A stretch of 64,000 nt of DNA from an uncultured Alphaproteobacteria bacterium (GTDB taxonomy: Bacteria > Pseudomonadota > Alphaproteobacteria > RF32 > CAG-239): assembly GCA_944393215.1 (NCBI GenBank), contig CALXZL010000004.1, positions 62,001 through 126,000 on the forward strand, given 5' to 3'. Below, piece by piece: positions 1 to 64,000 of this stretch. A program made the translations under genes and the position numbers. Numbering within the stretch: the stretch's first letter is position 1; every line of letters begins with the position of its first letter. The notes under the pieces were generated by a model. It ran no database searches. It was not told the DNA's origin and worked only from the letters and a program-made list of their open reading frames with translations.

Positions 1-933
1 ATTTACTTTTTTCCAAAAATCATAAACTTTAATATTCCGCAAGTAAGCAGCTTTAGCCCCGCTTCCGATCACCTTACCGGACATACTTTTATATTGAATA
101 CGATAAATTTTATTTCCGGTAAAATTAGAAGTTAATTTAATTTCAATTTCCTCTTTAGTACTATACTTGGTATATTTAGCCGTTTCAACATATTGATAAT
201 TATTTTTTTTAGCAATTTCCACCACACAATTCATCAGGCGCTCATATCCGACCACCCCGTTATTCCGGCAAGTTTCCTCATTTCGCCATTTAATAAAATT
301 AGGAATTTCCATTTTCTGAGAAATTTTTTTAAATCCGCGCACCATCATGGCTTTTTCGGCTTGATCAAGATTCATCCTTAACATAATACCGGAAATATCA
401 AAGACGGAAGCATTGGAGCGCTGAGAAGATTCTCGAGAATCATTCATCAAATTTTGCATGGTTTCATCACCTCCGGACTGATTATCTTTATTAAGGGAAG
501 AAGAAATAGCCTGAGGAACGGAAGATGCCAACTGGTCTACCCAAGTACCGGAAACATTGGGCAGATTAATATTTGAGAGATGTTGTTGATTTTGTTGTTG
601 CAAAGTATCGGTAAGCGTATCGGCTTGAGGCGGTGTTCCGAGTTGCATTTTATTTTGAGGCGGAGGATTTGCGTTATCTGCCTGAAACTTTTGTTGACCG
701 GACTGAACCATCGGAACGGGAGCGGTTGTGCTGGCAAAGTCAACATCATTATCGGAACCAAAACTCATATCATCATCAGACATAAAATTTTGCCCGTCAT
801 GAGGAGCTAAGGCATCTGGAGCAAACAGATCATCTGCTTGCGAAAAATCAGCATCCTGAGCCAGAACTGATTCCGCAAAAAAACAAGCCGAAAAAATCAG
901 CCCCAACAGCCCAAACTTTACTTTACCCAACAT
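1..933 (-). CDS. Exported protein of unknown function, partial (3' end beyond window)
   Basis: The minus-strand frame is open from an ATG at 933-931 to the left edge, giving 311 codons without a stop, so the gene continues outside the window. The first ~25 residues form a signal peptide (positive start, hydrophobic core, cleavage near VLA-QD). Residues ~26-160 are low-complexity, rich in D, Q, N, P and S. From ~175 a folded-looking domain begins (VFDISGIMLRMN), with the motif WRNEETC-RNNGVVGYERLMNC, that is two Cys about 20 residues apart, followed by beta-rich sequence. I do not recognise the family; the C-terminal half looks like a conserved periplasmic domain. It is divergent from trmFO, with 156 bp between them. 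Confidence 0.75.
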   Translation of the reverse strand, partial: MLGKVKFGLLGLIFSACFFAESVLAQDADFSQADDLFAPDALAPHDGQNFMSDDDMSFGSDNDVDFASTTAPVPMVQSGQQKFQADNANPPPQNKMQLGTPPQADTLTDTLQQQNQQHLSNINLPNVSGTWVDQLASSVPQAISSSLNKDNQSGGDETMQNLMNDSRESSQRSNASVFDISGIMLRMNLDQAEKAMMVRGFKKISQKMEIPNFIKWRNEETCRNNGVVGYERLMNCVVEIAKKNNYQYVETAKYTKYSTKEEIEIKLTSNFTGNKIYRIQYKSMSGKVIGSGAKAAYLRNIKVYDFWKKVN

Positions 934-1089
934 CAAGGTTTTACTCTTTTCATCAATCGATTAACTGGAAGCTATGCTAACGCAATTTTTTTTACATAGC
1001 AAACATTTCCAAGCATTTATCAAAAGAACTTTTGTATTTACAATTTTTTTTGCATTGCCTATAAAGAATAATAAATTGAAAGGGAAGAA

Positions 1090-2448
1090 ATGGAAAATAA
1101 AAAACTACATGTAATCGGAGCCGGATTATCGGGCAGTGAAGCGGCATGGCAAGCAGCACAAAGAGGCATAGAAGTTATTCTGCATGAAATGCGTCCGCAA
1201 AAATATTCCCCTGCCCACAAAAGCGAAAATTTTGCCGAACTGGTTTGTTCCAATTCTTTGCGCTCGGATGATTTTGAACACAATGCCGTTGGTCTGATGC
1301 ATGAAGAGATGCGACGTGCCGGTTCTTTAATCATGCAATGCGCTGATGCCACCAAAGTTCCGGCAGGAGGAGCTTTAGCCGTAGACAGAACCGGATTTTC
1401 TCAAATGGTCACGGAAAAAATAAAACAACATCCGAATATCAAAATCATATATGAGGAATTAACCACTTTACCGCCCCCAGACTTCGGAGAAGTTATCATA
1501 GCCACCGGGCCGCTGACTTCGGAAACGTTGGCACAAGACATTTTACAACAAGTTGATAATCAATCTCTGTCTTTTTTTGATGCCATTGCTCCGGTTGTAT
1601 ACAAAGACAGCATTAATTTTGACAAAGCATGGTATCAATCCCGATATGATAAAGGCAACAAGTTTGATTATATTAACTGCCCGCTGAATAAAGAAGAATA
1701 TTATGCCTTTTTGCAAGCGCTGAAAGACGGAGAAAAAACCCAATTTCATGATTGGGAAGATGTACACTATTTTGAAGGTTGTCTGCCGATAGAAGTTATG
1801 GCGGAAAGAGGAGATGAAACACTGACATACGGACCAATGAAGCCGATTGGTCTGAGTAATCCGCACAGTCAAGAAAAGCCCTATGCCGTTGTGCAATTAC
1901 GCCAAGACAACAAAGAAGATACTTTGCGCAACATGGTCGGTTTCCAAACCAAATTAAAATACGGCGAACAACAAAGAATATTCCGTATGATCCCCGGATT
2001 AGAGCATGCCGAATTTGCGCGTTTCGGAGGGATTCACAAAAACACCTTTATCAAAAGTCCAATTTTGTTAGATGAATTTTTAAGGCTCAAAAGCAGACCG
2101 AACATCCGCTTTGCCGGACAAATTACGGGATGTGAAGGCTATATAGAAAGTGCATGCATCGGCTATCTTGCCGGTTATTTTGCCGCGATGCAAATTCAAG
2201 GCATCCCCCCTGTTCTCCCCCCGCGGGAAACCGCTTTCGGCTCAATGCTGAATCATTTAACAGATGCCACCAATATTGAAGATTTTCAACCGATGAACAT
2301 CAATTTCGGCATATTTCCGACCATCAGCGGAGAAAGAACGGCAAACGGAAAATTTCGCAAAATAAAAGGCATGGACCGCAAGAAGGCATATTCAATAAGA
2401 GCCTTAGAAGCAATTAATAACTGGATAAATGAAATCAACAAACCATGA
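1090..2448 (+). CDS. trmFO: TrmFO, folate/FAD-dependent tRNA uracil-54 C5-methyltransferase
   Basis: TrmFO makes ribothymidine at U54 of the tRNA T-loop using methylene-tetrahydrofolate and FADH2. The 452-residue protein starts with the Rossmann FAD motif [16 protein letters not shown] (res ~8-23), followed by the family signatures [17 protein letters not shown] and [10 protein letters not shown]. The C-terminal half keeps [20 protein letters not shown] and GQITGCEGY, and ends with the NFGIFP region. The length is normal for the family. GGGAAG lies a few bases upstream of the ATG. Its TGA stop overlaps the hpnC start (ATGA), so it heads a four-gene operon with the squalene genes. Pairing a tRNA gene with hpnCDE looks like transcriptional convenience rather than a shared pathway. 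Confidence 0.97.
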
Positions 2449-3293
2449 AACTTCGACACAAAAATAAACATCAAGAAAATTTTCCCGTCGGGATGATGCT
2501 TTTCGGCAAAGAAAAAAGACAAATTGTATCGGATTATTATCGCTTTGCTCGATATGCCGATGACATTGCCGACAATCCGCATCTTCAACCGCAAAGCAAG
2601 GTAAACAAGCTCCATGAATTGGAAGAAATTTTCACGGGACAAAAAAACTATCAAGGTCAAAAGCTCAAATTTGTAAAGCAGCTGAAAACCGAATTTGAGC
2701 GCATGGAAATTCCCACCACCCTGGCGACAGACCTTTTAATTGCTTTTCGGCAAGATTCGATTGGATTTTACTATCAAACCTGGGGACAACTGATTGAATA
2801 TTGCAAATATTCGGCAGCACCGGTCGGCAAATTCATGCTAACCATCCACCACGAGCACCCATCAACTTATCTTCCGGCAGTTTCGCTATGCGTTGCTTTA
2901 CAGATTGTCAATCATATCCAAGACATCAAATATGACATGAAGCTGCTAAAACGCTTGTATATTCCCGAAGAAATAATGAAAAAATATCACTTGCGTCCCG
3001 AAGATTTAATCCAAAATAAAAGTTCAATCGGTTTACAAAAAGCCATAAGCCATTTAATGAAAAAAACACAAGGATTGGTCAAAGAAGGGAGCTTGCTTCC
3101 GCAGCTGATTCGCAATACGGGATTACGGATTGAGGTATGTATTATCCTTTCATTAACCAATATTATGATAAAAAAAATATTAAAAGGAGATGTATTGGCA
3201 AAAGAAATAAAATTAAGCCCGAAAGACTGGCTGATAGGAATTTGCCAAGGAATCTTAAAAGGCTTAACGACCAAGCTGGAAACACTATCATAA
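2445..3293 (+). CDS. hpnC: HpnC, squalene synthase-like protein (hydroxysqualene synthase)
   Basis: This is a trans-prenyltransferase of the squalene/phytoene synthase fold, 282 residues. The first Asp-rich motif is visible as RYADDIAD (~37-44) and the second as [21 protein letters not shown] (~157-177). In the bacterial three-enzyme route HpnD makes presqualene diphosphate, HpnC converts it to hydroxysqualene and HpnE reduces that to squalene. The assignment as HpnC rests on position (first of the C-D-E trio) and on divergence from HpnD. It overlaps trmFO by four bases (ATGA) and is followed 12 bp later by hpnD, indicating translational coupling. No squalene-hopene cyclase gene is in the window. 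Confidence 0.9.
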
Positions 3294-3305
3294 AAAGGAA
3301 ATTTT

Positions 3306-4139
3306 ATGAATAATATCAAGAAGATAGTAAAAAAATCAGGTTCTTCATTTTTCTGGAGCATGCGTTTTCTTCCCTATGGAAAAAGAAACGCCATGTATAC
3401 AATTTATGCTTTTTGCCGCCACATTGATGATATTGTAGACGGAGACAAAGAAGTATCGGAAAAACTTGATTTAATGGAAGCATGGCGCCAAGAAATTGAT
3501 AATATTTATGATAAAAAAATTCCGGTCACGGAAATCGGCAGAAAAATATATAAAAATTGTATGCGTTTCAAACTGCCGAAGGAAGAATTTGTCCGCATCA
3601 TCAACAGCATTTCCATGGATTTACCGACGCCGATACAAGCGCCGAGTATGGAAAAATTCAATGAATATTGTCGAGGGGTTGCCGGTGTTCCCGGTAATTT
3701 ATCTTTAAGAATATTTGGTGTTAAGGATGAGACTTTAATTGAAAAATTATCCACCACTCTCGGAAATGCCTTGCAAATTACCAACATTTTGCGAGATGTA
3801 AAAGAAGACGCACAAGCCGGCAGATTATATATTCCCAAAGAAATGCTGGAAGAAGCCGGAATCACTTCAACCGATCCGTTAACGGTTGTCGTCAACCCCA
3901 ACTTAGCCCGAGCTCGTGAACAATTAGCTAAAATTGCGGCTGAAGATTATGAAATTTCTTATCAATTAATCAAACAGCTTGATAAAAAAATCGCTCGCCC
4001 AATATTAATGATGGCAAATATATATAAGCGCTATTTTGACATCATGCAAAATCGTGGCTGGGAAGTCATCTCTCCCAAACCGCAATTAGGTAAAATCAAA
4101 AAATTATCTTTAGCGTTGCGCGCCTTTTTCTTCAGGTAA
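3306..4139 (+). CDS. hpnD: HpnD, presqualene diphosphate synthase
   Basis: The 277-residue protein condenses two farnesyl diphosphates to presqualene diphosphate. It has both Asp-rich Mg-diphosphate sites: AFCRHIDDIVDGD (~34-46) and NILRDVKEDAQAGRLYIP (~160-177), plus the phytoene/squalene synthase signatures SFFWSMRFLP and YCRGVAGVPGNLSLRIFG. It is clearly more canonical than the upstream paralogue HpnC. A ribosome-binding AAAGGAA lies just before the ATG, and only three bases separate its TAA from hpnE. The last ~25 residues (KKLSLALRAFFFR) are basic and hydrophobic and could help membrane association. Confidence 0.94.
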   Translation: MNNIKKIVKKSGSSFFWSMRFLPYGKRNAMYTIYAFCRHIDDIVDGDKEVSEKLDLMEAWRQEIDNIYDKKIPVTEIGRKIYKNCMRFKLPKEEFVRIINSISMDLPTPIQAPSMEKFNEYCRGVAGVPGNLSLRIFGVKDETLIEKLSTTLGNALQITNILRDVKEDAQAGRLYIPKEMLEEAGITSTDPLTVVVNPNLARAREQLAKIAAEDYEISYQLIKQLDKKIARPILMMANIYKRYFDIMQNRGWEVISPKPQLGKIKKLSLALRAFFFR

Positions 4140-4142
4140 AAA

Positions 4143-5207
4143 ATGTTCTCGGAAGCAAGAACCTTTCACATCCTCGGAGGCGGCTTATCAGGTTTAAGTG
4201 CCGCCAAATTTCTTCGAACAAAATTTCCGCACGACCATATTGTTATATATGAAGCAGCACCGCATTTAGGAGGCAGATGCTATTCTTTTTACGATAAGCA
4301 TCTTGATAGAAATTTAGACAATGCCACTCATGTTGTACTAGGTGCCAACAAAGCAACATTACAATTATTGCAAAAGAAACAATTTCATTTAAAAGCCTAT
4401 TTTCAACGAGAAAAAAAAATACATCATAACTTTTGGCAAGAACTTCCGTTATTGATACGCTCCGTTTTTAATACCGAAGCACAAGAGACCGCACCGTCAT
4501 TATTAATAAGTCTGATATTAAAGCTATTTCCGTTTACAAAAGGAAAAAGAAAAATATATTTTTCACAAGGCGATTTAAGTGAAAATTTAATTTTACCGCT
4601 AAAAGATTATGCCAATGAAATCAATACCGGTTGGATATTAAAGGAAGCCGAATTTCAAAAAGAGCAAATTATTGCTCTAAAATTCAATCACAAAACAATA
4701 AATCTCAACCCTCAAGACATTGTCATATCAGCATTGGACTCGTATAATTATCACAAAATCTTTAACGGTCCGACATTTGAATATAACAGCATTACGGATA
4801 TTTACTATCGCACGAGTGTTCCCCTAACTTTACCGCATAATATACCTTTTTTAGGCACGCCGGAAAAAAAGACCGATTGGATTTTCATCAATAAAGACAT
4901 TGTTGCCGTCACCATATCAAACAGTGGCAAAATCGAAACAAGCCAAGATACCATAGCACGAGAAATTTGGAAGGAAATACGAGCTGTCAACGGCTTAACG
5001 CCGGCATTTCTCCCTCCTTACAAAATTCTGCATCACAAAAGAGCGACTATAAAGCAAGATAAAAAAAACAACAATAAGCGTCCGACATCAGCTCAAACAC
5101 AATATAAAAACCTATTCATCTGCGGAGATTGGACGATGAAAAATTATCCCTGTTGTTTGGAAGCAGCGGTAAAATCTGCTCAAAGAATTTGCCGATATAT
5201 AAAATAA
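4143..5207 (+). CDS. hpnE: HpnE, hydroxysqualene dehydroxylase (FAD amine-oxidase-like)
   Basis: This is the last step of squalene formation, reductive removal of the hydroxyl from hydroxysqualene. The 354-residue protein opens with an FAD dinucleotide motif HILGGGLSGLSAAKFL (res ~9-24), then the glycine/arginine segment HLGGRCYSF typical of phytoene desaturase/amine oxidase relatives, and closes with LFICGDWTMKNYPCCLEAAVKSAQ, the C-terminal FAD-binding motif. At 354 residues it is shorter than many HpnE proteins (often above 400), mainly through a compact middle domain, but both FAD ends are intact so I take it as functional. It is the last gene of trmFO-hpnCDE; the repeated cassette starts 33 bp after its stop. 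Confidence 0.88.
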   Translation: MFSEARTFHILGGGLSGLSAAKFLRTKFPHDHIVIYEAAPHLGGRCYSFYDKHLDRNLDNATHVVLGANKATLQLLQKKQFHLKAYFQREKKIHHNFWQELPLLIRSVFNTEAQETAPSLLISLILKLFPFTKGKRKIYFSQGDLSENLILPLKDYANEINTGWILKEAEFQKEQIIALKFNHKTINLNPQDIVISALDSYNYHKIFNGPTFEYNSITDIYYRTSVPLTLPHNIPFLGTPEKKTDWIFINKDIVAVTISNSGKIETSQDTIAREIWKEIRAVNGLTPAFLPPYKILHHKRATIKQDKKNNNKRPTSAQTQYKNLFICGDWTMKNYPCCLEAAVKSAQRICRYIK

Positions 5208-5291
5208 AATTCTATCAAAAAATTCAATTTACCCAATTTATTTTAAATACAACCGATTATATCATTTTTTTCATGCCCATATTTAATTTTC

Positions 5292-5320
5292 GGTTGCAAA
5301 AAAAAAAAAACGGTTATCAT
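5292..5320 (+). promoter_or_regulatory. Putative promoter with A13 spacer before the cysteine-rich cassette
   Basis: GGTTGC (5292-5297) and TATCAT (5315-5320) are 17 bp apart, with a run of 13 A (5298-5310) filling most of the spacer. In copy 2 the run is 12 A but one extra T restores exactly 17 bp to TATTAT. The -35 match to TTGACA is poor, so this is a candidate only. A homopolymer in the spacer could allow slipped-strand changes in expression. An inverted repeat CAACCGA...TCGGTTG (about 5250-5296) precedes it. Confidence 0.35.
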
Positions 5321-5363
5321 GGATAGTATAGGCTTTAGTTCTTATTATTTTTGGAGACGTGTT

Positions 5364-6287
5364 ATGAAAAAATCGGCATTTTTTATCGGAACGATAATTT
5401 CTTTTGGGATTTTATCTCTTTTATTGAGTGACGCTCTTGCTTCGGACACGTCTTCAAATCACATCACATTATACACACACGCCTTAGAGCTAAAGCCTAT
5501 ACCCTCTTCTTATCAGTTGGCAAAATCCACCTTCCTGCCCGACCGGTTTGATGATTTGGGCTTATCTAATTATAACACTTTGGACAACAATTATAATTCC
5601 GTTAATTGCGATATGTATCCGCTCACTTCTTGTCCTGCCGGAACTCATTGCGAAACTTGTCCTTTTGATGCAAAAAAATTTCGCGTGCTTTCTTGTAATA
5701 ATCCTTATATTTTATCTAATGGGACTTGCGTCTGTCCGACTAAAGTTTCTTTAACTTATACCAATGACAGATGTACCAAATATTGCGGCTCTACTTGCAT
5801 TGCCAAAACCTGTTCGCCTTCCACCAATCAAAGCGGATGCACCAACGGCACTCAAAGTTGTGATAACGGTTGCGGCGCCAATACCAGACAATGTTGCGTG
5901 GCTTGTGCGCATAAAGTAACCTCTAAACCGTCTTATGCGTCTTATACCTATTCTTCTTGTTACGACGGTTCAACCAAACAGATTCAAACCGGTTGGAAGT
6001 GTAATTCCGGATATCACCAGAAAGACAGTACTTGTGAAAAAGACTGCATTACCAACAACTGCTCGGGATATTCATTATCATCTTGTCCTGCCAATGCCAA
6101 CTGCACTCCTTGCACCATTACCGCTACCAACTGTACCACCTCCGGCACTAAATATAAATTTAATTCTTGTCAAAAGGGCTATTATCAAAGCGGAAATAGC
6201 TGTGTTCAAGGCTGTCCCAACAATAAAATTGATTTAGATAATTATTGGTGTAACGGAGCTTTACGTTGTTTTTTACCTTCTTATTAA
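5364..6287 (+). CDS. Cysteine-rich secreted repeat protein, copy 1 (cassette protein A)
   Basis: This is a 307-residue exported protein. I chose the ATG at 5364 because TTTGGAG stands 8 bases upstream and the paralogue at 26055 has the same start. Residues 1-26 form a signal peptide ending LLSDALA-SD. Residues ~27-80 are cysteine-free; from ~85 onward the chain is packed with Cys in short modules such as SCPAGTHCETCPF, SCNNPYILSNGTCVCP, CNSGYHQKDSTCEKDC and SCQKGYYQSGNSCVQGCP, resembling small disulfide-rich (EGF/VSP-like) repeats. It differs from copy 2 only in residues ~95-165 and in the last few residues. Its function is unknown; a surface or extracellular disulfide-bonded protein is the inference. 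It is followed 27 bp later by cassette protein B. Confidence 0.88.
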   Translation: MKKSAFFIGTIISFGILSLLLSDALASDTSSNHITLYTHALELKPIPSSYQLAKSTFLPDRFDDLGLSNYNTLDNNYNSVNCDMYPLTSCPAGTHCETCPFDAKKFRVLSCNNPYILSNGTCVCPTKVSLTYTNDRCTKYCGSTCIAKTCSPSTNQSGCTNGTQSCDNGCGANTRQCCVACAHKVTSKPSYASYTYSSCYDGSTKQIQTGWKCNSGYHQKDSTCEKDCITNNCSGYSLSSCPANANCTPCTITATNCTTSGTKYKFNSCQKGYYQSGNSCVQGCPNNKIDLDNYWCNGALRCFLPSY

Positions 6288-6314
6288 ATCAATTTTTTAT
6301 CAAAGGAGAAAATC

Positions 6315-6950
6315 ATGAATATTAAAAATAACAATTTTTCGGAGGTAAGCCTCATCGCTCTGGCTTTCTCCTTTTTTGGAGCTTCGGATGTTGCGGCACA
6401 AACCTGCATCACTCCGCCAACTTGCGAAAGTTTGGGATATACACTTTCTCAATCGCAATGCTCGGGACATAATTTTTTAAAATGCCCATTTAATACCAAC
6501 ATCGGCTATTGTGATTTAGGGAGCGGAAATAAAGTATCTTGCTCTGACGGTGGATATAGCGCAATTACAATAAGTGGGCAAAATTGCACCAAGGTCGACT
6601 ATGAAGGTTTAACCTGCTATCAATGTACAGTAGCTAAAACGTGCGCTGACGGAGGATATAGCCAAACACAAATAAGCGGACAAACTTGTAAAAAAGTAAC
6701 CTATGAAGGTTTAACCTGCTATCGATGCAATGCCAAAAGTTGCTCTGAAATGGGCTATAATTTATCTAGACCTAAAGGACAAGGCTGGAATTGTACGGCT
6801 TGTCCAACGGATCCCTCTAAATATTCTTGTTCTAAAATTCCATGTCCTAACGTTTTTGGAGTAATTGTCACCCGTAGTTGTCGTGATTGGGGATCTAATC
6901 TTGAATTTATTGGATATTCTGGAAATGAATGCTGCTATAAATTTAAATAA
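6315..6950 (+). CDS. Cysteine-rich secreted protein (cassette protein B1)
   Basis: The 211-residue protein has a signal peptide (cleavage near VAA-QT) and a strong AAAGGAG site before the ATG. A conserved N-terminal module CITPPTCESLGYTLSQSQC...LKCPFNT is shared with the second gene of the other cassette (27000). The rest differs: two near-identical ~30-residue repeats, CSDGGYSAITISGQNC.. and CADGGYSQTQISGQTC.., each ending YEGLTCYxC, then a CxxCP module and a C-terminal C-C-Y-K-F tail. It lies 27 bp downstream of protein A and shares its likely promoter. A surface or secreted role is inferred from export and Cys content; no enzymatic motif is visible. Confidence 0.82.
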   Translation: MNIKNNNFSEVSLIALAFSFFGASDVAAQTCITPPTCESLGYTLSQSQCSGHNFLKCPFNTNIGYCDLGSGNKVSCSDGGYSAITISGQNCTKVDYEGLTCYQCTVAKTCADGGYSQTQISGQTCKKVTYEGLTCYRCNAKSCSEMGYNLSRPKGQGWNCTACPTDPSKYSCSKIPCPNVFGVIVTRSCRDWGSNLEFIGYSGNECCYKFK

Positions 6951-7020
6951 CTTTCTAAATGAATTTAACAAAATTTTCAGTGAAGGTATTTTGGTCAATA
7001 GAATAATTTCACCCCAAAAC

Positions 7021-7050
7021 AAAAGCCTCATCTTTTATGATGAGGCTTTT
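7021..7050. terminator. Bidirectional terminator between cassette 1 and ftsZ
   Basis: A perfect 12-bp stem, AAAAGCCTCATC / GATGAGGCTTTT, encloses a 6-base loop and is followed by GTTTTTTC on the plus strand and GTTTTG on the minus strand. It sits between the convergent 6950 and ftsZ gene ends and can serve both. Confidence 0.9.
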
Positions 7051-7068
7051 GTTTTTTCTTTAAGACGT

Positions 7069-8763
7069 TTATTTTCTTCTCAAGAAAGAGGGGATTTCCA
7101 AATTCAAGCGTTCATCACCGCTATAATCTGTTCCGGTGGAAGAAAAAGTCGGAGAAATCGGCTCTTGTAAACGCTCATTTTCTTTTTTCTTTTTATTCCG
7201 ACGCGCAATCGAAAAACCAGTGATTCTATCGATCAACGTCGGCGTATGATGTTGATCATCATCAACAATCAACTCTTCTTGCTCTTCAATACGACGAGCG
7301 GCAAAAGGTTGAGGATTGTGGTTCGGAAATAATTCTGGTTCTTCTTCAACTTCACGTAGGTTTGTTTTTGGAGAGAACCCCTGATCATTACTTGCCAAAA
7401 TACTATCATATTGAGAATTATCATTAAGATCTTCAGCTTTATTAATGATAGCTTTAAACAAAGCGGTTGCCTTAGGCATATCATCAAAAGCATCCGAACG
7501 ATCCAATGCATCAAAATCATCAAAAGTTTTTTCAGATACAACCGGAGCGGAAACCTGTTGAACAACCGTCTCAATTTTTTCTTCATCTTCAACGGCTACA
7601 TTTTCTTCCGCTGTTTTTTCCATAATCGACTCTACGGTTTCCTCGGTAGAAGACTCTGATTCATTTTTAGTCGCCGCAAATTTTTCCAAATTAGAATCTA
7701 ATTCGGCAGAAGGGACAACCGGATGAACTTCTTCCATAAAAGTTGTCTCGGGCAAAACTTTTTTGGGCGCTGCCGATTTAACTGAAGATTTAACATCGCC
7801 GATTCCGGTAGCCACGATAGAAACGCGAATTTTTCCTGCTAAACTATCGTCAAAGCTGGAACCGAAAATAATATTTGCATCCTCATCCACTTCTTCTTTA
7901 ATACGACTTGCCGCTTCATCAATTTCAAAAAGGGTAATATCAGATCCGCCGGTAATATTAATAAGAACACCTTTTGCTCCATGCATAGAACAATCATCAA
8001 GAAGCGGATTTGAAAGAGCTTGTTCGGCAGCTTTAACAGCTCTGTTTTCGCCTTCTGCTTCGCCGGTACCCATAATAGCTTTACCTTTATCTTCCATAAT
8101 TGATTTAATATCGGCAAAATCCAAATTAATTAAACCCGGCATCATCATCAAATCGGTAATGGAACGAACACCGGCATAAAGCACATTATCCGCCATAACG
8201 AAGGCATCAGCCAAAGTAGTATTTTTATCAGCGATTCGGAACAAATTTTGGTTAGGAATAATAATGATACTGTCTACTTCTTTGGTAAACTCTTCAACGG
8301 CAGCTTCGGCTGTTTCATAACGTTTACGACCTTCAAACTGGAAGGGTTTGGTAACAACGCCGACGGTAAGGATCCCTTTTTCTTTAGCCAATTTAGCCAC
8401 AACGGGAGCTGCGCCGCTTCCGGTTCCGCCGCCCATTCCGGCAGTAATAAAGACCATATTAGCGCCTTCGAGCTCACGTTCAATTTCTTCCTTAGCTTCT
8501 TCGGCAGCCATTTTTCCGACTTCGGGACGCGCCCCTGCACCCAAACCTTGAGTCGTTTCAAGACCGAGTTGAATTTTTCGACTGGCGGTAGAGTGAGCTA
8601 AGGCTTGCGCATCTGTATTGGCAACAATAAAGTCAACGCCTTCCAAATTTTGGGCAATCATATTATTAACGGCATTTCCGCCGCCGCCGCCGACACCGAT
8701 AACAGAAATTCTGGGTTTCAAATGAGCGATAGTTTTTTCAGGTACAGCTAATTTAATTGACAT
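7069..8763 (-). CDS. ftsZ: Cell division GTPase FtsZ
   Basis: FtsZ is the tubulin-like GTPase that forms the Z ring. The 564-residue protein has the N-terminal GTP-binding loop [15 protein letters not shown] (~21-35), the tubulin signature GGGTGSG (111-117) and the T7-loop region [11 protein letters not shown]. Residues ~330-540 are a long acidic, low-complexity linker, making the protein much longer than E. coli FtsZ (383), as is common in alphaproteobacteria. It ends with the conserved C-terminal peptide [12 protein letters not shown] that binds FtsA and other partners. It is the last gene of the dcw cluster, 100 bp downstream of ftsA. GGAAG precedes the ATG, and the terminator at 7021-7050 follows. 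Confidence 0.99.
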
Positions 8764-8863
8764 TGTTCTTCCTAACTAAAAAATTCTTTTGCAACAAAAA
8801 AGTTCTCCTTTAGCAGAAGGATAGCACATAATAAATTAAGGTTTAGTTACCAAGCAAAAATTT

Positions 8864-10120
8864 TTAGAAATTTTGTTTAAACCAAGTCATCAAAGAACCC
8901 AACATACCGCTATCACCGCGCACCGGTTTATTAATAATTTTATTAGGTTTTTTCTCGGTATAATTCAAAGCAAACAAAAGCAACCCGATACAAGTTGAAA
9001 AAGACGGATTATAAAGATTTTCAGGCAAATTTGCCACATTTTTGGGCTTGCCGATTCGAACCTGTTTATCTAACACCATGGACGCCACTTCACGGATTCC
9101 GGAAAGCTGACTTCCGCCACCGGTCAAAACCACACGATGACTGGAGATATCCCCCAAACCTTGCTCTTGAAATTTTCGATTAACCAATTCAAAAATTTCT
9201 TCGATTCTCGGGGTAATAATACTAATCAAATCAGACTTTGGAACTTGTTTAATCAAACTATCATCTTCTTCCCCGACCGGATAAACATTAATCATTTCAG
9301 ACTTATCTTGAGAGCTCAGGAAAGCGCAGCCATGTAAAGTTTTCAAGCGTTCGGCATGAGCAAAAGAAGTTGTCAAACCATAAGCAATATCATTAGTCAC
9401 GTTATTGCCGCCCACAGCAAGAGAAGAAAAATAAACGGGATATCCGTGACGAAATGTGGCTATGCTGGTGGTACCGCCACCGATATCAATTACGGTAGCC
9501 CCGATTTCTTTTTCATCATCAACCAAACAAGACAAGCCGGATGCATAAGAAGAAAAAGCTTTTCCGGCAATTTCCAAATGCGCATTTTCAATCACGGTTG
9601 AAAGATTTCGATACATAATATCCGGCATCAATCCCAGTAAAATATTTACGGATAAATTTTCTCCGAAAATATTACGCGGATCTTTAATTTCTTCACCCAT
9701 ATCCAACCGATAACAAGTCGGCAGACAGTGAATAAGTTCGTGTCCGTCAACGTTAATTTTATTAATACCGCGTTCAATAACTTTATTAATATCACCTTCA
9801 TTAACCGGACGATTTTTATTAACGGCAATAGAGGCACTTTTAATAGAGCTTTTAATTTTATCACCGGAAACATTAACAATCACTCTGTCGATTCGTTCAT
9901 TTGCCATTTGTTCGGCAGCTTCCACGGCATTACAGACGGACAACGTTGCCTGATTTATATCAACAACGACACCGTTTTTAATACCCTTAGAAGCATTATA
10001 ACCATATCCGACCACATTAATACGTTTATCCCGACTGATTTTGGCAATAACACAACAGACCTTGGAAGATCCGATATCCAAAGCGGCAATAGAAGTCAGT
10101 CGATTAAAAGAATGTGTCAC
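8864..10120 (-). CDS. ftsA: Cell division protein FtsA
   Basis: This is the actin-fold membrane tether for FtsZ, 418 residues. It starts with a GTG (10120-10118) preceded by GGAGTGAAG. Visible motifs are phosphate-1 ALDIGSSKVCCVIAK (~14-28), phosphate-2 GATVIDIGGGTTSIA (~207-221) and the adenosine region VVLTGGGSQLSGI. The C-terminal GSLMTWFKQNF is an amphipathic helix that would serve as the membrane-targeting sequence. It follows ftsQ with a 39-bp gap, in the standard ftsQ-ftsA-ftsZ order. Confidence 0.98.
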   Translation of the reverse strand: MTHSFNRLTSIAALDIGSSKVCCVIAKISRDKRINVVGYGYNASKGIKNGVVVDINQATLSVCNAVEAAEQMANERIDRVIVNVSGDKIKSSIKSASIAVNKNRPVNEGDINKVIERGINKINVDGHELIHCLPTCYRLDMGEEIKDPRNIFGENLSVNILLGLMPDIMYRNLSTVIENAHLEIAGKAFSSYASGLSCLVDDEKEIGATVIDIGGGTTSIATFRHGYPVYFSSLAVGGNNVTNDIAYGLTTSFAHAERLKTLHGCAFLSSQDKSEMINVYPVGEEDDSLIKQVPKSDLISIITPRIEEIFELVNRKFQEQGLGDISSHRVVLTGGGSQLSGIREVASMVLDKQVRIGKPKNVANLPENLYNPSFSTCIGLLLFALNYTEKKPNKIINKPVRGDSGMLGSLMTWFKQNF

Positions 10121-10159
10121 CCTTCACTCCATAGCAATAAACATTAGATCCGTCAATAA

Positions 10160-11041
10160 TTAAACATGCCTTTCTTTAGCACTATTTAACATTAACGGAG
10201 CTTTACCGTCCGATTTTTTAAGTTTCACGGTAACTTTACCTTCTAATCTTAAATCAATTATGGTTAATTTACGTTTAAGAATCCCGTTAGTCGCATCCAA
10301 CTTCAACAATTTTTTCCATGCCGTCTCAATATTTTCTTCAGGCAATTTAATTGTAATACCATTTTCAATATCATCCAAAACCAAATTCCAGCGTCGATTT
10401 GAGATATAGTTTGCGACTTTTACGCGTTCTAAAATTTTCTTATTCGAGCTAATGGCGGCAAGCAACTTATTAATATTTTGCGGAGCTCCTTCTCCGACGA
10501 TCAACAAAATCGGCTTATCCGAGTGGAACGGAGCATCAATAACATGACCGTCATCATCAATCGGATGAAATTGTTCATTAATTTGCCAAATGGAGCGCAC
10601 ATTTCTCTCGGTAAGTATAATTTCCAAAACATTGGGAAAAAACTTACGTTTAATAATTGCACTTTTAACCCAAGGCAGAGACTCTATCCTATTTTTCAGA
10701 TCATGAATATTAATTTTAAGAAAATTGTCACCACGTTTAACCTGCAAAGTTTTTAAAATATCTTCCGATGAAGTTTTATCCCGACCGACAATAAGCACAT
10801 CATCAAGAGTAAGTCCCAAATCCGAAGCAAAGTCATACATATCCTGAGACAATTCTTGCATCTTTTTTTCAACAATATCGGTATTTAAAAGCAATGTCAC
10901 AAAAGCCAATAAAAAGATAAATACCAAAATCAACAAATTACCGAGAAATCGTAGTGTAAATTCCTTCGGCTCGGATACAATATTAGACTTAACCGTGAGC
11001 TGAGTTTTTTCGGTTTCAATATTTTGGGACATATCTGACAT
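10160..11041 (-). CDS. ftsQ: Cell division protein FtsQ
   Basis: FtsQ is a bitopic divisome protein linking early and late division proteins. The 293-residue chain has a short cytoplasmic N-terminus, one membrane helix (~33-53, LLILVFIFLLAFVTLLL), then a POTRA-type domain (LDDVLIVGRDKTSSEDILK) and the beta domain with SLPWVKSAIIKRKFFPNVLEIILTER. It begins three bases after murB; a second ATG nine bases downstream (11032) is an alternative start. A Lys/Arg-rich C-terminus follows the beta domain. Confidence 0.95.
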   Translation of the reverse strand: MSDMSQNIETEKTQLTVKSNIVSEPKEFTLRFLGNLLILVFIFLLAFVTLLLNTDIVEKKMQELSQDMYDFASDLGLTLDDVLIVGRDKTSSEDILKTLQVKRGDNFLKINIHDLKNRIESLPWVKSAIIKRKFFPNVLEIILTERNVRSIWQINEQFHPIDDDGHVIDAPFHSDKPILLIVGEGAPQNINKLLAAISSNKKILERVKVANYISNRRWNLVLDDIENGITIKLPEENIETAWKKLLKLDATNGILKRKLTIIDLRLEGKVTVKLKKSDGKAPLMLNSAKERHV

Positions 11042-11044
11042 GTT

Positions 11045-11968
11045 TTACTTTGCAATACCCATACGTTTAATTTCCCACTCAAGAGTAATGGAAGTTTGTT
11101 CTTTAACTTTTTGAATAATGGTTTCGCCAAGATTTTCAATATCGGCAGCCGTTGCCGTACCGGTATTAATTAAAAAGTTACAATGTTTCTCCGAAACTTT
11201 GGCACCATTAATCTGCAAATCGGCACAACCTGATTTTTTAATCAATTCCCATGCCTTCAATCCTTCGGGATTTTTAAAAGTAGATCCTGCGGTTTTTTCA
11301 TTATAGGGCTGAGATTTCATCCTTTTAGCCTTATTATCGCTGATAATTTTGGCAATATTTTCTGGAGCATCGGGATGAGTTTTAAACGTAATGGAAGTAA
11401 TAATCCAATCATCGGGAAATAAACTACTGCGATAAGAAAGTTTTAAATCTTCCACCCCAATATTTTTCTTTTCGCCGTCACCGTTAACAATGGTTGCGGC
11501 AACAATAACGTCTTTAACTTCAGAACCGTAACAACCGGCATTAGTTTTGACCGAACCGCCGATAACACCGGGAATGGAACAAAGAAATTCCAAACCGCCG
11601 ATACCTTTTTCAATCAAAGTTTTTTCCAAGCTTCCGTTTCTAAAACCGGCACCGAGTGTAAGAGCATTTTCTCCGAAACTGATTTTCTTAAAATTTTTAT
11701 TTTCAAGCTTTATAACCACTCCGGGGATTCCACCGTCACGAACCAAAAGATTCGAGCCGGCACCGATAATAAACGTAGGCAAATTATAAGGGCGATTTTT
11801 CATAAAAACCGCTAAATCATCTTCATCTTCGGGAAAGAACATAACTTCAGCCGGTCCGCCGACACCAAACCAAGTATATTTTGACAAAGGTACGTTTTTT
11901 TTATAAGTACCACGCACCTGAGGTAAAATTTTAAGCAGATTATCTGCCGGAGAAGATGACCAAAACAT
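11045..11968 (-). CDS. murB: MurB, UDP-N-acetylenolpyruvoylglucosamine reductase
   Basis: MurB makes UDP-N-acetylmuramic acid with FAD and NADPH in the cytoplasm. The 307-residue protein has FGVGGPAEVMFFP, the FAD-binding IIGAGSNLLVRDGG, IPGVIGGSVKTNAGCYG, and the type II catalytic motif GSTFKNP with its proton-donor Ser. It lacks the type I insertion. The ATG at 11968 has GGGAG 8 bases upstream. In most relatives murC sits between murG and murB; here there are only 25 bases between murB and murG, so murC is absent from the cluster. Confidence 0.98.
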   Translation of the reverse strand: MFWSSSPADNLLKILPQVRGTYKKNVPLSKYTWFGVGGPAEVMFFPEDEDDLAVFMKNRPYNLPTFIIGAGSNLLVRDGGIPGVVIKLENKNFKKISFGENALTLGAGFRNGSLEKTLIEKGIGGLEFLCSIPGVIGGSVKTNAGCYGSEVKDVIVAATIVNGDGEKKNIGVEDLKLSYRSSLFPDDWIITSITFKTHPDAPENIAKIISDNKAKRMKSQPYNEKTAGSTFKNPEGLKAWELIKKSGCADLQINGAKVSEKHCNFLINTGTATAADIENLGETIIQKVKEQTSITLEWEIKRMGIAK

Positions 11969-11993
11969 GATAGAAACTCCCTATAAATTAAGC

Positions 11994-13136
11994 CTATTTT
12001 CGTTTATGAATAATTTCGGTTTCAATAGCATTAGCCAACCGCACGGCTGCATCGGTAATTCCAACCTTTTTAGCATTCATAGCCATTTTTTCCAAAGAAC
12101 TCGGCACATCGCCTTGTTCGGCTTCTTGCAAAAAATCAATAAGAATTTGTTTCAACTTATCCGAAGAAAAAGCAGATTGAGCAATGAGTCTGGCACCGCG
12201 AGCATCAGCCAGCCAAGAAGCATTTCCGGTCTGATGATCATCGGCAGCCGTAGGTAACGGCACCAATAAAGAAGGAACCCCGACGGCAGCAATTTCAGAT
12301 ACCGAAGAAGCTCCCGCCCGAGAAATCACTAAATGAGAAGTTGTATATAATTCGGGCATATTATCAAAAAAATGAGAAACAATCACCTGTGTATCTGTCC
12401 CCAAATAAGCTTGTCGTAGCAGATTCTCATCATCTTGACGACATTGTTGAACAATTTTCAATTTTTTTTGCCATTTTTGATCCAAATTTTTAACGGCATC
12501 GGGAACAACCTCTGAAAACACTTTAGCCCCCTGACTACCGCCCAAGATCAAAATTTGCATAACATCACCCTGCGTCAATTTTTGGTATGGCTTAGCGGAA
12601 GCCTCCACAATAGAAGCACGAACGGGCATCCCGGTCAGAACCGATTTAACATTTTGGGGAGCATATTTAACTTTTTTAAAACTTTGTGCAATCAAAGAAG
12701 CATATTTTGCCAAAAATCTGTTCGTCCGACTCATAACCGAATTTTGTTCATGCAGAACCAAATCCGTTCCGGTTAATATGGCGGCGACACAGCAGGGGAA
12801 GGAAGCGTATCCGCCAAAACCGACAACACAAATTGGCTTTTCTTTTAAGATAATTCGCAAAGCCTGCAAAACCCCAAACCCTAACTTAAATAAACTTTTC
12901 AATTTAAAAAATACCGACTTTCCGACCAGACTACCTGCAGAAACGGCAACATTAGGAATCTCTGCCAATTTACCTTTATAATTATCTTTTCCGCGGCTGT
13001 CTGTAACAAGCATAAGACGATATCCTCTTTTAGCCAATTCTTCTGCCAATGCTTCCGCCGGATAAACATGTCCGCCGGTTCCGCCTGCCGTCAAAATGAT
13101 TAAAGGTGTATTTTTTTTAGGTTTAATCCGTTTCAT
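11994..13136 (-). CDS. murG: MurG, lipid II synthase (GlcNAc transferase)
   Basis: This peripheral membrane GT28 glycosyltransferase adds GlcNAc to lipid I. The start at 13136 is chosen because GGAGG lies 6 bases upstream and this ATG overlaps the ftsW stop by 14 bases; it gives 380 residues. Visible are the N-terminal loop TAGGTGGHVYPAEALAEEL, GFGGYASFP, the UDP-GlcNAc site LGGSQGAKVF, and the C-terminal SRAGASSVSEIAAVGVPSLLVP. It is part of the mraY-ftsW-murG-murB run. Confidence 0.98.
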   Translation of the reverse strand: MKRIKPKKNTPLIILTAGGTGGHVYPAEALAEELAKRGYRLMLVTDSRGKDNYKGKLAEIPNVAVSAGSLVGKSVFFKLKSLFKLGFGVLQALRIILKEKPICVVGFGGYASFPCCVAAILTGTDLVLHEQNSVMSRTNRFLAKYASLIAQSFKKVKYAPQNVKSVLTGMPVRASIVEASAKPYQKLTQGDVMQILILGGSQGAKVFSEVVPDAVKNLDQKWQKKLKIVQQCRQDDENLLRQAYLGTDTQVIVSHFFDNMPELYTTSHLVISRAGASSVSEIAAVGVPSLLVPLPTAADDHQTGNASWLADARGARLIAQSAFSSDKLKQILIDFLQEAEQGDVPSSLEKMAMNAKKVGITDAAVRLANAIETEIIHKRK

Positions 13137-14256
13137 CTTTATCCTCCGCATTAACATTTTTGCGTGTTATAGCCAAAAGCATCCCCATACCGAAGGCAGT
13201 AGCCAACAAAGAAGAACCGCCATAAGAAATAAACGGCAAAGTCATACCTTTAGTCGGCATCAGATGTAACGATGATGCCATATTAATAATTGCTTGTAAA
13301 CCGAAAGAAGCAGCCAAAGCGCAGGCTGAAAGAATAATAAATAAATTATTATCTTTAGCGGAAATAATCATGGTTCTGATAACAATAGCGGCATAAATTC
13401 CGACAATAAACAAACAAAGTAACATACCATATTCTTCGGCAGCCACAGCAAAAATAAAATCGGTATGAGCATCGGGAATATTCATTTTAACAACCCCTTC
13501 TCCCGGACCTCTACCGAAGAAACCGCCGCTTTCAAAAGCTTCCAAAGACTTTTTGATTTGGTATCCCAAATTATTTTCAGAAGCCAAGAACTGGTCAACA
13601 CGAACCTGCACATGAGGAAAAACAAAATAAGCCGCAACGCCGCCCAAAATTCCTAATGCCGCCAAAGCAGCCACAATCCACAAAGACAAACCGGCAAGAA
13701 AAAATTGAAAACACCAAATAAGCGTAACCACAATAGTCATCCCCAAATCCGGCTGCAAAAGGAGCAAAGCGACCGTAAGAGCAAACAACGAGGTAGAAAG
13801 AAGATTTCCGGGAAAATCGCGATATTTTTTCTGCCCGTCAAAAAGCCATGCCGCTACCACGGCAAAACTAGGTTTGACAAACTCGGAAGGCTGCAAAGAA
13901 AGACCAAACACATTAATCCAACGTGACGCACCTTTGGTTTCTTCTCCCCAAAAGAGCGTCAGCACCATCAAACCCAAAGTAATGATAAAAGCAACAATGG
14001 CGGCGCGTCGAATTGTCTTAAGTCTTTGCATGGATAAAAAGAGCATAAGAGCATAAGCCGCGGGCAGAAAGATCAGCTGTCTTTTAATAAAATGAAAACT
14101 TCCCACGCCGATTCTGTTTGCCACCGACGGACTGGCGGAAAAATTAAGAAAAATACCGATAAACAAAAGAAGAGTTATAAGCCCCAGCAAAGTTTTATCC
14201 ACTGTCCACCACCAGTTGGCAATAATACTTTTACTGTTCCTTGCAAACGAGACCAC
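13123..14256 (-). CDS. ftsW: FtsW, septal peptidoglycan glycosyltransferase (SEDS)
   Basis: This is a SEDS-family polytopic membrane protein that polymerises lipid II at the septum. The 377-residue protein starts with GTG at 14256, with AGGAG 6 bases upstream. About ten hydrophobic segments are evident, and SEDS hallmarks include RWINVFGLSLQPSEFVKP, LQPDLGMT and the C-terminal NMASSLHLMPTKGMTLPFISYGGSS. It differs from RodA (32137) by its MPTKGMTLPF form. It lies 11 bp after mraY: murD, usually between them, is missing. Confidence 0.97.
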   Translation of the reverse strand: MVSFARNSKSIIANWWWTVDKTLLGLITLLLFIGIFLNFSASPSVANRIGVGSFHFIKRQLIFLPAAYALMLFLSMQRLKTIRRAAIVAFIITLGLMVLTLFWGEETKGASRWINVFGLSLQPSEFVKPSFAVVAAWLFDGQKKYRDFPGNLLSTSLFALTVALLLLQPDLGMTIVVTLIWCFQFFLAGLSLWIVAALAALGILGGVAAYFVFPHVQVRVDQFLASENNLGYQIKKSLEAFESGGFFGRGPGEGVVKMNIPDAHTDFIFAVAAEEYGMLLCLFIVGIYAAIVIRTMIISAKDNNLFIILSACALAASFGLQAIINMASSLHLMPTKGMTLPFISYGGSSLLATAFGMGMLLAITRKNVNAEDKDETD

Positions 14257-14267
14257 AATATTCTCCT

Positions 14268-15338
14268 TTATTTAACAATCAGGGCTAAGGAGCCGCAAAC
14301 AGCTAACAACAAAGCCACAATCCAAAAACGCAAAACAACGGTTGTCTCCTTCCAACCGAGTTGTTCAAAATGATGATGTATAGGAGCCATTTTGAAAAAT
14401 CTTTTTCCGGTACGTTTATACCAAAAAACCTGAATCATCACGGAAAGAGCTTCCACCACAAAAATTCCGCCAACGATTGCGAGTAAAATTTCTTGCTTAA
14501 CCATAATAGCCACGGTACCGAGCAAAGCCCCCAAAGCCAAGGATCCGGTATCGCCCATAAAAACTTTGGCAGGCGGAGCATTAAACCATAAAAAGCCGAC
14601 ACAACCGCCGATAACCGCCGCACAAACAACAGCCACTTCGGAAGCGCCGACAATAGGTGTAATATAAAAATATTGAGCTAAATTTCCACCGCAAATATAT
14701 GCCAAAATCATAAAAAACGTAAAAGCAACAACGAGTAAACCACCGGCAAGACCGTCCAACCCGTCACTCAAATTCACGGCATTGGAAGCGCCGACAATCA
14801 CAATCATGGCTAAGGGGATATAAAAATAACAAAGATTCAAAGCCAAAGATTTAAAATAGGGAATAGAAAGTGTATAGCGCGTTTCTTCGGGCGTAAAATA
14901 AGAAGTAACGCAAACTGCAACCAAGGCGGTAGTAAATTGCAAAAATAACTTCATTTTAGCACTCATGGCATTAGAAGTTTCTTTGGTCACTTTAACATAA
15001 TCATCAACAAAGCCGACAAATCCATAAACAAGTAAAACCAAAATACAAATCCAAACCAACGGATTTTTCAAATTGGCAAACAACAAAATTGAAAGGATGG
15101 AAGTTCCGAGAATAAGCAATCCCCCCATCGTCGGCGTACCTTTTTTTGCCAAATGAGATTGAGGACCGTCCTCGCGAATAGGTTGTCCGTGCGCTTGATG
15201 ATGATGCAAAATCTCAATCAATTTGCTACCGCAGCAAAGAGAAACAACAACGGCAAGAAAAAAAGCTGCACAAATACGCCAGCAAACAGCATTAAAGGCA
15301 TCGGGAAGGGATAGAAAATCAAATAAAAAATAAAGCAT
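14268..15338 (-). CDS. mraY: MraY, phospho-MurNAc-pentapeptide translocase (lipid I synthase)
   Basis: This integral membrane enzyme moves phospho-MurNAc-pentapeptide onto undecaprenyl phosphate. The 356-residue chain shows ten hydrophobic segments and the MraY signatures KKGTPTMGG, GFVDDYVKV with catalytic Asp, NAVNLSDGLDGLAGG, WFNAPPAKVFMGDTGSLALG and MAPIHHHFE. It starts the dcw segment in this window; upstream genes murE/murF are not adjacent, as the next gene upstream (16523 and above) is unrelated. AGGA precedes the ATG. Confidence 0.99.
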   Translation of the reverse strand: MLYFLFDFLSLPDAFNAVCWRICAAFFLAVVVSLCCGSKLIEILHHHQAHGQPIREDGPQSHLAKKGTPTMGGLLILGTSILSILLFANLKNPLVWICILVLLVYGFVGFVDDYVKVTKETSNAMSAKMKLFLQFTTALVAVCVTSYFTPEETRYTLSIPYFKSLALNLCYFYIPLAMIVIVGASNAVNLSDGLDGLAGGLLVVAFTFFMILAYICGGNLAQYFYITPIVGASEVAVVCAAVIGGCVGFLWFNAPPAKVFMGDTGSLALGALLGTVAIMVKQEILLAIVGGIFVVEALSVMIQVFWYKRTGKRFFKMAPIHHHFEQLGWKETTVVLRFWIVALLLAVCGSLALIVK

Positions 15339-15415
15339 TTCGGATTCCTAAAAAAATAGTCGACATTTGATACAAACTCTACAAGATAAAGTCTAACTTT
15401 TTATTAATAGAAGCA

Positions 15416-15445
15416 AAAAACAGCACCTTTAATGGTGCTGTTTTT
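15416..15445. terminator. Terminator after the PerM-like permease gene
   Basis: A perfect 12-bp stem, AAAAACAGCACC / GGTGCTGTTTTT, has a 6-base loop. On the minus strand it lies 10 bases past the stop of the 15456 gene and 78 bp before mraY, so it insulates the dcw segment from the upstream operon. Confidence 0.88.
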
Positions 15446-15455
15446 ATCAAAAATA

Positions 15456-16523
15456 TCAATCTTCAAGATATAAGGAACTATGTTTATAATTCTCAATGGC
15501 ATGTCTGACCAACACACCTATGATGGCAGCTACCGGCACGGCAATCAACAAGCCCAAGAAACCGAGCAAAACCCCACCGGCAAGTAAAGCAAACATCACC
15601 CAAACCGGATGAAGCCCGACACTATCTCCGACCAATTTCGGCGTTAAGAAATTTCCTTCCAAAAATTGACCGACGGCAAACACGGCAACCACCGATAAAA
15701 TTCGTCCAATCTCATCAAACTGCGCAAATGCAATACACATACTGACGACAAAACCGGAAATACTGCCGACATAGGGAATAAAAGAAATAATACCGGCAAT
15801 AAACCCGATCATTATTCCCAAATCCAAGCCGACAATATACAAACCGACGGCATAAAAACAACCGAGCAAAACGCAAACACTAAGTTGTCCGCGAATAAAA
15901 TTAGCCATAATCTGATTAATTTCGGAAGCTTGCTTTTCAATAGATTCTTTAGAGCGACGAGGCAACAATCCGTTGACTTTGGTAACAAAAGTATCCCAAT
16001 CGCGCAACATATAAAACGCAACCACGGGTGTAATCAGCAATAAAGAAATAACATTAACAAAGGCAAAACCGCCGCTGATAACACCCCCGATAACTTTTGC
16101 CGTAACCTTCAAAGCATTTGACATATTATCACGAATATATTCTCTGATTTTTTCGGCATCAATATCGGGAAACTTACTTTGCAATTCATAAAAAACCGGC
16201 TCAATTTTTTTCATCAATGCCGCAATATAATCAGGAACGGCTAAAAGAAAATCCGTAATTTGCCCTTGAATAACGCCTAAGAGGAGAAACAACAACGGGA
16301 AAAAGAGCAAAATAACCAGCAACATCACAATAACGGTAGCCCAAGTACGACTAAGTCCCATTTTTTGAAATTTATCGGCAACCGGATCAAGCAAATATCC
16401 GATAATAATCCCGGCAACAAAAGGCAATAAGACGGAGCGCAAAATATAAACGGCAAGACAAAATAAAACAAAAACCGTCAACCAGATAAGCCAATTATAA
16501 CTGTTCTTTTTAGAAGAAAACAT
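15456..16523 (-). CDS. AI-2E family transporter (PerM-like permease)
   Basis: This is a polytopic inner-membrane protein of the AI-2 exporter/PerM superfamily, 355 residues. It has an N-terminal pair of hydrophobic segments (WLIWLTVFVLFCLAVYILRSVLLPFVAGIIIGYLLDP region), the conserved LDPVADKFQKMGLSR, a periplasmic alpha-helical stretch (~90-150), then the C-terminal block with GIISFIPYVGSISGF and the final LLIAVPVAAIIGVLVR. Substrates of this family are mostly unproven. It sits 11 bp downstream of the DUF2066 gene, a pairing familiar from Rhodospirillales. Confidence 0.9.
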   Translation of the reverse strand: MFSSKKNSYNWLIWLTVFVLFCLAVYILRSVLLPFVAGIIIGYLLDPVADKFQKMGLSRTWATVIVMLLVILLFFPLLFLLLGVIQGQITDFLLAVPDYIAALMKKIEPVFYELQSKFPDIDAEKIREYIRDNMSNALKVTAKVIGGVISGGFAFVNVISLLLITPVVAFYMLRDWDTFVTKVNGLLPRRSKESIEKQASEINQIMANFIRGQLSVCVLLGCFYAVGLYIVGLDLGIMIGFIAGIISFIPYVGSISGFVVSMCIAFAQFDEIGRILSVVAVFAVGQFLEGNFLTPKLVGDSVGLHPVWVMFALLAGGVLLGFLGLLIAVPVAAIIGVLVRHAIENYKHSSLYLED

Positions 16524-16534
16524 ACAAACATCCT

Positions 16535-17596
16535 TTAATATTCAAGCAAATAAAAATCATCAAATTGTTTCAGATTAAAGCCTTTATTACGCAAGGCACT
16601 CCAGATTCGTTCATCAGTTCCGACAAAATCAATCTTAAGCTGAACTTTTCCGTTACCCATGGCATCGACCTGAACTTTTTTCACATACGGGATAGATTTA
16701 AGTTGTTTTTCAGCCTTTACCCAATCAGACAATTTTTGAAAATTAAAAATTGCGGCAATGGAAGACTGCACGCGGCTCTGAGCCAAATTAACATTTTTAA
16801 TTTTGTTTTCAATTTGTTTGACCACCTCGTCAGCACCGTGCGCCAATAGGAATTCCGACATATTTCGATCTCCGGGAACACGAATAACTTCGGCAGCTTT
16901 ATCTGACTTAAGAGAAGTCAAAGTAACTTTCAATCCTTCGATTCCATCAAAAACGGCATCAGCCACGTAAACATCATTGGCATTATTATTGAGAGCCACC
17001 TCTCTTAAAGCGGCAACATCATAAGTCAGAGCTTTTTCGGCATCAATTTCGGCACGACTTATCGGCGTATCGGGAATAGGGATAATTTCGATCAACCCGG
17101 CAGATAAAGGTCTTTGCTGCCAAGTGCGCAACCACATATTCGCAGAATCCCATAACAACGGTCTATCCGATTCAAAAGCACGAAACACGGGAATAACAAC
17201 CACTTTGGATTTATCAGCAACTGCCGTCTGAATATCTTTTTCCTGTAAATAAGCATTTAAGATTGGTTCATTTAAGGTCACTTGCAAATCGGCAAGATAG
17301 CGCACATTGGAAGACTTTTCGGAGACAACCGAAACTTCTTTTACAAAATTAACGATCTGATCATCCGTCATCTGACTGAGTTTGGCAGCATCCTGAGCCG
17401 AAGTCAACTTTCTAACTATCGTTTCAAAAGCTTGTCTGTAGGCGGAACGCATAGCTTTTTCGCGAGCTTTTGCAGCATCAACATCCGTAACGTCCACATT
17501 AACATTAACGGTATAAACGGAACTCTGAGCCCAAGCAGAAAATGACAAGAAACACAAAGACACCAAAATAAGAGCAAAAGGCTTTAACTTAAACAA
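16535..17596 (-). CDS. DUF2066 domain-containing exported protein
   Basis: The 353-residue protein has a clear signal peptide (LILVSLCFLSFSAWA-QS). It starts at TTG 17596-17594, which has AGGAG 8 bases upstream. The N-terminal VYTVNVNVDVTDVDAAKAREKAMRSAYRQAF segment and the following AAKLSQMTDDQIVNFVKEVSVVSEKSSNVRY region match the DUF2066 family of periplasmic proteins of unknown function. No catalytic motif is seen. It is co-oriented between ndk and the PerM-like gene with 9-11 bp gaps, so the three are probably one transcript. Confidence 0.85.
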   Translation of the reverse strand: MFKLKPFALILVSLCFLSFSAWAQSSVYTVNVNVDVTDVDAAKAREKAMRSAYRQAFETIVRKLTSAQDAAKLSQMTDDQIVNFVKEVSVVSEKSSNVRYLADLQVTLNEPILNAYLQEKDIQTAVADKSKVVVIPVFRAFESDRPLLWDSANMWLRTWQQRPLSAGLIEIIPIPDTPISRAEIDAEKALTYDVAALREVALNNNANDVYVADAVFDGIEGLKVTLTSLKSDKAAEVIRVPGDRNMSEFLLAHGADEVVKQIENKIKNVNLAQSRVQSSIAAIFNFQKLSDWVKAEKQLKSIPYVKKVQVDAMGNGKVQLKIDFVGTDERIWSALRNKGFNLKQFDDFYLLEY

Positions 17597-17605
17597 AGGA
17601 TACTC

Positions 17606-18022
17606 CTAGCAAAAGATTTCAAGTTGATTAAAAAAGAAGGAAATTTCGCGAGCGGCGCTTTCAGGGCTATCAGAACCATGAACGGAATTATGCGTTATAG
17701 ATTCGCCGAAAGTTTTCCGAATAGTTCCTTCTTCGGCAATAGCCGGATTGGTTGCGCCCATAATTTTGCGATAATCTTCAATAACATTTTCGCCTTCCAA
17801 CACCTGAACGACCACGGGAGCCGAAATCATATATTCGACCAACCCCGTAAAAAAGGCTTTTTCTTTATGTTCAGCATAAAACTCTTCTGCTTGAGTTTTT
17901 GTCAGCTGAATACGTTTTTGCGCAACGATTCGCAAACCGGCATCTTCGATCATGGCATTAATTTTACCGGTAATGTTACGCATAACGGCATCAGGTTTAA
18001 TAATTGACAATGTTCTTTGCAT
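17606..18022 (-). CDS. ndk: Nucleoside diphosphate kinase
   Basis: Ndk transfers the gamma phosphate from ATP to NDPs. The 138-residue protein has the normal length, with the N-terminal [19 protein letters not shown] and the active-site His in HNSVHGSDS (His115). GGGGAG lies upstream of the ATG. It is divergent from pta with 158 bp between them, which must hold both promoters, and likely starts the ndk-DUF2066-PerM transcript. Confidence 0.98.
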
Positions 18023-18180
18023 GAAACAAACTCCCCAAAATAAAAATCTGAGAACATGCTAAAACAAAAAGACAAAATAATCAAAAGTTTTTATTACACA
18101 ATGAATAATTTTTAATAGACTTTTTTTGCTTTGCAGAGTAAAGAAGAATAAAATCAATTAACAAAAAATCAGAGGGAAAA

Positions 18181-19188
18181 ATGTTGGAAAGCAAATTCAT
18201 ACAAGATGTTTTGGCAAAAGCCAAACAATATTACAAGACCATAGTTTTGCCGGAAGGTGAAGATTTACGTGTATTAAAAGCGGCACATATGATAAATGAG
18301 CAAAAAATATGCAAAATTATTTTACTCGGAAATGAACCGCAAATCAAAAAAGACTTTATCAATAACGGCTGGAATTTGGAAGGTATTGATATTATCACTC
18401 CCGAAACATCTCCCAAATTACCGGAATACACCAAGTTATTATATGAACTCCGCAAAAATAAAGGCATGACTGAAGAAGAAGCCAAGAAAACGGCACTGAT
18501 TCCGAACTACTTCGGAACATTAATGATAAAAGCCGGAGATGCCGACGGTATGGTATCGGGAGCAAATCACTCCACGGCGGATACGGTGCGTCCGGCATTG
18601 CAAATCATCAAATCGGCACACAAAGACAGAGGTGTTTCTTCCTTCTTGGTTATGGTATCAAATGACAAGCCGTATGTTTTTTCAGACTGCGGCGTTATCA
18701 TCAACCCAACCGCCAAAGAATTAGCCGATATTGCATTAGAAGCATCTTTATCTGCTATCAAATTCGGATTTGAACCCAAAGTTGCCATGATGACCTATTC
18801 TACATATGGTTCCGGCAAAGGAGATGCCGTAGATAAAGTTGTTGAAGCCACAAAATTGGCAAAAGAAGCTTTGAAAACCGATGAATTTAAGGACTTAAAC
18901 ATCCAACTGGACGGAGAGTTGCAAGCAGACGCCGCCTTAGATATGGTTGTAGCCAGAAAGAAAGCGCCGACCAGTGAAGTTGCAGGCTCTGCCAATGTTC
19001 TGATTTTCCCGAATTTGGAAGCCGGAAACATAGGCTATAAGTTATTACAACGTCTAGGCGGATGTGAGGCTTATGGTCCGGTTTTACAAGGCTTAAATGC
19101 CCCTGTTAATGATTTATCCCGCGGTGCCTTTGCCGAAGATATTGTCGGCGTAATCGGTATGACCGCATTGCAAGCAGTAAGAAAATAA
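18181..19188 (+). CDS. pta: Phosphate acetyltransferase
   Basis: Pta converts acetyl-CoA and phosphate to acetyl phosphate. The 335-residue protein is the short single-domain form. Visible are the opening LPEGEDLRVLKAA, the catalytic-domain block DADGMVSGANHSTADTVRPALQ, SSFLVMVSNDKPYVFSDCGV, MMTYSTYGSGKG and the end LSRGAFAEDIVGVIGMTALQ. It is followed 14 bp later by ackA, so the pair makes acetate and ATP by substrate-level phosphorylation, consistent with fermentative metabolism. AGAGGG precedes the ATG. Confidence 0.98.
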   Translation: MLESKFIQDVLAKAKQYYKTIVLPEGEDLRVLKAAHMINEQKICKIILLGNEPQIKKDFINNGWNLEGIDIITPETSPKLPEYTKLLYELRKNKGMTEEEAKKTALIPNYFGTLMIKAGDADGMVSGANHSTADTVRPALQIIKSAHKDRGVSSFLVMVSNDKPYVFSDCGVIINPTAKELADIALEASLSAIKFGFEPKVAMMTYSTYGSGKGDAVDKVVEATKLAKEALKTDEFKDLNIQLDGELQADAALDMVVARKKAPTSEVAGSANVLIFPNLEAGNIGYKLLQRLGGCEAYGPVLQGLNAPVNDLSRGAFAEDIVGVIGMTALQAVRK

Positions 19189-19202
19189 GGAAAGAAAAAA
19201 AT

Positions 19203-20384
19203 ATGAAAAAAATTCTCGTATTAAATGCCGGTTCATCAACCCTGAAATATCAACTTTTCAATGTTGACGGTGAAAATTATGATGTTGTTGCCAAAGGTAA
19301 CGCCGAACGTATCGGTCGCGATGCCTCTTTTGTCGGAATCAAATATGCCGACGGCAGCAAAAAAGAAGTAAAGGTAGATTTACCCAACCACGACGTTGCT
19401 TTTGAAGAAGTTATGAAATTATTGATGGACGGCGTCATTTCCGATTTGAACGAAATTTCCGCCATTGGTCACCGTATTGTTCAAGGCGGCTCCATCTTCA
19501 AAAAATCTACTCTTGTAAATGATGAAGTGATTGAACAAATTGCCGACTTGGGCACTTTGGCTCCGTTGCACAATCCGGCTGCTGTTTTGGTTATCAAAGC
19601 TGTTAAGAAACAGTTGCCTAACGTCAAACAAGTCACGGTTTTTGATACGGCATTTCACCAAACCATGCCTTATGAAGCTTATACTTATGCATTGCCCACC
19701 GAACAAATTGAAAAATACAAAATTCGTCGTTACGGCGCACATGGTACTTCGCACAAATTTGTTGCCGAAGAAGCCGCTAAGATTATCGGCAAAAACAGCC
19801 GCATCATCACTTGCCACATTGGCAGCGGCGCTTCCATTACCGCGGTTAAAAACGGTGAATGCGTTGATACCTCTATGGGAATGACACCCTTGGCAGGTAT
19901 TGTAATGGATACGCGTTGCGGTGATATTGATCCCTATATTCCGCTTTATATTATGAAGACTCAAGGCTTGAGTATCGACCAAGTTAACGATATGTTGAAC
20001 CGTCAATCCGGCAAAGCCGGCTTAACCGGTTACAGCGATTCGCGTGACTTTGAAGCCGCATACAATCGCGGTGAACCGGCAGTTATTGATGCGATGAAAT
20101 GCTACATATACAACATTGCCAAATTCATCGGAGCTTATACCATGGCGATGGGCGGTGTTGATGCAATTGTATTCACAGCAGGCGTTGGTGAAAATTCTGC
20201 TTTGGTCAGAAAATTGATTATTGAAAGAGTATCGGCTTTGGGTATTGAATTGGATGAAGAAAAGAACCAAATCCGCGGTGAGATTGTAGAAATCAGCAAG
20301 CCGACATCTAAAGTCAGAGCTTTTGTTATTCCGACCAATGAGGAATTGGCAATCGCCAAAGACACTGTTGAATTAACCAAATAA
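19203..20384 (+). CDS. ackA: Acetate kinase
   Basis: AckA transfers phosphate from acetyl phosphate to ADP. The 393-residue protein has normal length, with the ASKHA phosphate-1 motif LVLNAGSSTLKYQLF at the start, GHRIVQGG, the catalytic VFDTAFHQTMP, RYGAHGTSHKFV, ITCHIGSGASITAVKNG, DTSMGMTPLAG and GVDAIVFTAGVGENS. It is the second gene of pta-ackA and ends just before a strong terminator shared with the convergent small gene at 20442. Confidence 0.99.
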   Translation: MKKILVLNAGSSTLKYQLFNVDGENYDVVAKGNAERIGRDASFVGIKYADGSKKEVKVDLPNHDVAFEEVMKLLMDGVISDLNEISAIGHRIVQGGSIFKKSTLVNDEVIEQIADLGTLAPLHNPAAVLVIKAVKKQLPNVKQVTVFDTAFHQTMPYEAYTYALPTEQIEKYKIRRYGAHGTSHKFVAEEAAKIIGKNSRIITCHIGSGASITAVKNGECVDTSMGMTPLAGIVMDTRCGDIDPYIPLYIMKTQGLSIDQVNDMLNRQSGKAGLTGYSDSRDFEAAYNRGEPAVIDAMKCYIYNIAKFIGAYTMAMGGVDAIVFTAGVGENSALVRKLIIERVSALGIELDEEKNQIRGEIVEISKPTSKVRAFVIPTNEELAIAKDTVELTK

Positions 20385-20402
20385 ACTTTAGAAAAAGCAA
20401 CA

Positions 20403-20437
20403 AAAAAAGCGGGGATGATTTTCATCCTCGCTTTTTT
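20403..20437. terminator. Bidirectional terminator after ackA
   Basis: A 16-bp stem (A6 then GCGGGGATGA pairing with TCATCCTCGC then T6; one G-T wobble) encloses a 3-base loop. It lies between the convergent ackA and 20442 genes. Confidence 0.9.
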
Positions 20438-20441
20438 ATTT

Positions 20442-20786
20442 CTAACGAAACTTTGCAAGAAGGCGATCAATTTCTCTACGTTCTGCATATATAAGCTCTT
20501 GCCTTCGATTTTCTTTTTCCTCAATTCCAGCCCACATTTCTACCAGTTCTTTAATTTTCAGAAGACCTTTATAAGGCGGCAACATTTTTCTAACATTTCC
20601 GTCAAACACCATTTTAACCTTCGGCGAAACAAGAGCGTAAAGCCCTCTAATCTCATCAAAACTCTGAGGACAATAGTTTTTGGAAGTCAACCATTTCTTC
20701 AAAGCATAAGTCAAATATGCTTTCTGTACTTCTTGATTGGGATATTCCAAACCAATAAGTAAATCCGAATTAGAAATTCTTTTCAT
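20442..20786 (-). CDS. Hypothetical protein, 114 residues
   Basis: This is a small, soluble, mainly helical protein of mixed charge with no signal peptide or membrane helix. The C-terminal ~35 residues (MWAGIEEKENRRQELIYAERREIDRLLAKF) form a strongly charged helix, possibly a coiled coil. It has one ATG start at 20786 and ends next to the ackA terminator. Tracts of coding-like composition support a real gene, but I recognise no family. It stands alone between ackA (convergent) and the tetR-type operator region (divergent). Confidence 0.6.
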   Translation of the reverse strand: MKRISNSDLLIGLEYPNQEVQKAYLTYALKKWLTSKNYCPQSFDEIRGLYALVSPKVKMVFDGNVRKMLPPYKGLLKIKELVEMWAGIEEKENRRQELIYAERREIDRLLAKFR

Positions 20787-20888
20787 AATTATAAAATTTT
20801 TAATAACATTAATACTTTTTTAACGTTCTAAAGCATACAAAAAAATAAATAAAAGCAATCGATAATTTGGAAAAAATCAAAAAAGCAC

Positions 20889-20941
20889 TTGATTTTTTTA
20901 ACAAAACAAATATACATACATCCGCTAATGTATATTTGTTT
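20889..20941 (+). promoter_or_regulatory. Promoter and AcrR-like operator of the efflux operon
   Basis: A perfect inverted repeat has 14-bp arms, AAACAAATATACAT (20904-20917) and ATGTATATTTGTTT (20928-20941), 10 bp apart. The inner part reads TACATACAT..AATGTAT, closely matching the E. coli AcrR operator (known from the literature). A likely promoter, TTGATT (20889-20894) with a 16-bp spacer and TATACA (20911-20916), has its -10 inside the left arm, so a bound TetR-type dimer would block it. It lies 12 bp before the regulator gene. Confidence 0.85.
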
Positions 20942-20952
20942 AGGTAAGAAAA

Positions 20953-21573
20953 ATGGCAAGAAGAACAAAAGAAGAAGCAGAACAAACCCGCCAGGCAATT
21001 TTGTTGTCGGCATTAGATTTATTTTGTGAAAAAGGCTATTCAAAAACCACCTTTGATGAGATAGCCAAACACATCAATCTGACCAAAGGTGCTGTTTACT
21101 GGCATTTTCGTAACAAGCCGGATTTATTGATTGCTTTGATAAGAGAAGTCATAATCCGCATAGAAAATCACATTCGTAAAGAAGTTCCGAATACGGACAC
21201 AATAGAAGATTTAAAGAAATATTTTTTATGTACAGCCAATTTGATAAAAAACAACAATCAACTGCGAAAATTTATGTTTTTTGTTCTCTATCAAATGGAG
21301 TGGTCAGAAAGTATTCATAAAAAGATTCAACAAAGTTTAGATGACATCTTAGATCTACCATTTAAACAAATAAAAGAAATATTGACAAGCATGCAAAAAA
21401 GTGGAGAAATAGCCGCGAATATAGATGTAAATCTAATTTCAGAAATGTTCATTTGTTTTTGGAAGGGAGCAAGCGGTCAAGAGATATCCGGAGCGGCAAA
21501 TGAAGATTTTATTAGCTTTGTTAGTATAGGATTTGACACTCTTATCAGCAAGGCTATTCAAGGAGGAAAGTAA
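20953..21573 (+). CDS. TetR/AcrR-family transcriptional regulator
   Basis: This is a 206-residue repressor of the AcrR/TtgR type. The N-terminal helix-turn-helix is clear: ILLSALDLFCEKGYSKTTFDEIAKHINLTKGAVYWHFRNKPDLL (about residues 16-59). The remaining ~140 residues are the helical ligand-binding domain. It starts 12 bp after a perfect palindrome resembling the AcrR operator and is the first gene of a regulator-adaptor-pump operon, so autorepression relieved by toxic ligands is the natural inference. Unlike E. coli acrR it is not divergent from the pump genes but leads them. Confidence 0.95.
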   Translation: MARRTKEEAEQTRQAILLSALDLFCEKGYSKTTFDEIAKHINLTKGAVYWHFRNKPDLLIALIREVIIRIENHIRKEVPNTDTIEDLKKYFLCTANLIKNNNQLRKFMFFVLYQMEWSESIHKKIQQSLDDILDLPFKQIKEILTSMQKSGEIAANIDVNLISEMFICFWKGASGQEISGAANEDFISFVSIGFDTLISKAIQGGK

Positions 21574-21577
21574 TAAA

Positions 21578-22738
21578 ATGCAAGTAACAAAAATTAATAA
21601 AAGTACAATCATAAGAAAAGTTATAATAATGGTTCTCTGCATAGCTGTCGGCTGGTATTTAAAAGCCCGCCTAACCCCGCAAATGGGAGGCATGGCAGGT
21701 ATGGGTAGCGGAACACCTTATGTTTTAACCCAACAGGTAAAAACAGCGGATGTATCCCCGAAAAAGAGCTATATTGCCAAAGTTGAAGCCATAAAAAGCG
21801 TAGACTTAAAGCCACAAATTACCGGATATGTCGAAAAAGTTTTATTTAAAGAAGGTAGTTTGGTCAACGAAGGCGATATATTATTCATTATCGAACAAAA
21901 GCGTTATCTTGCAAATGTAGAATTACGCCAGGCAGAACTGGATAGTGCCAAAGCAAATTTAGTTAAAATGGAAAGAGATTACAAACGTCAAAAATCTTTA
22001 AGCAAACAAAACTATGCCTCCAAAGCAACCTTGGATACATCCGAAAGTAACTATCTACAAGCTAAAGCAGCGGTTGCCCAAGCGGAAGCTAATTTAGAAT
22101 TGGCAAAAATTGATTTGGACTATACCGAAATCAAAGCTCCGTTCACCGGCTATATCGGCAAAGCTAATATTACCGAAGGTAACTATGTCACCTCCTCCAG
22201 TGACAATCTGGCACGTATAGTACAAGTAAGCCCGATCAGAGTATCATTTAGTGTTACGGATAAAGATGTTTTGGAAAACAAACTTGCTCAAGTAGACAAC
22301 AACTCATTGCGGACGGAACTGGTTCTTCCCAACGGGAACATCATCAGCGAACCTTTAATTTCTACCTTCAGCAGCAACGAGATTGATTCTTCTTCAGCAA
22401 CCATCACCATTTATATGGAATATCAAAATAACGGCAATCTTTTGATTCCCGGCAACTATGTAGATATCCGCGTCAGTGAGAGTGAACCGAAAGTAGCCGT
22501 TTTAGTTCCGCAGGCAGCCCTGGCACAAGATGAAAACGGCAACTATGTTGTTGTAGTAAATGAAGATAACATTGCCGAACAACGTCGTGTTGTTTTAGGA
22601 GATCCGGTAGAAGATTATCAAATTGTAATGGAAGGCTTAAAACCGGAAGAAAAAGTCATAATTCAAGGCTTGCAAAAAGTTAAAAACGGTCAAGAGGTCA
22701 AAGCCCAACTGGTAACCGAAATTCAGGAGGCAAAATAA
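21578..22738 (+). CDS. RND efflux periplasmic adaptor subunit (AcrA/MexA-like)
   Basis: This membrane fusion protein of a tripartite efflux pump has 386 residues from the ATG at 21578, chosen for the AGGAGG (21561-21566) upstream; the start lies 4 bp after the regulator stop. An N-terminal signal anchor (VIIMVLCIAVGWYL) without a lipobox is followed by the split lipoyl domain (DLKPQITGYVEKVLFKEGSLVNEGDILFIIE), a long helical hairpin (~90-155), the second lipoyl half (DLDYTEIKAPFTGYIGKA) and beta-barrel domains. It bridges the pump at 22742 to an outer-membrane channel; no tolC gene is in the operon. Confidence 0.95.
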   Translation: MQVTKINKSTIIRKVIIMVLCIAVGWYLKARLTPQMGGMAGMGSGTPYVLTQQVKTADVSPKKSYIAKVEAIKSVDLKPQITGYVEKVLFKEGSLVNEGDILFIIEQKRYLANVELRQAELDSAKANLVKMERDYKRQKSLSKQNYASKATLDTSESNYLQAKAAVAQAEANLELAKIDLDYTEIKAPFTGYIGKANITEGNYVTSSSDNLARIVQVSPIRVSFSVTDKDVLENKLAQVDNNSLRTELVLPNGNIISEPLISTFSSNEIDSSSATITIYMEYQNNGNLLIPGNYVDIRVSESEPKVAVLVPQAALAQDENGNYVVVVNEDNIAEQRRVVLGDPVEDYQIVMEGLKPEEKVIIQGLQKVKNGQEVKAQLVTEIQEAK

Positions 22739-22741
22739 GCA

Positions 22742-25700
22742 ATGTTTTCAAGGATATTTATTGAAAGACCGCGTTTTGCGATGGTAATTTCCATCGTTTT
22801 AACATTAGCAGGAGCGATAGCGGTATTTTCATTGCCGATATCTCTATATCCTGAAATAACGCCGCCTGAAGTTGTGGTTTCGGCATCATACCCCGGAGCC
22901 AGTGCCGAAGTAATTGCCAAAACGGTAGGTATTCCTCTTGAAGAGGAAGTAAACGGGGTTGAAGACATGTTGTATATGAGTTCTTCATCAGAAGACTCCC
23001 GTTACTCTTTAACCGTAACCTTCAAAGTTGGTGTAGATCCGGATATGGCACAAGTTAAGGTCCAAAACCGTATTCAACAGGCGACCTCAAAACTTCCGTC
23101 AGACGTTACACGCCAAGGTTTAACAATCAAAAGGCGCTCATCTGATATGCTGGGTTTTATAACTGTTTTATCACCTAACAGAACTTTTGATACCCAACAA
23201 TTAAGTGACTATGTTGAAAACAATATTAAAAACAGCTTAAGTCGTGTAAACGGTGTTGGCGAAGTTAATATTTACGCATCTCCGTCATCCATGCGCGTAT
23301 GGCTTGATGCCGATAAGATTGCCTCATTAAATCTACCGTTGGATACAATTACAGCGGCAATTGAAAGTCAAAACTATCAACCATCTTTAGGTAAAGTCGG
23401 AGCCATGCCCGGAGACGGCAATCAACAGATGGTATACTCTCTTCAAACCCAAGGACGATTAAATGAAGTCAACGACTTTGAAAATATTGTTGTGCGGACG
23501 GCAGAACAAGGTGGGTTGGTCTACTTAAAAGACATCGCCCGAGTAGAAATCGGACAAGAAAGATATAGCATCACATCACAATTTAACAATGCCCCATCGG
23601 TCACCATTGCCATGAACTTACTTTCTGGAGCTAATGCTTTGGACACGATGGAAGGAGTGAAAAAAGAATTATCAAGATTATCGACCTTTTTCCCTGAAGA
23701 CCTCACATACTTAATTGGTTATGATGCTACCAATTATATCAGCGCCTCCATTGAAGAAGTAGTATTCACATTGGTATTAACTTTTGCTCTGGTAATTGGT
23801 GTGTGCTACCTCTTTTTACAAGACTGGCGAGCAACTTTGGTTCCGTCATTAACCATTCCGGTATCCTTATTTGCCACCTTTGCCGTAATGTTGGCATTAG
23901 GTTACAGCATCAATATGTTAACATTGTTTGGTTTGGTATTGGCAATCGGTTTAGTGGTAGATGATGCGATTGTTGTGGTAGAGCGCGTTTTATATTTGAT
24001 GGAAGACGAAGGTTTAACTCCGAAGGAAGCCACCATAAAAGCCATGGAACAAGTGTCCGGTGCGGTTATCGCCACCACTCTTGTGCTACTGGCCATCTTT
24101 GTTCCGGTAGGTTTTATGGGTGGTATTACGGGAAGAATTTATCAACAATTCGCCGTAGCCATTTCCACGTCAGTATTCTTCTCCGCGGTCAATGCCTTAA
24201 CCTTATCTCCGGCTCTTTGCGCCACACTGTTAAGACCATTAAAACCCTATACCAGAGGTCCGTTATATATATTCAACAAATATTTGAACTTTGCACGTGA
24301 CCGCTATACGGGAATTGTTGCCTTAATCGGACGCAAAGTTGGTGTAATTGCCATTTTGTTAGGATTGTTAATTTTAGGAAATTATGCCTTCTTAAAAATC
24401 AGTCAAACATCATTTATTCCCAACGAAGACCAAGGTGTTATCATGATGAACATCCAACTACCGGAAGGTGCATCAAGAGAACGCACCCAAAAGTTCATTG
24501 ACAAGATTTACCCGATTTTGAAAAATGAACCCGGTGTCAGTGATGTCATGAACGTTGTCGGAACATCCATGATTGGTGGTAGCGGTGAAAACGTCGGTAT
24601 GGGTATTATCATCTTAAAACCATGGAATGAACGTACTGATCCCGAGTTATATTCAACTAATATTCTGAATAAAATTCGCGCCAAATTAATCAATATGCCG
24701 GAAGCTGACATTCAACTTTTTGAAGTCCCCGCCATCCCTGGACTTGGTAACAGCGGCGGTATGGACTACCGTCTGCAATCCATGGATACGGACAACCCGC
24801 AAAAGATTGATGCGGCATTACAAGGAATGTTGGCAAAATTAAATCAGATGCCCGAAATTCAATATGCTTATTCGACGTACACGGCAAAAACTCCGAATAT
24901 CTATGTTGATATTGACCGAGATAAAGCCGAAGCCATGAAGGTTCCGGTCGGAAATATTTTCTCAACCTTGCAGAACTATTTAGGTTCGAGCTACATCAAC
25001 GACGTAAACTTTGGTACACAAGTAAACCAAGTTATCATCCAAGCCGACTGGGCAAACCGTAAAGACATTGAAAGTATCAAAGATCTTTATGTTCAAAGCA
25101 CAACCGGACAAATGGTTCCTTTGGGATCATTGGTAAAATTGACCAAGATTTTATCACCGCGCGTTGTAACCCGTTACAACCAATATCCGAGTGCAACGAT
25201 CACTGCCGTACAAAAAGACTCGGTCAGTACCGGACAAGCCATGACCGCAGTAGAAAATATGTCCAAAACTTTGCCGACAGGTTTCAGCTATGACTGGTCC
25301 GGCATGAGCTATCAAGAAAAGTCCAACCAAGGGCAAATCGGCTATTTGTTAGCATTAGCAATCACCTTTGGTTACTTATTCTTGGTTGCTCAATATGAAA
25401 GTTGGTCAACTCCGCTCCCGGTATTAACATCGGTAACCGTTGCCATGCTTGGAGCTTTGGCAGGACTGTTCATATGCAATCTGCCTTTAAGTATTTACGC
25501 CCAATTAGGTTTGATATTGTTAGTCGGTTTGGCAAGTAAGAATGCCATTTTGATTGTTGAGTTCTCTAAAGAAGAAAGAGAAAAAGGCTCGGGAATTGTC
25601 AAAGCCGCCATGATTGGAACCAAAGAAAGATTCCGCGCCGTATTAATGACCGCCTCCACCTTCATCTTAGGTGTATGGCCGATGATTGTGGCAACCGGAG

Positions 25701-25882
25701 CAGGCGCTGCCAGCCGTGTTGCCATCGGTGTCCCGGTCTTTTACGGAATGTTGGTTGGAACGGCAGCAGGTTTGATTGTTATTCCGTTGCTTTATATTCT
25801 TTTCCAAACCATGCGAGAAAAGACTTACGAACTGACTCGCGGAAAAGCGGAATACGAACAATTTTCGGCAAAGAAAAAATAA
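22742..25882 (+). CDS. RND multidrug efflux permease (AcrB/HAE1 family)
   Basis: This is a 1046-residue proton-driven inner-membrane pump. It starts with the family N-terminus [18 protein letters not shown], followed by a large periplasmic porter domain, and has TM4 with the proton-relay pair in [12 protein letters not shown], the [19 protein letters not shown] motif, a second periplasmic loop, and the C-terminal TM block [17 protein letters not shown]. Full length and intact catalytic residues argue that it works. It follows the adaptor by 3 bp and ends at its own terminator. Its substrates cannot be read from the sequence. Confidence 0.97.
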
Positions 25883-25901
25883 ACCGAAAACAACTAAAAA
25901 G

Positions 25902-25931
25902 AAAGCCTTCCTGTTTTGGGAGGCTTTTTAG
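25902..25931 (+). terminator. Terminator of the efflux operon
   Basis: The 10-bp stem AAAGCCTTCC / GGGAGGCTTT (one T-G wobble) has a TGTTTT loop and is followed by TTTA; it lies 19 bp after the pump gene. The second long direct repeat begins immediately after it. Confidence 0.85.
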
Positions 25932-25982
25932 TTTTAAATACAACCGATTATATCATTTTTTTCATGCCCATATTTAATTTTC

Positions 25983-26011
25983 GGTTGCAAAAAAAAAAAA
26001 CGGTTTATTAT
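25983..26011 (+). promoter_or_regulatory. Putative promoter of cassette 2 with A12 spacer
   Basis: GGTTGC (25983-25988) and TATTAT (26006-26011) are separated by 17 bp that begin with 12 A. Copy 1 has 13 A and the same 17-bp spacing because of one fewer T. It is a candidate only, as the -35 is weak. Confidence 0.35.
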
Positions 26012-26054
26012 AGATAGTATAGGCTTTAGTTCTTATTATTTTTGGAGACGTGTT

Positions 26055-26978
26055 ATGAAAAAATCGGCATTTTTTATCGGAACGATAATTTCTTTTGGGA
26101 TTTTATCTCTTTTATTGAGTGACGCTCTTGCTTCGGACACGTCTTCAAATCACATCACATTATACACACACGCCTTAGAGCTAAAGCCTATACCCTCTTC
26201 TTATCAGTTGGCAAAATCCACCTTCCTGCCCGACCGGTTTGATGATTTGGGCTTATCTAATTATAACACTTTGGACAACAATTATAATTCCGTTAATTGC
26301 GATATGTATCCGCTCACTTCTTGTCCTGCCGGAAGCAGATGTGAACCTTGTCCTTTTAATGTCAAAAAATTTCGTGTGCTTTCTTGTAATGATCCCTATA
26401 TTTTATCCGGCGGAACTTGTGTTTGCCCGACTAAAGTTACTTTAAGTTATGCTAATGACCGTTGTACCAAATATTGCGGCTCAACCTGTATTGCTAAGTC
26501 TTGTTCACCCTCTTCTAATCAAAGCGGATGCACCAACGGCACCCAAAGTTGTGATAACGGTTGCGGCGCCAATACCAGACAATGTTGTGTGGCTTGTGCG
26601 CATAAAGTAACCTCTAAACCGTCTTATGCGTCTTATACCTATTCTTCTTGTTACGACGGTTCAACCAAACAGATTCAAACCGGTTGGAAGTGTAATTCCG
26701 GATATCACCAGAAAGACAGTACTTGTGAAAAAGACTGCATTACCAACAACTGCTCGGGATATTCATTATCATCTTGTCCTGCCAATGCCAACTGCACTCC
26801 TTGCACCATTACCGCTACCAACTGTACCACCTCCGGCACTAAATATAAATTTAATTCTTGTCAAAAGGGCTATTATCAAAGCGGAAATAGCTGTGTTCAA
26901 GGCTGTCCCAACAATAAAATTGATTTAGATACTTTCTGGTGTAACGGAGCTTTACGTTGCTTTTTAGCTCAAAATTAA
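26055..26978 (+). CDS. Cysteine-rich secreted repeat protein, copy 2 (cassette protein A)
   Basis: This 307-residue paralogue of the 5364 gene has the same ATG, ribosome-binding TTTGGAG and signal peptide. Residues 1-93 and ~166-302 are essentially identical to copy 1. The central block differs (for example AGSRCEPCPFNVKKF against AGTHCETCPFDAKKF, and SYANDRCTKYC against TYTNDRCTKYC) and the tail ends FLAQN instead of FLPSY, while every cysteine is kept. That pattern suggests a disulfide-bonded scaffold with limited surface variation. It is followed 21 bp later by the interrupted protein B2 gene. Function unknown. Confidence 0.88.
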   Translation: MKKSAFFIGTIISFGILSLLLSDALASDTSSNHITLYTHALELKPIPSSYQLAKSTFLPDRFDDLGLSNYNTLDNNYNSVNCDMYPLTSCPAGSRCEPCPFNVKKFRVLSCNDPYILSGGTCVCPTKVTLSYANDRCTKYCGSTCIAKSCSPSSNQSGCTNGTQSCDNGCGANTRQCCVACAHKVTSKPSYASYTYSSCYDGSTKQIQTGWKCNSGYHQKDSTCEKDCITNNCSGYSLSSCPANANCTPCTITATNCTTSGTKYKFNSCQKGYYQSGNSCVQGCPNNKIDLDTFWCNGALRCFLAQN

Positions 26979-26999
26979 CTTTACCGAAGGAGAAGAAAT

Positions 27000-27788
27000 A
27001 TGAATATAAAAAAACAAAAATTTTCGGGAGTAAGCCTCTTCACTCTGGCATTTTCTTTTTTGGCAATTTCCGATACATCGGCACAAACTTGTGCCACTCC
27101 GCCGACTTGTGAAAGTTTGGGATACACCTTAACCGCCAGTCAATGCACGGGCAGAACCGTTCTTAAATGTCCGCTCGATACATCTAAAATTTTTTGTGTT
27201 TCGGCTGCCGAAGCCGGAGAAACAACTGAATGCAGTAATGTCGGAGATATTCTTTATTCCGACATGAGTTGTTCAACCGCGCCGATATCCGGAAAAGTTG
27301 CCATCGGTGTGGTTGCTTCTCCGACACGTGGATTGGCTATTGCTTTGGAAGAAGGTATGGCGTAGTGGTCTGATAAGGATTTTGATATTCCAAATTTAAC
27401 AAACAATAGTAGTGCTCCAACAGCTGATTTTAGCGGTAAAAGCAATACTAAAACCATTGTTGACTATTGTAAAGCTAACAATAAAAGTTGTCCTGCCGCT
27501 GAATATGCTTATAATTATCGAACGGTGGGTACAGAAATCGGAGATTGGTATTTGCCGGCAGGAGGAGAACTGCAATCTATCTATATTAACAGAGTTAAGC
27601 TCAATGCAACGTTGCAAGCTTTAGGAAAACCACGGTTTAACACCACTGCTACCACTTCCAGTTATTACTGGTCTTCTTCCGAGTACACTAATGACGGCGC
27701 TTATGGTTTGAACTTTAATCATGGTGGGGGTTGGTACGGCGGCAATAAGAATATTCCTTTTTCTGTGCGTCCGGTTATAACTTACTAA
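27000..27788 (+). pseudogene. Cassette protein B2, interrupted by an in-frame amber stop
   Basis: The frame codes for a signal peptide, the same Cys module as B1 (CATPPTCESLGYTL...LKCPLDTS), then SGKVAIGVVASPTRGLAIALEEGMA and a TAG at 27363-27365. Without any frame change it continues for 140 codons, WSDKDFDIPNL..., to GDWYLPAGGELQSIY, YYWSSSEYTNDGAYGLNF and IPFSVRPVITY, which is a DUF1566/Lcl-type C-terminal domain. The stop therefore falls inside one domain. TAG is used as an ordinary stop by hydA and mreC, so recoding is unlikely; a recent nonsense mutation or a sequencing error is the simpler reading. The first 121 codons could still give a truncated product. Confidence 0.85.
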
Positions 27789-27790
27789 CA

Positions 27791-27824
27791 AAAAAATAAA
27801 CTCTCTTCGGAGAGTTTATTTTTT
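27791..27824. terminator. Bidirectional terminator with UUCG tetraloop
   Basis: A perfect 15-bp stem, AAAAAATAAACTCTC / GAGAGTTTATTTTTT, is closed by TTCG. It begins 2 bases after the B2 stop and overlaps the stop codon of the convergent 27816 gene. Confidence 0.92.
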
Positions 27825-29093
27825 AATACTGAAAATAGTTTTCCTGGGTTGAGCGGCAAGCAAGCGCTGAATATATCTTCCCTGATAAAGATTAATTCCG
27901 AGCGAATTTCCGATTTCCACCGCCTGAGGATCATCCACGCGGCATAAAATCATACGAGAACGCTCTGCCTTATTAACATAATCGGTAAAATGTTTGTCTT
28001 CGCGAATAATATCCATAAAAGACGGATGCCAAATAATTTTAATCAAATCGCTTTGCAAATTTTCCCGATCAATATACTGGAGCTTATCAACCGTAATTCC
28101 GTCGATACAAATTTTATATCCGCGATATTGAGCAAAAGTTTTGGCAAGAATAAAAGCTTTAATATCACTGAAAATATCAATAAGCTGAAATTCAAGCACA
28201 ATAGTCGAACGTTGCACCGGATTAATATTTTCATCAAATTCCAAAAAATCGTCCGACAACACGGTTGAAACATTTAAATTAAGGCTAAAATTGCTGGTCA
28301 GAGCCCCGTCATCATGGCGGCTTGAGTTTGCCAAAACACGTTTATCCAAAGTTTCGGTCAAATACATAAACAACCAAGGATTAGAAAACAAATCCACATC
28401 CGGCATAAGCATATCACGCAAATCGGCAATAGAAACAAAAACCTCATCAAAAATCATCTGGGGAGCAGATTTTCCGATAACGGCACACACTGACTGTCTT
28501 CGGATAAGGCTTGAAAAGTCCATCATGGAAAGAGCTTTTTGCATTTTAGAGAGGATTGTCGGCGTCAGCTCTCTTTTATTTCTATGTGCCCCCAAAATAC
28601 TTGCCGCCGGAGAATTTTGGGGTTTAAAATTTTGAGCCATTTTGGGCTGAAAATCAGTCACGCCTTCAGTTTTTGACTTTTTGACTAAAACTTTAAATTC
28701 TTCGGCTTGAGTTTGCAGTTGAAAAATTTCTGCCATACCGCTATGCAAAAGGTCGATAGAACTTCTGACTTTAGGATCATCATGGAACAAAAACTTCACT
28801 TTAACCAAGCATGCTTGCATTTCATCAAAAGCAGAAGATCCGAAAATAATAATCATATCTTCATTATCAAGAGTAAAGATCTCTCCCTTAGTTTTCTTCA
28901 CAATATTTTCAAAAGTTTCAATCAACGTACTTCTTTGAGAACTGCGCAAATTTTGGTTTTGCATTTTGCTGATAAACAAATACAGTGCTTGATAATTATC
29001 AATATTCGGACCAAGCTTATGCAAAAAATCCAGCACGGCGGTATCTTTTTGCGTAACGGCTGATACTTCCATATTTTTACTAAAAATCACCAT
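27816..29093 (-). CDS. Degenerate GGDEF/EAL-domain protein 1
   Basis: The 425-residue cytoplasmic protein has an N-terminal ~130 residues resembling a decayed GGDEF fold (EIFTLDNEDMIIIFG where GGDEF would be). Residues ~195-415 follow the EAL-domain layout: FDEVFVSIADL at the EAL position, FSLNLNVSTVLSDDFLEF, IVLEFQLIDIF, LQSDLIKIIW at the DxxKID position and GINLYQGRYIQ at the usual QGYYF. The Glu and Asp residues that bind metal and c-di-GMP are not conserved, so it is probably not an active phosphodiesterase. The paralogue lies 10 bp upstream on the same strand. A role as nucleotide sensor or protein scaffold is inference. Confidence 0.72.
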   Translation of the reverse strand: MVIFSKNMEVSAVTQKDTAVLDFLHKLGPNIDNYQALYLFISKMQNQNLRSSQRSTLIETFENIVKKTKGEIFTLDNEDMIIIFGSSAFDEMQACLVKVKFLFHDDPKVRSSIDLLHSGMAEIFQLQTQAEEFKVLVKKSKTEGVTDFQPKMAQNFKPQNSPAASILGAHRNKRELTPTILSKMQKALSMMDFSSLIRRQSVCAVIGKSAPQMIFDEVFVSIADLRDMLMPDVDLFSNPWLFMYLTETLDKRVLANSSRHDDGALTSNFSLNLNVSTVLSDDFLEFDENINPVQRSTIVLEFQLIDIFSDIKAFILAKTFAQYRGYKICIDGITVDKLQYIDRENLQSDLIKIIWHPSFMDIIREDKHFTDYVNKAERSRMILCRVDDPQAVEIGNSLGINLYQGRYIQRLLAAQPRKTIFSIKK

Positions 29094-29103
29094 AACATCT
29101 ATC

Positions 29104-30381
29104 CTAAAGCAAACTTTCCAAATAATCCTTCTGCGGACAACTTTCCCGATACCAACCGGAAAGCAAGCGCTTGCGTTTCAAGCAATCTGCTGCGGAACAA
29201 TTTTTTGCATTTGGACAATTCCGCCGCATCAAAGCCACTTCCAAATTATCAATATAACGTCCCTGAAAAGCGGTAATACCATATTTAACGCCCCATTTAA
29301 TAGCTTTATCATCTTCGCATTTGGCTAAGATAATATTATCGCGCCCGACATGAGAAATAATATTTTTCAACTCAACATTATTCATATCATATTCCAACAA
29401 AGGCTCCCAAAAAATTTTAATCAAATCGGGATCAAGACGAGCCACATTGAGCATTTTGAGTGTAACGGGAGAAACGGAATCAATAAGGAGCTTATGTCCG
29501 CCGCTTCTCAAAATTTCCTTAGCCTTAAAATAAGAGGGCAGATTATTAAAAACATCCATCAGTTGCACTTCAACAATCACTTTTTGATCGGGCTTCAAAA
29601 AATTCTTGGCAAAATCTACAAATGACTGAGAAAAGACAGAAGACAAATTGAGATTCAGGCTGATTTCTTTGGGCCAAATTTTAAGTTTTGAGGTAGAAAA
29701 GGCAGCAATGGTTTTGGCATCGAGGGCTTGCGTCAAATAATAAAAGAGCCAACGATTAGCCAACAAATCGAGACGAGGATCAAATTTTTTGACCAAATCT
29801 TTAACGGCAATAAAAAATTCTTGAAACCAAACATGGAAAGATCCGCCGGCACCGATACGCAACACACTTTGTCTTTTAACAATTTCACTGATATCAATAA
29901 AATCCAGCGACTTAATCAAATCGTCAATTTCATCAACCTTAACGGGACGTTTAATATCTTCCTCATTTTCATGAGTTATGGAAGAAGCCTGATCTTTGAG
30001 CTGAACCACATAGTCATAAAACTTTTGCAAATCGCGAGGAAAATCATATATTTCAAAAAAGTCCTGACTATCATGCGTATGCAAGATAGGATCTGTTGCC
30101 AAACCGTCACGAAGTTTCAACACGGCATCATCAATCACCTCATGCGTAATATTTCGCCCGAGGATAGCAAAATCTCCGTTAGAAAGGATAAACAAAGTTC
30201 CTCTGGCATTACCGGCAACACTGTCAAACAATTTAGAAAATATTTTAACAAACTCAGGATGTCTGTTTTTCGGCTTAAGCTTAGAAATATTAATATATAA
30301 AACGGAATAGCCGTTTGGACTACGCGCCACCCGATCCAAGGCTTCCAACAAATATTTTTCATATATAATATTTTTAACCAT
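29104..30381 (-). CDS. Degenerate GGDEF/EAL-domain protein 2
   Basis: This tandem paralogue of the 27816 gene also has 425 residues. The N-terminal part has LYINISKLKPKNRH and TLFILSNGDFAILG (GGDEF-like position); the C-terminal part has QEFFIAVKDLVKKFDPRLDLL, ISLNLNLSSVFSQSFVDF, VIVEVQLMDVF, DPDLIKIFW and YGITAFQGRYID. Canonical EAL, DDFG and KID residues are replaced, so catalysis is unlikely. It differs from protein 1 by a Cys-rich tail, NCPNAKNCSAADC...SC, that could bind zinc. The two genes probably form one transcript started in the AT-rich 222-bp gap before hydA, which holds nothing else I recognise. Confidence 0.72.
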   Translation of the reverse strand: MVKNIIYEKYLLEALDRVARSPNGYSVLYINISKLKPKNRHPEFVKIFSKLFDSVAGNARGTLFILSNGDFAILGRNITHEVIDDAVLKLRDGLATDPILHTHDSQDFFEIYDFPRDLQKFYDYVVQLKDQASSITHENEEDIKRPVKVDEIDDLIKSLDFIDISEIVKRQSVLRIGAGGSFHVWFQEFFIAVKDLVKKFDPRLDLLANRWLFYYLTQALDAKTIAAFSTSKLKIWPKEISLNLNLSSVFSQSFVDFAKNFLKPDQKVIVEVQLMDVFNNLPSYFKAKEILRSGGHKLLIDSVSPVTLKMLNVARLDPDLIKIFWEPLLEYDMNNVELKNIISHVGRDNIILAKCEDDKAIKWGVKYGITAFQGRYIDNLEVALMRRNCPNAKNCSAADCLKRKRLLSGWYRESCPQKDYLESLL

Positions 30382-30603
30382 TACCTTTTTTCCCTAAGAC
30401 AACAATTATAATATAATTATCTCATTATGTTATGGCAAGACAATTACTTTTTTGCTAACAAGGATAAAAAAATAATCAAGAAAGCAGATATAGAAACAAA
30501 AAAATCATTTTTTGCCTTGACGGAAGATATTCCTGTGTTAAAAAGTTGATATAAAAACAAGAAATAAGAACTTAAAATCAACTAAACTATAAGGAAGAAA
30601 ACA

Positions 30604-32073
30604 TTGTTAACACCAAAAAACAACGCCAATTTTATGCGTGCAAAAATATTGATAGAAGTAGCCAAACACTATTTTGACAACAAATTTGCCAATGCCGATA
30701 AAATTCCCGCAGATATAAAGCCGGATGATTCCACCCCCTTCCGCGGTTCTTTAAACAAAGACCGCCAAATCATCAGAGAACAATGTCTTACTTCCATGGG
30801 TTTCAGTCCGGATGACGGGATCGATGCCGATTCACATACATTGGCAGAGTTTGGAAAAATGGCACTGGAAAGAAAAGTTTTGGTTGCCAGCCAAATTGCC
30901 GTTATTCCGGAAGCCTGCAACAGATGCGCCAAACCGCACCACGTAGTCACCAACATGTGCCAAGGATGTTTTGCACGTCCCTGTCAGGAAAACTGCCCCA
31001 AAAAAGCCATAAGTTTTGTAAACGGCAAAGCATTTATTGATGAAAGTTTGTGCATCAACTGCGGAATTTGTAAGGATTCGTGCCCATACGGAGCCATAAT
31101 CAAGACCAAACTCCCCTGTGAAGATGCTTGCCCGGTCGGCGCTATCAGCAAAGATGAAAACGGGATTGAACATATTGATCACGAAAAATGCATTTCTTGC
31201 GGCAAATGTTTGGCATCTTGTCCCTTTGGAGCAATTGTTGAACGCTCACAAATGGTTGATGTTTTAAGACAAATTCATGACACGGAAAATAAAGTCATCG
31301 CCATGGTTGCCCCCGCCGTAATTGGTCAATTTAACGGCAAACCGCAAAACTTAGTTGCCGCCTTAAAGAAGATTGGTTTTGATGAAGTTGTAGAAGTTGC
31401 GGTAGGTGCCGATATCACCACCCAGAAGGAAGCTGCCGAATTTCTGGAAAGGATGAAGGAAGGAGCCAATTTCATGACCACCTCATGCTGTCCGGCATAT
31501 TTCCGCGCGGCAGATATTCATATTCCAGAGCTGAAACCTTTTGTTTCCAGCACGCACACCCCAATGTATTATACGGCAGAATTAATCAAGAAGGAACAAC
31601 CGGATTGCATTGCCGTATTTGTTGGTCCTTGCTTGGCAAAACGTGTTGAAGCTGAATCCGATCCTTATGTGGATTATGTTTTGACCTTTGAAGAAATAGC
31701 TGCAATGTTTATAGCTCAAAACATTGATGTAACCACGGCGGGAGAAGCTGAATTTTCAAAAGTTTCTTGTGCTCAAGGTCGTTTATTCCCGGTCAGCGGC
31801 GGCGTTGCCGGAGCTGTCCAATCTTTGGTTGAAGACAAAACAGATTTTCGTCCCGAAAAGATTGACGGTTTGACCAAAGATAGTGTCAAATTATTAAAAC
31901 GCTATGCACAAAAAGGCTCAGAAAACAACATGATTGAAGTCATGTGCTGTGAAGGCGGTTGCGTATCCGGTCCGGGGTGTGTTGCTTTAGCCAAAAAAGC
32001 AGCCCGAAGCATTGAGACTTATGCTGCAACCGGAGACAAATTAACTTTTGAAACCAAAGTCGGTGAAAAATAG
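30604..32073 (+). CDS. Monomeric [FeFe] hydrogenase, group B-like
   Basis: The 489-residue iron-sulfur enzyme would interconvert protons/electrons and H2. It starts at TTG 30604 with AAGGAAG upstream; an in-frame ATG at 30634 is an alternative. The N-terminal part carries a Cys cluster (CNRCAK..CQGCFARPCQENCP, ~105-132) and 4Fe-4S ferredoxin motifs CINCGICKDSCP (150-161) and CISCGKCLASCP (196-207). The H-cluster motifs are L1 TSCCPAY (293-299), L2 GPCLAKR (341-347, lacking the Met of MPC) and L3 MCCEGGCVSGPGC (447-459), the pattern of group B enzymes rather than the well-studied group A. No hydE, hydF or hydG is in the window. A single-gene unit with its own terminator, ending in TAG. Confidence 0.92.
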   Translation: MLTPKNNANFMRAKILIEVAKHYFDNKFANADKIPADIKPDDSTPFRGSLNKDRQIIREQCLTSMGFSPDDGIDADSHTLAEFGKMALERKVLVASQIAVIPEACNRCAKPHHVVTNMCQGCFARPCQENCPKKAISFVNGKAFIDESLCINCGICKDSCPYGAIIKTKLPCEDACPVGAISKDENGIEHIDHEKCISCGKCLASCPFGAIVERSQMVDVLRQIHDTENKVIAMVAPAVIGQFNGKPQNLVAALKKIGFDEVVEVAVGADITTQKEAAEFLERMKEGANFMTTSCCPAYFRAADIHIPELKPFVSSTHTPMYYTAELIKKEQPDCIAVFVGPCLAKRVEAESDPYVDYVLTFEEIAAMFIAQNIDVTTAGEAEFSKVSCAQGRLFPVSGGVAGAVQSLVEDKTDFRPEKIDGLTKDSVKLLKRYAQKGSENNMIEVMCCEGGCVSGPGCVALAKKAARSIETYAATGDKLTFETKVGEK

Positions 32074-32084
32074 TTTTTATAAAT

Positions 32085-32117
32085 AAAAAAAGCTTGGATA
32101 ATCTCCAAGCTTTTTTT
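32085..32117. terminator. Terminator between the hydrogenase and rodA
   Basis: A perfect 14-bp stem (A7-GCTTGGA / TCCAAGC-T7) has a TAATC loop. It lies 11 bp after the hydrogenase stop and 20 bp before the convergent rodA stop, so it can serve both. Confidence 0.92.
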
Positions 32118-32136
32118 CAACACAAAAATTATGTAT

Positions 32137-33276
32137 TTATTCCTTCCCAAGTGCCACATTTTTATTAATATAAACACAAAGAATAATTCCGAAGGAAGAC
32201 ATAACCGAAAGCATCACCGTTCCACCGTAAGAAATAAGCGGAAGCGGAATACCCACCACCGGCAACATTCCCAACACCATGGAAATATTGATAAAAATAT
32301 AAAGAAAATAGTTACAAGCCAAGCCGATTGCAACCAATTTTCCAAAATAGCTATTACTCTTTAAGGCAAAAGAATACGTATAAGCAATAATCAAAAAATT
32401 AATCACGACCACAAAAACGGCACCAATCATACCAAACTCTTCGGAAAGCATGGTAAAAATAAAATCAGTATGTTTTTCGGGCAGAAAATTCAAGTGGCTT
32501 TGCGTTCCCTTCAAAAACCCCTTACCGAATACACCGCCGGAACCCAGCGCAATTTTAGACTGAATAATATGATAACCGGCACCGAGAGGATCTCGTTCCG
32601 GATCAAGAAAAGTCAGGATTCGATTTTTTTGATATCCGTGCAAAAACTGCCAAGCAATCGGCATTGCCAATAAGCCCACCAAAATCACAACGCCGAACTT
32701 CCAAAGTTGCACCCCGACAATAAAGAAAATCATACCTGCGGTAAATAAAAGCATCAACGCCGTTCCCAAATCGGGTTGTATCATAACCAAAAAAGCCGGA
32801 AAAAGCGTCATCAATGCCGGAGGAATAATTCCGCGAATACTTTCAATGGCTTGCAACGAGGATGTGTGAAAATAGCGAGCCAAAGCCAAAACCAATGCAA
32901 TTTTCATCAACTCGGAAGGCTGAATTTTAATCACCCCCAAATTAATCCAACGTTGAGCTCCCATACCGATATGTCCTTCAACTTCCACCACAATCAAAAG
33001 GAAAAGAGAGGCAAAATAAAACAAATAGGCATAACGCATAAAGATGCGAATATCCAGCATTGCCAAGGCAATCATAATACAAAAACCAAAGGCAAAGCGT
33101 ATCAAATGATTAAGAGCCCACGGACTCCAGCTTCCGTTTGCGGCAGAATACAGCATTGTTACACCTGTTGCCGCCATAAGAGATATCAGCAAAAGATACA
33201 TAAAATTCAAATTAAAGAATTTTTCTGTCAAAGACATGGATTGATTTTTAATGGTCGTTTCATAAAATTTATACAT
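32137..33276 (-). CDS. rodA: RodA, SEDS peptidoglycan glycosyltransferase of the elongasome
   Basis: This polytopic membrane protein polymerises lipid II for lateral wall growth with PBP2. It has 379 residues with about ten hydrophobic segments; SEDS motifs include QRWINLGVIKIQPSELMKIALV, MIQPDLGTALM, GKGFLKGTQSHLNFLPEKHTDFIF and VVGIPLPLISYGGT. The GIPLP form and position next to mrdA mark it as RodA rather than FtsW. An in-frame ATG at 33237 is an alternative start. It is the last gene of mreBCD-mrdA-rodA. Confidence 0.97.
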   Translation of the reverse strand: MYKFYETTIKNQSMSLTEKFFNLNFMYLLLISLMAATGVTMLYSAANGSWSPWALNHLIRFAFGFCIMIALAMLDIRIFMRYAYLFYFASLFLLIVVEVEGHIGMGAQRWINLGVIKIQPSELMKIALVLALARYFHTSSLQAIESIRGIIPPALMTLFPAFLVMIQPDLGTALMLLFTAGMIFFIVGVQLWKFGVVILVGLLAMPIAWQFLHGYQKNRILTFLDPERDPLGAGYHIIQSKIALGSGGVFGKGFLKGTQSHLNFLPEKHTDFIFTMLSEEFGMIGAVFVVVINFLIIAYTYSFALKSNSYFGKLVAIGLACNYFLYIFINISMVLGMLPVVGIPLPLISYGGTVMLSVMSSFGIILCVYINKNVALGKE

Positions 33277-33291
33277 TGGCGTCTCTTGTCT

Positions 33292-35148
33292 TTAGGGTTT
33301 AATTGGAGCCTCTGTTTTGGGTTTAATACCATGTAGGCTTTGATCCAGTTTTACGGCTTCCAATAAAATTTTGCTTGCAATCGGAGCAGCCGCTTTTGAA
33401 CCGCCGCCGCCATGCTCTACCAAAACGGCAACGGCATATTTGGGGTTATCTGCGGGGGCATAACCGACAAACACGCCATGGTCACGATATTTCCAAGGCA
33501 ATTCTTCTTGTTTCAAAATACGGTTTTGTCTTTCCTTCATGGTAATACGACGCACTTGGGTAGAACCAGTTTTACCTGCCATTTTAATTCCGTGATAATC
33601 AAATCTGGAACCATATGCGGTCGCACCGGGAACATTAACCACCTCATACATTCCCTCTTTAACCATATCCAGATAGTTTTGATTAACATTAATTTTTTTA
33701 ATATGCCTTTTCTCATCATTTGTCAGTTTTGAAAAAGTCGGTTTGACCTCATAACCCCCGTTAGCAACTCTGGCAACCATGGTAGCCAACTGCAACGGAG
33801 TTGTTAAAATATATCCCTGCCCGATACCGGAAATCAAACTTTCACCTTGTTGCCAAGGTTCGCCGAAACGTTTCAACTTCCATGCTTTATCGGGAATAAG
33901 ACCGGATTTTTCATTTTCGAGACCAACATTTATCTTGCTGCCCAAACCAAAACGACGAGCCATATCGGCAATTTTCTCAATTCCCAAACGCAAAGCTGTT
34001 TCATAAAAGAAAATATCACAAGAATGCTTTAACGCCTCAATCACATTTAAATAACCATGTCCGATTCGTTTCCAACAGTGGAAGGTATGTGTTCCCAGTG
34101 TCATTTTAGCAGCACAGAAAAAGCGCGTATCCGGTTTAATGGTCGCCGATTCCAAAGCCGCTAAAGCCGTAATAATTTTAAAAGTAGAACCGGGAGAATA
34201 TTGTCCTGAAATAGCTTTATTACTAAGCGGATTTTTTTCATTTGAAATGAGTTCCTTCCATTGAGTATTACTGATTCCCTGAGAAAATGCATTAGGATCA
34301 AAGGAAGGAGCCGAAACAAAAGCCAAAATCTCACCGCTATTCACATCCAACAAAATAGCTGCTCCGCTATGATCTTGTTCTGAAAATAAATCATAAGCTT
34401 TTTCTTGCAATCGAGCATCCAAAGTCAAATCCACTCTTTCTCCGGGGATTCCTTCATTTTTTTCAATTTCCTTCATGACGCGCCCATAGGCATTAACTTC
34501 GGATTTTAAGTTACCGCCCTTCCCACGCAATTTCTTCTCAAACAACTTCTCAATTCCTGATTTACCGATTTTAAAACCCGGAACCTCCAAAAGCGGATCA
34601 TCTTTTACATCTTTTTCGGAAACAGCAGCAACATAGCCCAAGACATGCGCCATTTTTTCGCCGTAAGGATAATATCTGGAAAGCCCTTCATCAATAATAA
34701 TTCCGGGCAAATCTGGAGCATTAAGCTGAATTTTTGAAACTTCTTCCCAAGAAAGATTATCTTTAATTTTAATCGGCACAAAACTTTTATTAGACTTCAA
34801 ATCTTTCTTAATTCTCTGTTCTTCGGCTTCGCTCAGAGGCATAATTTTTTTGAAAGCATCCAATGTCTGTTGCAAATTAGGTGTTTGCTCCGCCACAATA
34901 AGAGCTTGAAAATTTTGCCGGTTTGTAGCAATAACGACACCGTTTCTATCATAAATCAAACCTCTCGGCGGCACCAAAAGTCGTGTAGAGATTCGGTTTT
35001 CATCTGCCAAAGTTTTATACTTATCTGCCTGAAAAACCTGCAAATAATAAAGCCTGACAATAATGCACAAAAGCAGGACAAATTTTCCCAAAGCAACGAT
35101 AAGAGAACGATTAATTAGTACCTTTCCTTTGTCATTATCTCGATTCAT
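33292..35148 (-). CDS. mrdA: Penicillin-binding protein 2 (elongasome transpeptidase)
   Basis: This class B PBP cross-links peptidoglycan during elongation. The 618-residue protein has an N-terminal membrane anchor (SLIVALGKFVLLLCIIVRLYYLQVF), the pedestal domain with PPRGLIYDRNGVVIATN, and the transpeptidase domain with the SxxK nucleophile in SPGSTFKIITAL, HSCDIFFY in the SxN position and KTGSTQ as the KTG triad. The stop of mreD lies one base before its ATG, and rodA follows by 15 bp. Confidence 0.97.
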   Translation of the reverse strand: MNRDNDKGKVLINRSLIVALGKFVLLLCIIVRLYYLQVFQADKYKTLADENRISTRLLVPPRGLIYDRNGVVIATNRQNFQALIVAEQTPNLQQTLDAFKKIMPLSEAEEQRIKKDLKSNKSFVPIKIKDNLSWEEVSKIQLNAPDLPGIIIDEGLSRYYPYGEKMAHVLGYVAAVSEKDVKDDPLLEVPGFKIGKSGIEKLFEKKLRGKGGNLKSEVNAYGRVMKEIEKNEGIPGERVDLTLDARLQEKAYDLFSEQDHSGAAILLDVNSGEILAFVSAPSFDPNAFSQGISNTQWKELISNEKNPLSNKAISGQYSPGSTFKIITALAALESATIKPDTRFFCAAKMTLGTHTFHCWKRIGHGYLNVIEALKHSCDIFFYETALRLGIEKIADMARRFGLGSKINVGLENEKSGLIPDKAWKLKRFGEPWQQGESLISGIGQGYILTTPLQLATMVARVANGGYEVKPTFSKLTNDEKRHIKKINVNQNYLDMVKEGMYEVVNVPGATAYGSRFDYHGIKMAGKTGSTQVRRITMKERQNRILKQEELPWKYRDHGVFVGYAPADNPKYAVAVLVEHGGGGSKAAAPIASKILLEAVKLDQSLHGIKPKTEAPIKP

Positions 35149-35149
35149 A

Positions 35150-35707
35150 TTACGCCTCGTCTTGAATCAAATAGTTTTGCACAAAAGCATTCAACAATGA
35201 CAAAATCGGATAAGCTGCCACAGAAAAACAATAACTGAACATCACCGGAACAAAAGGCAAAAATTGACTGTAATAAATTGAAACCACCAACCACTTACAA
35301 ATTAAAGTCAAAAAGGATAAAATAGCAAACCCATACCACGTCACAATAAAAGGTTTACCGTTAAAAAAGCGTCCCAAGTTCAAAAGCAACATATAAAGAA
35401 CCAATAAAGAAAAAAGATTTGTTCCCATAGGCACGGAACTTAAAATATCTTCAAGAATTCCTAAAATAGAAACCGAAAACAAATTAAAAATATCGGGACG
35501 ATGAATAATCCAATAATAAACACAAACCAAACCAACCGCCGGTCTGATATTTGAAGATAGAATAAAATTTAAAGGAATATAAGACAATAAAATCAGCAAC
35601 AAAGAAAAACACATCGGCGTCAATCGCTGAAAATAGCTTTTAACACTTTCAGCCATTTCATCTTGCATAACGGTCCGATCATTAATGGATTGAAGACGCC
35701 TACTCAT
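35150..35707 (-). CDS. mreD: Rod shape-determining protein MreD
   Basis: This is a small integral membrane protein of the elongasome, 185 residues from the ATG at 35707. That start overlaps the end of mreC as ATGAGTAG and has GAGGG about 10 bases upstream; an in-frame upstream codon at 35749 would overlap mreC further without better support. There are five to six hydrophobic segments and the family feature GILEDILSSVPMGTNLFSLL. It lies between mreC and mrdA. Confidence 0.92.
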   Translation of the reverse strand: MSRRLQSINDRTVMQDEMAESVKSYFQRLTPMCFSLLLILLSYIPLNFILSSNIRPAVGLVCVYYWIIHRPDIFNLFSVSILGILEDILSSVPMGTNLFSLLVLYMLLLNLGRFFNGKPFIVTWYGFAILSFLTLICKWLVVSIYYSQFLPFVPVMFSYCFSVAAYPILSLLNAFVQNYLIQDEA

Positions 35708-36548
35708 TGGTAATAATGCCCTCCAAACCATAATCAACAATCCGAACATACTCCAAACTATTTAAGTTGCTGTAGGGTTTAACGGTAACATTATTTTTTT
35801 CAACCGATGCAATCTGCCCGACCGGCAAACCGGAAGGGAAAACACCGGCAACACCTGAAGTAATGATACGGTCACCGATATTAAGCTCTGCATCAAGCGG
35901 AATAAAGACCATCTTTGGAATTGATGTATTATCACCGGCCAAAATACCTCTGACTCTGTTTTTTTCAACCATAACCGGAATACGAGAGTTAATATCGGTA
36001 ATCAGCAAAATTTTAGAATACATATTACCAACCTTATCAATACGCCCGACAACACCCCGATCACTTAAAGCAACCTGACCTTTTTTTATTGCATTTGAAT
36101 TTCCGGTATAAGCAATTACCGAGTGAGAGAAGGCATCCCCTTCTTCGGCAATAATTCTTGCCGTAATATATCTGGCTTCCGGAGGCGACACATAATTCAG
36201 CAAATTAGCTAATAATTTATTTTCCACCTCCAGCACCTTCATTTTATCATAAAGGTTTAAGAGCTTTTTATTCTCCTCTCGCAAGTTCTGATTATCTTTG
36301 TAAACTTCTTTAATTTCGCCAAAATAATCATAAACACTGGCAATGGCACGAGCCGGCACAACCAACAAATCAACTATAGGACTAACAAGATCCGTAGCCA
36401 AAGAAGAAGTCTTTTCCAAGATAACGCTTTCGGTTTTATTTAAAAGCATCAACGCAAAGGCAGTAAGAAACAAAATAACAATCGCAAATTTTTTTGCCAA
36501 GATGCGAATATAACTCAAATGAATAAACAAACTTCTGCGACGTTTCAT
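35700..36548 (-). CDS. mreC: Rod shape-determining protein MreC
   Basis: MreC is a periplasmic scaffold that activates PBP2/RodA. The start at 36548 (MKRRRSLFIH) gives 282 residues; a further in-frame ATG at 36608 falls in the loop of an inverted repeat and is rejected. It has one N-terminal membrane helix (IVILFLTAFALMLL), a coiled coil (~65-105, EIKEVYKDNQNLREENKKLLNLYDK region), then the beta-rich core with SPPEARYITARII, GQVALSDRGVVGRI and GDRIITSGVAGVFPSGLPVG. It ends in TAG overlapping mreD. It is separated from mreB by 100 bp carrying a hairpin. Confidence 0.94.
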   Translation of the reverse strand: MKRRRSLFIHLSYIRILAKKFAIVILFLTAFALMLLNKTESVILEKTSSLATDLVSPIVDLLVVPARAIASVYDYFGEIKEVYKDNQNLREENKKLLNLYDKMKVLEVENKLLANLLNYVSPPEARYITARIIAEEGDAFSHSVIAYTGNSNAIKKGQVALSDRGVVGRIDKVGNMYSKILLITDINSRIPVMVEKNRVRGILAGDNTSIPKMVFIPLDAELNIGDRIITSGVAGVFPSGLPVGQIASVEKNNVTVKPYSNLNSLEYVRIVDYGLEGIITNE

Positions 36549-36577
36549 ACAGCACTCATAACCCAAAAAAATTAAAC

Positions 36578-36634
36578 AAGAGGTTCGTTCTGTCTTTGTC
36601 TTAAACAATCTGACAAAATAAGAACGAACCTCTT
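36578..36634 (-). terminator. Long inverted repeat between mreB and mreC (attenuator or partial terminator)
   Basis: The arms AAGAGGTTCGTTCT (36578-36591) and AGAACGAACCTCTT (36621-36634) are perfectly complementary over 14 bp with a 29-base loop. On the minus strand the hairpin is followed by GTTTAATTTTTTT, so it could end or attenuate transcripts after mreB and lower mreCD-mrdA-rodA expression, or act as an mRNA-stability or processing element. Confidence 0.65.
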
Positions 36635-36648
36635 AAAGATAAGACGGA

Positions 36649-37713
<1,065 letters not shown>

Positions 37714-37760
37714 TTAATTATTAGTTTATTTTTATAACCATACATATCGAAGTGCAACAA

Positions 37761-38687
37761 TTATAATCTTTTTTTAACATCATTTATTAAATTTTTTTGA
37801 CCATAGTAACACTCCTTGGTATAGACATCGGCAAACAACTTATTTGCGAACCAAGTTTTTTGCCGTTTGGCATACTGTCTGGTGTGCAATTTTCCCAAAG
37901 CCACGGCTTCATCCAAAGAGCATTCCCCATGGATAAACATCATTAATTCAGGCACGCCCAATGCCTTCATGGCAGGCAATGTATCGGGCAATTTTTGTTC
38001 TGCCAACTTTACAACCTCTGCCAAAGCCCCTTGTTGAATCATTTGATCAAATCTGGAAAAGCATCTCTGATCCAACTCTTCACGTTGCGGGAGCAGTTTT
38101 ACGGTAACAAATTGTCCTTCGGGAAGTTTTTTAATCATGGGCTGAGACTGCCATACCGAAAGGGGAATTCCCGTTTGCAAAAAGATACCGTAAGCACGAA
38201 AAATTCTGGTTGTATCACCGGGCTGGATTCTGGATGCCGTTTTAGGATCAACCTCTTCCAATTTATCATACATATTTCGCAGTCCGATTTCTCGGCACAA
38301 GAGGCGTAATTTTTCACGTGTTTCGAGCGAATTTTCAGGAACCGTTGTTGTTCCGTAGATTAAATTGTTAATATATAATCCGGTTCCGCCGACCACGACC
38401 GGAATCTTTTTTGCTTGCCAACAAGCATGAATTTTTTCCACGGCTTTATCAAGCCACTCAACCACCGTACCGTTATGCGAAGCATCATAAATCTGATAAA
38501 GATGATGAGGAACCGTAGCCATATCCTTAGGTGTTGGGCAAGCAGACAAAATCGGAATATCTTTATAAACCTGCATTGAATCGGCATTAATAATTTCGCC
38601 GTTACAAGCTAAAGCAATATCGATTGCCAATGCCGATTTTCCCGACGCCGTAGGACCGGCAACGACAACGACCTTATTTTTCTGCAT
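37761..38687 (-). CDS. miaA: MiaA, tRNA dimethylallyltransferase
   Basis: MiaA adds an isopentenyl group to A37 of tRNAs reading UNN codons. The start at 38687 is chosen since GGAG lies 9 bases upstream and the ATG overlaps the end of ddl by 14 bases; it gives 308 residues. Visible are the P-loop AGPTASGKSALAID (res ~10-23), the substrate motif INADSMQVYKDIP, GGTGLYINNLIYG, DTTRIFRAYGIF, and the C-terminal RQYAKRQKTWF that precedes the tRNA-binding end. It forms a two-gene unit with ddl. Confidence 0.97.
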   Translation of the reverse strand: MQKNKVVVVAGPTASGKSALAIDIALACNGEIINADSMQVYKDIPILSACPTPKDMATVPHHLYQIYDASHNGTVVEWLDKAVEKIHACWQAKKIPVVVGGTGLYINNLIYGTTTVPENSLETREKLRLLCREIGLRNMYDKLEEVDPKTASRIQPGDTTRIFRAYGIFLQTGIPLSVWQSQPMIKKLPEGQFVTVKLLPQREELDQRCFSRFDQMIQQGALAEVVKLAEQKLPDTLPAMKALGVPELMMFIHGECSLDEAVALGKLHTRQYAKRQKTWFANKLFADVYTKECYYGQKNLINDVKKRL

Positions 38688-39612
38688 GTGGCTCAACTCC
38701 TGATTCAAAGGGGCGACAAGAGGCATTTTCAACCAGACGAGCACATAATTCTTCATAACTGATGCCGCAAAATTTGGCTTGTTCCGGAACCAGAGACAAA
38801 GGTGTCATTCCCGGAGCGGTATTAATTTCAAGTAAGACCACCCCGTCTTTTTCATTATAACGAAAATCGCATCTTGAAAGCATGGAACAACCAAGTTTTT
38901 GATGCAATTTTTCGGCATATTTCTTACAAGTTTGAGTTACTTGTTCAGAAATGGGAGCAGGCAAAACATGTTGTGTCATCCCGTCTGTATATTTGGCTTT
39001 ATAATCATAGAAACCGGATTTAGGCATCATTTCCGTCACGGCTAAGGCACAACCGTCCAAAACGGCACAAGTCAATTCATGCCCGTCAATAAATTCTTCA
39101 ACAATGATTTCTTTATCACCTTCATCATAAAAAACTTTTTGAGCATCCTCCGCGTTTTTAACAATAAACACGCCGACGCTGGAACCGTCACAAGCCGGTT
39201 TAACCACATAAGGCATTTTAATTTGAGTGCCGAATTTTTGATATTCGGCAAAAGTTTTTTCTTCCCCCTTGGCAACTTTAATACCGTAATGTTCGCACAC
39301 AAGTTTGGTCAAAGTTTTATCCATCCCCAAAACGGAAGCCTTCATCCCCGAGTGGGTATAAGGAATTTGCAACAAATCCAAAAGAGCTTGGATTTCACCG
39401 TCTTCACCCCAATTTCCGTGCAAAGCATTAAAAACGACATCAGGTTTTTCTCTTTGCAAAATATCAATAAATTCCGATACCTTATTGAGAACAAACGGCA
39501 ATACGGAATATCCTGCGTGTTGCAAAGCCTCACACACGCCCCTTCCGCTAACCAGGCTGACTTCACGTTCTGATGAAAATCCGCCCATAACAACTAAAAC
39601 TTTTTTCTTCAT
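38674..39612 (-). CDS. ddl: D-alanine--D-alanine ligase
   Basis: Ddl makes the D-Ala-D-Ala dipeptide for peptidoglycan precursors. The 312-residue ATP-grasp protein has VVMGGFSSEREVSLVSGRG at the N-terminus, VFNALHGNWGEDGEIQ, PYTHSGMKASVLGMDKTLTK, PYVVKPACDGSSVGVF, and the metal-binding LLEINTAPGMTPLSLVP. It is normally found between murB and ftsQ in alphaproteobacterial dcw clusters; here it sits with miaA about 27 kb away, part of the dispersal of mur genes. Confidence 0.97.
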   Translation of the reverse strand: MKKKVLVVMGGFSSEREVSLVSGRGVCEALQHAGYSVLPFVLNKVSEFIDILQREKPDVVFNALHGNWGEDGEIQALLDLLQIPYTHSGMKASVLGMDKTLTKLVCEHYGIKVAKGEEKTFAEYQKFGTQIKMPYVVKPACDGSSVGVFIVKNAEDAQKVFYDEGDKEIIVEEFIDGHELTCAVLDGCALAVTEMMPKSGFYDYKAKYTDGMTQHVLPAPISEQVTQTCKKYAEKLHQKLGCSMLSRCDFRYNEKDGVVLLEINTAPGMTPLSLVPEQAKFCGISYEELCARLVENASCRPFESGVEPHAEK

Positions 39613-39694
39613 TGCTATTATTTTCCTTTATAGAATAAATTTTTATGTTAATATAGCTCGCAAGTTTTGAATTTTTATTAAAATAAGGAAAAAA

Positions 39695-40474
39695 ATGAAA
39701 AAAAAAGTTTTAACCTTTTTCTTTTTAATGATACTAACATCGACGGCACGTGCCACAACAATAGAACACAACTTCACGGCTATTTTAGGCATATTTAATG
39801 CCAGTGACACAACCTTCACTTATTCATTAACCCCTCAAGATTATGCCATCCGCTCAGAAGTAAGAACCGCAGGTCTTTTTGATACCTTATATCCGTTTAA
39901 AGCCGTTTACTCGACCACCGGAAAAATCAACGAGCAAGATTTTGAAACCACCAGCTATAAATATACATCACAATCACGCTTTACCAAACGCACCAAAGAG
40001 CTTGTATATAATAACAACGGCGAACCCGTATATCGTTTGAGTTCCAAAAATGATAAAAGCAAAAAGGTTGAAATCACACCTGACCTCAACAATAAAGATA
40101 CCACGGATTTACAAACCGTTTTTGCCAAATTGGCTAAACAATATAATGAGCTCAAATTTTGCGATTCGCGGATGGAAGTTTTTGATGGGAAGCGCCGTTT
40201 TGACGTAATATTTAAGGATGAAGGCGAAGATGAACTCACCGCCAACGAATACTCCCCCTTTAAAGGAAATGCCAAAAAATGCTCCATGTACATTGATAAA
40301 CTCAACTCCAAAGATGATGATTTAATGTGGGAATTAACCTCCAAACATCCGGTATATTTCTGGATAATGGAAGATAAAGAAAGCAAGCTTCCTTTTATTG
40401 CTCGTGTATCTGTAGAAGACACGCCCTTAGGCAGATTGGACGTATATACCCAAAACATTTCGATTAAGGATTAA
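39695..40474 (+). CDS. DUF3108 domain-containing periplasmic protein
   Basis: The 259-residue protein has a signal peptide (FFFLMILTSTARA-TT), followed by a beta-rich chain. The opening IEHNFTAILGIFNASDTTFTYSLTPQDYAIRSEVRTAGLFDTLYPF pattern and the C-terminal DTPLGRLDVYTQNISI match DUF3108, a periplasmic lipocalin-like family of unknown function. TAAGGAAA precedes the ATG. trhP follows by 4 bp, so the two are probably one transcript. No catalytic residues are apparent. Confidence 0.8.
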   Translation: MKKKVLTFFFLMILTSTARATTIEHNFTAILGIFNASDTTFTYSLTPQDYAIRSEVRTAGLFDTLYPFKAVYSTTGKINEQDFETTSYKYTSQSRFTKRTKELVYNNNGEPVYRLSSKNDKSKKVEITPDLNNKDTTDLQTVFAKLAKQYNELKFCDSRMEVFDGKRRFDVIFKDEGEDELTANEYSPFKGNAKKCSMYIDKLNSKDDDLMWELTSKHPVYFWIMEDKESKLPFIARVSVEDTPLGRLDVYTQNISIKD

Positions 40475-40478
40475 TAAG

Positions 40479-41876
40479 ATGCTAGATAAAGCAGAATTAC
40501 TTTTGCCGGCAGGTTCACTGGTCAAATTAAAAACCGCCATATTATACGGAGCGGATGCCGTTTATGCCGGCACGCCGGATATGTGTTTAAGAGCACAATC
40601 CAAATTTACGCTTGAAGAATTAGAAGAAGGTATTGATTTTGTGCATGCGCATGGCAAGAAAATTTACCTGACTTTAAATCTGTTCATGCACAACCGAGAT
40701 GTCGAAAAGCTCCCGACTTTTATTGAAACCTTAAGACACCTCCATCCTGACGGCGTTTTAATTGCTGATCCCGGCGTTTTTCAATATGTAAAAGACAACG
40801 CCCCCGAACTTAACTTATTTGTTTCAACCCAAGCCAACATTTGTTCATGGCAAGCAGTTAAATTTTGGCAAAATCAAGGAGCCAAACTCTGTGTTTTAGG
40901 CAGAGAAGTCACCTTTGAAGAAATGAAGGAAATAAGAGAAAAGTGTCCCGATATTTTATTGGAATGCTTCATGCACGGCGCGATGTGCATGTCTTATTCT
41001 GGACGCTGTCTGATTTCTAACTATTTAGCCGATCGCTCAGCCAACCAAGGCAAATGTGCGCACTGTTGCCGCTGGCACTACAAATTGCACTTACGTTTAA
41101 AAGACGGAACGATAAAAGAACTCATAATCGACGAACATAACAAAGACAGCTTTGAATTTTTGTTGGAAGAAGAATTCCGCCCCGGAGAATATTTTGAGGT
41201 TATGGAAGATGAACACGGTGGTTATATGCTCAATTCCAAAGACATGTGTTTGATGCCGCGCCTGCCCGACTTATTAAGTATTGGTATGGACTCTCTCAAA
41301 GTTGAGGGTAGAAACAAAACCGAATATTATGCGGCAACCGTAGCCCGCACTTATCGCCAAGCCATTGACGATTGGTATAGCTCTCCCGATACGTGGGATT
41401 ATAACAAATATATGCCGGATTTATACACCTTGCAAAATCGCGGCTATTGTCTGGGTTTTCACGACGGCAAATTAACCAACATCAGCCAAAATTATGAATA
41501 TACGAGAACTCTGGGTGATTGGCTTTTCGCCGGTTCAATCGTTGAGTGGCAAGGAGATGACGCCGTATTTGAAATCCGAAATTATATTAATGCCGGTGAA
41601 GAGATTGAGTTTTTGATTCCAAATTCTTTGGAAAACATCACACTAAAATTAGATGAGTTTGAAGATTCTGCAACGGGAGAGATAACCCCGAAAGTTTCTG
41701 CCGGACAAGAGAAAAAGATAAGAATCAAACCAAATAGTTGGAATCGACCGATTGCAGAAATCAAAAAACTCTTACCGCAATACGCCATTGCCCGCAAATT
41801 TGCCCCCTTAAAAGGAGAAAATGCGGCTATGTTACAGCATAAAAAAGAAGAATTTAAAACCTTATGCAACAAATAA
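40479..41876 (+). CDS. trhP: U32-family protein TrhP (tRNA C5-uridine hydroxylation)
   Basis: This is a 465-residue peptidase-U32 family protein that in E. coli (YegQ/TrhP) takes part in prephenate-dependent 5-hydroxyuridine formation at tRNA position 34. Visible are ELLLPAGSLVKLKTAILYGADAVYAG at the start and the Cys-rich signature ECFMHGAMCMSYSGRCLISNY followed by NQGKCAHCCRW. The C-terminal ~150 residues form the second domain that separates YegQ-type proteins from the shorter UbiU/UbiV. The Cys spacing suits an iron-sulfur cluster. It is the only such gene here and ends at a terminator. Confidence 0.88.
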   Translation: MLDKAELLLPAGSLVKLKTAILYGADAVYAGTPDMCLRAQSKFTLEELEEGIDFVHAHGKKIYLTLNLFMHNRDVEKLPTFIETLRHLHPDGVLIADPGVFQYVKDNAPELNLFVSTQANICSWQAVKFWQNQGAKLCVLGREVTFEEMKEIREKCPDILLECFMHGAMCMSYSGRCLISNYLADRSANQGKCAHCCRWHYKLHLRLKDGTIKELIIDEHNKDSFEFLLEEEFRPGEYFEVMEDEHGGYMLNSKDMCLMPRLPDLLSIGMDSLKVEGRNKTEYYAATVARTYRQAIDDWYSSPDTWDYNKYMPDLYTLQNRGYCLGFHDGKLTNISQNYEYTRTLGDWLFAGSIVEWQGDDAVFEIRNYINAGEEIEFLIPNSLENITLKLDEFEDSATGEITPKVSAGQEKKIRIKPNSWNRPIAEIKKLLPQYAIARKFAPLKGENAAMLQHKKEEFKTLCNK

Positions 41877-41896
41877 GACTTTGTTTTTACTAAAAG

Positions 41897-41920
41897 AAGA
41901 GCCATTTTGCGGCTCTTTTT
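41897..41920 (+). terminator. Terminator after trhP
   Basis: The 7-bp stem AAGAGCC / GGCTCTT has a 7-base loop and is followed by a run of T. It lies 20 bp after the trhP stop. Confidence 0.82.
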
Positions 41921-42020
41921 TTTCATTACATTACTAATTGACAAATTTTGTCTATAGGAATAAGCTACACCAATATTTATATTTTTTTATTTTATTGTTT
42001 AACTTATTATTTAAAAAGCT

Positions 42021-42575
42021 ATGGAAGAAAAAAAATTAATCCATTATGAAGGCAAGATTTTTTTGCTTGACGGTGAGAAATTAATTGAAGCAGAAACTCA
42101 ACAAGAAGAACAATCATTGCGTTACAAATACGTACGCAATTACAGTAATGACGAAATCTGCTATGTCATAATCGGCAACCGCTTCTTTGAATGGAACAAA
42201 CCCAACAAAGCAGCACGAGAGTTAACGGTCGCAACCCTGTGCCAAAACTCCAGGTTTACCTATTATTACACAAAAGGAGATACCAATATTGTATTTACCG
42301 TAAAAAAAGACGGCACAACTTTCGTTTTGGGAACCTGCTTTATTCCGATTTGCGATAATCTCTACAAAATTGGGAGATATGCTTATCAAATTGTTGACGG
42401 AGAAGTTGAAAAATTATGCGAGTGCGGAGATTTTGACACCGTAGGAATCAGGGTTGAAATAAGCGCGGAAGAAGAAGGAGTGAGCGAAATGCTGTCCTTT
42501 GAAAAAAGAGGAAATCGCTGGAAGAAAGTCAACCACTGGAGACCGGGGAACATCATTCCGCAAAAAAATGTATAA
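42021..42575 (+). CDS. Hypothetical protein, 184 residues
   Basis: This is a soluble protein without a signal peptide or membrane helix. It is predominantly beta, with a repeated pattern of short strands (LIHYEGKIFLLDGEKLIEAE; YAYQIVDGEVEKLCECGDF) and an acidic C-terminal third. Five cysteines are scattered without a metal-binding spacing. I recognise no family. It starts 145 bp after trhP, beyond that gene's terminator, and its stop overlaps the start of the next gene, so the two look co-translated. Confidence 0.65.
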   Translation: MEEKKLIHYEGKIFLLDGEKLIEAETQQEEQSLRYKYVRNYSNDEICYVIIGNRFFEWNKPNKAARELTVATLCQNSRFTYYYTKGDTNIVFTVKKDGTTFVLGTCFIPICDNLYKIGRYAYQIVDGEVEKLCECGDFDTVGIRVEISAEEEGVSEMLSFEKRGNRWKKVNHWRPGNIIPQKNV

Positions 42576-43146
42576 CCTTAATTCTCGTAATATTATGGAA
42601 TATCCTATAATTCGCAGCATAATGAAAATGACAGCCGGATCTATCTTTTTTCCGGTAGAAGTCAAAAAAATCTTTGCTGACCAAGAAGATCATGCAACAG
42701 CAGGAATTTGGTTCAAACTTTTAGAAAATGAGTTTTTGTGCCAATATATTTTGTGTCCGGAAATGATACCCAAAGCATTAAGCTCAAGTATAGATGCTCT
42801 GACAAAGCATGAAGAAATAAAAGAACAGATAGATAATACGGCATATGCCTATCTCATATATGGTCTGAAAAAATATGCCCACGTCTCTGCTCTTAGAAAA
42901 TTTTTTCAGCTGGAATTGGAAAAACGGACAAACAAAAATTTTAACAAAACTCAAAGCCAAAAGATTCACGATCATGTGGTCCAATGGTTAGAAAGAACTT
43001 TGGAAAAAGAATTCATGATAGAACATCAGGATGAAATATCAGATTTGTTCAAAATCATTATTTTCACCCGAAGTGATATCATGCAAGATCCAGACTTCTA
43101 CAACATGTTCTTCGAAAAGAGAGCGGACATTGTAGCATTTCTATAA
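42568..43146 (+). CDS. Hypothetical protein, 192 residues
   Basis: This is a largely helical, soluble protein. The ATG at 42568 overlaps the stop of the preceding gene (ATGTATAA) and is preferred; ATG 42595 and an upstream TTG at 42499 are alternatives, none with a strong ribosome-binding site, which fits translational coupling. Hydrophobic and charged residues alternate in helices (AYLIYGLKKYAHVSALRKFF; IHDHVVQWLERTLEKEFMIE). No family is recognised. With the 42021 gene it forms a two-gene unit ending at a terminator shared with convergent acyP. Confidence 0.6.
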   Translation: MYNLNSRNIMEYPIIRSIMKMTAGSIFFPVEVKKIFADQEDHATAGIWFKLLENEFLCQYILCPEMIPKALSSSIDALTKHEEIKEQIDNTAYAYLIYGLKKYAHVSALRKFFQLELEKRTNKNFNKTQSQKIHDHVVQWLERTLEKEFMIEHQDEISDLFKIIIFTRSDIMQDPDFYNMFFEKRADIVAFL

Positions 43147-43160
43147 TGCCTCAATTTCAT

Positions 43161-43198
43161 AAAAAAGAGGAGCACTATAACCGGTGCCCCTCTTTTTT
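43161..43198. terminator. Bidirectional terminator before acyP
   Basis: The stem A6-GAGG-A-GCAC / GTGC-C-CCTC-T6 has one A-C mismatch and a short loop. It sits between the 42568 gene and convergent acyP and has T-runs on both strands. Confidence 0.85.
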
Positions 43199-43487
43199 AT
43201 ACCCTTTTAAAAACTCCGTCTTCAATCGGCGGCAAAAAACTGCTGATGCGTCCGACCACAAACTCCACCTTATCCACGCGAGAATAAGGCGAACCTTTTT
43301 GGCAAGCCACAATCATGGCATCAATATTTTCCTCTTCTCCACGCATGGAAATTTCCACCGAGCCGTCGGCTTCGTTATGCACCCAACCGGAAATTCCGCC
43401 GATTTCACGAGCCTTATTAATAGCCCAATAGCGGAAACCCACACCTTGCACACGTCCTTTAATTTTGATAAGAACTTCTTTTATCAT
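43197..43487 (-). CDS. acyP: Acylphosphatase
   Basis: This small enzyme hydrolyses acyl phosphates. The 96-residue protein has the full signature IKGRVQGVGFRYWAI with the catalytic Arg, and GWVHNEADGSVEISMRGEEENID with the catalytic Asn, in the ferredoxin-like fold. Its ATG overlaps the stop of the ATP12-like gene by 4 bases (ATGA). It is the last gene of the rluC-asmA-ATP12-acyP run. With pta-ackA in the genome, acetyl phosphate is a possible substrate, but that is inference. Confidence 0.95.
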   Translation of the reverse strand: MIKEVLIKIKGRVQGVGFRYWAINKAREIGGISGWVHNEADGSVEISMRGEEENIDAMIVACQKGSPYSRVDKVEFVVGRISSFLPPIEDGVFKRV

Positions 43488-43987
43488 TTGGTTTTCAAAA
43501 ACTTTTCAATCTCGATCAAATCAGCTTTGGCTCTTTGACGGCTTTTTTCGGCATCTTCAACCTTGCCCCATTTTTCCGCCTGCCAAATTTCTTCTAAATA
43601 AGCTGCCTGAAAAGCCTGCTCGGCATTAATTTTGCCTTTGACTAAAGCCGCAGCCAGCAAAACCGAACGCATATCCAAAGCAGCCTTATAAAAGGCAATC
43701 AGTTCTTTATCGGAGAACTTTTCCAAATAACGTTTGAACGCCACACCAAACTTTTCTTCCTGATCAGGCACATCAATGGAAGTAGATGTTTTGAGCTGAA
43801 TATTAAGCTCTTGCCCGATCCAGCGCAAAACCGGAAACCAAAACTCATTTTGACGCGCCGTCAATTCGGGATTATCGTTCCAAAACAACAAAACATCCGT
43901 TTGTGCAAATTCGCACATTTTATCAATAATTTCCTGCTTATTAAGTGAGGCATCTTTCAAAGCAGCTTTAAGCTCTTCCGAAATCAT
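43484..43987 (-). CDS. ATP12-family F1-ATPase assembly chaperone (short form)
   Basis: ATP12 binds the alpha subunit of F1 during ATP synthase assembly; the family is limited to alphaproteobacteria and mitochondria. This 167-residue protein matches the C-terminal helical domain: CEFAQTDVLLFWNDNPELTARQNEFWFPVLRWIGQEL, then DKELIAFYKAALDMRSVLLAAALVKGKINAEQAFQAAYLEEIWQAEKWG, and a charged terminal helix. The usual N-terminal ~70-residue beta domain is missing, since its ATG has a perfect AGGAGG and starts one base after asmA. Either a naturally shortened form or a fragment. Confidence 0.82.
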   Translation of the reverse strand: MISEELKAALKDASLNKQEIIDKMCEFAQTDVLLFWNDNPELTARQNEFWFPVLRWIGQELNIQLKTSTSIDVPDQEEKFGVAFKRYLEKFSDKELIAFYKAALDMRSVLLAAALVKGKINAEQAFQAAYLEEIWQAEKWGKVEDAEKSRQRAKADLIEIEKFLKTK

Positions 43988-43988
43988 A

Positions 43989-46130
43989 TTAAAATCCTCC
44001 TTTAAACATATTCAAAATATCTTTAGCAGTATTTTTCAAATCCTTCACGCTTTGTTTTATCTCTTTTTGTGTATCTTGATAAACCTCACGCGTCGTTGCT
44101 GCAACACCTGTCGGTTTGGGGAACATGGTCGCAAAAGGTGTTCCTTGCAAAGCCGTATAACAAGGAGAAGCATCAGGATTAATAATCAGTTTTTCACCGA
44201 GATAAGCCGTTCCTCCGGTTGCAATCACACCAATCACGGCTTTGACTGTTTCCTTGTTATCCAAACGGATGGTTGGATTTTCTACCGTTCCGCTGATTTT
44301 AAGGAAGGAAGATAAGGCTTGTGCCAAATTGGTATCAACAACTTTGCCGGAAAATGGCTGCAAGGTAAAGCTGATTTTATCATTAACCAAATTCACATAA
44401 CCGTCACTAACCAAGCTCATTTGTGTTGCATTCAGGGCAATTCCTTGCGGAAAAGTAGCACGACCGTTAGCAAAATCGGCACGAACAACGGCGCAACGCA
44501 CATCCATATCCATCGTTTTTCTTTTAATTTGCAGGGTATCCAAAATTTGGGTTAAGAAGTTTCCGGTAAAAAAGCTCAAATTACCGGTTTGGATAACCGA
44601 TTGATTAAGCACAATAGCCGTTTGTCCTTTTAAGCCTTCAAACACCTGCCGATAAGTATTACCGGAACTTTGCAAATTGATATAGACGGTTGTATCGCCG
44701 CCGCTTTTAATACCGAAATCATTAGCACCGGTAATCTGAAATTCTTTATGCAGATTTTGCAATTTCAAATTTTTACTGTTAGCTTTCAAGCTCAAACTTT
44801 TAGCATTGGCATTAACATTAAGCTCGGAAGAAATATCCCCCCCGCCAAAGGAAAGATTAAGTGGATTTATCGTCAATACACCGTTTTGAAGAGTTCCTTT
44901 TGCCACCACATTTTGTATTGAAAAGGCTTTATCAACAATCAAATTGCCGACTGATAAATCAAACACGGCATTAAGCGTTTTCAAAACATCATAGGGAATA
45001 AGCTCAGCCGGAATATAATTTGCGGCTTGGGCAGAAGAAATCAGATTTAAATTCGGCAAAACAAAAGCTTGCTGTTGCGGCATAAACTTCTGCACATCAA
45101 TTTGTGAGCTTTGCAAATTAGCTCTGACAAAGGGAACTTTTTGCGAAATATCGGCATCCAACTCACCGCTCATCACATTTCCTGCCACCGAAAGCTGGCT
45201 GATTTTGGTTTTAACATTATCTAAACCGCCGTTGACTAAACCGTCAAAAACAATTTCCGGTGCATTGAAATTTCCTTGCGGATTAACCAGTTGCAAATTG
45301 AGGCTATAAGTCAAATTTGAAAACATATTGTTCAAATTACCATTGGCTTTTGCTGCCATACCATAGGCTTTAACTTGCAAATTAATCGGATAAACCTTAG
45401 CGGCTAAAGCTTGCGTAATCGAGCCGACCGTACCGCTTGCTATAATTTGCTCACCGTTATAAACCGCATCCACATCAAGCGAAATCAAATCATCGGGTGT
45501 CGGAATAGACAAATCAAGATGATTGATAACCACTTCTATTTTATCTCCGCTTTGTGCATCATCATAAACAAGCGAACCGTTTTCAATTTGCACCATTTTA
45601 GCCACAATACTGGTCAACATGGCATCGGGAGAGGAAGTTTCAGCCGGAGCAACCGTTTCCGTTGCATTGGCAACCGAAATCAACCACCCGCTTTCGGCTT
45701 TTTTGGGTTGTTGTGCTTGAGGAGTGTCCAAAGCAGGAAAATCCCAGCTGGCATCACCGTTTTGCGCCACTTCCAAATTGATAAGCGGTTCTTCCAAAAT
45801 CACCTTATCAATCACAATTTGCTGTTTCAGGAGAGGCAAAATGGCAAACTTAACATCCAGTTTTTTAACCTTAACCATCTGCGGATTTTTTGCCCAAGAC
45901 GGATTTGCCAATTCCACATCTTCCAAAATAATCGTCGGAACAAGAGAAATTCCCAAATAAGCCTCTCCGTTAAGAGAAAGCTTGCGACCGAGTTGTTCTT
46001 GCACCATTTTTTCGGCATAAGCTTTATAGCTGTTCAAATCAAAAGTCTGAATAAACACCACCGCACTAACAATCAAAACGGCAAACAAAATAAAGATAGT
46101 GCTAAAGAGGATTTTAAAAAATTTCCGCAT
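43989..46130 (-). CDS. AsmA-family protein
   Basis: This is a 713-residue envelope protein of the AsmA superfamily, related to proteins that bridge inner and outer membranes and move phospholipid. One N-terminal membrane helix (FSTIFILFAVLIVSAVVFI, ~9-27) is followed by the hallmark start DLNSYKAYAEKMVQEQLGRKLSLNGEAYLGISLVPTIILEDVELANP. The long beta-rich middle runs to an AsmA C-terminal block (LQSSGNTYRQVFEGLKGQTAIVL, FTGNFLTQILDTL, FTLQPFSGKVVDTNLAQALSSFLKISGTVENPTIRLD). It starts one base after rluC, with GGGAG 8 bases before the ATG. Confidence 0.92.
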   Translation of the reverse strand: MRKFFKILFSTIFILFAVLIVSAVVFIQTFDLNSYKAYAEKMVQEQLGRKLSLNGEAYLGISLVPTIILEDVELANPSWAKNPQMVKVKKLDVKFAILPLLKQQIVIDKVILEEPLINLEVAQNGDASWDFPALDTPQAQQPKKAESGWLISVANATETVAPAETSSPDAMLTSIVAKMVQIENGSLVYDDAQSGDKIEVVINHLDLSIPTPDDLISLDVDAVYNGEQIIASGTVGSITQALAAKVYPINLQVKAYGMAAKANGNLNNMFSNLTYSLNLQLVNPQGNFNAPEIVFDGLVNGGLDNVKTKISQLSVAGNVMSGELDADISQKVPFVRANLQSSQIDVQKFMPQQQAFVLPNLNLISSAQAANYIPAELIPYDVLKTLNAVFDLSVGNLIVDKAFSIQNVVAKGTLQNGVLTINPLNLSFGGGDISSELNVNANAKSLSLKANSKNLKLQNLHKEFQITGANDFGIKSGGDTTVYINLQSSGNTYRQVFEGLKGQTAIVLNQSVIQTGNLSFFTGNFLTQILDTLQIKRKTMDMDVRCAVVRADFANGRATFPQGIALNATQMSLVSDGYVNLVNDKISFTLQPFSGKVVDTNLAQALSSFLKISGTVENPTIRLDNKETVKAVIGVIATGGTAYLGEKLIINPDASPCYTALQGTPFATMFPKPTGVAATTREVYQDTQKEIKQSVKDLKNTAKDILNMFKGGF

Positions 46131-46131
46131 A

Positions 46132-47067
46132 TTAAAACTCCCTGAAACTTAAACCGAGTGCATCCAAATCTGCCTTAAAATAATCGGGCAGCGGCGCTGT
46201 AATAATCATTTTCTTTTGATATAAATCGGATAAATCAATTTTGTAGGCATGAAGGTGTAATTTATCACTAATATTGGCAAATTTCTGCCGAGCCGAGCCA
46301 AAATACTTATCATCCCCGACAATCGGACAACCGATATATTCCATATGGGCGCGAATTTGGTGTGTACGCCCCGTTAAAGGAGCGGCGGCGACAAGAGCAA
46401 ACTTGGCACCGACATTATCCAAAACCTCAAACTCGGTTAAAGCCGATTTGCCTTCTTTGGAGATGATTGACTTTTCTCCCACTTTTTCAAGAGCCGCTTT
46501 TATCTCGCCGTTTTGCTGTTTGGGACAACCCGAAACCAGGGCTAAATATGTTTTTTGTAAATTATGCTCGCGAAAAGCTTTGGTAAGCATATCCGCGGTT
46601 TTGCGATTGCGCGCCAAAATCAAAACACCGCTGGTATCCTTATCAATCCGATGCACGAGCTTTGGCTTTTCTTGCCCATCAAAACACAAAGCCTCCAGCA
46701 TACCGTCCACATGACGCGTGGTATTAGTTCCGCCCTGCACCGCCAAGCCGGAAGGTTTGTTCAAAGCAATGATGTTGTCATCTTTATAAATAACCATAGA
46801 TTGAATATAAGCCGCATCTTTAGCGGATACGCCTTTGCGCTCCGGCGTTGCATTAGCTTCATTATCCAAAGGCGGGACTCTGATTTCTTGTCCGGCAACA
46901 AGTTTATGTGAAGCCTCGGCTTTTTTGCCGTCGACTTTAATCTGCTTGGTACGAAGAAGCTTTTGAAACCGCCCGAATGAAAGCCCCGGATAATATTTTA
47001 AAAACCAGCGGTTCAAACGCATCCCGTCATCAACATCTTTAACTTTTTTAATCTCCACGCCGGACAT
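46132..47067 (-). CDS. rluC: RluC/RluD-family 23S rRNA pseudouridine synthase
   Basis: This enzyme isomerises specific uridines in 23S rRNA. The 311-residue protein has an N-terminal S4 RNA-binding domain (MRLNRWFLKYYPGLSFGRFQKLLRTKQIKVDGKKAE, ~16-51) and the catalytic block LVHRIDKDTSGVLILARNRKTA with the nucleophilic Asp. LTGRTHQIRAHMEYIGCPIVGDDKYFG follows. Its place downstream of rarA-crcB and upstream of ATP12 is the familiar alphaproteobacterial order and favours RluC. GGGGAATC precedes the ATG. Confidence 0.92.
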   Translation of the reverse strand: MSGVEIKKVKDVDDGMRLNRWFLKYYPGLSFGRFQKLLRTKQIKVDGKKAEASHKLVAGQEIRVPPLDNEANATPERKGVSAKDAAYIQSMVIYKDDNIIALNKPSGLAVQGGTNTTRHVDGMLEALCFDGQEKPKLVHRIDKDTSGVLILARNRKTADMLTKAFREHNLQKTYLALVSGCPKQQNGEIKAALEKVGEKSIISKEGKSALTEFEVLDNVGAKFALVAAAPLTGRTHQIRAHMEYIGCPIVGDDKYFGSARQKFANISDKLHLHAYKIDLSDLYQKKMIITAPLPDYFKADLDALGLSFREF

Positions 47068-47139
47068 CAGATTCCCCTTCTTAAAAACTTTTCAAAGTGT
47101 AACGGAAGGGAGATAAAAAAACAAGCGAATTTAAAACAA

Positions 47140-47167
47140 AAAAACGCGAACTTTCATCCGCGTTTTT
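47140..47167 (-). terminator. Terminator at the 3' end of the 47154 gene
   Basis: The 9-bp stem AAAAACGCG / CGCGTTTTT has a 10-base loop and its 3' arm covers the stop codon of the small gene. On the minus strand it would separate that gene from rluC 87 bp downstream. Confidence 0.72.
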
Positions 47168-47360
47168 GTCTTTTTTTAGTTTCTCGTTCACGCTTGCGAC
47201 GTTCTTGCCGAGAAAGCGGAGTTTTATTGTTTTCCAAAATCACCACATCTCGCTCTGCTGCTTCAATACCATATTCTTCCTTCATAATATCTGTCAACTG
47301 TTGCACTTCCTTCGTTGACAAACTGACAAGCTTTTCGGCAAAACATTTCAAATCAAACAT
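47154..47360 (-). CDS. Small protein resembling the L7/L12 N-terminal domain
   Basis: This is a 68-residue ORF. Residues 1-35 ([30 protein letters not shown]) follow the helix-turn-helix pattern of the ribosomal L7/L12 dimerisation domain. The C-terminal 25 residues are strongly basic ([19 protein letters not shown]), suggesting nucleic-acid binding. The hinge and C-terminal domain of L7/L12 are absent. A terminator overlaps its end, which supports a real transcript. Likeness to L7/L12 is my reading of a short pattern and could be coincidental. Confidence 0.5.
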
Positions 47361-47430
47361 AGATACAAATTTTTAAGATTAATAATTTTTTATTTAGAGA
47401 CAAACTATCACAAATAAGAAAAAAATCAAT

Positions 47431-47789
47431 CTAAAAACAAAGCTTGCCGATTTTAATACCGATAAACAAAAATCCGATTCCCAAGATAAGAGAACCTAAA
47501 AGATACAAAAGCCCTTCCGCCATTTTGGCATTGGTCAGCAAATTACCGAAATCGAGCATATAAGTAGAAAAAGTGGTAAAACCGCAAGCATTCCGGTAAT
47601 GACAAAAGCACGCACTTCTGGACGCAAATCGGCTTTGTTGGCAAAATATTCAAAAGCAATACCAATCAACATCGCACCCATCAGATTCACACTCATCACC
47701 GCCCAATGATTACCGATTTTGGAACAAACCAAATGGCGAAGAATAGAACCCAATCCGCCTCCTAAAAACACACTCAAAAAAGTTGTCAT
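47431..47789 (-). pseudogene. crcB: Fluoride channel CrcB, disrupted by a one-base frameshift
   Basis: The frame from the ATG at 47789 codes for FLGGGLGSILRHLVCSKIG..SVNLMGAMLIGIAFEYF and RAFVITGML, then reads into LAVLPLFLL and stops at 47535. In the +1 frame from about 47590 the sequence continues GGFTTFSTYMLDFGNLL, LLYLLGSLILGIGFLF and GIKIGKLCF to TAG at 47431-47433. Restoring one G (CTTGCGG to CTTGGCGG) would give a complete ~119-residue CrcB/Fluc with its central GGFTTFST motif. The start overlaps rarA by four bases in the usual order. A real mutation or a sequencing error cannot be told apart here. Confidence 0.9.
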
Positions 47790-49126
47790 TTTTCACTGTC
47801 CTTATTTTGCGTTTGTTGTTGTGCTTTGGCACGCTGTTTTTCGGCGCGCAAACGCTCAAAATATTCCACTCTTTTCTTAATTTCTCTTTCAAAACCGCGG
47901 TCAACCGGAAAATAAAGCTTGGTACGACGCACGCCGTCGGGAAAATAGTTTGCCCCCGAAAAACCGTCTTCGCAGTCGGGATCATATTCATAGCCTTCAT
48001 TATAACCCAAATCACGCATCAGTTTTGTCGGTGCATTTAAAATGTTCTTCGGCGGCATCAGAGAGCCTGTTTTTCTTGCCAAATCGCGTGCGGCATAAGT
48101 TGATTTGTACAAAGAAGCCGACTTTGGTGCCGTTGCCAAATATGCCGTAAGTTGATAAAGTGCCAAATCTCCCTCCGGCGAACCCAACCGTTCATAAGTT
48201 TGCCAGCAGGAAATGGCTTGTGTCACCGCATTAGGATCCGCCAAAGAAACATCTTCCACCGCAAAGCGTGTTAAGCGGCGGAAAAGATATTTGGGATCTT
48301 CACCGGCTTCAAGCATACGAGCCACCCAGTATAAACCGGCGTCCACATCCGAGCCGCGCAAAGATTTATGCACGGCGGAAATCAGATTATAGTGCCCGTC
48401 ACGCCCTTTGTCATAAATCGGCGCGCGCGAACGGATAATTTTCACAATCGATTCTTTATCAAAAATCTCCTCCGGTTTGGCATAAGACCAGACCGATTCG
48501 GCTAAATTTAAAATATATCGACCGTCACCGTCAGCCGTATCCTTCATAAACTGGCGTGCTTCTTCATCAACAGGAAGCTTTTTGCCTGTTTCTTTTTCGG
48601 CACGGGTTAAAAGCACTTCAAAGTCATCTGAAGTTAAGCGGTTCAAAACAAAAACCTGACAACGAGAAAGCAAAGCGGCATTAAGCTCAAAAGACGGATT
48701 TTCGGTTGTAGCTCCGACCAAAATCACCGTACCGTCTTCAACATAAGGCAAAAATCCGTCTTGCTGTGATTTATTAAAGCGATGGATTTCATCAACAAAA
48801 AGCAACGTCCCTTTGCCTTGATTGGCTCTTCTTTCCTGCGCATATTGAAACACGCGCTTCAAATCGGCAACACCGGAAAACACGGCAGAAATCTGCTCAA
48901 AATAAAGATTGGTATGTTCGGCAATCAAGCGCGCGATAGTAGTTTTGCCGCAACCCGGAGGTCCCCACAAAATAAAAGAAGTAATTTTACCGGATTTTAT
49001 CATTCGTCCCAAAGGAGCATTTTCACCGACCAAATGATCCTGCCCTACCACCTCTGCAAGTGTTTGAGGGCGCAATCTGTCCGCCAGCGGACGTTTAATC
49101 GTTGATGAAAATAAAGTTTCTTCCAT
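47786..49126 (-). CDS. rarA: RarA (MgsA), replication-associated recombination ATPase
   Basis: This AAA+ clamp-loader-like ATPase acts at stalled replication forks. The 446-residue protein has RPLADRLRPQTLAEVVGQDHL near the start, Walker A GPPGCGKT (55-62), Walker B LLFVDEIHRFNKSQQD, sensor 1 VGATTENPSFELNAALLSRC, and the C-terminal tetramerisation domain with DPNAVTQAISCWQTYERLGSPEG and ANYFPDGV. Its TGA overlaps crcB. It heads the rarA-crcB-...-rluC run. Confidence 0.97.
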   Translation of the reverse strand: MEETLFSSTIKRPLADRLRPQTLAEVVGQDHLVGENAPLGRMIKSGKITSFILWGPPGCGKTTIARLIAEHTNLYFEQISAVFSGVADLKRVFQYAQERRANQGKGTLLFVDEIHRFNKSQQDGFLPYVEDGTVILVGATTENPSFELNAALLSRCQVFVLNRLTSDDFEVLLTRAEKETGKKLPVDEEARQFMKDTADGDGRYILNLAESVWSYAKPEEIFDKESIVKIIRSRAPIYDKGRDGHYNLISAVHKSLRGSDVDAGLYWVARMLEAGEDPKYLFRRLTRFAVEDVSLADPNAVTQAISCWQTYERLGSPEGDLALYQLTAYLATAPKSASLYKSTYAARDLARKTGSLMPPKNILNAPTKLMRDLGYNEGYEYDPDCEDGFSGANYFPDGVRRTKLYFPVDRGFEREIKKRVEYFERLRAEKQRAKAQQQTQNKDSEK

Positions 49127-49226
49127 TTTTTTACCGATTCGTTAATACAATAAGAACACAATATCAAACTTTACTTTAAAATGACAGCTTTTTTTCACAA
49201 AAAAAGAACGAAAATAGAACTTTCAA

Positions 49227-51536
49227 TTATTTTCGAAATGGATTAGCATTTTCTTTAACATCAGAAAAATCAAATGCATCTTCAGATAGCCACCAATCAT
49301 TATCCTCATTTTCGGAGAGCATTTTTTGGTTTTGCCAGCGTGTTGAAATGTCATCTGCCAAAACGCTTTCCTTATCGGCAACCTGTTCAATAGTTTCAAC
49401 GGCAGCTTCATATCTATTTTCCAAATAAATATCAATATCTTCCAAATTTTCCAATTTGCAACCCGAAGAACGTAAAACCTCAAGCAAATCAGGCGTATCC
49501 ATATCCTGTATATTACGCAAATGGAGCAAATCATTATCGGCAAAATAAGCGGCATCAAAAGTTGCTTTCCGTTTTAGACCGTCGAAAGCCAAAAAGAACG
49601 CCGAACGAATTTTAAAAGGCATTTTATAAACATTCGGCAAAAACAAAATTTCATCTCCATGAACCCAAGACAAGTTTTTAGCCGCCAAAAGACGATTCGC
49701 AACCTTACGATAATAAGCAGAATCTTTAATCTGCGGAACAAGAGAACTATCCTTCTGCACAGAAGCCACAATTCCGCCCGTAGCCATTTTTTGCAACTCT
49801 GCGGCGGCATTGGAAATATTTTCTGATAATAAAATTTTATATTGAGTCTTATTAATGATGTTTTCTAAAGTAGTCTGAGAATATTTCAACTGTAAATTAG
49901 CCAAAGAATTAGCGGTCAACACCAGACCGATATTTCGAGCATCCGCCTCATGCATAGCTCGAGACAAAGACTTATATTCGGGTTGCTGTTCTGCATTATC
50001 AAAAATAAACTGCAACGGACGTTCTCCTTTTTTTGAAGAAGAAGCCATATGATAATAAAGCAACATGTCCACAAACAATTTATTGATAAAATTAATATTT
50101 TTATCCCCGGAAATACTATAAACCGTGGTAACCGGATCATCATAAGTTGAGCGCAAATCAGCAATAGAAAAATCACTGGTAGAAGTACGTTCTCGCACGG
50201 AAGAATTGCGAAAAAGACTCAACGGATTAAACAGCATCGGAAAAATAACGCTTCTCTGTTTTTGCGAAAGATAAAACAGCTGTTGCAAAATCTCGGTAAC
50301 CGTATTGTCATAACCAAAAAATTCAGCCTCTTGCGAACAATATTCCAGCACAATTTTCCAAACATCTACCACTTCTTTTTCTTGAGCTTTAACCAACAAA
50401 AAACATTGTAACAACCAATCTGCAAACATGGAAAGATTAAGCTCCTTACCTTGCCAAGCCTGAGGCACCCCTTCCCAACTTCCGATAGGCAAATAAGTAT
50501 CCTTAGATAAAGTATTTTTTTCTAAAGCTTCAATAGCAGGAGCGGCATAATCTTTATTCATGATAACATAATAGCTGAGCAACAATCGTTTATCTTCTTT
50601 GGACAAACGATCCTTATCCAACAAAACGCCCAAAAAATAATCATTAGCGGCAGCATGTTCAATTTTGGCAACAAAAAAGCTCAATAAACCAAAAAGTGCA
50701 CGTCCAGCCAACTGCGGCCAATAGTCATCACTCAAAGTTTCGGCTTTATCATTATAAAAAATAAAATATTTTGCCAATCCCTTCAAATAATCATCTCGCG
50801 CTTTTCCCTTTGGAGGCATTTCTTTATTTGATAACGGATTCCAGCGCGGATAATACTCATTTTTCAGCGGAGCATCACATAGGCTCCAATTAAAATAGAA
50901 TACCGGTCCCAAAGAAGCCCGATACCCACTGGTATATTCAGCCAGCTCATTTTGCGAACTGACAGCCACAATACAACTGTTATCCGCTTTTAAAATGGTC
51001 GGAATACAGACACAAGAAGTTTTACCCCCGCTGTCATTACCCAAAGCGAGCAAAGATTTATTATCGGGCATTTGCAAAAGCATATCATCCGACACACCCA
51101 AAACACAATATTTTCCGTTAAGAAAATCTTTGTTAATCAGCTTTTGCGGATTGGAAAAATCTATTGTTTCAATCTGACTTTTAAATTTTTTATAAACGGC
51201 TCTTCCCTTCCAAATTATCAAAGACAAAAGGAAAAGAGGAAGAATCATCGGAACAAAATGAGCCCCTGACAATTTATTTTGCAACCACAAAGTCTTTAAG
51301 CTTTTTGCCCAATCCCAATAAACCTCACCCAAATAGAAGGGATCAAAAAATATTTTTCCGGCAAAAGAAAATGCATCATGAAGAATTTTTAAGCTAAAAC
51401 CTTTTTGAGACAAGCGGAGAAAAGCAATTAAAACAGCTGCCAACAGAAAGATTCCGATAACGCCTAAAAATATCACCAAAAATTTCTTTAACCAAATTTT
51501 TGGTGATATTTGTGCAATATAAGTTTTAATATCCAA
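49227..51536 (-). CDS. VirD4/TraG-like type IV secretion coupling ATPase, divergent orphan
   Basis: The 769-residue protein has two N-terminal membrane helices (~17-41, 94-109) followed by a VirD4/TraG-type ATPase. Walker A is GNDSGGKT (166-173) leading to the typical IPTIL; then NELAEYTSGYRASLGPVFYFNW, RWNPLS (~231-236) and DDYWPQLAGRALFGLLSFFV match coupling-protein blocks. Walker B is LQFIFDNAEQQ with Asp513 but Asn514 where the catalytic Glu is expected. The C-terminal ~170 residues are acidic and specific. No virB, relaxase or pilus genes are nearby; it follows the pentapeptide-repeat gene by 13 bp. Pumping or tethering of a protein substrate is inference. Confidence 0.8.
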   Translation of the reverse strand: MDIKTYIAQISPKIWLKKFLVIFLGVIGIFLLAAVLIAFLRLSQKGFSLKILHDAFSFAGKIFFDPFYLGEVYWDWAKSLKTLWLQNKLSGAHFVPMILPLFLLSLIIWKGRAVYKKFKSQIETIDFSNPQKLINKDFLNGKYCVLGVSDDMLLQMPDNKSLLALGNDSGGKTSCVCIPTILKADNSCIVAVSSQNELAEYTSGYRASLGPVFYFNWSLCDAPLKNEYYPRWNPLSNKEMPPKGKARDDYLKGLAKYFIFYNDKAETLSDDYWPQLAGRALFGLLSFFVAKIEHAAANDYFLGVLLDKDRLSKEDKRLLLSYYVIMNKDYAAPAIEALEKNTLSKDTYLPIGSWEGVPQAWQGKELNLSMFADWLLQCFLLVKAQEKEVVDVWKIVLEYCSQEAEFFGYDNTVTEILQQLFYLSQKQRSVIFPMLFNPLSLFRNSSVRERTSTSDFSIADLRSTYDDPVTTVYSISGDKNINFINKLFVDMLLYYHMASSSKKGERPLQFIFDNAEQQPEYKSLSRAMHEADARNIGLVLTANSLANLQLKYSQTTLENIINKTQYKILLSENISNAAAELQKMATGGIVASVQKDSSLVPQIKDSAYYRKVANRLLAAKNLSWVHGDEILFLPNVYKMPFKIRSAFFLAFDGLKRKATFDAAYFADNDLLHLRNIQDMDTPDLLEVLRSSGCKLENLEDIDIYLENRYEAAVETIEQVADKESVLADDISTRWQNQKMLSENEDNDWWLSEDAFDFSDVKENANPFRK

Positions 51537-51549
51537 GCGTCAAACTCCC

Positions 51550-52908
51550 TTAATCACGACCTCTGTCTCGATTGATAAAACGCTCAATTTTCACGTTATC
51601 TTTAGATTTTTCTTTTATATGAACATCCTTCTGTCTCTCAGGAGAATTTTCTTTAGAAACTTCTTTTTGAAATTCCTGTTTTTTTGCGGCAAGTTTTTTC
51701 CGTTCCTCTTCCTTATGCTGCATAATTCGCTCTTTCAACTCTTCATTACGAGCCTTATCTTCATCTTTACGCAATTTTTCTTCTTTAATCTGAGCGACAA
51801 TTTCCTCACCTTCCAGAGGAGGATTAGGTTTTCCTGCCGATTTTCGAAATAATTTCATTCCGGATTCGACCAATTTGCCGATATCAAGCCCTTTTTCTTT
51901 AGTAACATCCCAAACGCCGAACTCTTTTCCGTTATCATAAAACAAATCATGCAAATCAATACCGTTATCTTTTTTCTTTTGTGGCTTTTTAGGAGCCAAA
52001 AGGCGAGCCAACTCCTGAGCTGAAGGCGGATGACCGAGCGCTTCGGCAATCTGAGCGGGAGAAATAATACACTCACTTAAATCAAGCTCCCACAGGTTAA
52101 CCCCACGCAAAGAACATCCGGTAAAATCCACGCCGCGCAAACTCACTTTGGTCAAATCGATTTTAGATAAATCGAGCAAAGTCAGGTTAAGTTTGGTCAA
52201 ATTGAGCTTATGCGGATAATAGACTGCCATATATTCGACCAAAGCCTGCAACTCTTCAATACCGAGCTCATCAATTTCCACACCGAGCAGAATAGCTTCT
52301 TCCAAATTAGCTTCGGTTAAGACAACGCCGTTTAATTTTGCACCGGTAAAATTAGCCCGCAAAAGATTTGCTCCGGAAAGGACGGCTCCGGTCAAATCGG
52401 CATGGGACAAATTAACATCCGTCATATTTGCTCCGGAAAAATCTGCCCCGGACAAAATGGCATGCGAGAAATCAGAACCGGTCAAATCCGCTGCCGAAAA
52501 ATTAGCATTTGTTAAATCTGCCTTGGCAAAATTCTGTTCAGCCAAAACTTGTCCGGTAAATTCTTTGCCTTTGTTTTGGGCAAGTGTTTCTGGAATTTTA
52601 AACATTTTATTTTCCACGGCAATCTCTGCCATAGAAATTTGAGAAGGACGCAAACCTTCACTTTTTTTAGGAGCGGGAGAAACTGTTTTCTTTTCTTTTA
52701 TTTCAGGTTTGGGAGAAGATTTTGCGGCATCCTCCTCAAGAGGAAATTCATCCTGATTGGAAACGGCTCGCCAAGAATAAGTCATTGAGGTATCACCAAC
52801 CTTTTTAGGCGGATAAGCATGCTTTGAAGAAGAAAAATCAAAGACATTGTCCTCACTTTTCTTATCCTTTCGCGGTGGTATTGAAAACTTATTATTAAAA
52901 TCGGACAT
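51550..52908 (-). CDS. Pentapeptide-repeat protein with charged C-terminal coiled coil
   Basis: This is a 452-residue cytoplasmic protein with no signal or membrane segment. Residues ~1-105 are disordered and charged (FSIPPRKDKKSEDN; KPEIKEKKTVSPAPKK). Residues ~120-205 are consecutive A(D/N)(L/F)xx pentapeptides (ADLTNANFSAADLTGSDF...ANLLRANFTGAKL), forming a right-handed beta-helix; a short helical break (~215-240) is followed by more repeats to ~285. Residues ~340-452 are a Lys/Glu/Arg-rich coiled coil. ATG 52908 is preferred over an upstream TTG. It is the middle gene between a SPOR lipoprotein and a VirD4-like ATPase; an adaptor role is speculation. Confidence 0.82.
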   Translation of the reverse strand: MSDFNNKFSIPPRKDKKSEDNVFDFSSSKHAYPPKKVGDTSMTYSWRAVSNQDEFPLEEDAAKSSPKPEIKEKKTVSPAPKKSEGLRPSQISMAEIAVENKMFKIPETLAQNKGKEFTGQVLAEQNFAKADLTNANFSAADLTGSDFSHAILSGADFSGANMTDVNLSHADLTGAVLSGANLLRANFTGAKLNGVVLTEANLEEAILLGVEIDELGIEELQALVEYMAVYYPHKLNLTKLNLTLLDLSKIDLTKVSLRGVDFTGCSLRGVNLWELDLSECIISPAQIAEALGHPPSAQELARLLAPKKPQKKKDNGIDLHDLFYDNGKEFGVWDVTKEKGLDIGKLVESGMKLFRKSAGKPNPPLEGEEIVAQIKEEKLRKDEDKARNEELKERIMQHKEEERKKLAAKKQEFQKEVSKENSPERQKDVHIKEKSKDNVKIERFINRDRGRD

Positions 52909-52986
52909 ATTCAAAACACTTTCCCAACAAGCAGTCAATTTAGAATATAATAAAATATTTTCTGAATATTGACAACCATTTTAAGC

Positions 52987-54777
52987 TTATTTTTGTCTTA
53001 AAATACATTCAACTTTATCTGCCCGCAATTTATTACAAATATTTTGCCACCCGCCGTTTTTAGACTTAACAATCAAGCGATACATCATTTTACCATTCTG
53101 CATAGAACTTTCGATTTTAGGTTTAACGTTTGAAAATTCTGGATAAATTTCTTTAAGCATTTGCCACTCGATATCCGCATTTTCCTTTTGTCGATAAGCC
53201 CCGAGCTGCATAACCGGCATTTTGTCATAAACCGGATCTTCGTAAGCATCAAAATTTCCGGCAGGTTTTAGGGGTAAAGTAATGGCTTGAGGCTCTTTTT
53301 TTCCGCCCTGATCAATTAAAATTTCCAGCCAATTATCTTGTTTTGCCCACGTATTTCCGGTGTTTTTTGCTGAACTGATACGATTATCTGCCTTTGCCAG
53401 CATATCAATCATATCCTGATTAAACGCTTTTTTAAGAGCGACCACAATTTGTGCAATTTTTTCCTTTAACAATTCTTCTGACAAAGGAGACAATCCGGCA
53501 TGAAAATAAAGGGCTCTTAAAGCCGCAGCCCGGTCAGAAGAAATCTGAGTTTGTTTCCACTCAGATTCATCTAAGAGCAATCTCTGATTAATTAAATCGG
53601 ACTTTTCTGCATCAGACAAATTACGTTTGCGCTCCGTTGTCCGAATTTCAGAACGTAATTGAGCTGTTTTTGTCGATACCTCCGCAAACTCGACATCAAA
53701 CGCTTTAACCATGGCATAATCGAGCTCAATCTGAACCATAATAGCCATACCCAATTTATCAAAAGCATTTCGCAAAGCAATTTTTTTCAATTCCAAATCT
53801 TGTTCTGACAAATAAGCATGAACATCATTGATAAGGGATTGAGCCACATTTTCAGCTTTTTGGCTTAAATTTTTTTGAAAAAGATCCGTATTTGCATCAA
53901 CACCGTTAATGTCCAAACGCTTGGTTTCAGAATACGAATTTTCAAGATTTTTTTGAGCATAACGAGGGTTGAAACCAAAAATTTCTTTACGAGCCAAATC
54001 AAATTCGGTTCGATAATCGAGTGCCGTATTTTGAAAAGTTGTAAGCTTATTACGTTGATCAAAATCTTGCAGTTCGTAGAAATTTTTGCCCTGTAAGTGC
54101 AAATCATTATATTCCACCTTCACTAAAGAGGCAAAATCTTTAACAAAGGCATCTAAAAAATCTTTGAACTGTTGCATTTTATTAATAGAAACTTCCAACG
54201 ATTTTTTATATTCCAAATCTACCGGAGAAAGGCTGCCGTTTTTCTCTAATTTATTATCCAAATATTTGACGGATTTTTGTTGAGAGGCAATTCTACGGTC
54301 CAATTCTTTAATTTTTCGCAACGCAAACAAAGTATCCTGATGATTTTTAATAGCAACCAAAGCTAACTGCTGTGCTGTTTTATTATAGATATAATTTTTT
54401 ACAAATCTATCATTAGCGGTCAGATTCACGGTTGCATAAACAATGGCAAAATCCAAATTTCTGGAAGCCTCATAAAAAGGCTGTTCACCGTCATTTTTAA
54501 CATTAGAAATCGAGGCAAAAATTTGAGCGGCGTTTTTCCCACGGGTATCAATAACCGCTTTTTGATACAAATTTCTGTTTGCGGCAACCACATTATATTT
54601 TGCGGTACGTGCCATAGATTCATATACATTCAACCTTCCCTTCACCGCTTCGATATCGGTCACGCCGGATTCCTCAACCGGATTCTGAGTTTTTTCGACA
54701 GGGTTTGATGTAGAGCAAGACGTCAGGCAACCCAGCAAAAACATTAGGAAAAAAGAAGGATACAACATGTTTTTCAT
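52987..54777 (-). CDS. Outer-membrane lipoprotein with TolC-like helical region and SPOR domain
   Basis: The 596-residue protein from the ATG at 54777 has a lipoprotein signal peptide with lipobox LTSC. The long middle (~90-460) is almost all helix and resembles the helical portion of TolC-family proteins (SRNLDFAIVYATVNLTANDRF, TAQQLALVAIKNHQDTL, then DLEYKKSLEVSINKMQQF). I do not see convincing beta-barrel strands. The last ~75 residues are a SPOR domain (VMQLGAYRQKENADIEWQMLK ... YRLIVKSKNGGWQNICNKLRADKVECIL), which binds denuded peptidoglycan, usually at division sites. First gene of the three-gene unit with the pentapeptide and VirD4-like genes. The TolC resemblance is moderate; lipobox and SPOR are firm. 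Confidence 0.75.
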   Translation of the reverse strand: MKNMLYPSFFLMFLLGCLTSCSTSNPVEKTQNPVEESGVTDIEAVKGRLNVYESMARTAKYNVVAANRNLYQKAVIDTRGKNAAQIFASISNVKNDGEQPFYEASRNLDFAIVYATVNLTANDRFVKNYIYNKTAQQLALVAIKNHQDTLFALRKIKELDRRIASQQKSVKYLDNKLEKNGSLSPVDLEYKKSLEVSINKMQQFKDFLDAFVKDFASLVKVEYNDLHLQGKNFYELQDFDQRNKLTTFQNTALDYRTEFDLARKEIFGFNPRYAQKNLENSYSETKRLDINGVDANTDLFQKNLSQKAENVAQSLINDVHAYLSEQDLELKKIALRNAFDKLGMAIMVQIELDYAMVKAFDVEFAEVSTKTAQLRSEIRTTERKRNLSDAEKSDLINQRLLLDESEWKQTQISSDRAAALRALYFHAGLSPLSEELLKEKIAQIVVALKKAFNQDMIDMLAKADNRISSAKNTGNTWAKQDNWLEILIDQGGKKEPQAITLPLKPAGNFDAYEDPVYDKMPVMQLGAYRQKENADIEWQMLKEIYPEFSNVKPKIESSMQNGKMMYRLIVKSKNGGWQNICNKLRADKVECILRQK

Positions 54778-54903
54778 AGCATATACTTTCCACATAACGA
54801 GTATGTAACAATATGTAACAAGAATTTAAAAGATTTTTATCAAAACTTTTGCTAATAGTAAACTAAATAAATCAGCAAACTTAAATTTAAGGAATAAAAA
54901 CTC

Positions 54904-55926
54904 ATGACAAACATAGTCAAAGTTGCCGTAATTGGTGCCGGCATGATGGGAAGAAACCATCTTAAGACCTACAAAAATCTCCAAGGCGTAGAATTGGTCG
55001 GCGTATATGACATTTTTCCCGAGGCAAGAGAAAAAGCCGCCGAAATGTTTGGAATCAAAGCCTTTTCTTCATTAGAAGAGGTTGCCCAAAACGTAGATGC
55101 GGTCAGTGTTGTAACCACCTCGGTCACCCATGCGGATGTCGGAGAATTTTTCTTAAACAGAGGAATCCACTGCATGATGGAAAAACCGCTTGCCACCACG
55201 GAAGAAGGCTGCAAGAGATTAATCAACGCGGCAGCAAAAAATAATGTTACATTGCTCGTCGGACATATTGAGCAATTTAATCCGGCGGTTGAACAAATGC
55301 ACAAAATTTTGCATGACACTTCCAAGATTCGTTCTTTGACGGCACAACGCATGTCTGCCGCCAGCGGTCGCATTACGGATGTTGATGTTTCTATGGATTT
55401 AATGATTCACGATGCCGAAATCATTTTGTCTTTGGTACAATCCCCGATTAAAAACGTTCAAGCTGCAGCCGTTGCCACACCGGATCATCCGGAAGGCAAA
55501 GATTACATCACCGCTTTATTAACCTTTGAAAACGGTGTTACGGCAAACATCACCGCCAGCAGAATAACACAAGCCCGTGTTCGTACTCTGACGGTAACAA
55601 CAGATACCAACTACATTGATATGGACTTCATCAATCAAAGCATCAACGTTCACTCACAAGGTCGTATGCCATATGTCAATCAGGAAAGCATCCCAGATTG
55701 GATGAATTACGGATTAAAAGGCAGTGTTGAACAACTGTTTATTCCGACCAATCAACCGTTAACGGCAGAATTGACACATTTCATCAACTGCGTCAACGGC
55801 AAAGAAACACCGAGAATTACCGGCGAAAATGCTTTGGATGCTTTGCGTGTAATCTGGACGGTTCAAAAGAAACTGGGCTTGTGGCAGGAAGAAGAAAAAC
55901 AAAATATTCTGACCTCTGCTGCATAA
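54904..55926 (+). CDS. Gfo/Idh/MocA-family NAD(P)-dependent oxidoreductase
   Basis: The 340-residue protein has an N-terminal Rossmann fold with AVIGAGMMGRNHLKTYKNL (~8-26), the nucleotide-adjacent VSVVTTSVTHADVGEFFLNRGIHCMMEKPLATT containing the conserved EKP Lys, and LLVGHIEQFNPAV. It continues into the family's C-terminal beta-sheet domain, with a dinucleotide-sugar-like MDLMIHDAEIIL. Relatives include sugar and nucleotide-sugar dehydrogenases; the substrate cannot be fixed from sequence. TTAAGGAA precedes the ATG. It is a single gene ended by a hairpin at 55958. Confidence 0.88.
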   Translation: MTNIVKVAVIGAGMMGRNHLKTYKNLQGVELVGVYDIFPEAREKAAEMFGIKAFSSLEEVAQNVDAVSVVTTSVTHADVGEFFLNRGIHCMMEKPLATTEEGCKRLINAAAKNNVTLLVGHIEQFNPAVEQMHKILHDTSKIRSLTAQRMSAASGRITDVDVSMDLMIHDAEIILSLVQSPIKNVQAAAVATPDHPEGKDYITALLTFENGVTANITASRITQARVRTLTVTTDTNYIDMDFINQSINVHSQGRMPYVNQESIPDWMNYGLKGSVEQLFIPTNQPLTAELTHFINCVNGKETPRITGENALDALRVIWTVQKKLGLWQEEEKQNILTSAA

Positions 55927-55957
55927 TAACAGATTGCCAAAAGCAAAGTTTTATAAT

Positions 55958-55987
55958 AAAAGGAGGATAAGTTTTATCCTCCTTTTT
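55958..55987 (+). terminator. Terminator after the Gfo/Idh gene
   Basis: A 13-bp perfect stem, AAAAGGAGGATAA / TTATCCTCCTTTT, has a 3-base loop. It lies 32 bp after the oxidoreductase stop and 16 bp before truA. The AGGAGG is sequestered in the stem, so it is not a usable ribosome-binding site. Confidence 0.88.
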
Positions 55988-56003
55988 ATATTGAAGACAC
56001 ACA

Positions 56004-56810
56004 ATGCGTTACAAACTAACACTGGAATATGACGGAACCGACCTGCTCGGCTGGCAAAGACAGCTGGACGGTCCGAGCGCACAAGAATATCTGGAAACGG
56101 CAATTGCTTGCTTTACCGGAGTGGAAAAAATATATACTGACGAACAAGGCAACACACATAATCCGTTTACAATTTTCGGAAAAGAGCCTCAAATCAGTGT
56201 TCAATGTGCCGGCAGGACGGATGCCGGAGTCCATGCCTTATGCCAAGTTGTCCATTTTGACATGGATAAAGAGATTGATGAATTTCGAATGTTACAAGGA
56301 TTAAATCATCATCTCCGTAGTCAAGACATTGCCATGAGTGTATTAAAAGTTGAAAAAGTAACAGAAGATTTTAATGCCCGTTTTTCCGCCAAAGGCAGGG
56401 GTTACATATACAAAATATTAAATCGCCGTTCTTTTCCCGCCCTGCAAAAAAATCGCGTTTGGTGGGTTCCCTATCCTCTTGATATTGAAGCGATGCGCAA
56501 AGGCGCTCAATATTTATTGGGACAACACGATTTCAGCTCCTTTCGTGCGGCGGCATGCCAAGCCAAATCACCAATAAAAACACTTGATAGATTAGACATT
56601 GTCCCAAACGGAGAGGAGATAGATTTTATTGTTGAAGCCAAATCTTTTTTGCATCACCAAGTCAGGAACATGGTCGGAACGCTAAAAATGGTAGGAAATC
56701 ATCAAATTGAGCCGGAAGATGTCAAAAAAATCTTGGATGCCAAAGACAGAAGAAAATCCGGTCCCAACGCACCGGCATGCGGCTTATATTTAAGCAAAGT
56801 TGAATATTAA
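56004..56810 (+). CDS. truA: tRNA pseudouridine synthase A
   Basis: TruA forms pseudouridine at tRNA positions 38-40. The 268-residue protein starts YKLTLEYDGTDLLGWQRQ and has the catalytic Asp73 in CAGRTDAGVHALCQVVHFD, then FNARFSAKGRGYIYKILNR and the C-terminal HQVRNMVGTLKMVG. There is an insert of about 20 residues (KIYTDEQGNTHNPFTIFG, ~42-59) just ahead of the catalytic motif that most TruA proteins lack. It ends in a 4-base overlap with the convergent recX gene, so there is no room for a shared terminator between them. Confidence 0.96.
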   Translation: MRYKLTLEYDGTDLLGWQRQLDGPSAQEYLETAIACFTGVEKIYTDEQGNTHNPFTIFGKEPQISVQCAGRTDAGVHALCQVVHFDMDKEIDEFRMLQGLNHHLRSQDIAMSVLKVEKVTEDFNARFSAKGRGYIYKILNRRSFPALQKNRVWWVPYPLDIEAMRKGAQYLLGQHDFSSFRAAACQAKSPIKTLDRLDIVPNGEEIDFIVEAKSFLHHQVRNMVGTLKMVGNHQIEPEDVKKILDAKDRRKSGPNAPACGLYLSKVEY

Positions 56811-57352
56811 AAATCTTCCGTTGCCTGACAAACTTCACATACCACATCATAAGAAAAACCGGCACGAGCCAAAGCCGCCATATCCTTCTGTTTATATTCG
56901 GCTTGCTTATCAGAAAGACGAAAGCGTCCGATTCGTTTTTTCTTGGCAAATTTGAGAGCTGCTGCAAGTTCATCATACTCTTGTTCATCCAGAAGGCTGG
57001 CAACCAAATCATCTGCCACACCGTTTTCTTTAAGTTTCATACGGATATAGCGCAAAGATTTTCCGGCAGCTTGATAATCGCGGATTCGCATTTCGGCGAA
57101 ACGAGCATCATTAACATAACCTAAGCGGCAAAAATCGGCAACAATTTCATCAATCCAAGCATAAGCGGCAGCACGGTCAAATTCCTTATTTTGGAAGGCA
57201 TAATCATTAACGCGTTTTTGCAAAACCTGACGCAAATGAGAAACGGAAGTTTCATATCTTTTGAGGTAATAGAGAGCAATATTTTTCAGCCGTTGAGGTG
57301 TAATTTTTTTCAACGGCTTCTTTTTTTGTATATGTTCCGAATTATCAAACAA
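56807..57352 (-). CDS. recX: RecX-family regulatory protein
   Basis: RecX proteins cap or inhibit RecA filaments. The protein is built of three-helix repeats: IALYYLKRYETSVSHLRQVLQKRV, then DFCRLGYVNDARFAEMRIRDYQAAGKSLRYIRMKLKENGVADDLV and the third KKRIGRF...DMAALARAGFSYDVVCEVC. I place the start at TTG 57352, which has AGGAG 8 bases upstream; an ATG at 57376 lacks a ribosome-binding site and would add 8 residues. It overlaps truA tail-to-tail by 4 bases. recA is not in the window. Confidence 0.87.
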   Translation of the reverse strand: MFDNSEHIQKKKPLKKITPQRLKNIALYYLKRYETSVSHLRQVLQKRVNDYAFQNKEFDRAAAYAWIDEIVADFCRLGYVNDARFAEMRIRDYQAAGKSLRYIRMKLKENGVADDLVASLLDEQEYDELAAALKFAKKKRIGRFRLSDKQAEYKQKDMAALARAGFSYDVVCEVCQATEDF

Positions 57353-57428
57353 CTTGCAAACTCCTAAAAAAATCATTACATATTTAACACAAAGATATCT
57401 AAAAAAACACTAAAAAAGGGGAAAAGAT

Positions 57429-58343
57429 TTGAACAAATTTGACACATGCACCTCGTTTCACATATCCGACGGCGCTTACCGCGGAAGATTGGTTCGCTTA
57501 AATGACGTAATAAATACCATTTTAACCAAACACAGCTATCCGCTTCCGGTTTCGGCAGTCATAGCAGAGAGTTCGGTTTTGGCGGCTTTGTTGGCAAGTT
57601 CTCTAAAATATGACGGACTATTCACCTTACAAACCGAAAGCAACGGACCTGTTTCAATGGTTGCAGTAGATGTAAAGTCTGACGGCACGATGAGAGCCTG
57701 CGCCAAATTTGATGAGGAACATTTAGCAAAATCGCAACGCTTAAGAAAATGCGAAGGAGAAATAGAGCCTGCGCCGCATTTAATGGGAGAAGGACATTTA
57801 GCCTTCACGGTAGACCAAGGACCTGACACCCAGCTATATCAAGGGATAGTAGATCTGCAAGGAAAAAATTTAACCGAGTGCGCTTTAAGATATTTCAAAC
57901 AATCGGAGCAAATTGAAACGGCATTACAACTGTTTATTTTGCCGCCGCAGGGAGAATCAAAAAACTGGAGTGCCGCAGGTATCATGATTCAGAAGATGCC
58001 GAGCAAGGGCGGAAAAGAAAATCCGGAAGAAGAGATCGCGCAAGAAGAGTGGAATCAAGCCCAAATATTCATGCATTCTTTAACGGCAGATGAAGTTTTT
58101 AACGCCGACTTAAGTCCGGAAGAACTATTACATCGTCTTTATCATGACAACAAGCTGGTCATCACCGAAAGCAAAGAATATAAATTTGGCTGTCGCTGCA
58201 GTCGAGAAAAGCTTTTAAAAACGCTACGTTCCTTTGGAGAAGAAGAGATTGAACATTTGGCAGAAAACGGAAAAATAACGGCAGAGTGCAATTTTTGTTC
58301 CGAAAAATATGTTTTTGACAAAGGGGAAATATTATCGCATTAA
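57429..58343 (+). CDS. hslO: Hsp33 redox-regulated chaperone
   Basis: Hsp33 is a holdase activated by oxidative unfolding. The 304-residue protein starts at TTG 57429 with AAGGGGAAAAG upstream. The N-terminal domain has RGRLVRLNDVINTILTKHSYP-like sequence, SNGPVSMVAVDVKSDGTMRACA and the DLQGKNLTECALRYFKQSEQIETAL block. The C-terminal zinc switch is intact: GCRCSREK (CxC) and ECNFCSEKY (CxxC). For an organism with an oxygen-sensitive hydrogenase, a thiol-switch chaperone against oxidants is sensible. The 74-bp gap before the lipoprotein gene carries no clear terminator. Confidence 0.96.
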   Translation: MNKFDTCTSFHISDGAYRGRLVRLNDVINTILTKHSYPLPVSAVIAESSVLAALLASSLKYDGLFTLQTESNGPVSMVAVDVKSDGTMRACAKFDEEHLAKSQRLRKCEGEIEPAPHLMGEGHLAFTVDQGPDTQLYQGIVDLQGKNLTECALRYFKQSEQIETALQLFILPPQGESKNWSAAGIMIQKMPSKGGKENPEEEIAQEEWNQAQIFMHSLTADEVFNADLSPEELLHRLYHDNKLVITESKEYKFGCRCSREKLLKTLRSFGEEEIEHLAENGKITAECNFCSEKYVFDKGEILSH

Positions 58344-58417
58344 GCCGTTAACGACATTTTAATCTATAAATCATATAAAAAGAATATGATAGAGAACAAT
58401 AAAGACGGACAAAACAG

Positions 58418-59035
58418 ATGAAAAACATAAAAAGAATTTTACCGCTGGTAGTGGTGTTGATGATGATATCTGCCTGTGCAGCGTTTAAGAGCAACGAAGA
58501 AGGCCCGGACAATTATCGCATGCCGCGTTTTACCAGCCTGGCGCCGATAGATTTAAATGTCAAACAAATCGATACAATTTCAGAATTCACACCCAGTTTC
58601 ACACGTCCCAATGTTGAACATTTATTCCCCATTTCAATAGAAAAGACGGCAAAAATTTGGGCAAGAGATCGGTTAAAAGCCGTAGATTTCAGCAGTGACC
58701 GAGTAGCCGAAGTCATTATCAAAGACGCCAGTGTCACGGAAGAGATAGAAAAATCGCAAGAAATGTTTGTAAAAGACCGGATAAAATACCGTGCCAATTT
58801 AGATGTTGTTATCCGCATCCAAGACACCAAGAGCTTATCCAAAGCAGAGACGGAAGTCATTGCCTGGAGAGAGCTGATAATTCCGGCAGACACGGACATT
58901 ACCGAAAAAGAAGAATATTGGAATGCCATGGTAACAAAACTTTTCAACGAGTTCAATGCCAAGATGGATCAAAACATCCACAGATATCTAAATGCATATA
59001 TTGCCAACAATGAACATATTGAAAGTTTTGAATAA
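58418..59035 (+). CDS. Lipoprotein of unknown function
   Basis: The 205-residue protein has a signal peptide and lipobox ISAC (Cys20). The mature part has conserved-looking segments PRFTSLAPIDLNVKQIDTI, PNVEHLFPISIEKTAKIWARDRL and AEVIIKDASVTEEI, with alternating beta and helical stretches like an ABC-transporter-associated or polar lipoprotein domain, but I do not recognise a named family. It follows hslO on the same strand by 74 bp and ends at a terminator shared with the convergent ApaG-like gene. Confidence 0.78.
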   Translation: MKNIKRILPLVVVLMMISACAAFKSNEEGPDNYRMPRFTSLAPIDLNVKQIDTISEFTPSFTRPNVEHLFPISIEKTAKIWARDRLKAVDFSSDRVAEVIIKDASVTEEIEKSQEMFVKDRIKYRANLDVVIRIQDTKSLSKAETEVIAWRELIIPADTDITEKEEYWNAMVTKLFNEFNAKMDQNIHRYLNAYIANNEHIESFE

Positions 59036-59050
59036 AGACATAAGAACCAA

Positions 59051-59084
59051 AAATAAAGCCCGGAAATATTTTCGGGCTTTATTT
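59051..59084. terminator. Bidirectional terminator between lipoprotein and ApaG-like genes
   Basis: The 12-bp stem AAATAAAGCCCG / CGGGCTTTATTT is followed by T-runs. It lies between two convergent genes, 15 bp after the first and 3 bp from the end of the second. Confidence 0.88.
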
Positions 59085-59086
59085 TT

Positions 59087-59497
59087 TTAATTAAGTACAA
59101 TATTTTCGGGCAGATTATTTGTTGCCAAATTAAGCGTCGGAATCAGAATATCCTTAGTCAGATTATGTTTTTCATCAACGATTCGGCAACTACCGTAAAA
59201 AACGGCATTATGAGAATTCACGGGAGCAGTTGACGTAAACTCAAAATACTCTCCTGGTTCCAATTCGGGAATTTCACCTTTAAAACCTAAGGAATTATCA
59301 CAATAGAGGTTTCCTTTTTCATCGGAAATATTCCAGCTTTTACCAAGTAATTGAATTTTATGTTTAGAATTATTTTCAATGCAAAGATAATATCCCCACA
59401 AATTACCGCGAGCAGATTCTTCAACCAAAACCGGGCAGGCAGAAACGGCAATATCATCCGTAATTTTTGTTTGCATTTCATCATCAAAATTAAACAT
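59087..59497 (-). CDS. apaG: ApaG-domain protein
   Basis: The 136-residue protein has the ApaG immunoglobulin-like fold: LWGYYLCIENNSKHKIQLLGKSWNISDEKGN, then IPELEPGEYFEFTSTAPVNSHNAVFYGSCRIVD and the terminal DILIPTLNLA, matching the family's WxYxxxIEN, LxPGxxFxYxS and IPxFxL pattern. Differences include the missing GVVGExP string (here LGFKGEIPE). ApaG is associated with ApaH and metal homeostasis in enterobacteria; its biochemical role is unsettled. A single gene with GAGG upstream. Confidence 0.82.
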   Translation of the reverse strand: MFNFDDEMQTKITDDIAVSACPVLVEESARGNLWGYYLCIENNSKHKIQLLGKSWNISDEKGNLYCDNSLGFKGEIPELEPGEYFEFTSTAPVNSHNAVFYGSCRIVDEKHNLTKDILIPTLNLATNNLPENIVLN

Positions 59498-59618
59498 ATC
59501 AAAAACCTCTAAATAAAAAATTATTTATAAGTTAATGATTCATTAACTTTTTTTGATTCGCAAACAGAGTCTATGTTATCCCCAAAGTTTTCCTCAAAAA
59601 AATAAAGAGTCAAAATTT

Positions 59619-59963
59619 ATGTTTGACAAGTTTAACACATTTCACAAGAAAAAAACGAGTCTCATAAAAGAGCACCGAGAAAATGCTGTTCTAAGTGCTG
59701 ATAAACTGCAGTCATTAAAACGCATAGTTCAAACCGGCATTAACCGCAGCATTGGTATAATCCGAGCCGAAGGTATAAGCCGCATTGGCAAAGCTGCTCC
59801 AATGTTCATCCAAGCTCATGCTTCCGCCAACTTCCAATCTTCCCAACGTGGCATTATCCAATCCGTCTACTTTTCTCAAGGATGTGACTTGAACATCTCC
59901 GCTACCGATATTTTGGATAATACTCGGTTTAGCATAAACTTTAGCATAGCCGTGTTTTCTTAA
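59619..59963 (+). other. Possible 5' gene fragment running into autotransporter debris
   Basis: A plus-strand ATG at 59619 opens a coding-looking stretch, FDKFNTFHKKKTSLIKEHRENAVLSADKLQSLK, of about 33 codons. From ~59720 it runs antisense through the autotransporter barrel remnant, where it has no meaning. The 5' part may be the start of an old gene truncated at the remnant, or chance. No ribosome-binding site is seen. Confidence 0.25.
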
Positions 59964-60612
59964 ATATGTCTTCTCAAACTTAACTCCGGCTTCTATCTCT
60001 ACGTTTCTGACATCGTCATATCTTGCCGTCTTTCCGTAAGCATCCCTCGCATCATCATAGTTGATTTGGGTGTAAGCCAAGCGCAATATCGGTTCTATCG
60101 TAAAGTTTGCCATTGGGTTAAATACCAAACCGGCTTCGACACTCGCTCCAAACTCTATTCCGTCCGTAGAGGATGATACACCGTCATCCGAACTCATTGA
60201 CACATCTTGATACCCCAGGAAGAACTGGCTCATTACCCATTGTTTTCCTTCATCATAGCGGTGATAAAGTCCCAAAATATAACTGTCTATATCCGTTTCC
60301 GCACCCTTCTTGGAATAATAATCTTCTCCGTCTCCGTCAAAGTCATAATTACCTTTCGGATTGAGCATAATTGTTGGAAAAATCTCCGGTAATATCACCT
60401 ATAGTACCCTTATAATTATAAATCGCCCCGCCATAGACATAATAAGAATCTGATTGAGCAAAATTTCCGGAAAAATTACCGCTGATATCGCCAATAGTAC
60501 CTTTATTATAAATCGCCCCGCCATAGGCAGTATAAGAACTATTTACACCAAACCCCTCTAATTTAACATTTTGAATAATCAAATCAGTTTGATCAGAATT
60601 AGATTTTCAAAA
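59715..60612 (-). pseudogene. Autotransporter remnant (passenger fragment plus beta-barrel)
   Basis: The 3' part (to 59715) codes for about 215 residues of an autotransporter beta-domain: LGLYHRYDEGKQWVMSQFFLGY, AGLVFNPMANFTIEPILRLAYTQINY, and the terminal strand AAVNAGLNYAF, which ends in Phe as outer-membrane barrels do. Upstream (60349-60612) a different frame codes for two passenger-type repeats, YGGAIYNKGTIGDISGNFSGNFA and YGGAIYNYKGTIGDITGDFSNNYA, bounded by stops. There is no signal peptide, almost no passenger, and the frames do not join near 60365, so the gene is broken by a deletion and frameshift. It abuts the carD terminator. Confidence 0.85.
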
Positions 60613-60651
60613 TACAAAAAAGCACCATTATCTCTAATGGTGCTTTTTGTA
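60612..60651. terminator. Terminator after carD
   Basis: A perfect 18-bp stem from ATACAAAAAGCACCATTA has a TCTC loop, among the strongest hairpins in the window. It is 13 bp past the carD stop and directly abuts the autotransporter remnant. Confidence 0.92.
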
Positions 60652-60664
60652 TCATTTTCTATAA

Positions 60665-61174
60665 CTATTGCTTGGTCAAAATATCCAACAAAGCCTTTTG
60701 TGCTTCTGCCGGAGCAATATTCTTAAATACGGCATATTCATTAGCCAGCCTGTCTAACGCTTGCTCATAAATTTGTCGTTCGCTGTAAGACTGTTCAGCC
60801 AAGTTTTCATTACGATGCAAATCTCTGATAACTTCGGCAATCGCCACCGGAGAACCGGAATTAATTTTATTCTCATATTCCTGAGCCCGACGAGACCACA
60901 TGATTTTTTTAACTTTTGCTTTGCCTTTTAAAGTTGTCAGAGCATCTTCCATCACATTTGCATCAGAAATTTGACGCAAACCGGTTGTCTCGGCTTTAGC
61001 CATCGGAATACGCAAGGTCATTTTGTCTTTATCAAAATTAACCACAATCAATTCCAATTCCGAACCGGCAATCTTCTGTTTGGTAATATCAGAAACTTTA
61101 CCAACCCCGTGAGCCGGATAAACAACATAGTCTCCGGAAGAAAATGCTAATTTATATGGAGTTTTTTTATTCAT
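60665..61174 (-). CDS. carD: CarD-family transcriptional regulator
   Basis: This RNA-polymerase-binding protein stabilises promoter open complexes. The 169-residue protein has the N-terminal Tudor-like RNAP-interaction domain (FSSGDYVVYPAHGVGKVSDITKQKIAG...LIVVNFDKDKMTLRIPMAKA) and the helical C-terminal domain (KIMWSRRAQEYENKINSGSPVAIAEVIRDLHRNEN...SYSERQIYEQALDRLANEYA). The length is typical for proteobacterial CarD/CdnL. AGGACA lies upstream of the ATG. A single gene with its own terminator at 60612. Confidence 0.96.
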   Translation of the reverse strand: MNKKTPYKLAFSSGDYVVYPAHGVGKVSDITKQKIAGSELELIVVNFDKDKMTLRIPMAKAETTGLRQISDANVMEDALTTLKGKAKVKKIMWSRRAQEYENKINSGSPVAIAEVIRDLHRNENLAEQSYSERQIYEQALDRLANEYAVFKNIAPAEAQKALLDILTKQ

Positions 61175-61299
61175 TTGTTTGTCCTGTTTTTATGTTATGA
61201 AGTTTTATTCTACAAATGTTTTATTAAAAACAGGAATAACATACCACAATTTTGACCTCAAATCTAGTCAAAAAATCACATTTTGTCAAAAAAAATAAA

Positions 61300-61330
61300 A
61301 AAAAGTGAACCTTTAACGGGTTCACTTTTT
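61300..61330 (-). terminator. Terminator after the racemase-like gene
   Basis: The 12-bp stem AAAAAGTGAACC / GGTTCACTTTTT has a 7-base loop and is followed by A/T-rich runs. It lies 25 bp past the 61356 gene. Confidence 0.88.
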
Positions 61331-61355
61331 AAAATTAAAGAAATACGTTGCAGAA

Positions 61356-62048
61356 TCAACCGTTTATAGCCATATTAACGGCAGCTTTTACATGCAGTTC
61401 GGAAGAATCAAATGACGGAACACAAAAATCTTGCCGCAAGAGAGAAAATTCCGTACAAGCCAAAATCACAGCTTGAGCTCCGGTTTCCTTAACCACCCGC
61501 AACACAATATTTTCCACCAAACGATTCGCATCTTCACTCATATCGCCACGACAAAGATGATCATAAATCAAGTTATTAAGTTGTTTACACTCAACATCGT
61601 TCGGAATAACCACCTCAAGACCTTTATCCACCAAATATTGACGATAAAAAGTACCAGTCATTGTATATTGGCTACCCAGCAACAAAACTTTATGATATCC
61701 GTGTTTGAGAACACTGTCGGCAACCACCTCTCGAATATCAAGGATGTCTTTATCAACAAACGTTTTCAAACTTCTGACCACACGGTGCATGGTATTGCTG
61801 GCAATAATAACAAAATCTACCGAAGGCATATCGGAGATAGCCGAAATAAAAATTCGCAAAGGCTCGCGAAAATTTTTGTTTTTCTCGGCTTCATGAATAT
61901 CTGCCATATTAACACTCGACAAAACCACACGAGGAAAATTCAGTCCACCCATAATCTCATTAAATTCCATCGCAATGCGAGAATAATAGACTTCGGTGGA
62001 CATCGGAGAAATGCCTCCGACAATTCCGATTGTTTTTTTCTGATTCAT
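61356..62048 (-). CDS. Aspartate/glutamate racemase-family protein
   Basis: The 230-residue protein (ATG 62048; a TTG six bases upstream is the alternative) has the family start IGIVGGISPMSTEVYYSRI and two pseudo-symmetric halves. The second-half catalytic Cys is present in VILACTEFSLL. In the first half the usual CNT/CTNT motif reads IASNTMHRV, so the first catalytic Cys is absent. It may be a one-sided isomerase or a non-racemase member. It is a single gene flanked by terminators, with no amino-acid pathway genes next to it. Confidence 0.86.
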   Translation of the reverse strand: MNQKKTIGIVGGISPMSTEVYYSRIAMEFNEIMGGLNFPRVVLSSVNMADIHEAEKNKNFREPLRIFISAISDMPSVDFVIIASNTMHRVVRSLKTFVDKDILDIREVVADSVLKHGYHKVLLLGSQYTMTGTFYRQYLVDKGLEVVIPNDVECKQLNNLIYDHLCRGDMSEDANRLVENIVLRVVKETGAQAVILACTEFSLLRQDFCVPSFDSSELHVKAAVNMAING

Positions 62049-62159
62049 AAGCAAATTTTTTTAATTAAACATAAACTAAACATACTAATTGAGTCACAGA
62101 GACAAGGGATACCACAGACAGAAACAAAGTCAACTGATATTTGCAATATCAGCAACAAA

Positions 62160-62191
62160 AAAAGCCTTGCTCTAAAAAGAACAAGGCTTTT
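62160..62191 (-). terminator. Terminator after rplQ
   Basis: The stem AAAAGCCTTG / CAAGGCTTTT has an inner TCT/AGA pairing. It sits 16 bp past rplQ. Confidence 0.88.
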
Positions 62192-62206
62192 GCAAAACAA
62201 ATAAAA

Positions 62207-62659
62207 CTATTTGCTGGCTTCGCTGTTAGCTTTTTCAGCCTCGGCAGCGGCAGCTTTTTCAGCTGCAACACGAGCTAAATCTTTTGCACCTTTAGCATTA
62301 ACATCACGATCAACCAATTCAATGATAGCCATCGGAGCGCAGTCTCCATAACGGAAACCTGCCTTCAAAACGCGGGTATAACCGCCGTTACGATCTTTAT
62401 AACGTTCAGCCAAAGTAGAGAAAAGTTTAGAAACAGTTTCATTATTGCGCAAGAAAGACATAGCTTGACGACGATTGTTTAATTGACCTTTTTTAGCCAA
62501 AGTAATCATTTTGTCAGCAAAAGTTCTCAATTCTTTAGCGCGGGTAACAGTAATTGTAATTTGCTCATGGGTTAACAAAGCGTTGGTCAAGTTAGAGAAC
62601 AAAGCTTTACGAGCGTTGGTATCCATATTCAATTTTCTGTGGGCCATTCCATGTCTCAT
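62207..62659 (-). CDS. rplQ: 50S ribosomal protein L17
   Basis: L17 is a large-subunit protein near the exit tunnel. The 150-residue protein starts [33 protein letters not shown], the invariant L17 N-terminus, followed by [20 protein letters not shown] and [27 protein letters not shown]. The C-terminal ~30 residues are an Ala/Glu/Lys-rich tail ([19 protein letters not shown]) beyond the bacterial core. AAAGGAAAT precedes the ATG. It is separated from rpoA by 241 bp and a terminator. Confidence 0.98.
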
Positions 62660-62857
62660 GACATATTTCCTTTCATTTTCTCTGTGCTTTGCAGGGCAAA
62701 GCGGATAAAAACCAATTCGGCACTACTTTTCATAAATGCCAAACAAAAAAGCAGAGTCGTCCCTGCTCAAATGTGGCTTGAATATATCCTAAACAAATAA
62801 AAAAGCAAGTTTTTTATTAAAAAATTTACATTTTTTTCCATACATTAAACAAGACAT

Positions 62858-62889
62858 AAAAAAACTCTCGAAACATCGAGAGTTTTTTT
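62858..62889 (-). terminator. Terminator between rpoA and rplQ
   Basis: A perfect 14-bp stem (A7-CTCTCGA / TCGAGAG-T7) has an AACA loop. It lies 11 bp past rpoA on the minus strand, upstream of rplQ, so rplQ likely has its own promoter in 62660-62857. Confidence 0.9.
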
Positions 62890-62900
62890 TAATTCAATAA

Positions 62901-63911
62901 CTAGAAGTTTTCATCAACTCTTTTGATGAGCTCTTCAATATTCTCTGGCGGCCAACCCGGAGTATCCATACCGAGGTGGATTCCCATCTTAGCCAAAACT
63001 TCTTTAATTTCGTTCAAAGATTTCCGACCAAAGTTCGGTGTTCTGAGCATTTCAGCTTCGGTTTTTTGAACCAAATCACCAATATAAACAATATTATCGT
63101 TTTTGAGGCAATTAGCTGAACGAACGGAAAGTTCAAGCTCTTCAACCTTTTTAAGCAAATTACGGTTAAAGGGCAATTCTTCCTTCTCAGCTTCAACTTC
63201 AGCTTCAGGTTCATCAAAGTTAATAAACGGTTTCAACTGATCTTGTAAGATTCTGGCAGCGAAAGCAACGGCGTCTTCAGGAGTGACAACACCATTAGTT
63301 TCAACAATCATCGTCAACTTATCATAGTCAGTGATTTGACCGACACGAGTATTCTCAACTTTGTAAGAAACCTTTTTAACCGGAGAATAGATAGCATCAA
63401 CCGGGATCAAACCGATCGGAGCATCAGCGGCTTTATTTTGGAAAGCCGGAACATAACCTTTACCGGTATTAACAGTCAATTCCATCGCGATTTTAGCGCC
63501 TGCATCCAAATTGCAAATAACATGGTCGGGATTTTTAATTTCCACATCATGACCTGTTTCAATCATGGCAGCGGTAACCTCGCAAGGACCTTCCGCTTTC
63601 AGAGTCATAGATTTCGGACCTTCACCGTGAACGGCGATAGCCAAACCTTTGATATTCAAAACAATATCGGTAACATCTTCTCTAACGCCTGGGACAACAG
63701 AAAATTCATGAAGAACTCCGTTGATTTTGATAGCGGTAACCGCACCGCCTTGCAAAGAAGAAAGTAAAACTCTTCTGAGAGCATTACCCAAAGTCAGACC
63801 GAAGCCGCGTTCTAAGGGTTCAACCACTATTTTGGCTTTATTACCGCCATCAAACGGTGTAACTTCCAAATTAGTCGGTTTAATAAGTTCTTGCCAATTT
63901 TTTTGAATCAC
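62901..63911 (-). CDS. rpoA: RNA polymerase alpha subunit
   Basis: This alpha subunit assembles RNA polymerase and contacts promoter UP elements. The start is GTG 63911, with AGAGG upstream, giving 336 residues that begin [16 protein letters not shown], as alpha subunits do; an upstream in-frame ATG at 63980 would add 23 unlike residues. The N-terminal assembly domain has [22 protein letters not shown]; an acidic linker ([16 protein letters not shown], ~238-253) precedes the C-terminal DNA-binding domain with [16 protein letters not shown] and [17 protein letters not shown]. The upstream genes of the rpsM-rpsK-rpoA operon lie beyond the window. Confidence 0.99.
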
Positions 63912-64000
63912 TGGGATGTCCTCTTTAATTACTGCAAATGCAAAGTTTATAAACCAAGAATGCGAGGCACGAAACCTCACTTCTCAAACGCTTAAATTAT

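Follow-up and report, generated by a model that had tools for sequence, protein, structure and literature searches.

We found that three adjacent genes in the window (the whole stretch of 64,000 nucleotides analyzed here) form a conserved unit that includes a second, degenerate homologue of the coupling ATPase VirD4. The unit encodes a lipoprotein with a SPOR domain (SPORL), a pentapeptide-repeat protein (PENTA), and the VirD4 homologue (T4CP2) (Table 1). Judged from sequence, a conserved and repeatedly disarmed second copy of VirD4 is paired with a pentapeptide-repeat protein across lineages. We tentatively propose, at a little less than an even chance, that the trio serves the resident T4SS as an arm for substrate reception or regulation that is not itself a motor. 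In it, T4CP2 would bind ATP without hydrolyzing it and would act with PENTA and SPORL. Coupling ATPases determine what a T4SS exports. If our proposal is correct, substrate docking would be separated from ATP-driven pushing in a form that can be tested, and there would be a way into the T4SS of gut Alphaproteobacteria that have received little study. The family that has the unit includes Azospirillum sp. CAG:239. A search of the open-licence literature, by title and start of abstract, gave no description of a disarmed second VirD4 with a pentapeptide partner.

The ORFs are all on the minus strand, at 49227-51536 for the ATPase (769 aa; TTG start at 51536), 51550-52938 for the pentapeptide protein (462 aa; inner ATG at 52908), and 52987-54795 for the lipoprotein (602 aa; inner ATG at 54777). 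Taking ATG 52908 and TTG 51536 as starts, the genes are separated by 78 and 13 bp, and the three co-oriented genes are arranged as the initial annotation had described. They are also neighbors in relatives. From 102 loci we took the best 80, of which 59 have a family-type T4CP2; an automatic caller found the trio in order at 50 of these 59. The true count is probably 52 of 59 because the caller mislabeled two loci: at L109 an antisense ORF was picked over SPORL, which a homologue search shows to be there, and at L117 an 82-aa ORF was called in between. PENTA was directly upstream of T4CP2 at 55 of these 59 loci (again from the best 80 of 102), with a median gap of 4 bp. Outside the family, a PF00805 protein was upstream of T4CP2 at 10/10 loci tested (the upstream genes of L246-L256, with L247 left out of the Pfam search), and there were PENTA matches at 15 loci.

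Table 1. Features of the three-gene unit (positions in the window).
Feature	Position	Strand	Description and basis
T4CP2	49227..51536	-	VirD4-like second coupling ATPase; PF02534 profile and two trees
C-terminal motif DWWLSEDAF of T4CP2	49272..49298	-	Conserved; W748, W749, and F755 are the same in all of 21 aligned sequences
Degenerate Walker B IFDNAEQQP, residues 511-519	49980..50006	-	Asn for catalytic Glu
All-alpha (AAD) insertion, residues about 236-425	50262..50831	-	Putative AAD; boundary drawn from its location between Walker A and Walker B
Walker A GNDSGGKTS, residues 166-174	51015..51041	-	Kept
PENTA	51550..52908	-	Pentapeptide-repeat/coiled-coil protein; PF00805 profile
Pentapeptide-repeat region with conserved insert ELQALVEYMAVYYPHKLNL	52069..52566	-	Pfam match and alignment
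SPORL	52987..54777	-	OEP-derived lipoprotein with C-terminal SPOR domain; alignment A2 and homology to the G153 OEP-SPOR protein
SPOR domain	52996..53211	-	PF05036, 20.2 bits, just below the 21-bit cut-off
OEP/TolC-like helical part (limits approximate)	53428..54648	-	hhalign to the G153 OEP protein
Lipobox LTSC	54715..54726	-	Cys21 invariant in 36/36 aligned relatives; Ser at +2

T4CP2 is an old paralogue of the canonical VirD4, T4CP1, which is encoded on contig C8 of the same genome. It matched T4SS-DNA_transf (PF02534) with 50.5 bits in the Pfam search (curated cut-off 20.1), and the best solved-structure match of its profile (A1) was Cagbeta (8dol; E 1.3e-4). T4CP1 and T4CP2 formed separate clades in two trees, each with lineages from outside the order; support for the T4CP2 clade (90 and 92) fell short of the starred level, and the outgroup had long branches. 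These results bear out the initial call of a VirD4-like ATPase. The trees were made without L252, which is interrupted by a stop, and without L257 and L259, dropped as second copies. The counts below are based on 32 T4CP1 rows (31 distinct) and 26 out-of-family T4CP2 rows (23 distinct, with three sequences entered twice). Two N-terminal hydrophobic stretches were seen in T4CP2 by eye.

We compared the catalytic motifs of the two paralogues. Like other members of the VirD4/TraG/TrwB family, T4CP2 has kept Walker A and has an AAD-like insertion that aligns; the Walker A lysine was present in all 48 family rows and in 26/26 rows outside the family, and in two family rows Ser replaces the Gly preceding it. 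In contrast, the catalytic Walker B Glu was found in 0/48 family T4CP2 rows and in 32/32 T4CP1 rows. The family has Asp (42/48), Asn (5/48), or Gly (1/48) at this position, and T4CP2 of the window has Asp-Asn. The arginine-finger residue (the TrwB Arg375 position, by spacing) was present in 1/48 family rows versus 32/32 for T4CP1, and the motif glutamine in 0/48 versus 32/32. Among T4CP2 rows outside the family, those without Glu mostly retained the arginine-finger residue (8/9); the alignment of the L172-like clade is off by one at the +19 position, which makes counts there unreliable and leaves the family counts unaffected. The Glu state changed at least 5 times on the 108-row tree, and no T4CP1 row (n=32) was without Glu.

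The gene is under purifying selection. dN/dS was 0.04-0.11 in 8 close pairs, which are not all independent in that they reuse L049 and L037; decay to a pseudogene was rejected on this basis. Because the catalytic Glu, the arginine-finger residue, and the motif Gln are absent in at least 47 of 48 family rows, it is unlikely that T4CP2 drives export. The loss of residues expected for ATP hydrolysis, together with the strong selection that has been kept, suggests that T4CP2 functions in docking or control and not as a motor. The initial annotation was right in seeing a unit of SPOR lipoprotein, pentapeptide protein, and VirD4 homologue, which is conserved, but its notion of a stripped-down coupling-ATPase exporter is unsupported given these missing residues.

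SPORL descends from an OEP, a relationship visible through a draft genome of a sister family (G153; 79% complete). In the window protein, a Pfam search gave no PF02321 (OEP) at E up to 10 and a profile search of the PDB gave no TolC match. Its G153 counterpart is an OEP (PF02321, 87.5 bits) followed by SPOR, and the two aligned over nearly the whole length (hhalign E 9.5e-35). The TolC likeness claimed at the outset is upheld by way of the G153 relative, TolC having no direct Pfam or PDB match; the SPOR domain claimed with it scores slightly under its cut-off. SPORL differs from TolC/OEP (PF02321) proteins in being a lipoprotein with a SPOR tail and in lacking the Pfam OEP signal, and no G153-type HlyD gene is present at the locus. 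Compared with G153, SPORL has a gap of 31 residues in the region of the first hairpin, and the barrel-region sequence is altered; Chou-Fasman propensities of the barrel regions, a weak test, differed little. The match between SPORL and a wider OEP set rests on the G153 row, without which the profile finds no loci protein, including the G153 OEP. A lipobox-like site was found with a simple pattern in 47 of 58 uncurated SPORL homologues, and the Ser at +2 presumably directs sorting to the outer membrane. Cys581 and Cys591 of SPOR were invariant in 36/36 aligned relatives (A2).

At the G153 locus, genes for OEP-SPOR, HlyD, HlyD, M50-HlyD, PENTA, and T4CP2 lie on one strand, and the HlyD and M50-HlyD genes point away from a T4SS and towards an assembly of the TolC type. 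It is thus conceivable, though on the whole unlikely, that the unit belongs to a TolC/HlyD-type envelope assembly outside the T4SS, with T4CP2 taking the place that an ABC ATPase has in tripartite exporters and the adaptors lost in the family. The kinship of SPORL to the G153 OEP fits this arrangement. But the arrangement comes from that single draft genome; the M50-HlyD protein was found in 1 of 154 order genomes, and when 155 loci, including the outside-family PENTA-T4CP2 loci L165-L186, were compared by phmmer, the three G153 adaptor proteins turned up in G153 alone. The window unit thereby differs from a tripartite TolC-HlyD exporter in having no G153-type adaptor gene, and T4CP2 is missing the hydrolysis residues.

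It is less likely still that T4CP2 is a working motor, using Asp or Asn for Glu and an arginine in cis to serve a second export route via the VirB channel. In other NTPases, some activity can survive the change from Glu to Asp. The invariant Walker A lysine, the prevalence of Asp, and purifying selection all fit a motor, and Cagbeta has been suggested to employ an arginine of Walker A in cis (PMC9886983). However, three separate catalytic positions were lost together in the family, with Asn or Gly in some rows. In addition, the Walker B half is the part with the largest fall in constraint. Mean identity in T4CP2 of nine matched genomes was 0.50 for the Walker A half, 0.45 for the AAD, and 0.39 for the Walker B half, the last being the most conserved part of T4CP1 (0.90) and not of T4CP2.

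PENTA matched Pentapeptide (PF00805) with 120.7 bits and has tandem A(D/N)LXX repeats (alignment A4), so the call of a pentapeptide protein was sound; no signal peptide or membrane segment was noticed by eye. It is the core member of the unit, with one homologue in each of 137 of the 154 genomes of the order. SPORL was counted in 73 genomes (88/154 matched, and 15 weak partial matches were left out). PENTA was alone in 64 genomes and with the lipoprotein but not T4CP2 in 7; hence 71 genomes have PENTA without T4CP2. Presence of the three, compiled by hand from three homologue listings (T4CP2 from the matches listed), is nested rather than all-or-none, which rules out a fixed three-gene system. 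In some genera without T4CP2, PENTA adjoins the gene for the muropeptide transporter AmpG. In genus g3, PENTA has relocated, and we had considered a link to T4SS genes there, but in the seven loci read it adjoins an AmpG-like gene and not T4SS genes. Since PENTA is present without T4CP2 in 71 genomes, and beside AmpG in some, its main job may be unrelated to T4CP2.

There is a slim chance that the unit works in peptidoglycan homeostasis, either where the cell divides or at patches where the wall has been stripped, with T4CP2 an inert membrane scaffold and the T4SS playing no part. The conserved cysteines of SPOR and the AmpG-type neighbor of PENTA point that way. On the other hand, AmpG was found at 6 of the 155 compared loci, none of which has SPORL or T4CP2, and an AAD-like insertion and an ATP site would be odd in a plain scaffold.

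The genome that holds the window encodes a T4SS elsewhere. Six VirB-type components are on contig C6, apart from the canonical VirD4 on C8. The initial annotation's statement that there is no VirB channel holds for the locus and not for the genome, and T4CP2 is not an orphan. Its statement that there is no relaxase agrees with a search limited to family PF03432, which found no member in the genome. A Dot/Icm reading had been prompted by a weak match of PENTA to DotG (its sole Dot match, 26 bits against a cut-off of 750 and located within the repeats) and by a DotG-like giant VirB10. It was rejected: VirB4, VirB9, VirB10, and VirB11 models were preferred over Dot models, with 144 bits for VirB11 and 20.0 for DotB. 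The earlier idea of a minimal, self-sufficient coupling-ATPase exporter across the envelope, which fits the predicted placement of the three proteins and the conserved gene order, is very improbable given the missing hydrolysis residues, the VirB-type components elsewhere, no channel protein recognized in the unit, and a SPORL that is without the Pfam OEP signal and has barrel regions that look altered.

The T4SS is retained in some genera without T4CP2; therefore, T4CP2 is not needed for the T4SS. At least two VirD4-type matches were present in 66 of 68 order genomes with T4CP2, among the matches listed (T4CP2 fragments are possible beyond these; G118 and G148 show two matches). The two genomes that fell short are 88% and 59% complete. 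This co-occurrence carries little weight because T4CP1 is nearly universal in the order. Outside the order, 11/11 T4CP2 genomes read have a T4CP1 with intact Asp-Glu.

How might a non-motor arm of the T4SS work? T4CP2, arising from an old duplication of the VirD4 of the resident VirB-type T4SS, would have become in this family an ATP-binding subunit without ATP hydrolysis, most likely an inner-membrane receptor or regulatory subunit. With PENTA bound, its AAD and Walker A half could select substrate or hold it in place, or else hold T4CP1, and would not translocate it; the effect on export would be that of a receptor or of a brake. SPORL would tether the assembly to the outer membrane and, via SPOR, to glycan strands that have been stripped. 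A SPOR domain (22.3 bits, cut-off 21) is also found at the end of the VirB9-like T4SS protein and could bind a mark of this kind.

Known systems offer partial parallels. In Helicobacter pylori, Cagbeta, like T4CP2 with PENTA, is a VirD4 homologue with a dedicated partner, CagZ, which controls it; AADs recognize substrate, and ATPase activity was lost when the Walker B Glu was changed (PMC9886983). Cagbeta also lacks the arginine at the TrwB Arg375 position yet is an active ATPase, CagZ is not PENTA, and the passages drawn on describe no second disarmed VirD4 (PMC9886983). DotL-DotM-DotN, the type IV coupling complex of Dot/Icm (PMC12857230), likewise offers the idea of a VirD4 that acts with accessory inner-membrane subunits, whereas the T4SS on C6 is of the VirB type. 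Family T4CP2 departs from canonical VirD4/TraG/TrwB proteins in its lost residues, in being encoded apart from the VirB cluster, and in coexisting with a canonical copy.

One specific version, to which we give a low probability, is that T4CP1 and T4CP2 form mixed rings in which T4CP2 holds ATP without catalysis, and rod-shaped PENTA, mimicking nucleic acid, acts as a plug or gate of the ring. The alpha subunits of F1-ATPase are likewise non-catalytic and ATP-holding. The idea fits the out-of-family T4CP2 that lack Glu and retain the finger residue, as would a trans-activating non-catalytic subunit. In this family, which has lost the finger residue too, the mixed ring would be a brake.

Two relatives of these proteins fall outside the unit. 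There is a second family of OEP-related lipoproteins, typified by a 622-aa G007 protein with an Ig-domain end, and the window's genome has one at L300:8983-10884. The G153 OEP is equally close to this family and to the nearest SPORL, so the OEP part alone is insufficient to tie the G153 protein to SPORL; the tie is made by the SPOR tail and the place beside a Gfo/Idh gene. Genome G221 has a diverged second VirD4, with Asp-Asn in Walker B and no pentapeptide gene in the stretch read.

The initial annotation described three co-oriented genes with gaps of 78 and 13 bp. The genes are on the same strand, and both gaps hold using the likely starts. Profile matches also bore out the calls of a VirD4/TraG-like protein (T4CP2, a second coupling ATPase) for the first gene and a pentapeptide-repeat protein (PENTA) for the second. 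The SPOR domain claimed for the third product (SPORL, an OEP-derived lipoprotein) was matched by a profile, but with a borderline score. On one side of the locus lies a gene like rarA (47786), and on the other one for a Gfo/Idh dehydrogenase (54904). The window corresponds to C4:62001-126000 in the source genome (1.72 Mb, 27 contigs), which belongs to a lineage that we take to be GTDB order RF32, family CAG-239. One of the named relatives among the best 80 of 102 loci is Azospirillum sp. CAG:239 (L122), and many others are MAGs labelled Alphaproteobacteria.

Coordinates of the three genes in the window, and of YHExxH-type family members at other loci
Feature	Location	Strand	Profile match
T4CP2 gene	49227-51536	-	PF02534
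PENTA gene	51550-52938	-	PF00805
SPORL gene	52987-54795	-	SPOR, borderline
YHExxH-type family member	L041:7528-8799		
YHExxH-type family member	L047:9097-10434		
YHExxH-type family member	L188:4203-5477		
YHExxH-type family member	L191:8261-10731		

We found that T4CP2 is not an orphan ATPase lacking a VirB channel, as had been proposed. The same genome encodes a canonical VirD4 (T4CP1; PF02534, 195 bits) on contig C8, and a cluster on contig C6 encodes VirB2, VirB4, VirB8, VirB9-like, VirB10 and VirB11 proteins. The VirB11 protein scored 144 bits with the VirB11 model versus 20 bits with the DotB model, indicating that this T4SS is of the VirB type. VirB3, VirB6 and VirB7 were not recognised in the genome by the profiles applied, and no relaxase of family PF03432 was found. 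VirB10 (PF03743) was present in 122 of the 154 genomes of the order, including genera without T4CP2.

T4CP1 and T4CP2 formed separate clades in trees of 63 and 108 rows (support for the T4CP2 clade, 90 and 92), each including lineages outside the order. The Walker B Asp-Glu was present in all 32 T4CP1 rows. The Glu was found in none of the 48 T4CP2 rows from the family (Asp 42, Asn 5, Gly 1), and the Walker A lysine was retained in all 48. An Arg at +19 was found in one of the 48 rows and a Gln at +30 in none; judging by spacing, we take these to be the positions of TrwB Arg375 and Gln386. PMC9886983 describes Arg375 as the arginine finger of TrwB, reports that changes of the Walker B Glu abolish the ATPase activity of Cagbeta, and assigns substrate recognition to the all-alpha domain (AAD). 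Based on these motifs, the ATPase of family T4CP2 is predicted to be dead.

In nine genomes with both copies, likeness among T4CP1 proteins was highest in the Walker B half (0.90). For T4CP2 it was 0.50 in the Walker A half, 0.45 in the AAD and 0.39 in the Walker B half. For close pairs (8 pairs, 7 for SPORL, several with dS near saturation), dN/dS was 0.04-0.11 for T4CP2, 0.03-0.11 for PENTA and 0.03-0.16 for SPORL. Thus, T4CP2 is under selection even though it lacks the motor residues.

T4CP2 rows from outside the family kept the Glu in 17 cases and had lost it in 9; of these 9, eight kept the Arg and eight the Gln. By parsimony on the tree, the state of the Glu changed at least five times. 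PENTA and T4CP2 were neighbours in 15 further loci outside the family (among the best 80 of 102 loci). In a 385-genome sample of the class, 11 genomes outside the order had T4CP2-type copies. All 11 had a second copy, with Asp-Glu, that was nearer to T4CP1 (56-64% identity, versus at most 40% to two T4CP2 proteins), and the gene upstream of T4CP2 matched PF00805 in 10 of 10 tested. G221 is a counter-case: besides T4CP1 it encodes another, diverged VirD4 (L324:1194, C109) with Walker B Asp-Asn. The gene upstream of this second copy codes for 144 aa and is not a pentapeptide gene of PENTA size. The copy is perhaps a further, independently disarmed one.

The three genes proved to be neighbours in relatives. 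All three were in order in 50 of 59 family T4CP2 loci (drawn from the best 80 of 102). In 55 of the 59, PENTA lay immediately upstream of T4CP2 and co-oriented with it, at a median distance of 4 bp, and rarA directly followed the unit in 52. The nine others had SPORL on another contig (G028, G029), no SPORL (G094), rearrangements (2), contig ends (2) or ORF-caller errors (2).

Presence of the genes in the order was nested. PENTA was found in 137 of 154 genomes, as a single match in each, SPORL in 73, and T4CP2 in at least 68. Among the matches listed for T4CP2, only G092 (59% complete) and G094 had T4CP2 without SPORL, 7 genomes had SPORL and PENTA without T4CP2, and 64 had PENTA alone. No genome had SPORL without PENTA. 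These groupings count G153 as having PENTA, although its diverged copy scores under the search threshold. Of 12 loci from genomes with neither T4CP2 nor SPORL, 10 had PENTA next to rarA. PENTA is thus the core of the unit and T4CP2 its most dispensable member.

In 5 of those 10 loci the other neighbour of PENTA was an AmpG-like transporter gene (the NCBIfam AmpG model was applied to two such genes), and this gene also adjoins PENTA in 7 loci of genus g3, where PENTA is relocated. L232:5498-6823 and L305:7716-8984 are such genes, for AmpG-family muropeptide transporters, beside PENTA in genera that have neither T4CP2 nor SPORL. In some genera, proteins of 409-445 aa from a diverse family with a YHExxH-type motif are encoded in the interval separating rarA from T4CP2 or PENTA. 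By eye they are zinc-peptidase-like; the one compared with Pfam and NCBIfam had no match. Five genomes of genus g6 (G033, G040, G052, G060, G063; 93-100% complete) lacked a match to rarA at E 1e-100 and to PENTA at 1e-50, and T4CP2 was not among the matches listed for them, which looks like loss of the entire region.

The TolC-like character claimed for the lipoprotein was upheld by G153, the sole sister-family genome compared. There, a clear OEP protein occupies the place of SPORL beside the Gfo/Idh gene, aligns with SPORL over nearly the whole length and has a SPOR-like tail, found with the SPORL profile. The lipobox cysteine of SPORL is invariant among aligned relatives. Where the OEP fold has its barrel regions, family SPORL is shortened or altered (the strand propensity test was weak). 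SPORL may thus have kept a TolC-like helical trunk but no pore. A second OEP-related lipoprotein family with an Ig-like domain at its end, found in the window's genome and relatives, resembles the G153 protein about as closely as SPORL does. Its 633-aa lipoprotein-like member on contig C5 (L300:8983-10884) has orthologues in G025, G007 and G118, and that of G007 ends in the Ig-like domain.

On the most likely reading, T4CP2 would bind ATP without hydrolysing it and act as a receptor or regulatory subunit attached to the T4SS; PENTA would be its partner in the cytoplasm, and SPORL would anchor the assembly to the outer membrane and wall. The chief rival sees the unit as a TolC-type assembly that descends from the arrangement in G153, where two HlyD-type genes and one M50-HlyD gene lie on the same strand; at the threshold applied, the M50-HlyD gene was found in none of the remaining 153 genomes. 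By title and abstract start, searches of open-licence papers gave no account of a VirD4 pseudo-ATPase or a VirD4-pentapeptide pair, which does not prove absence from print. Several of the papers found mention two VirD4 proteins.

On C6, the VirB9-like protein (L064:16936-18663; CagX, 51 bits) has a C-terminal SPOR domain (22.3 bits, cut-off 21), so the outer ring of the T4SS may itself bind stripped glycan. Two adjoining very long ORFs (L064:18660 to L065:7773) have VGxVxPDGxVVDxxGNxIG-type repeats, and the second (1690 aa) ends in a VirB10 domain. A 1024-aa ORF adjoining the T4SS (L065:11508-14582) is rich in an acidic repeat of the DDASDESSDETPQQN type, which recurs many times. Upstream of the canonical VirD4 on C8, neighbouring genes (L035:7048-8925) encode two membrane-type proteins of 438 and 162 aa that are similar by eye and had no Pfam match above a cut-off; they are possible accessory coupling subunits. 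Near the locus in the window, two small genes (42021-43146) diverge between relatives much faster than their neighbours.
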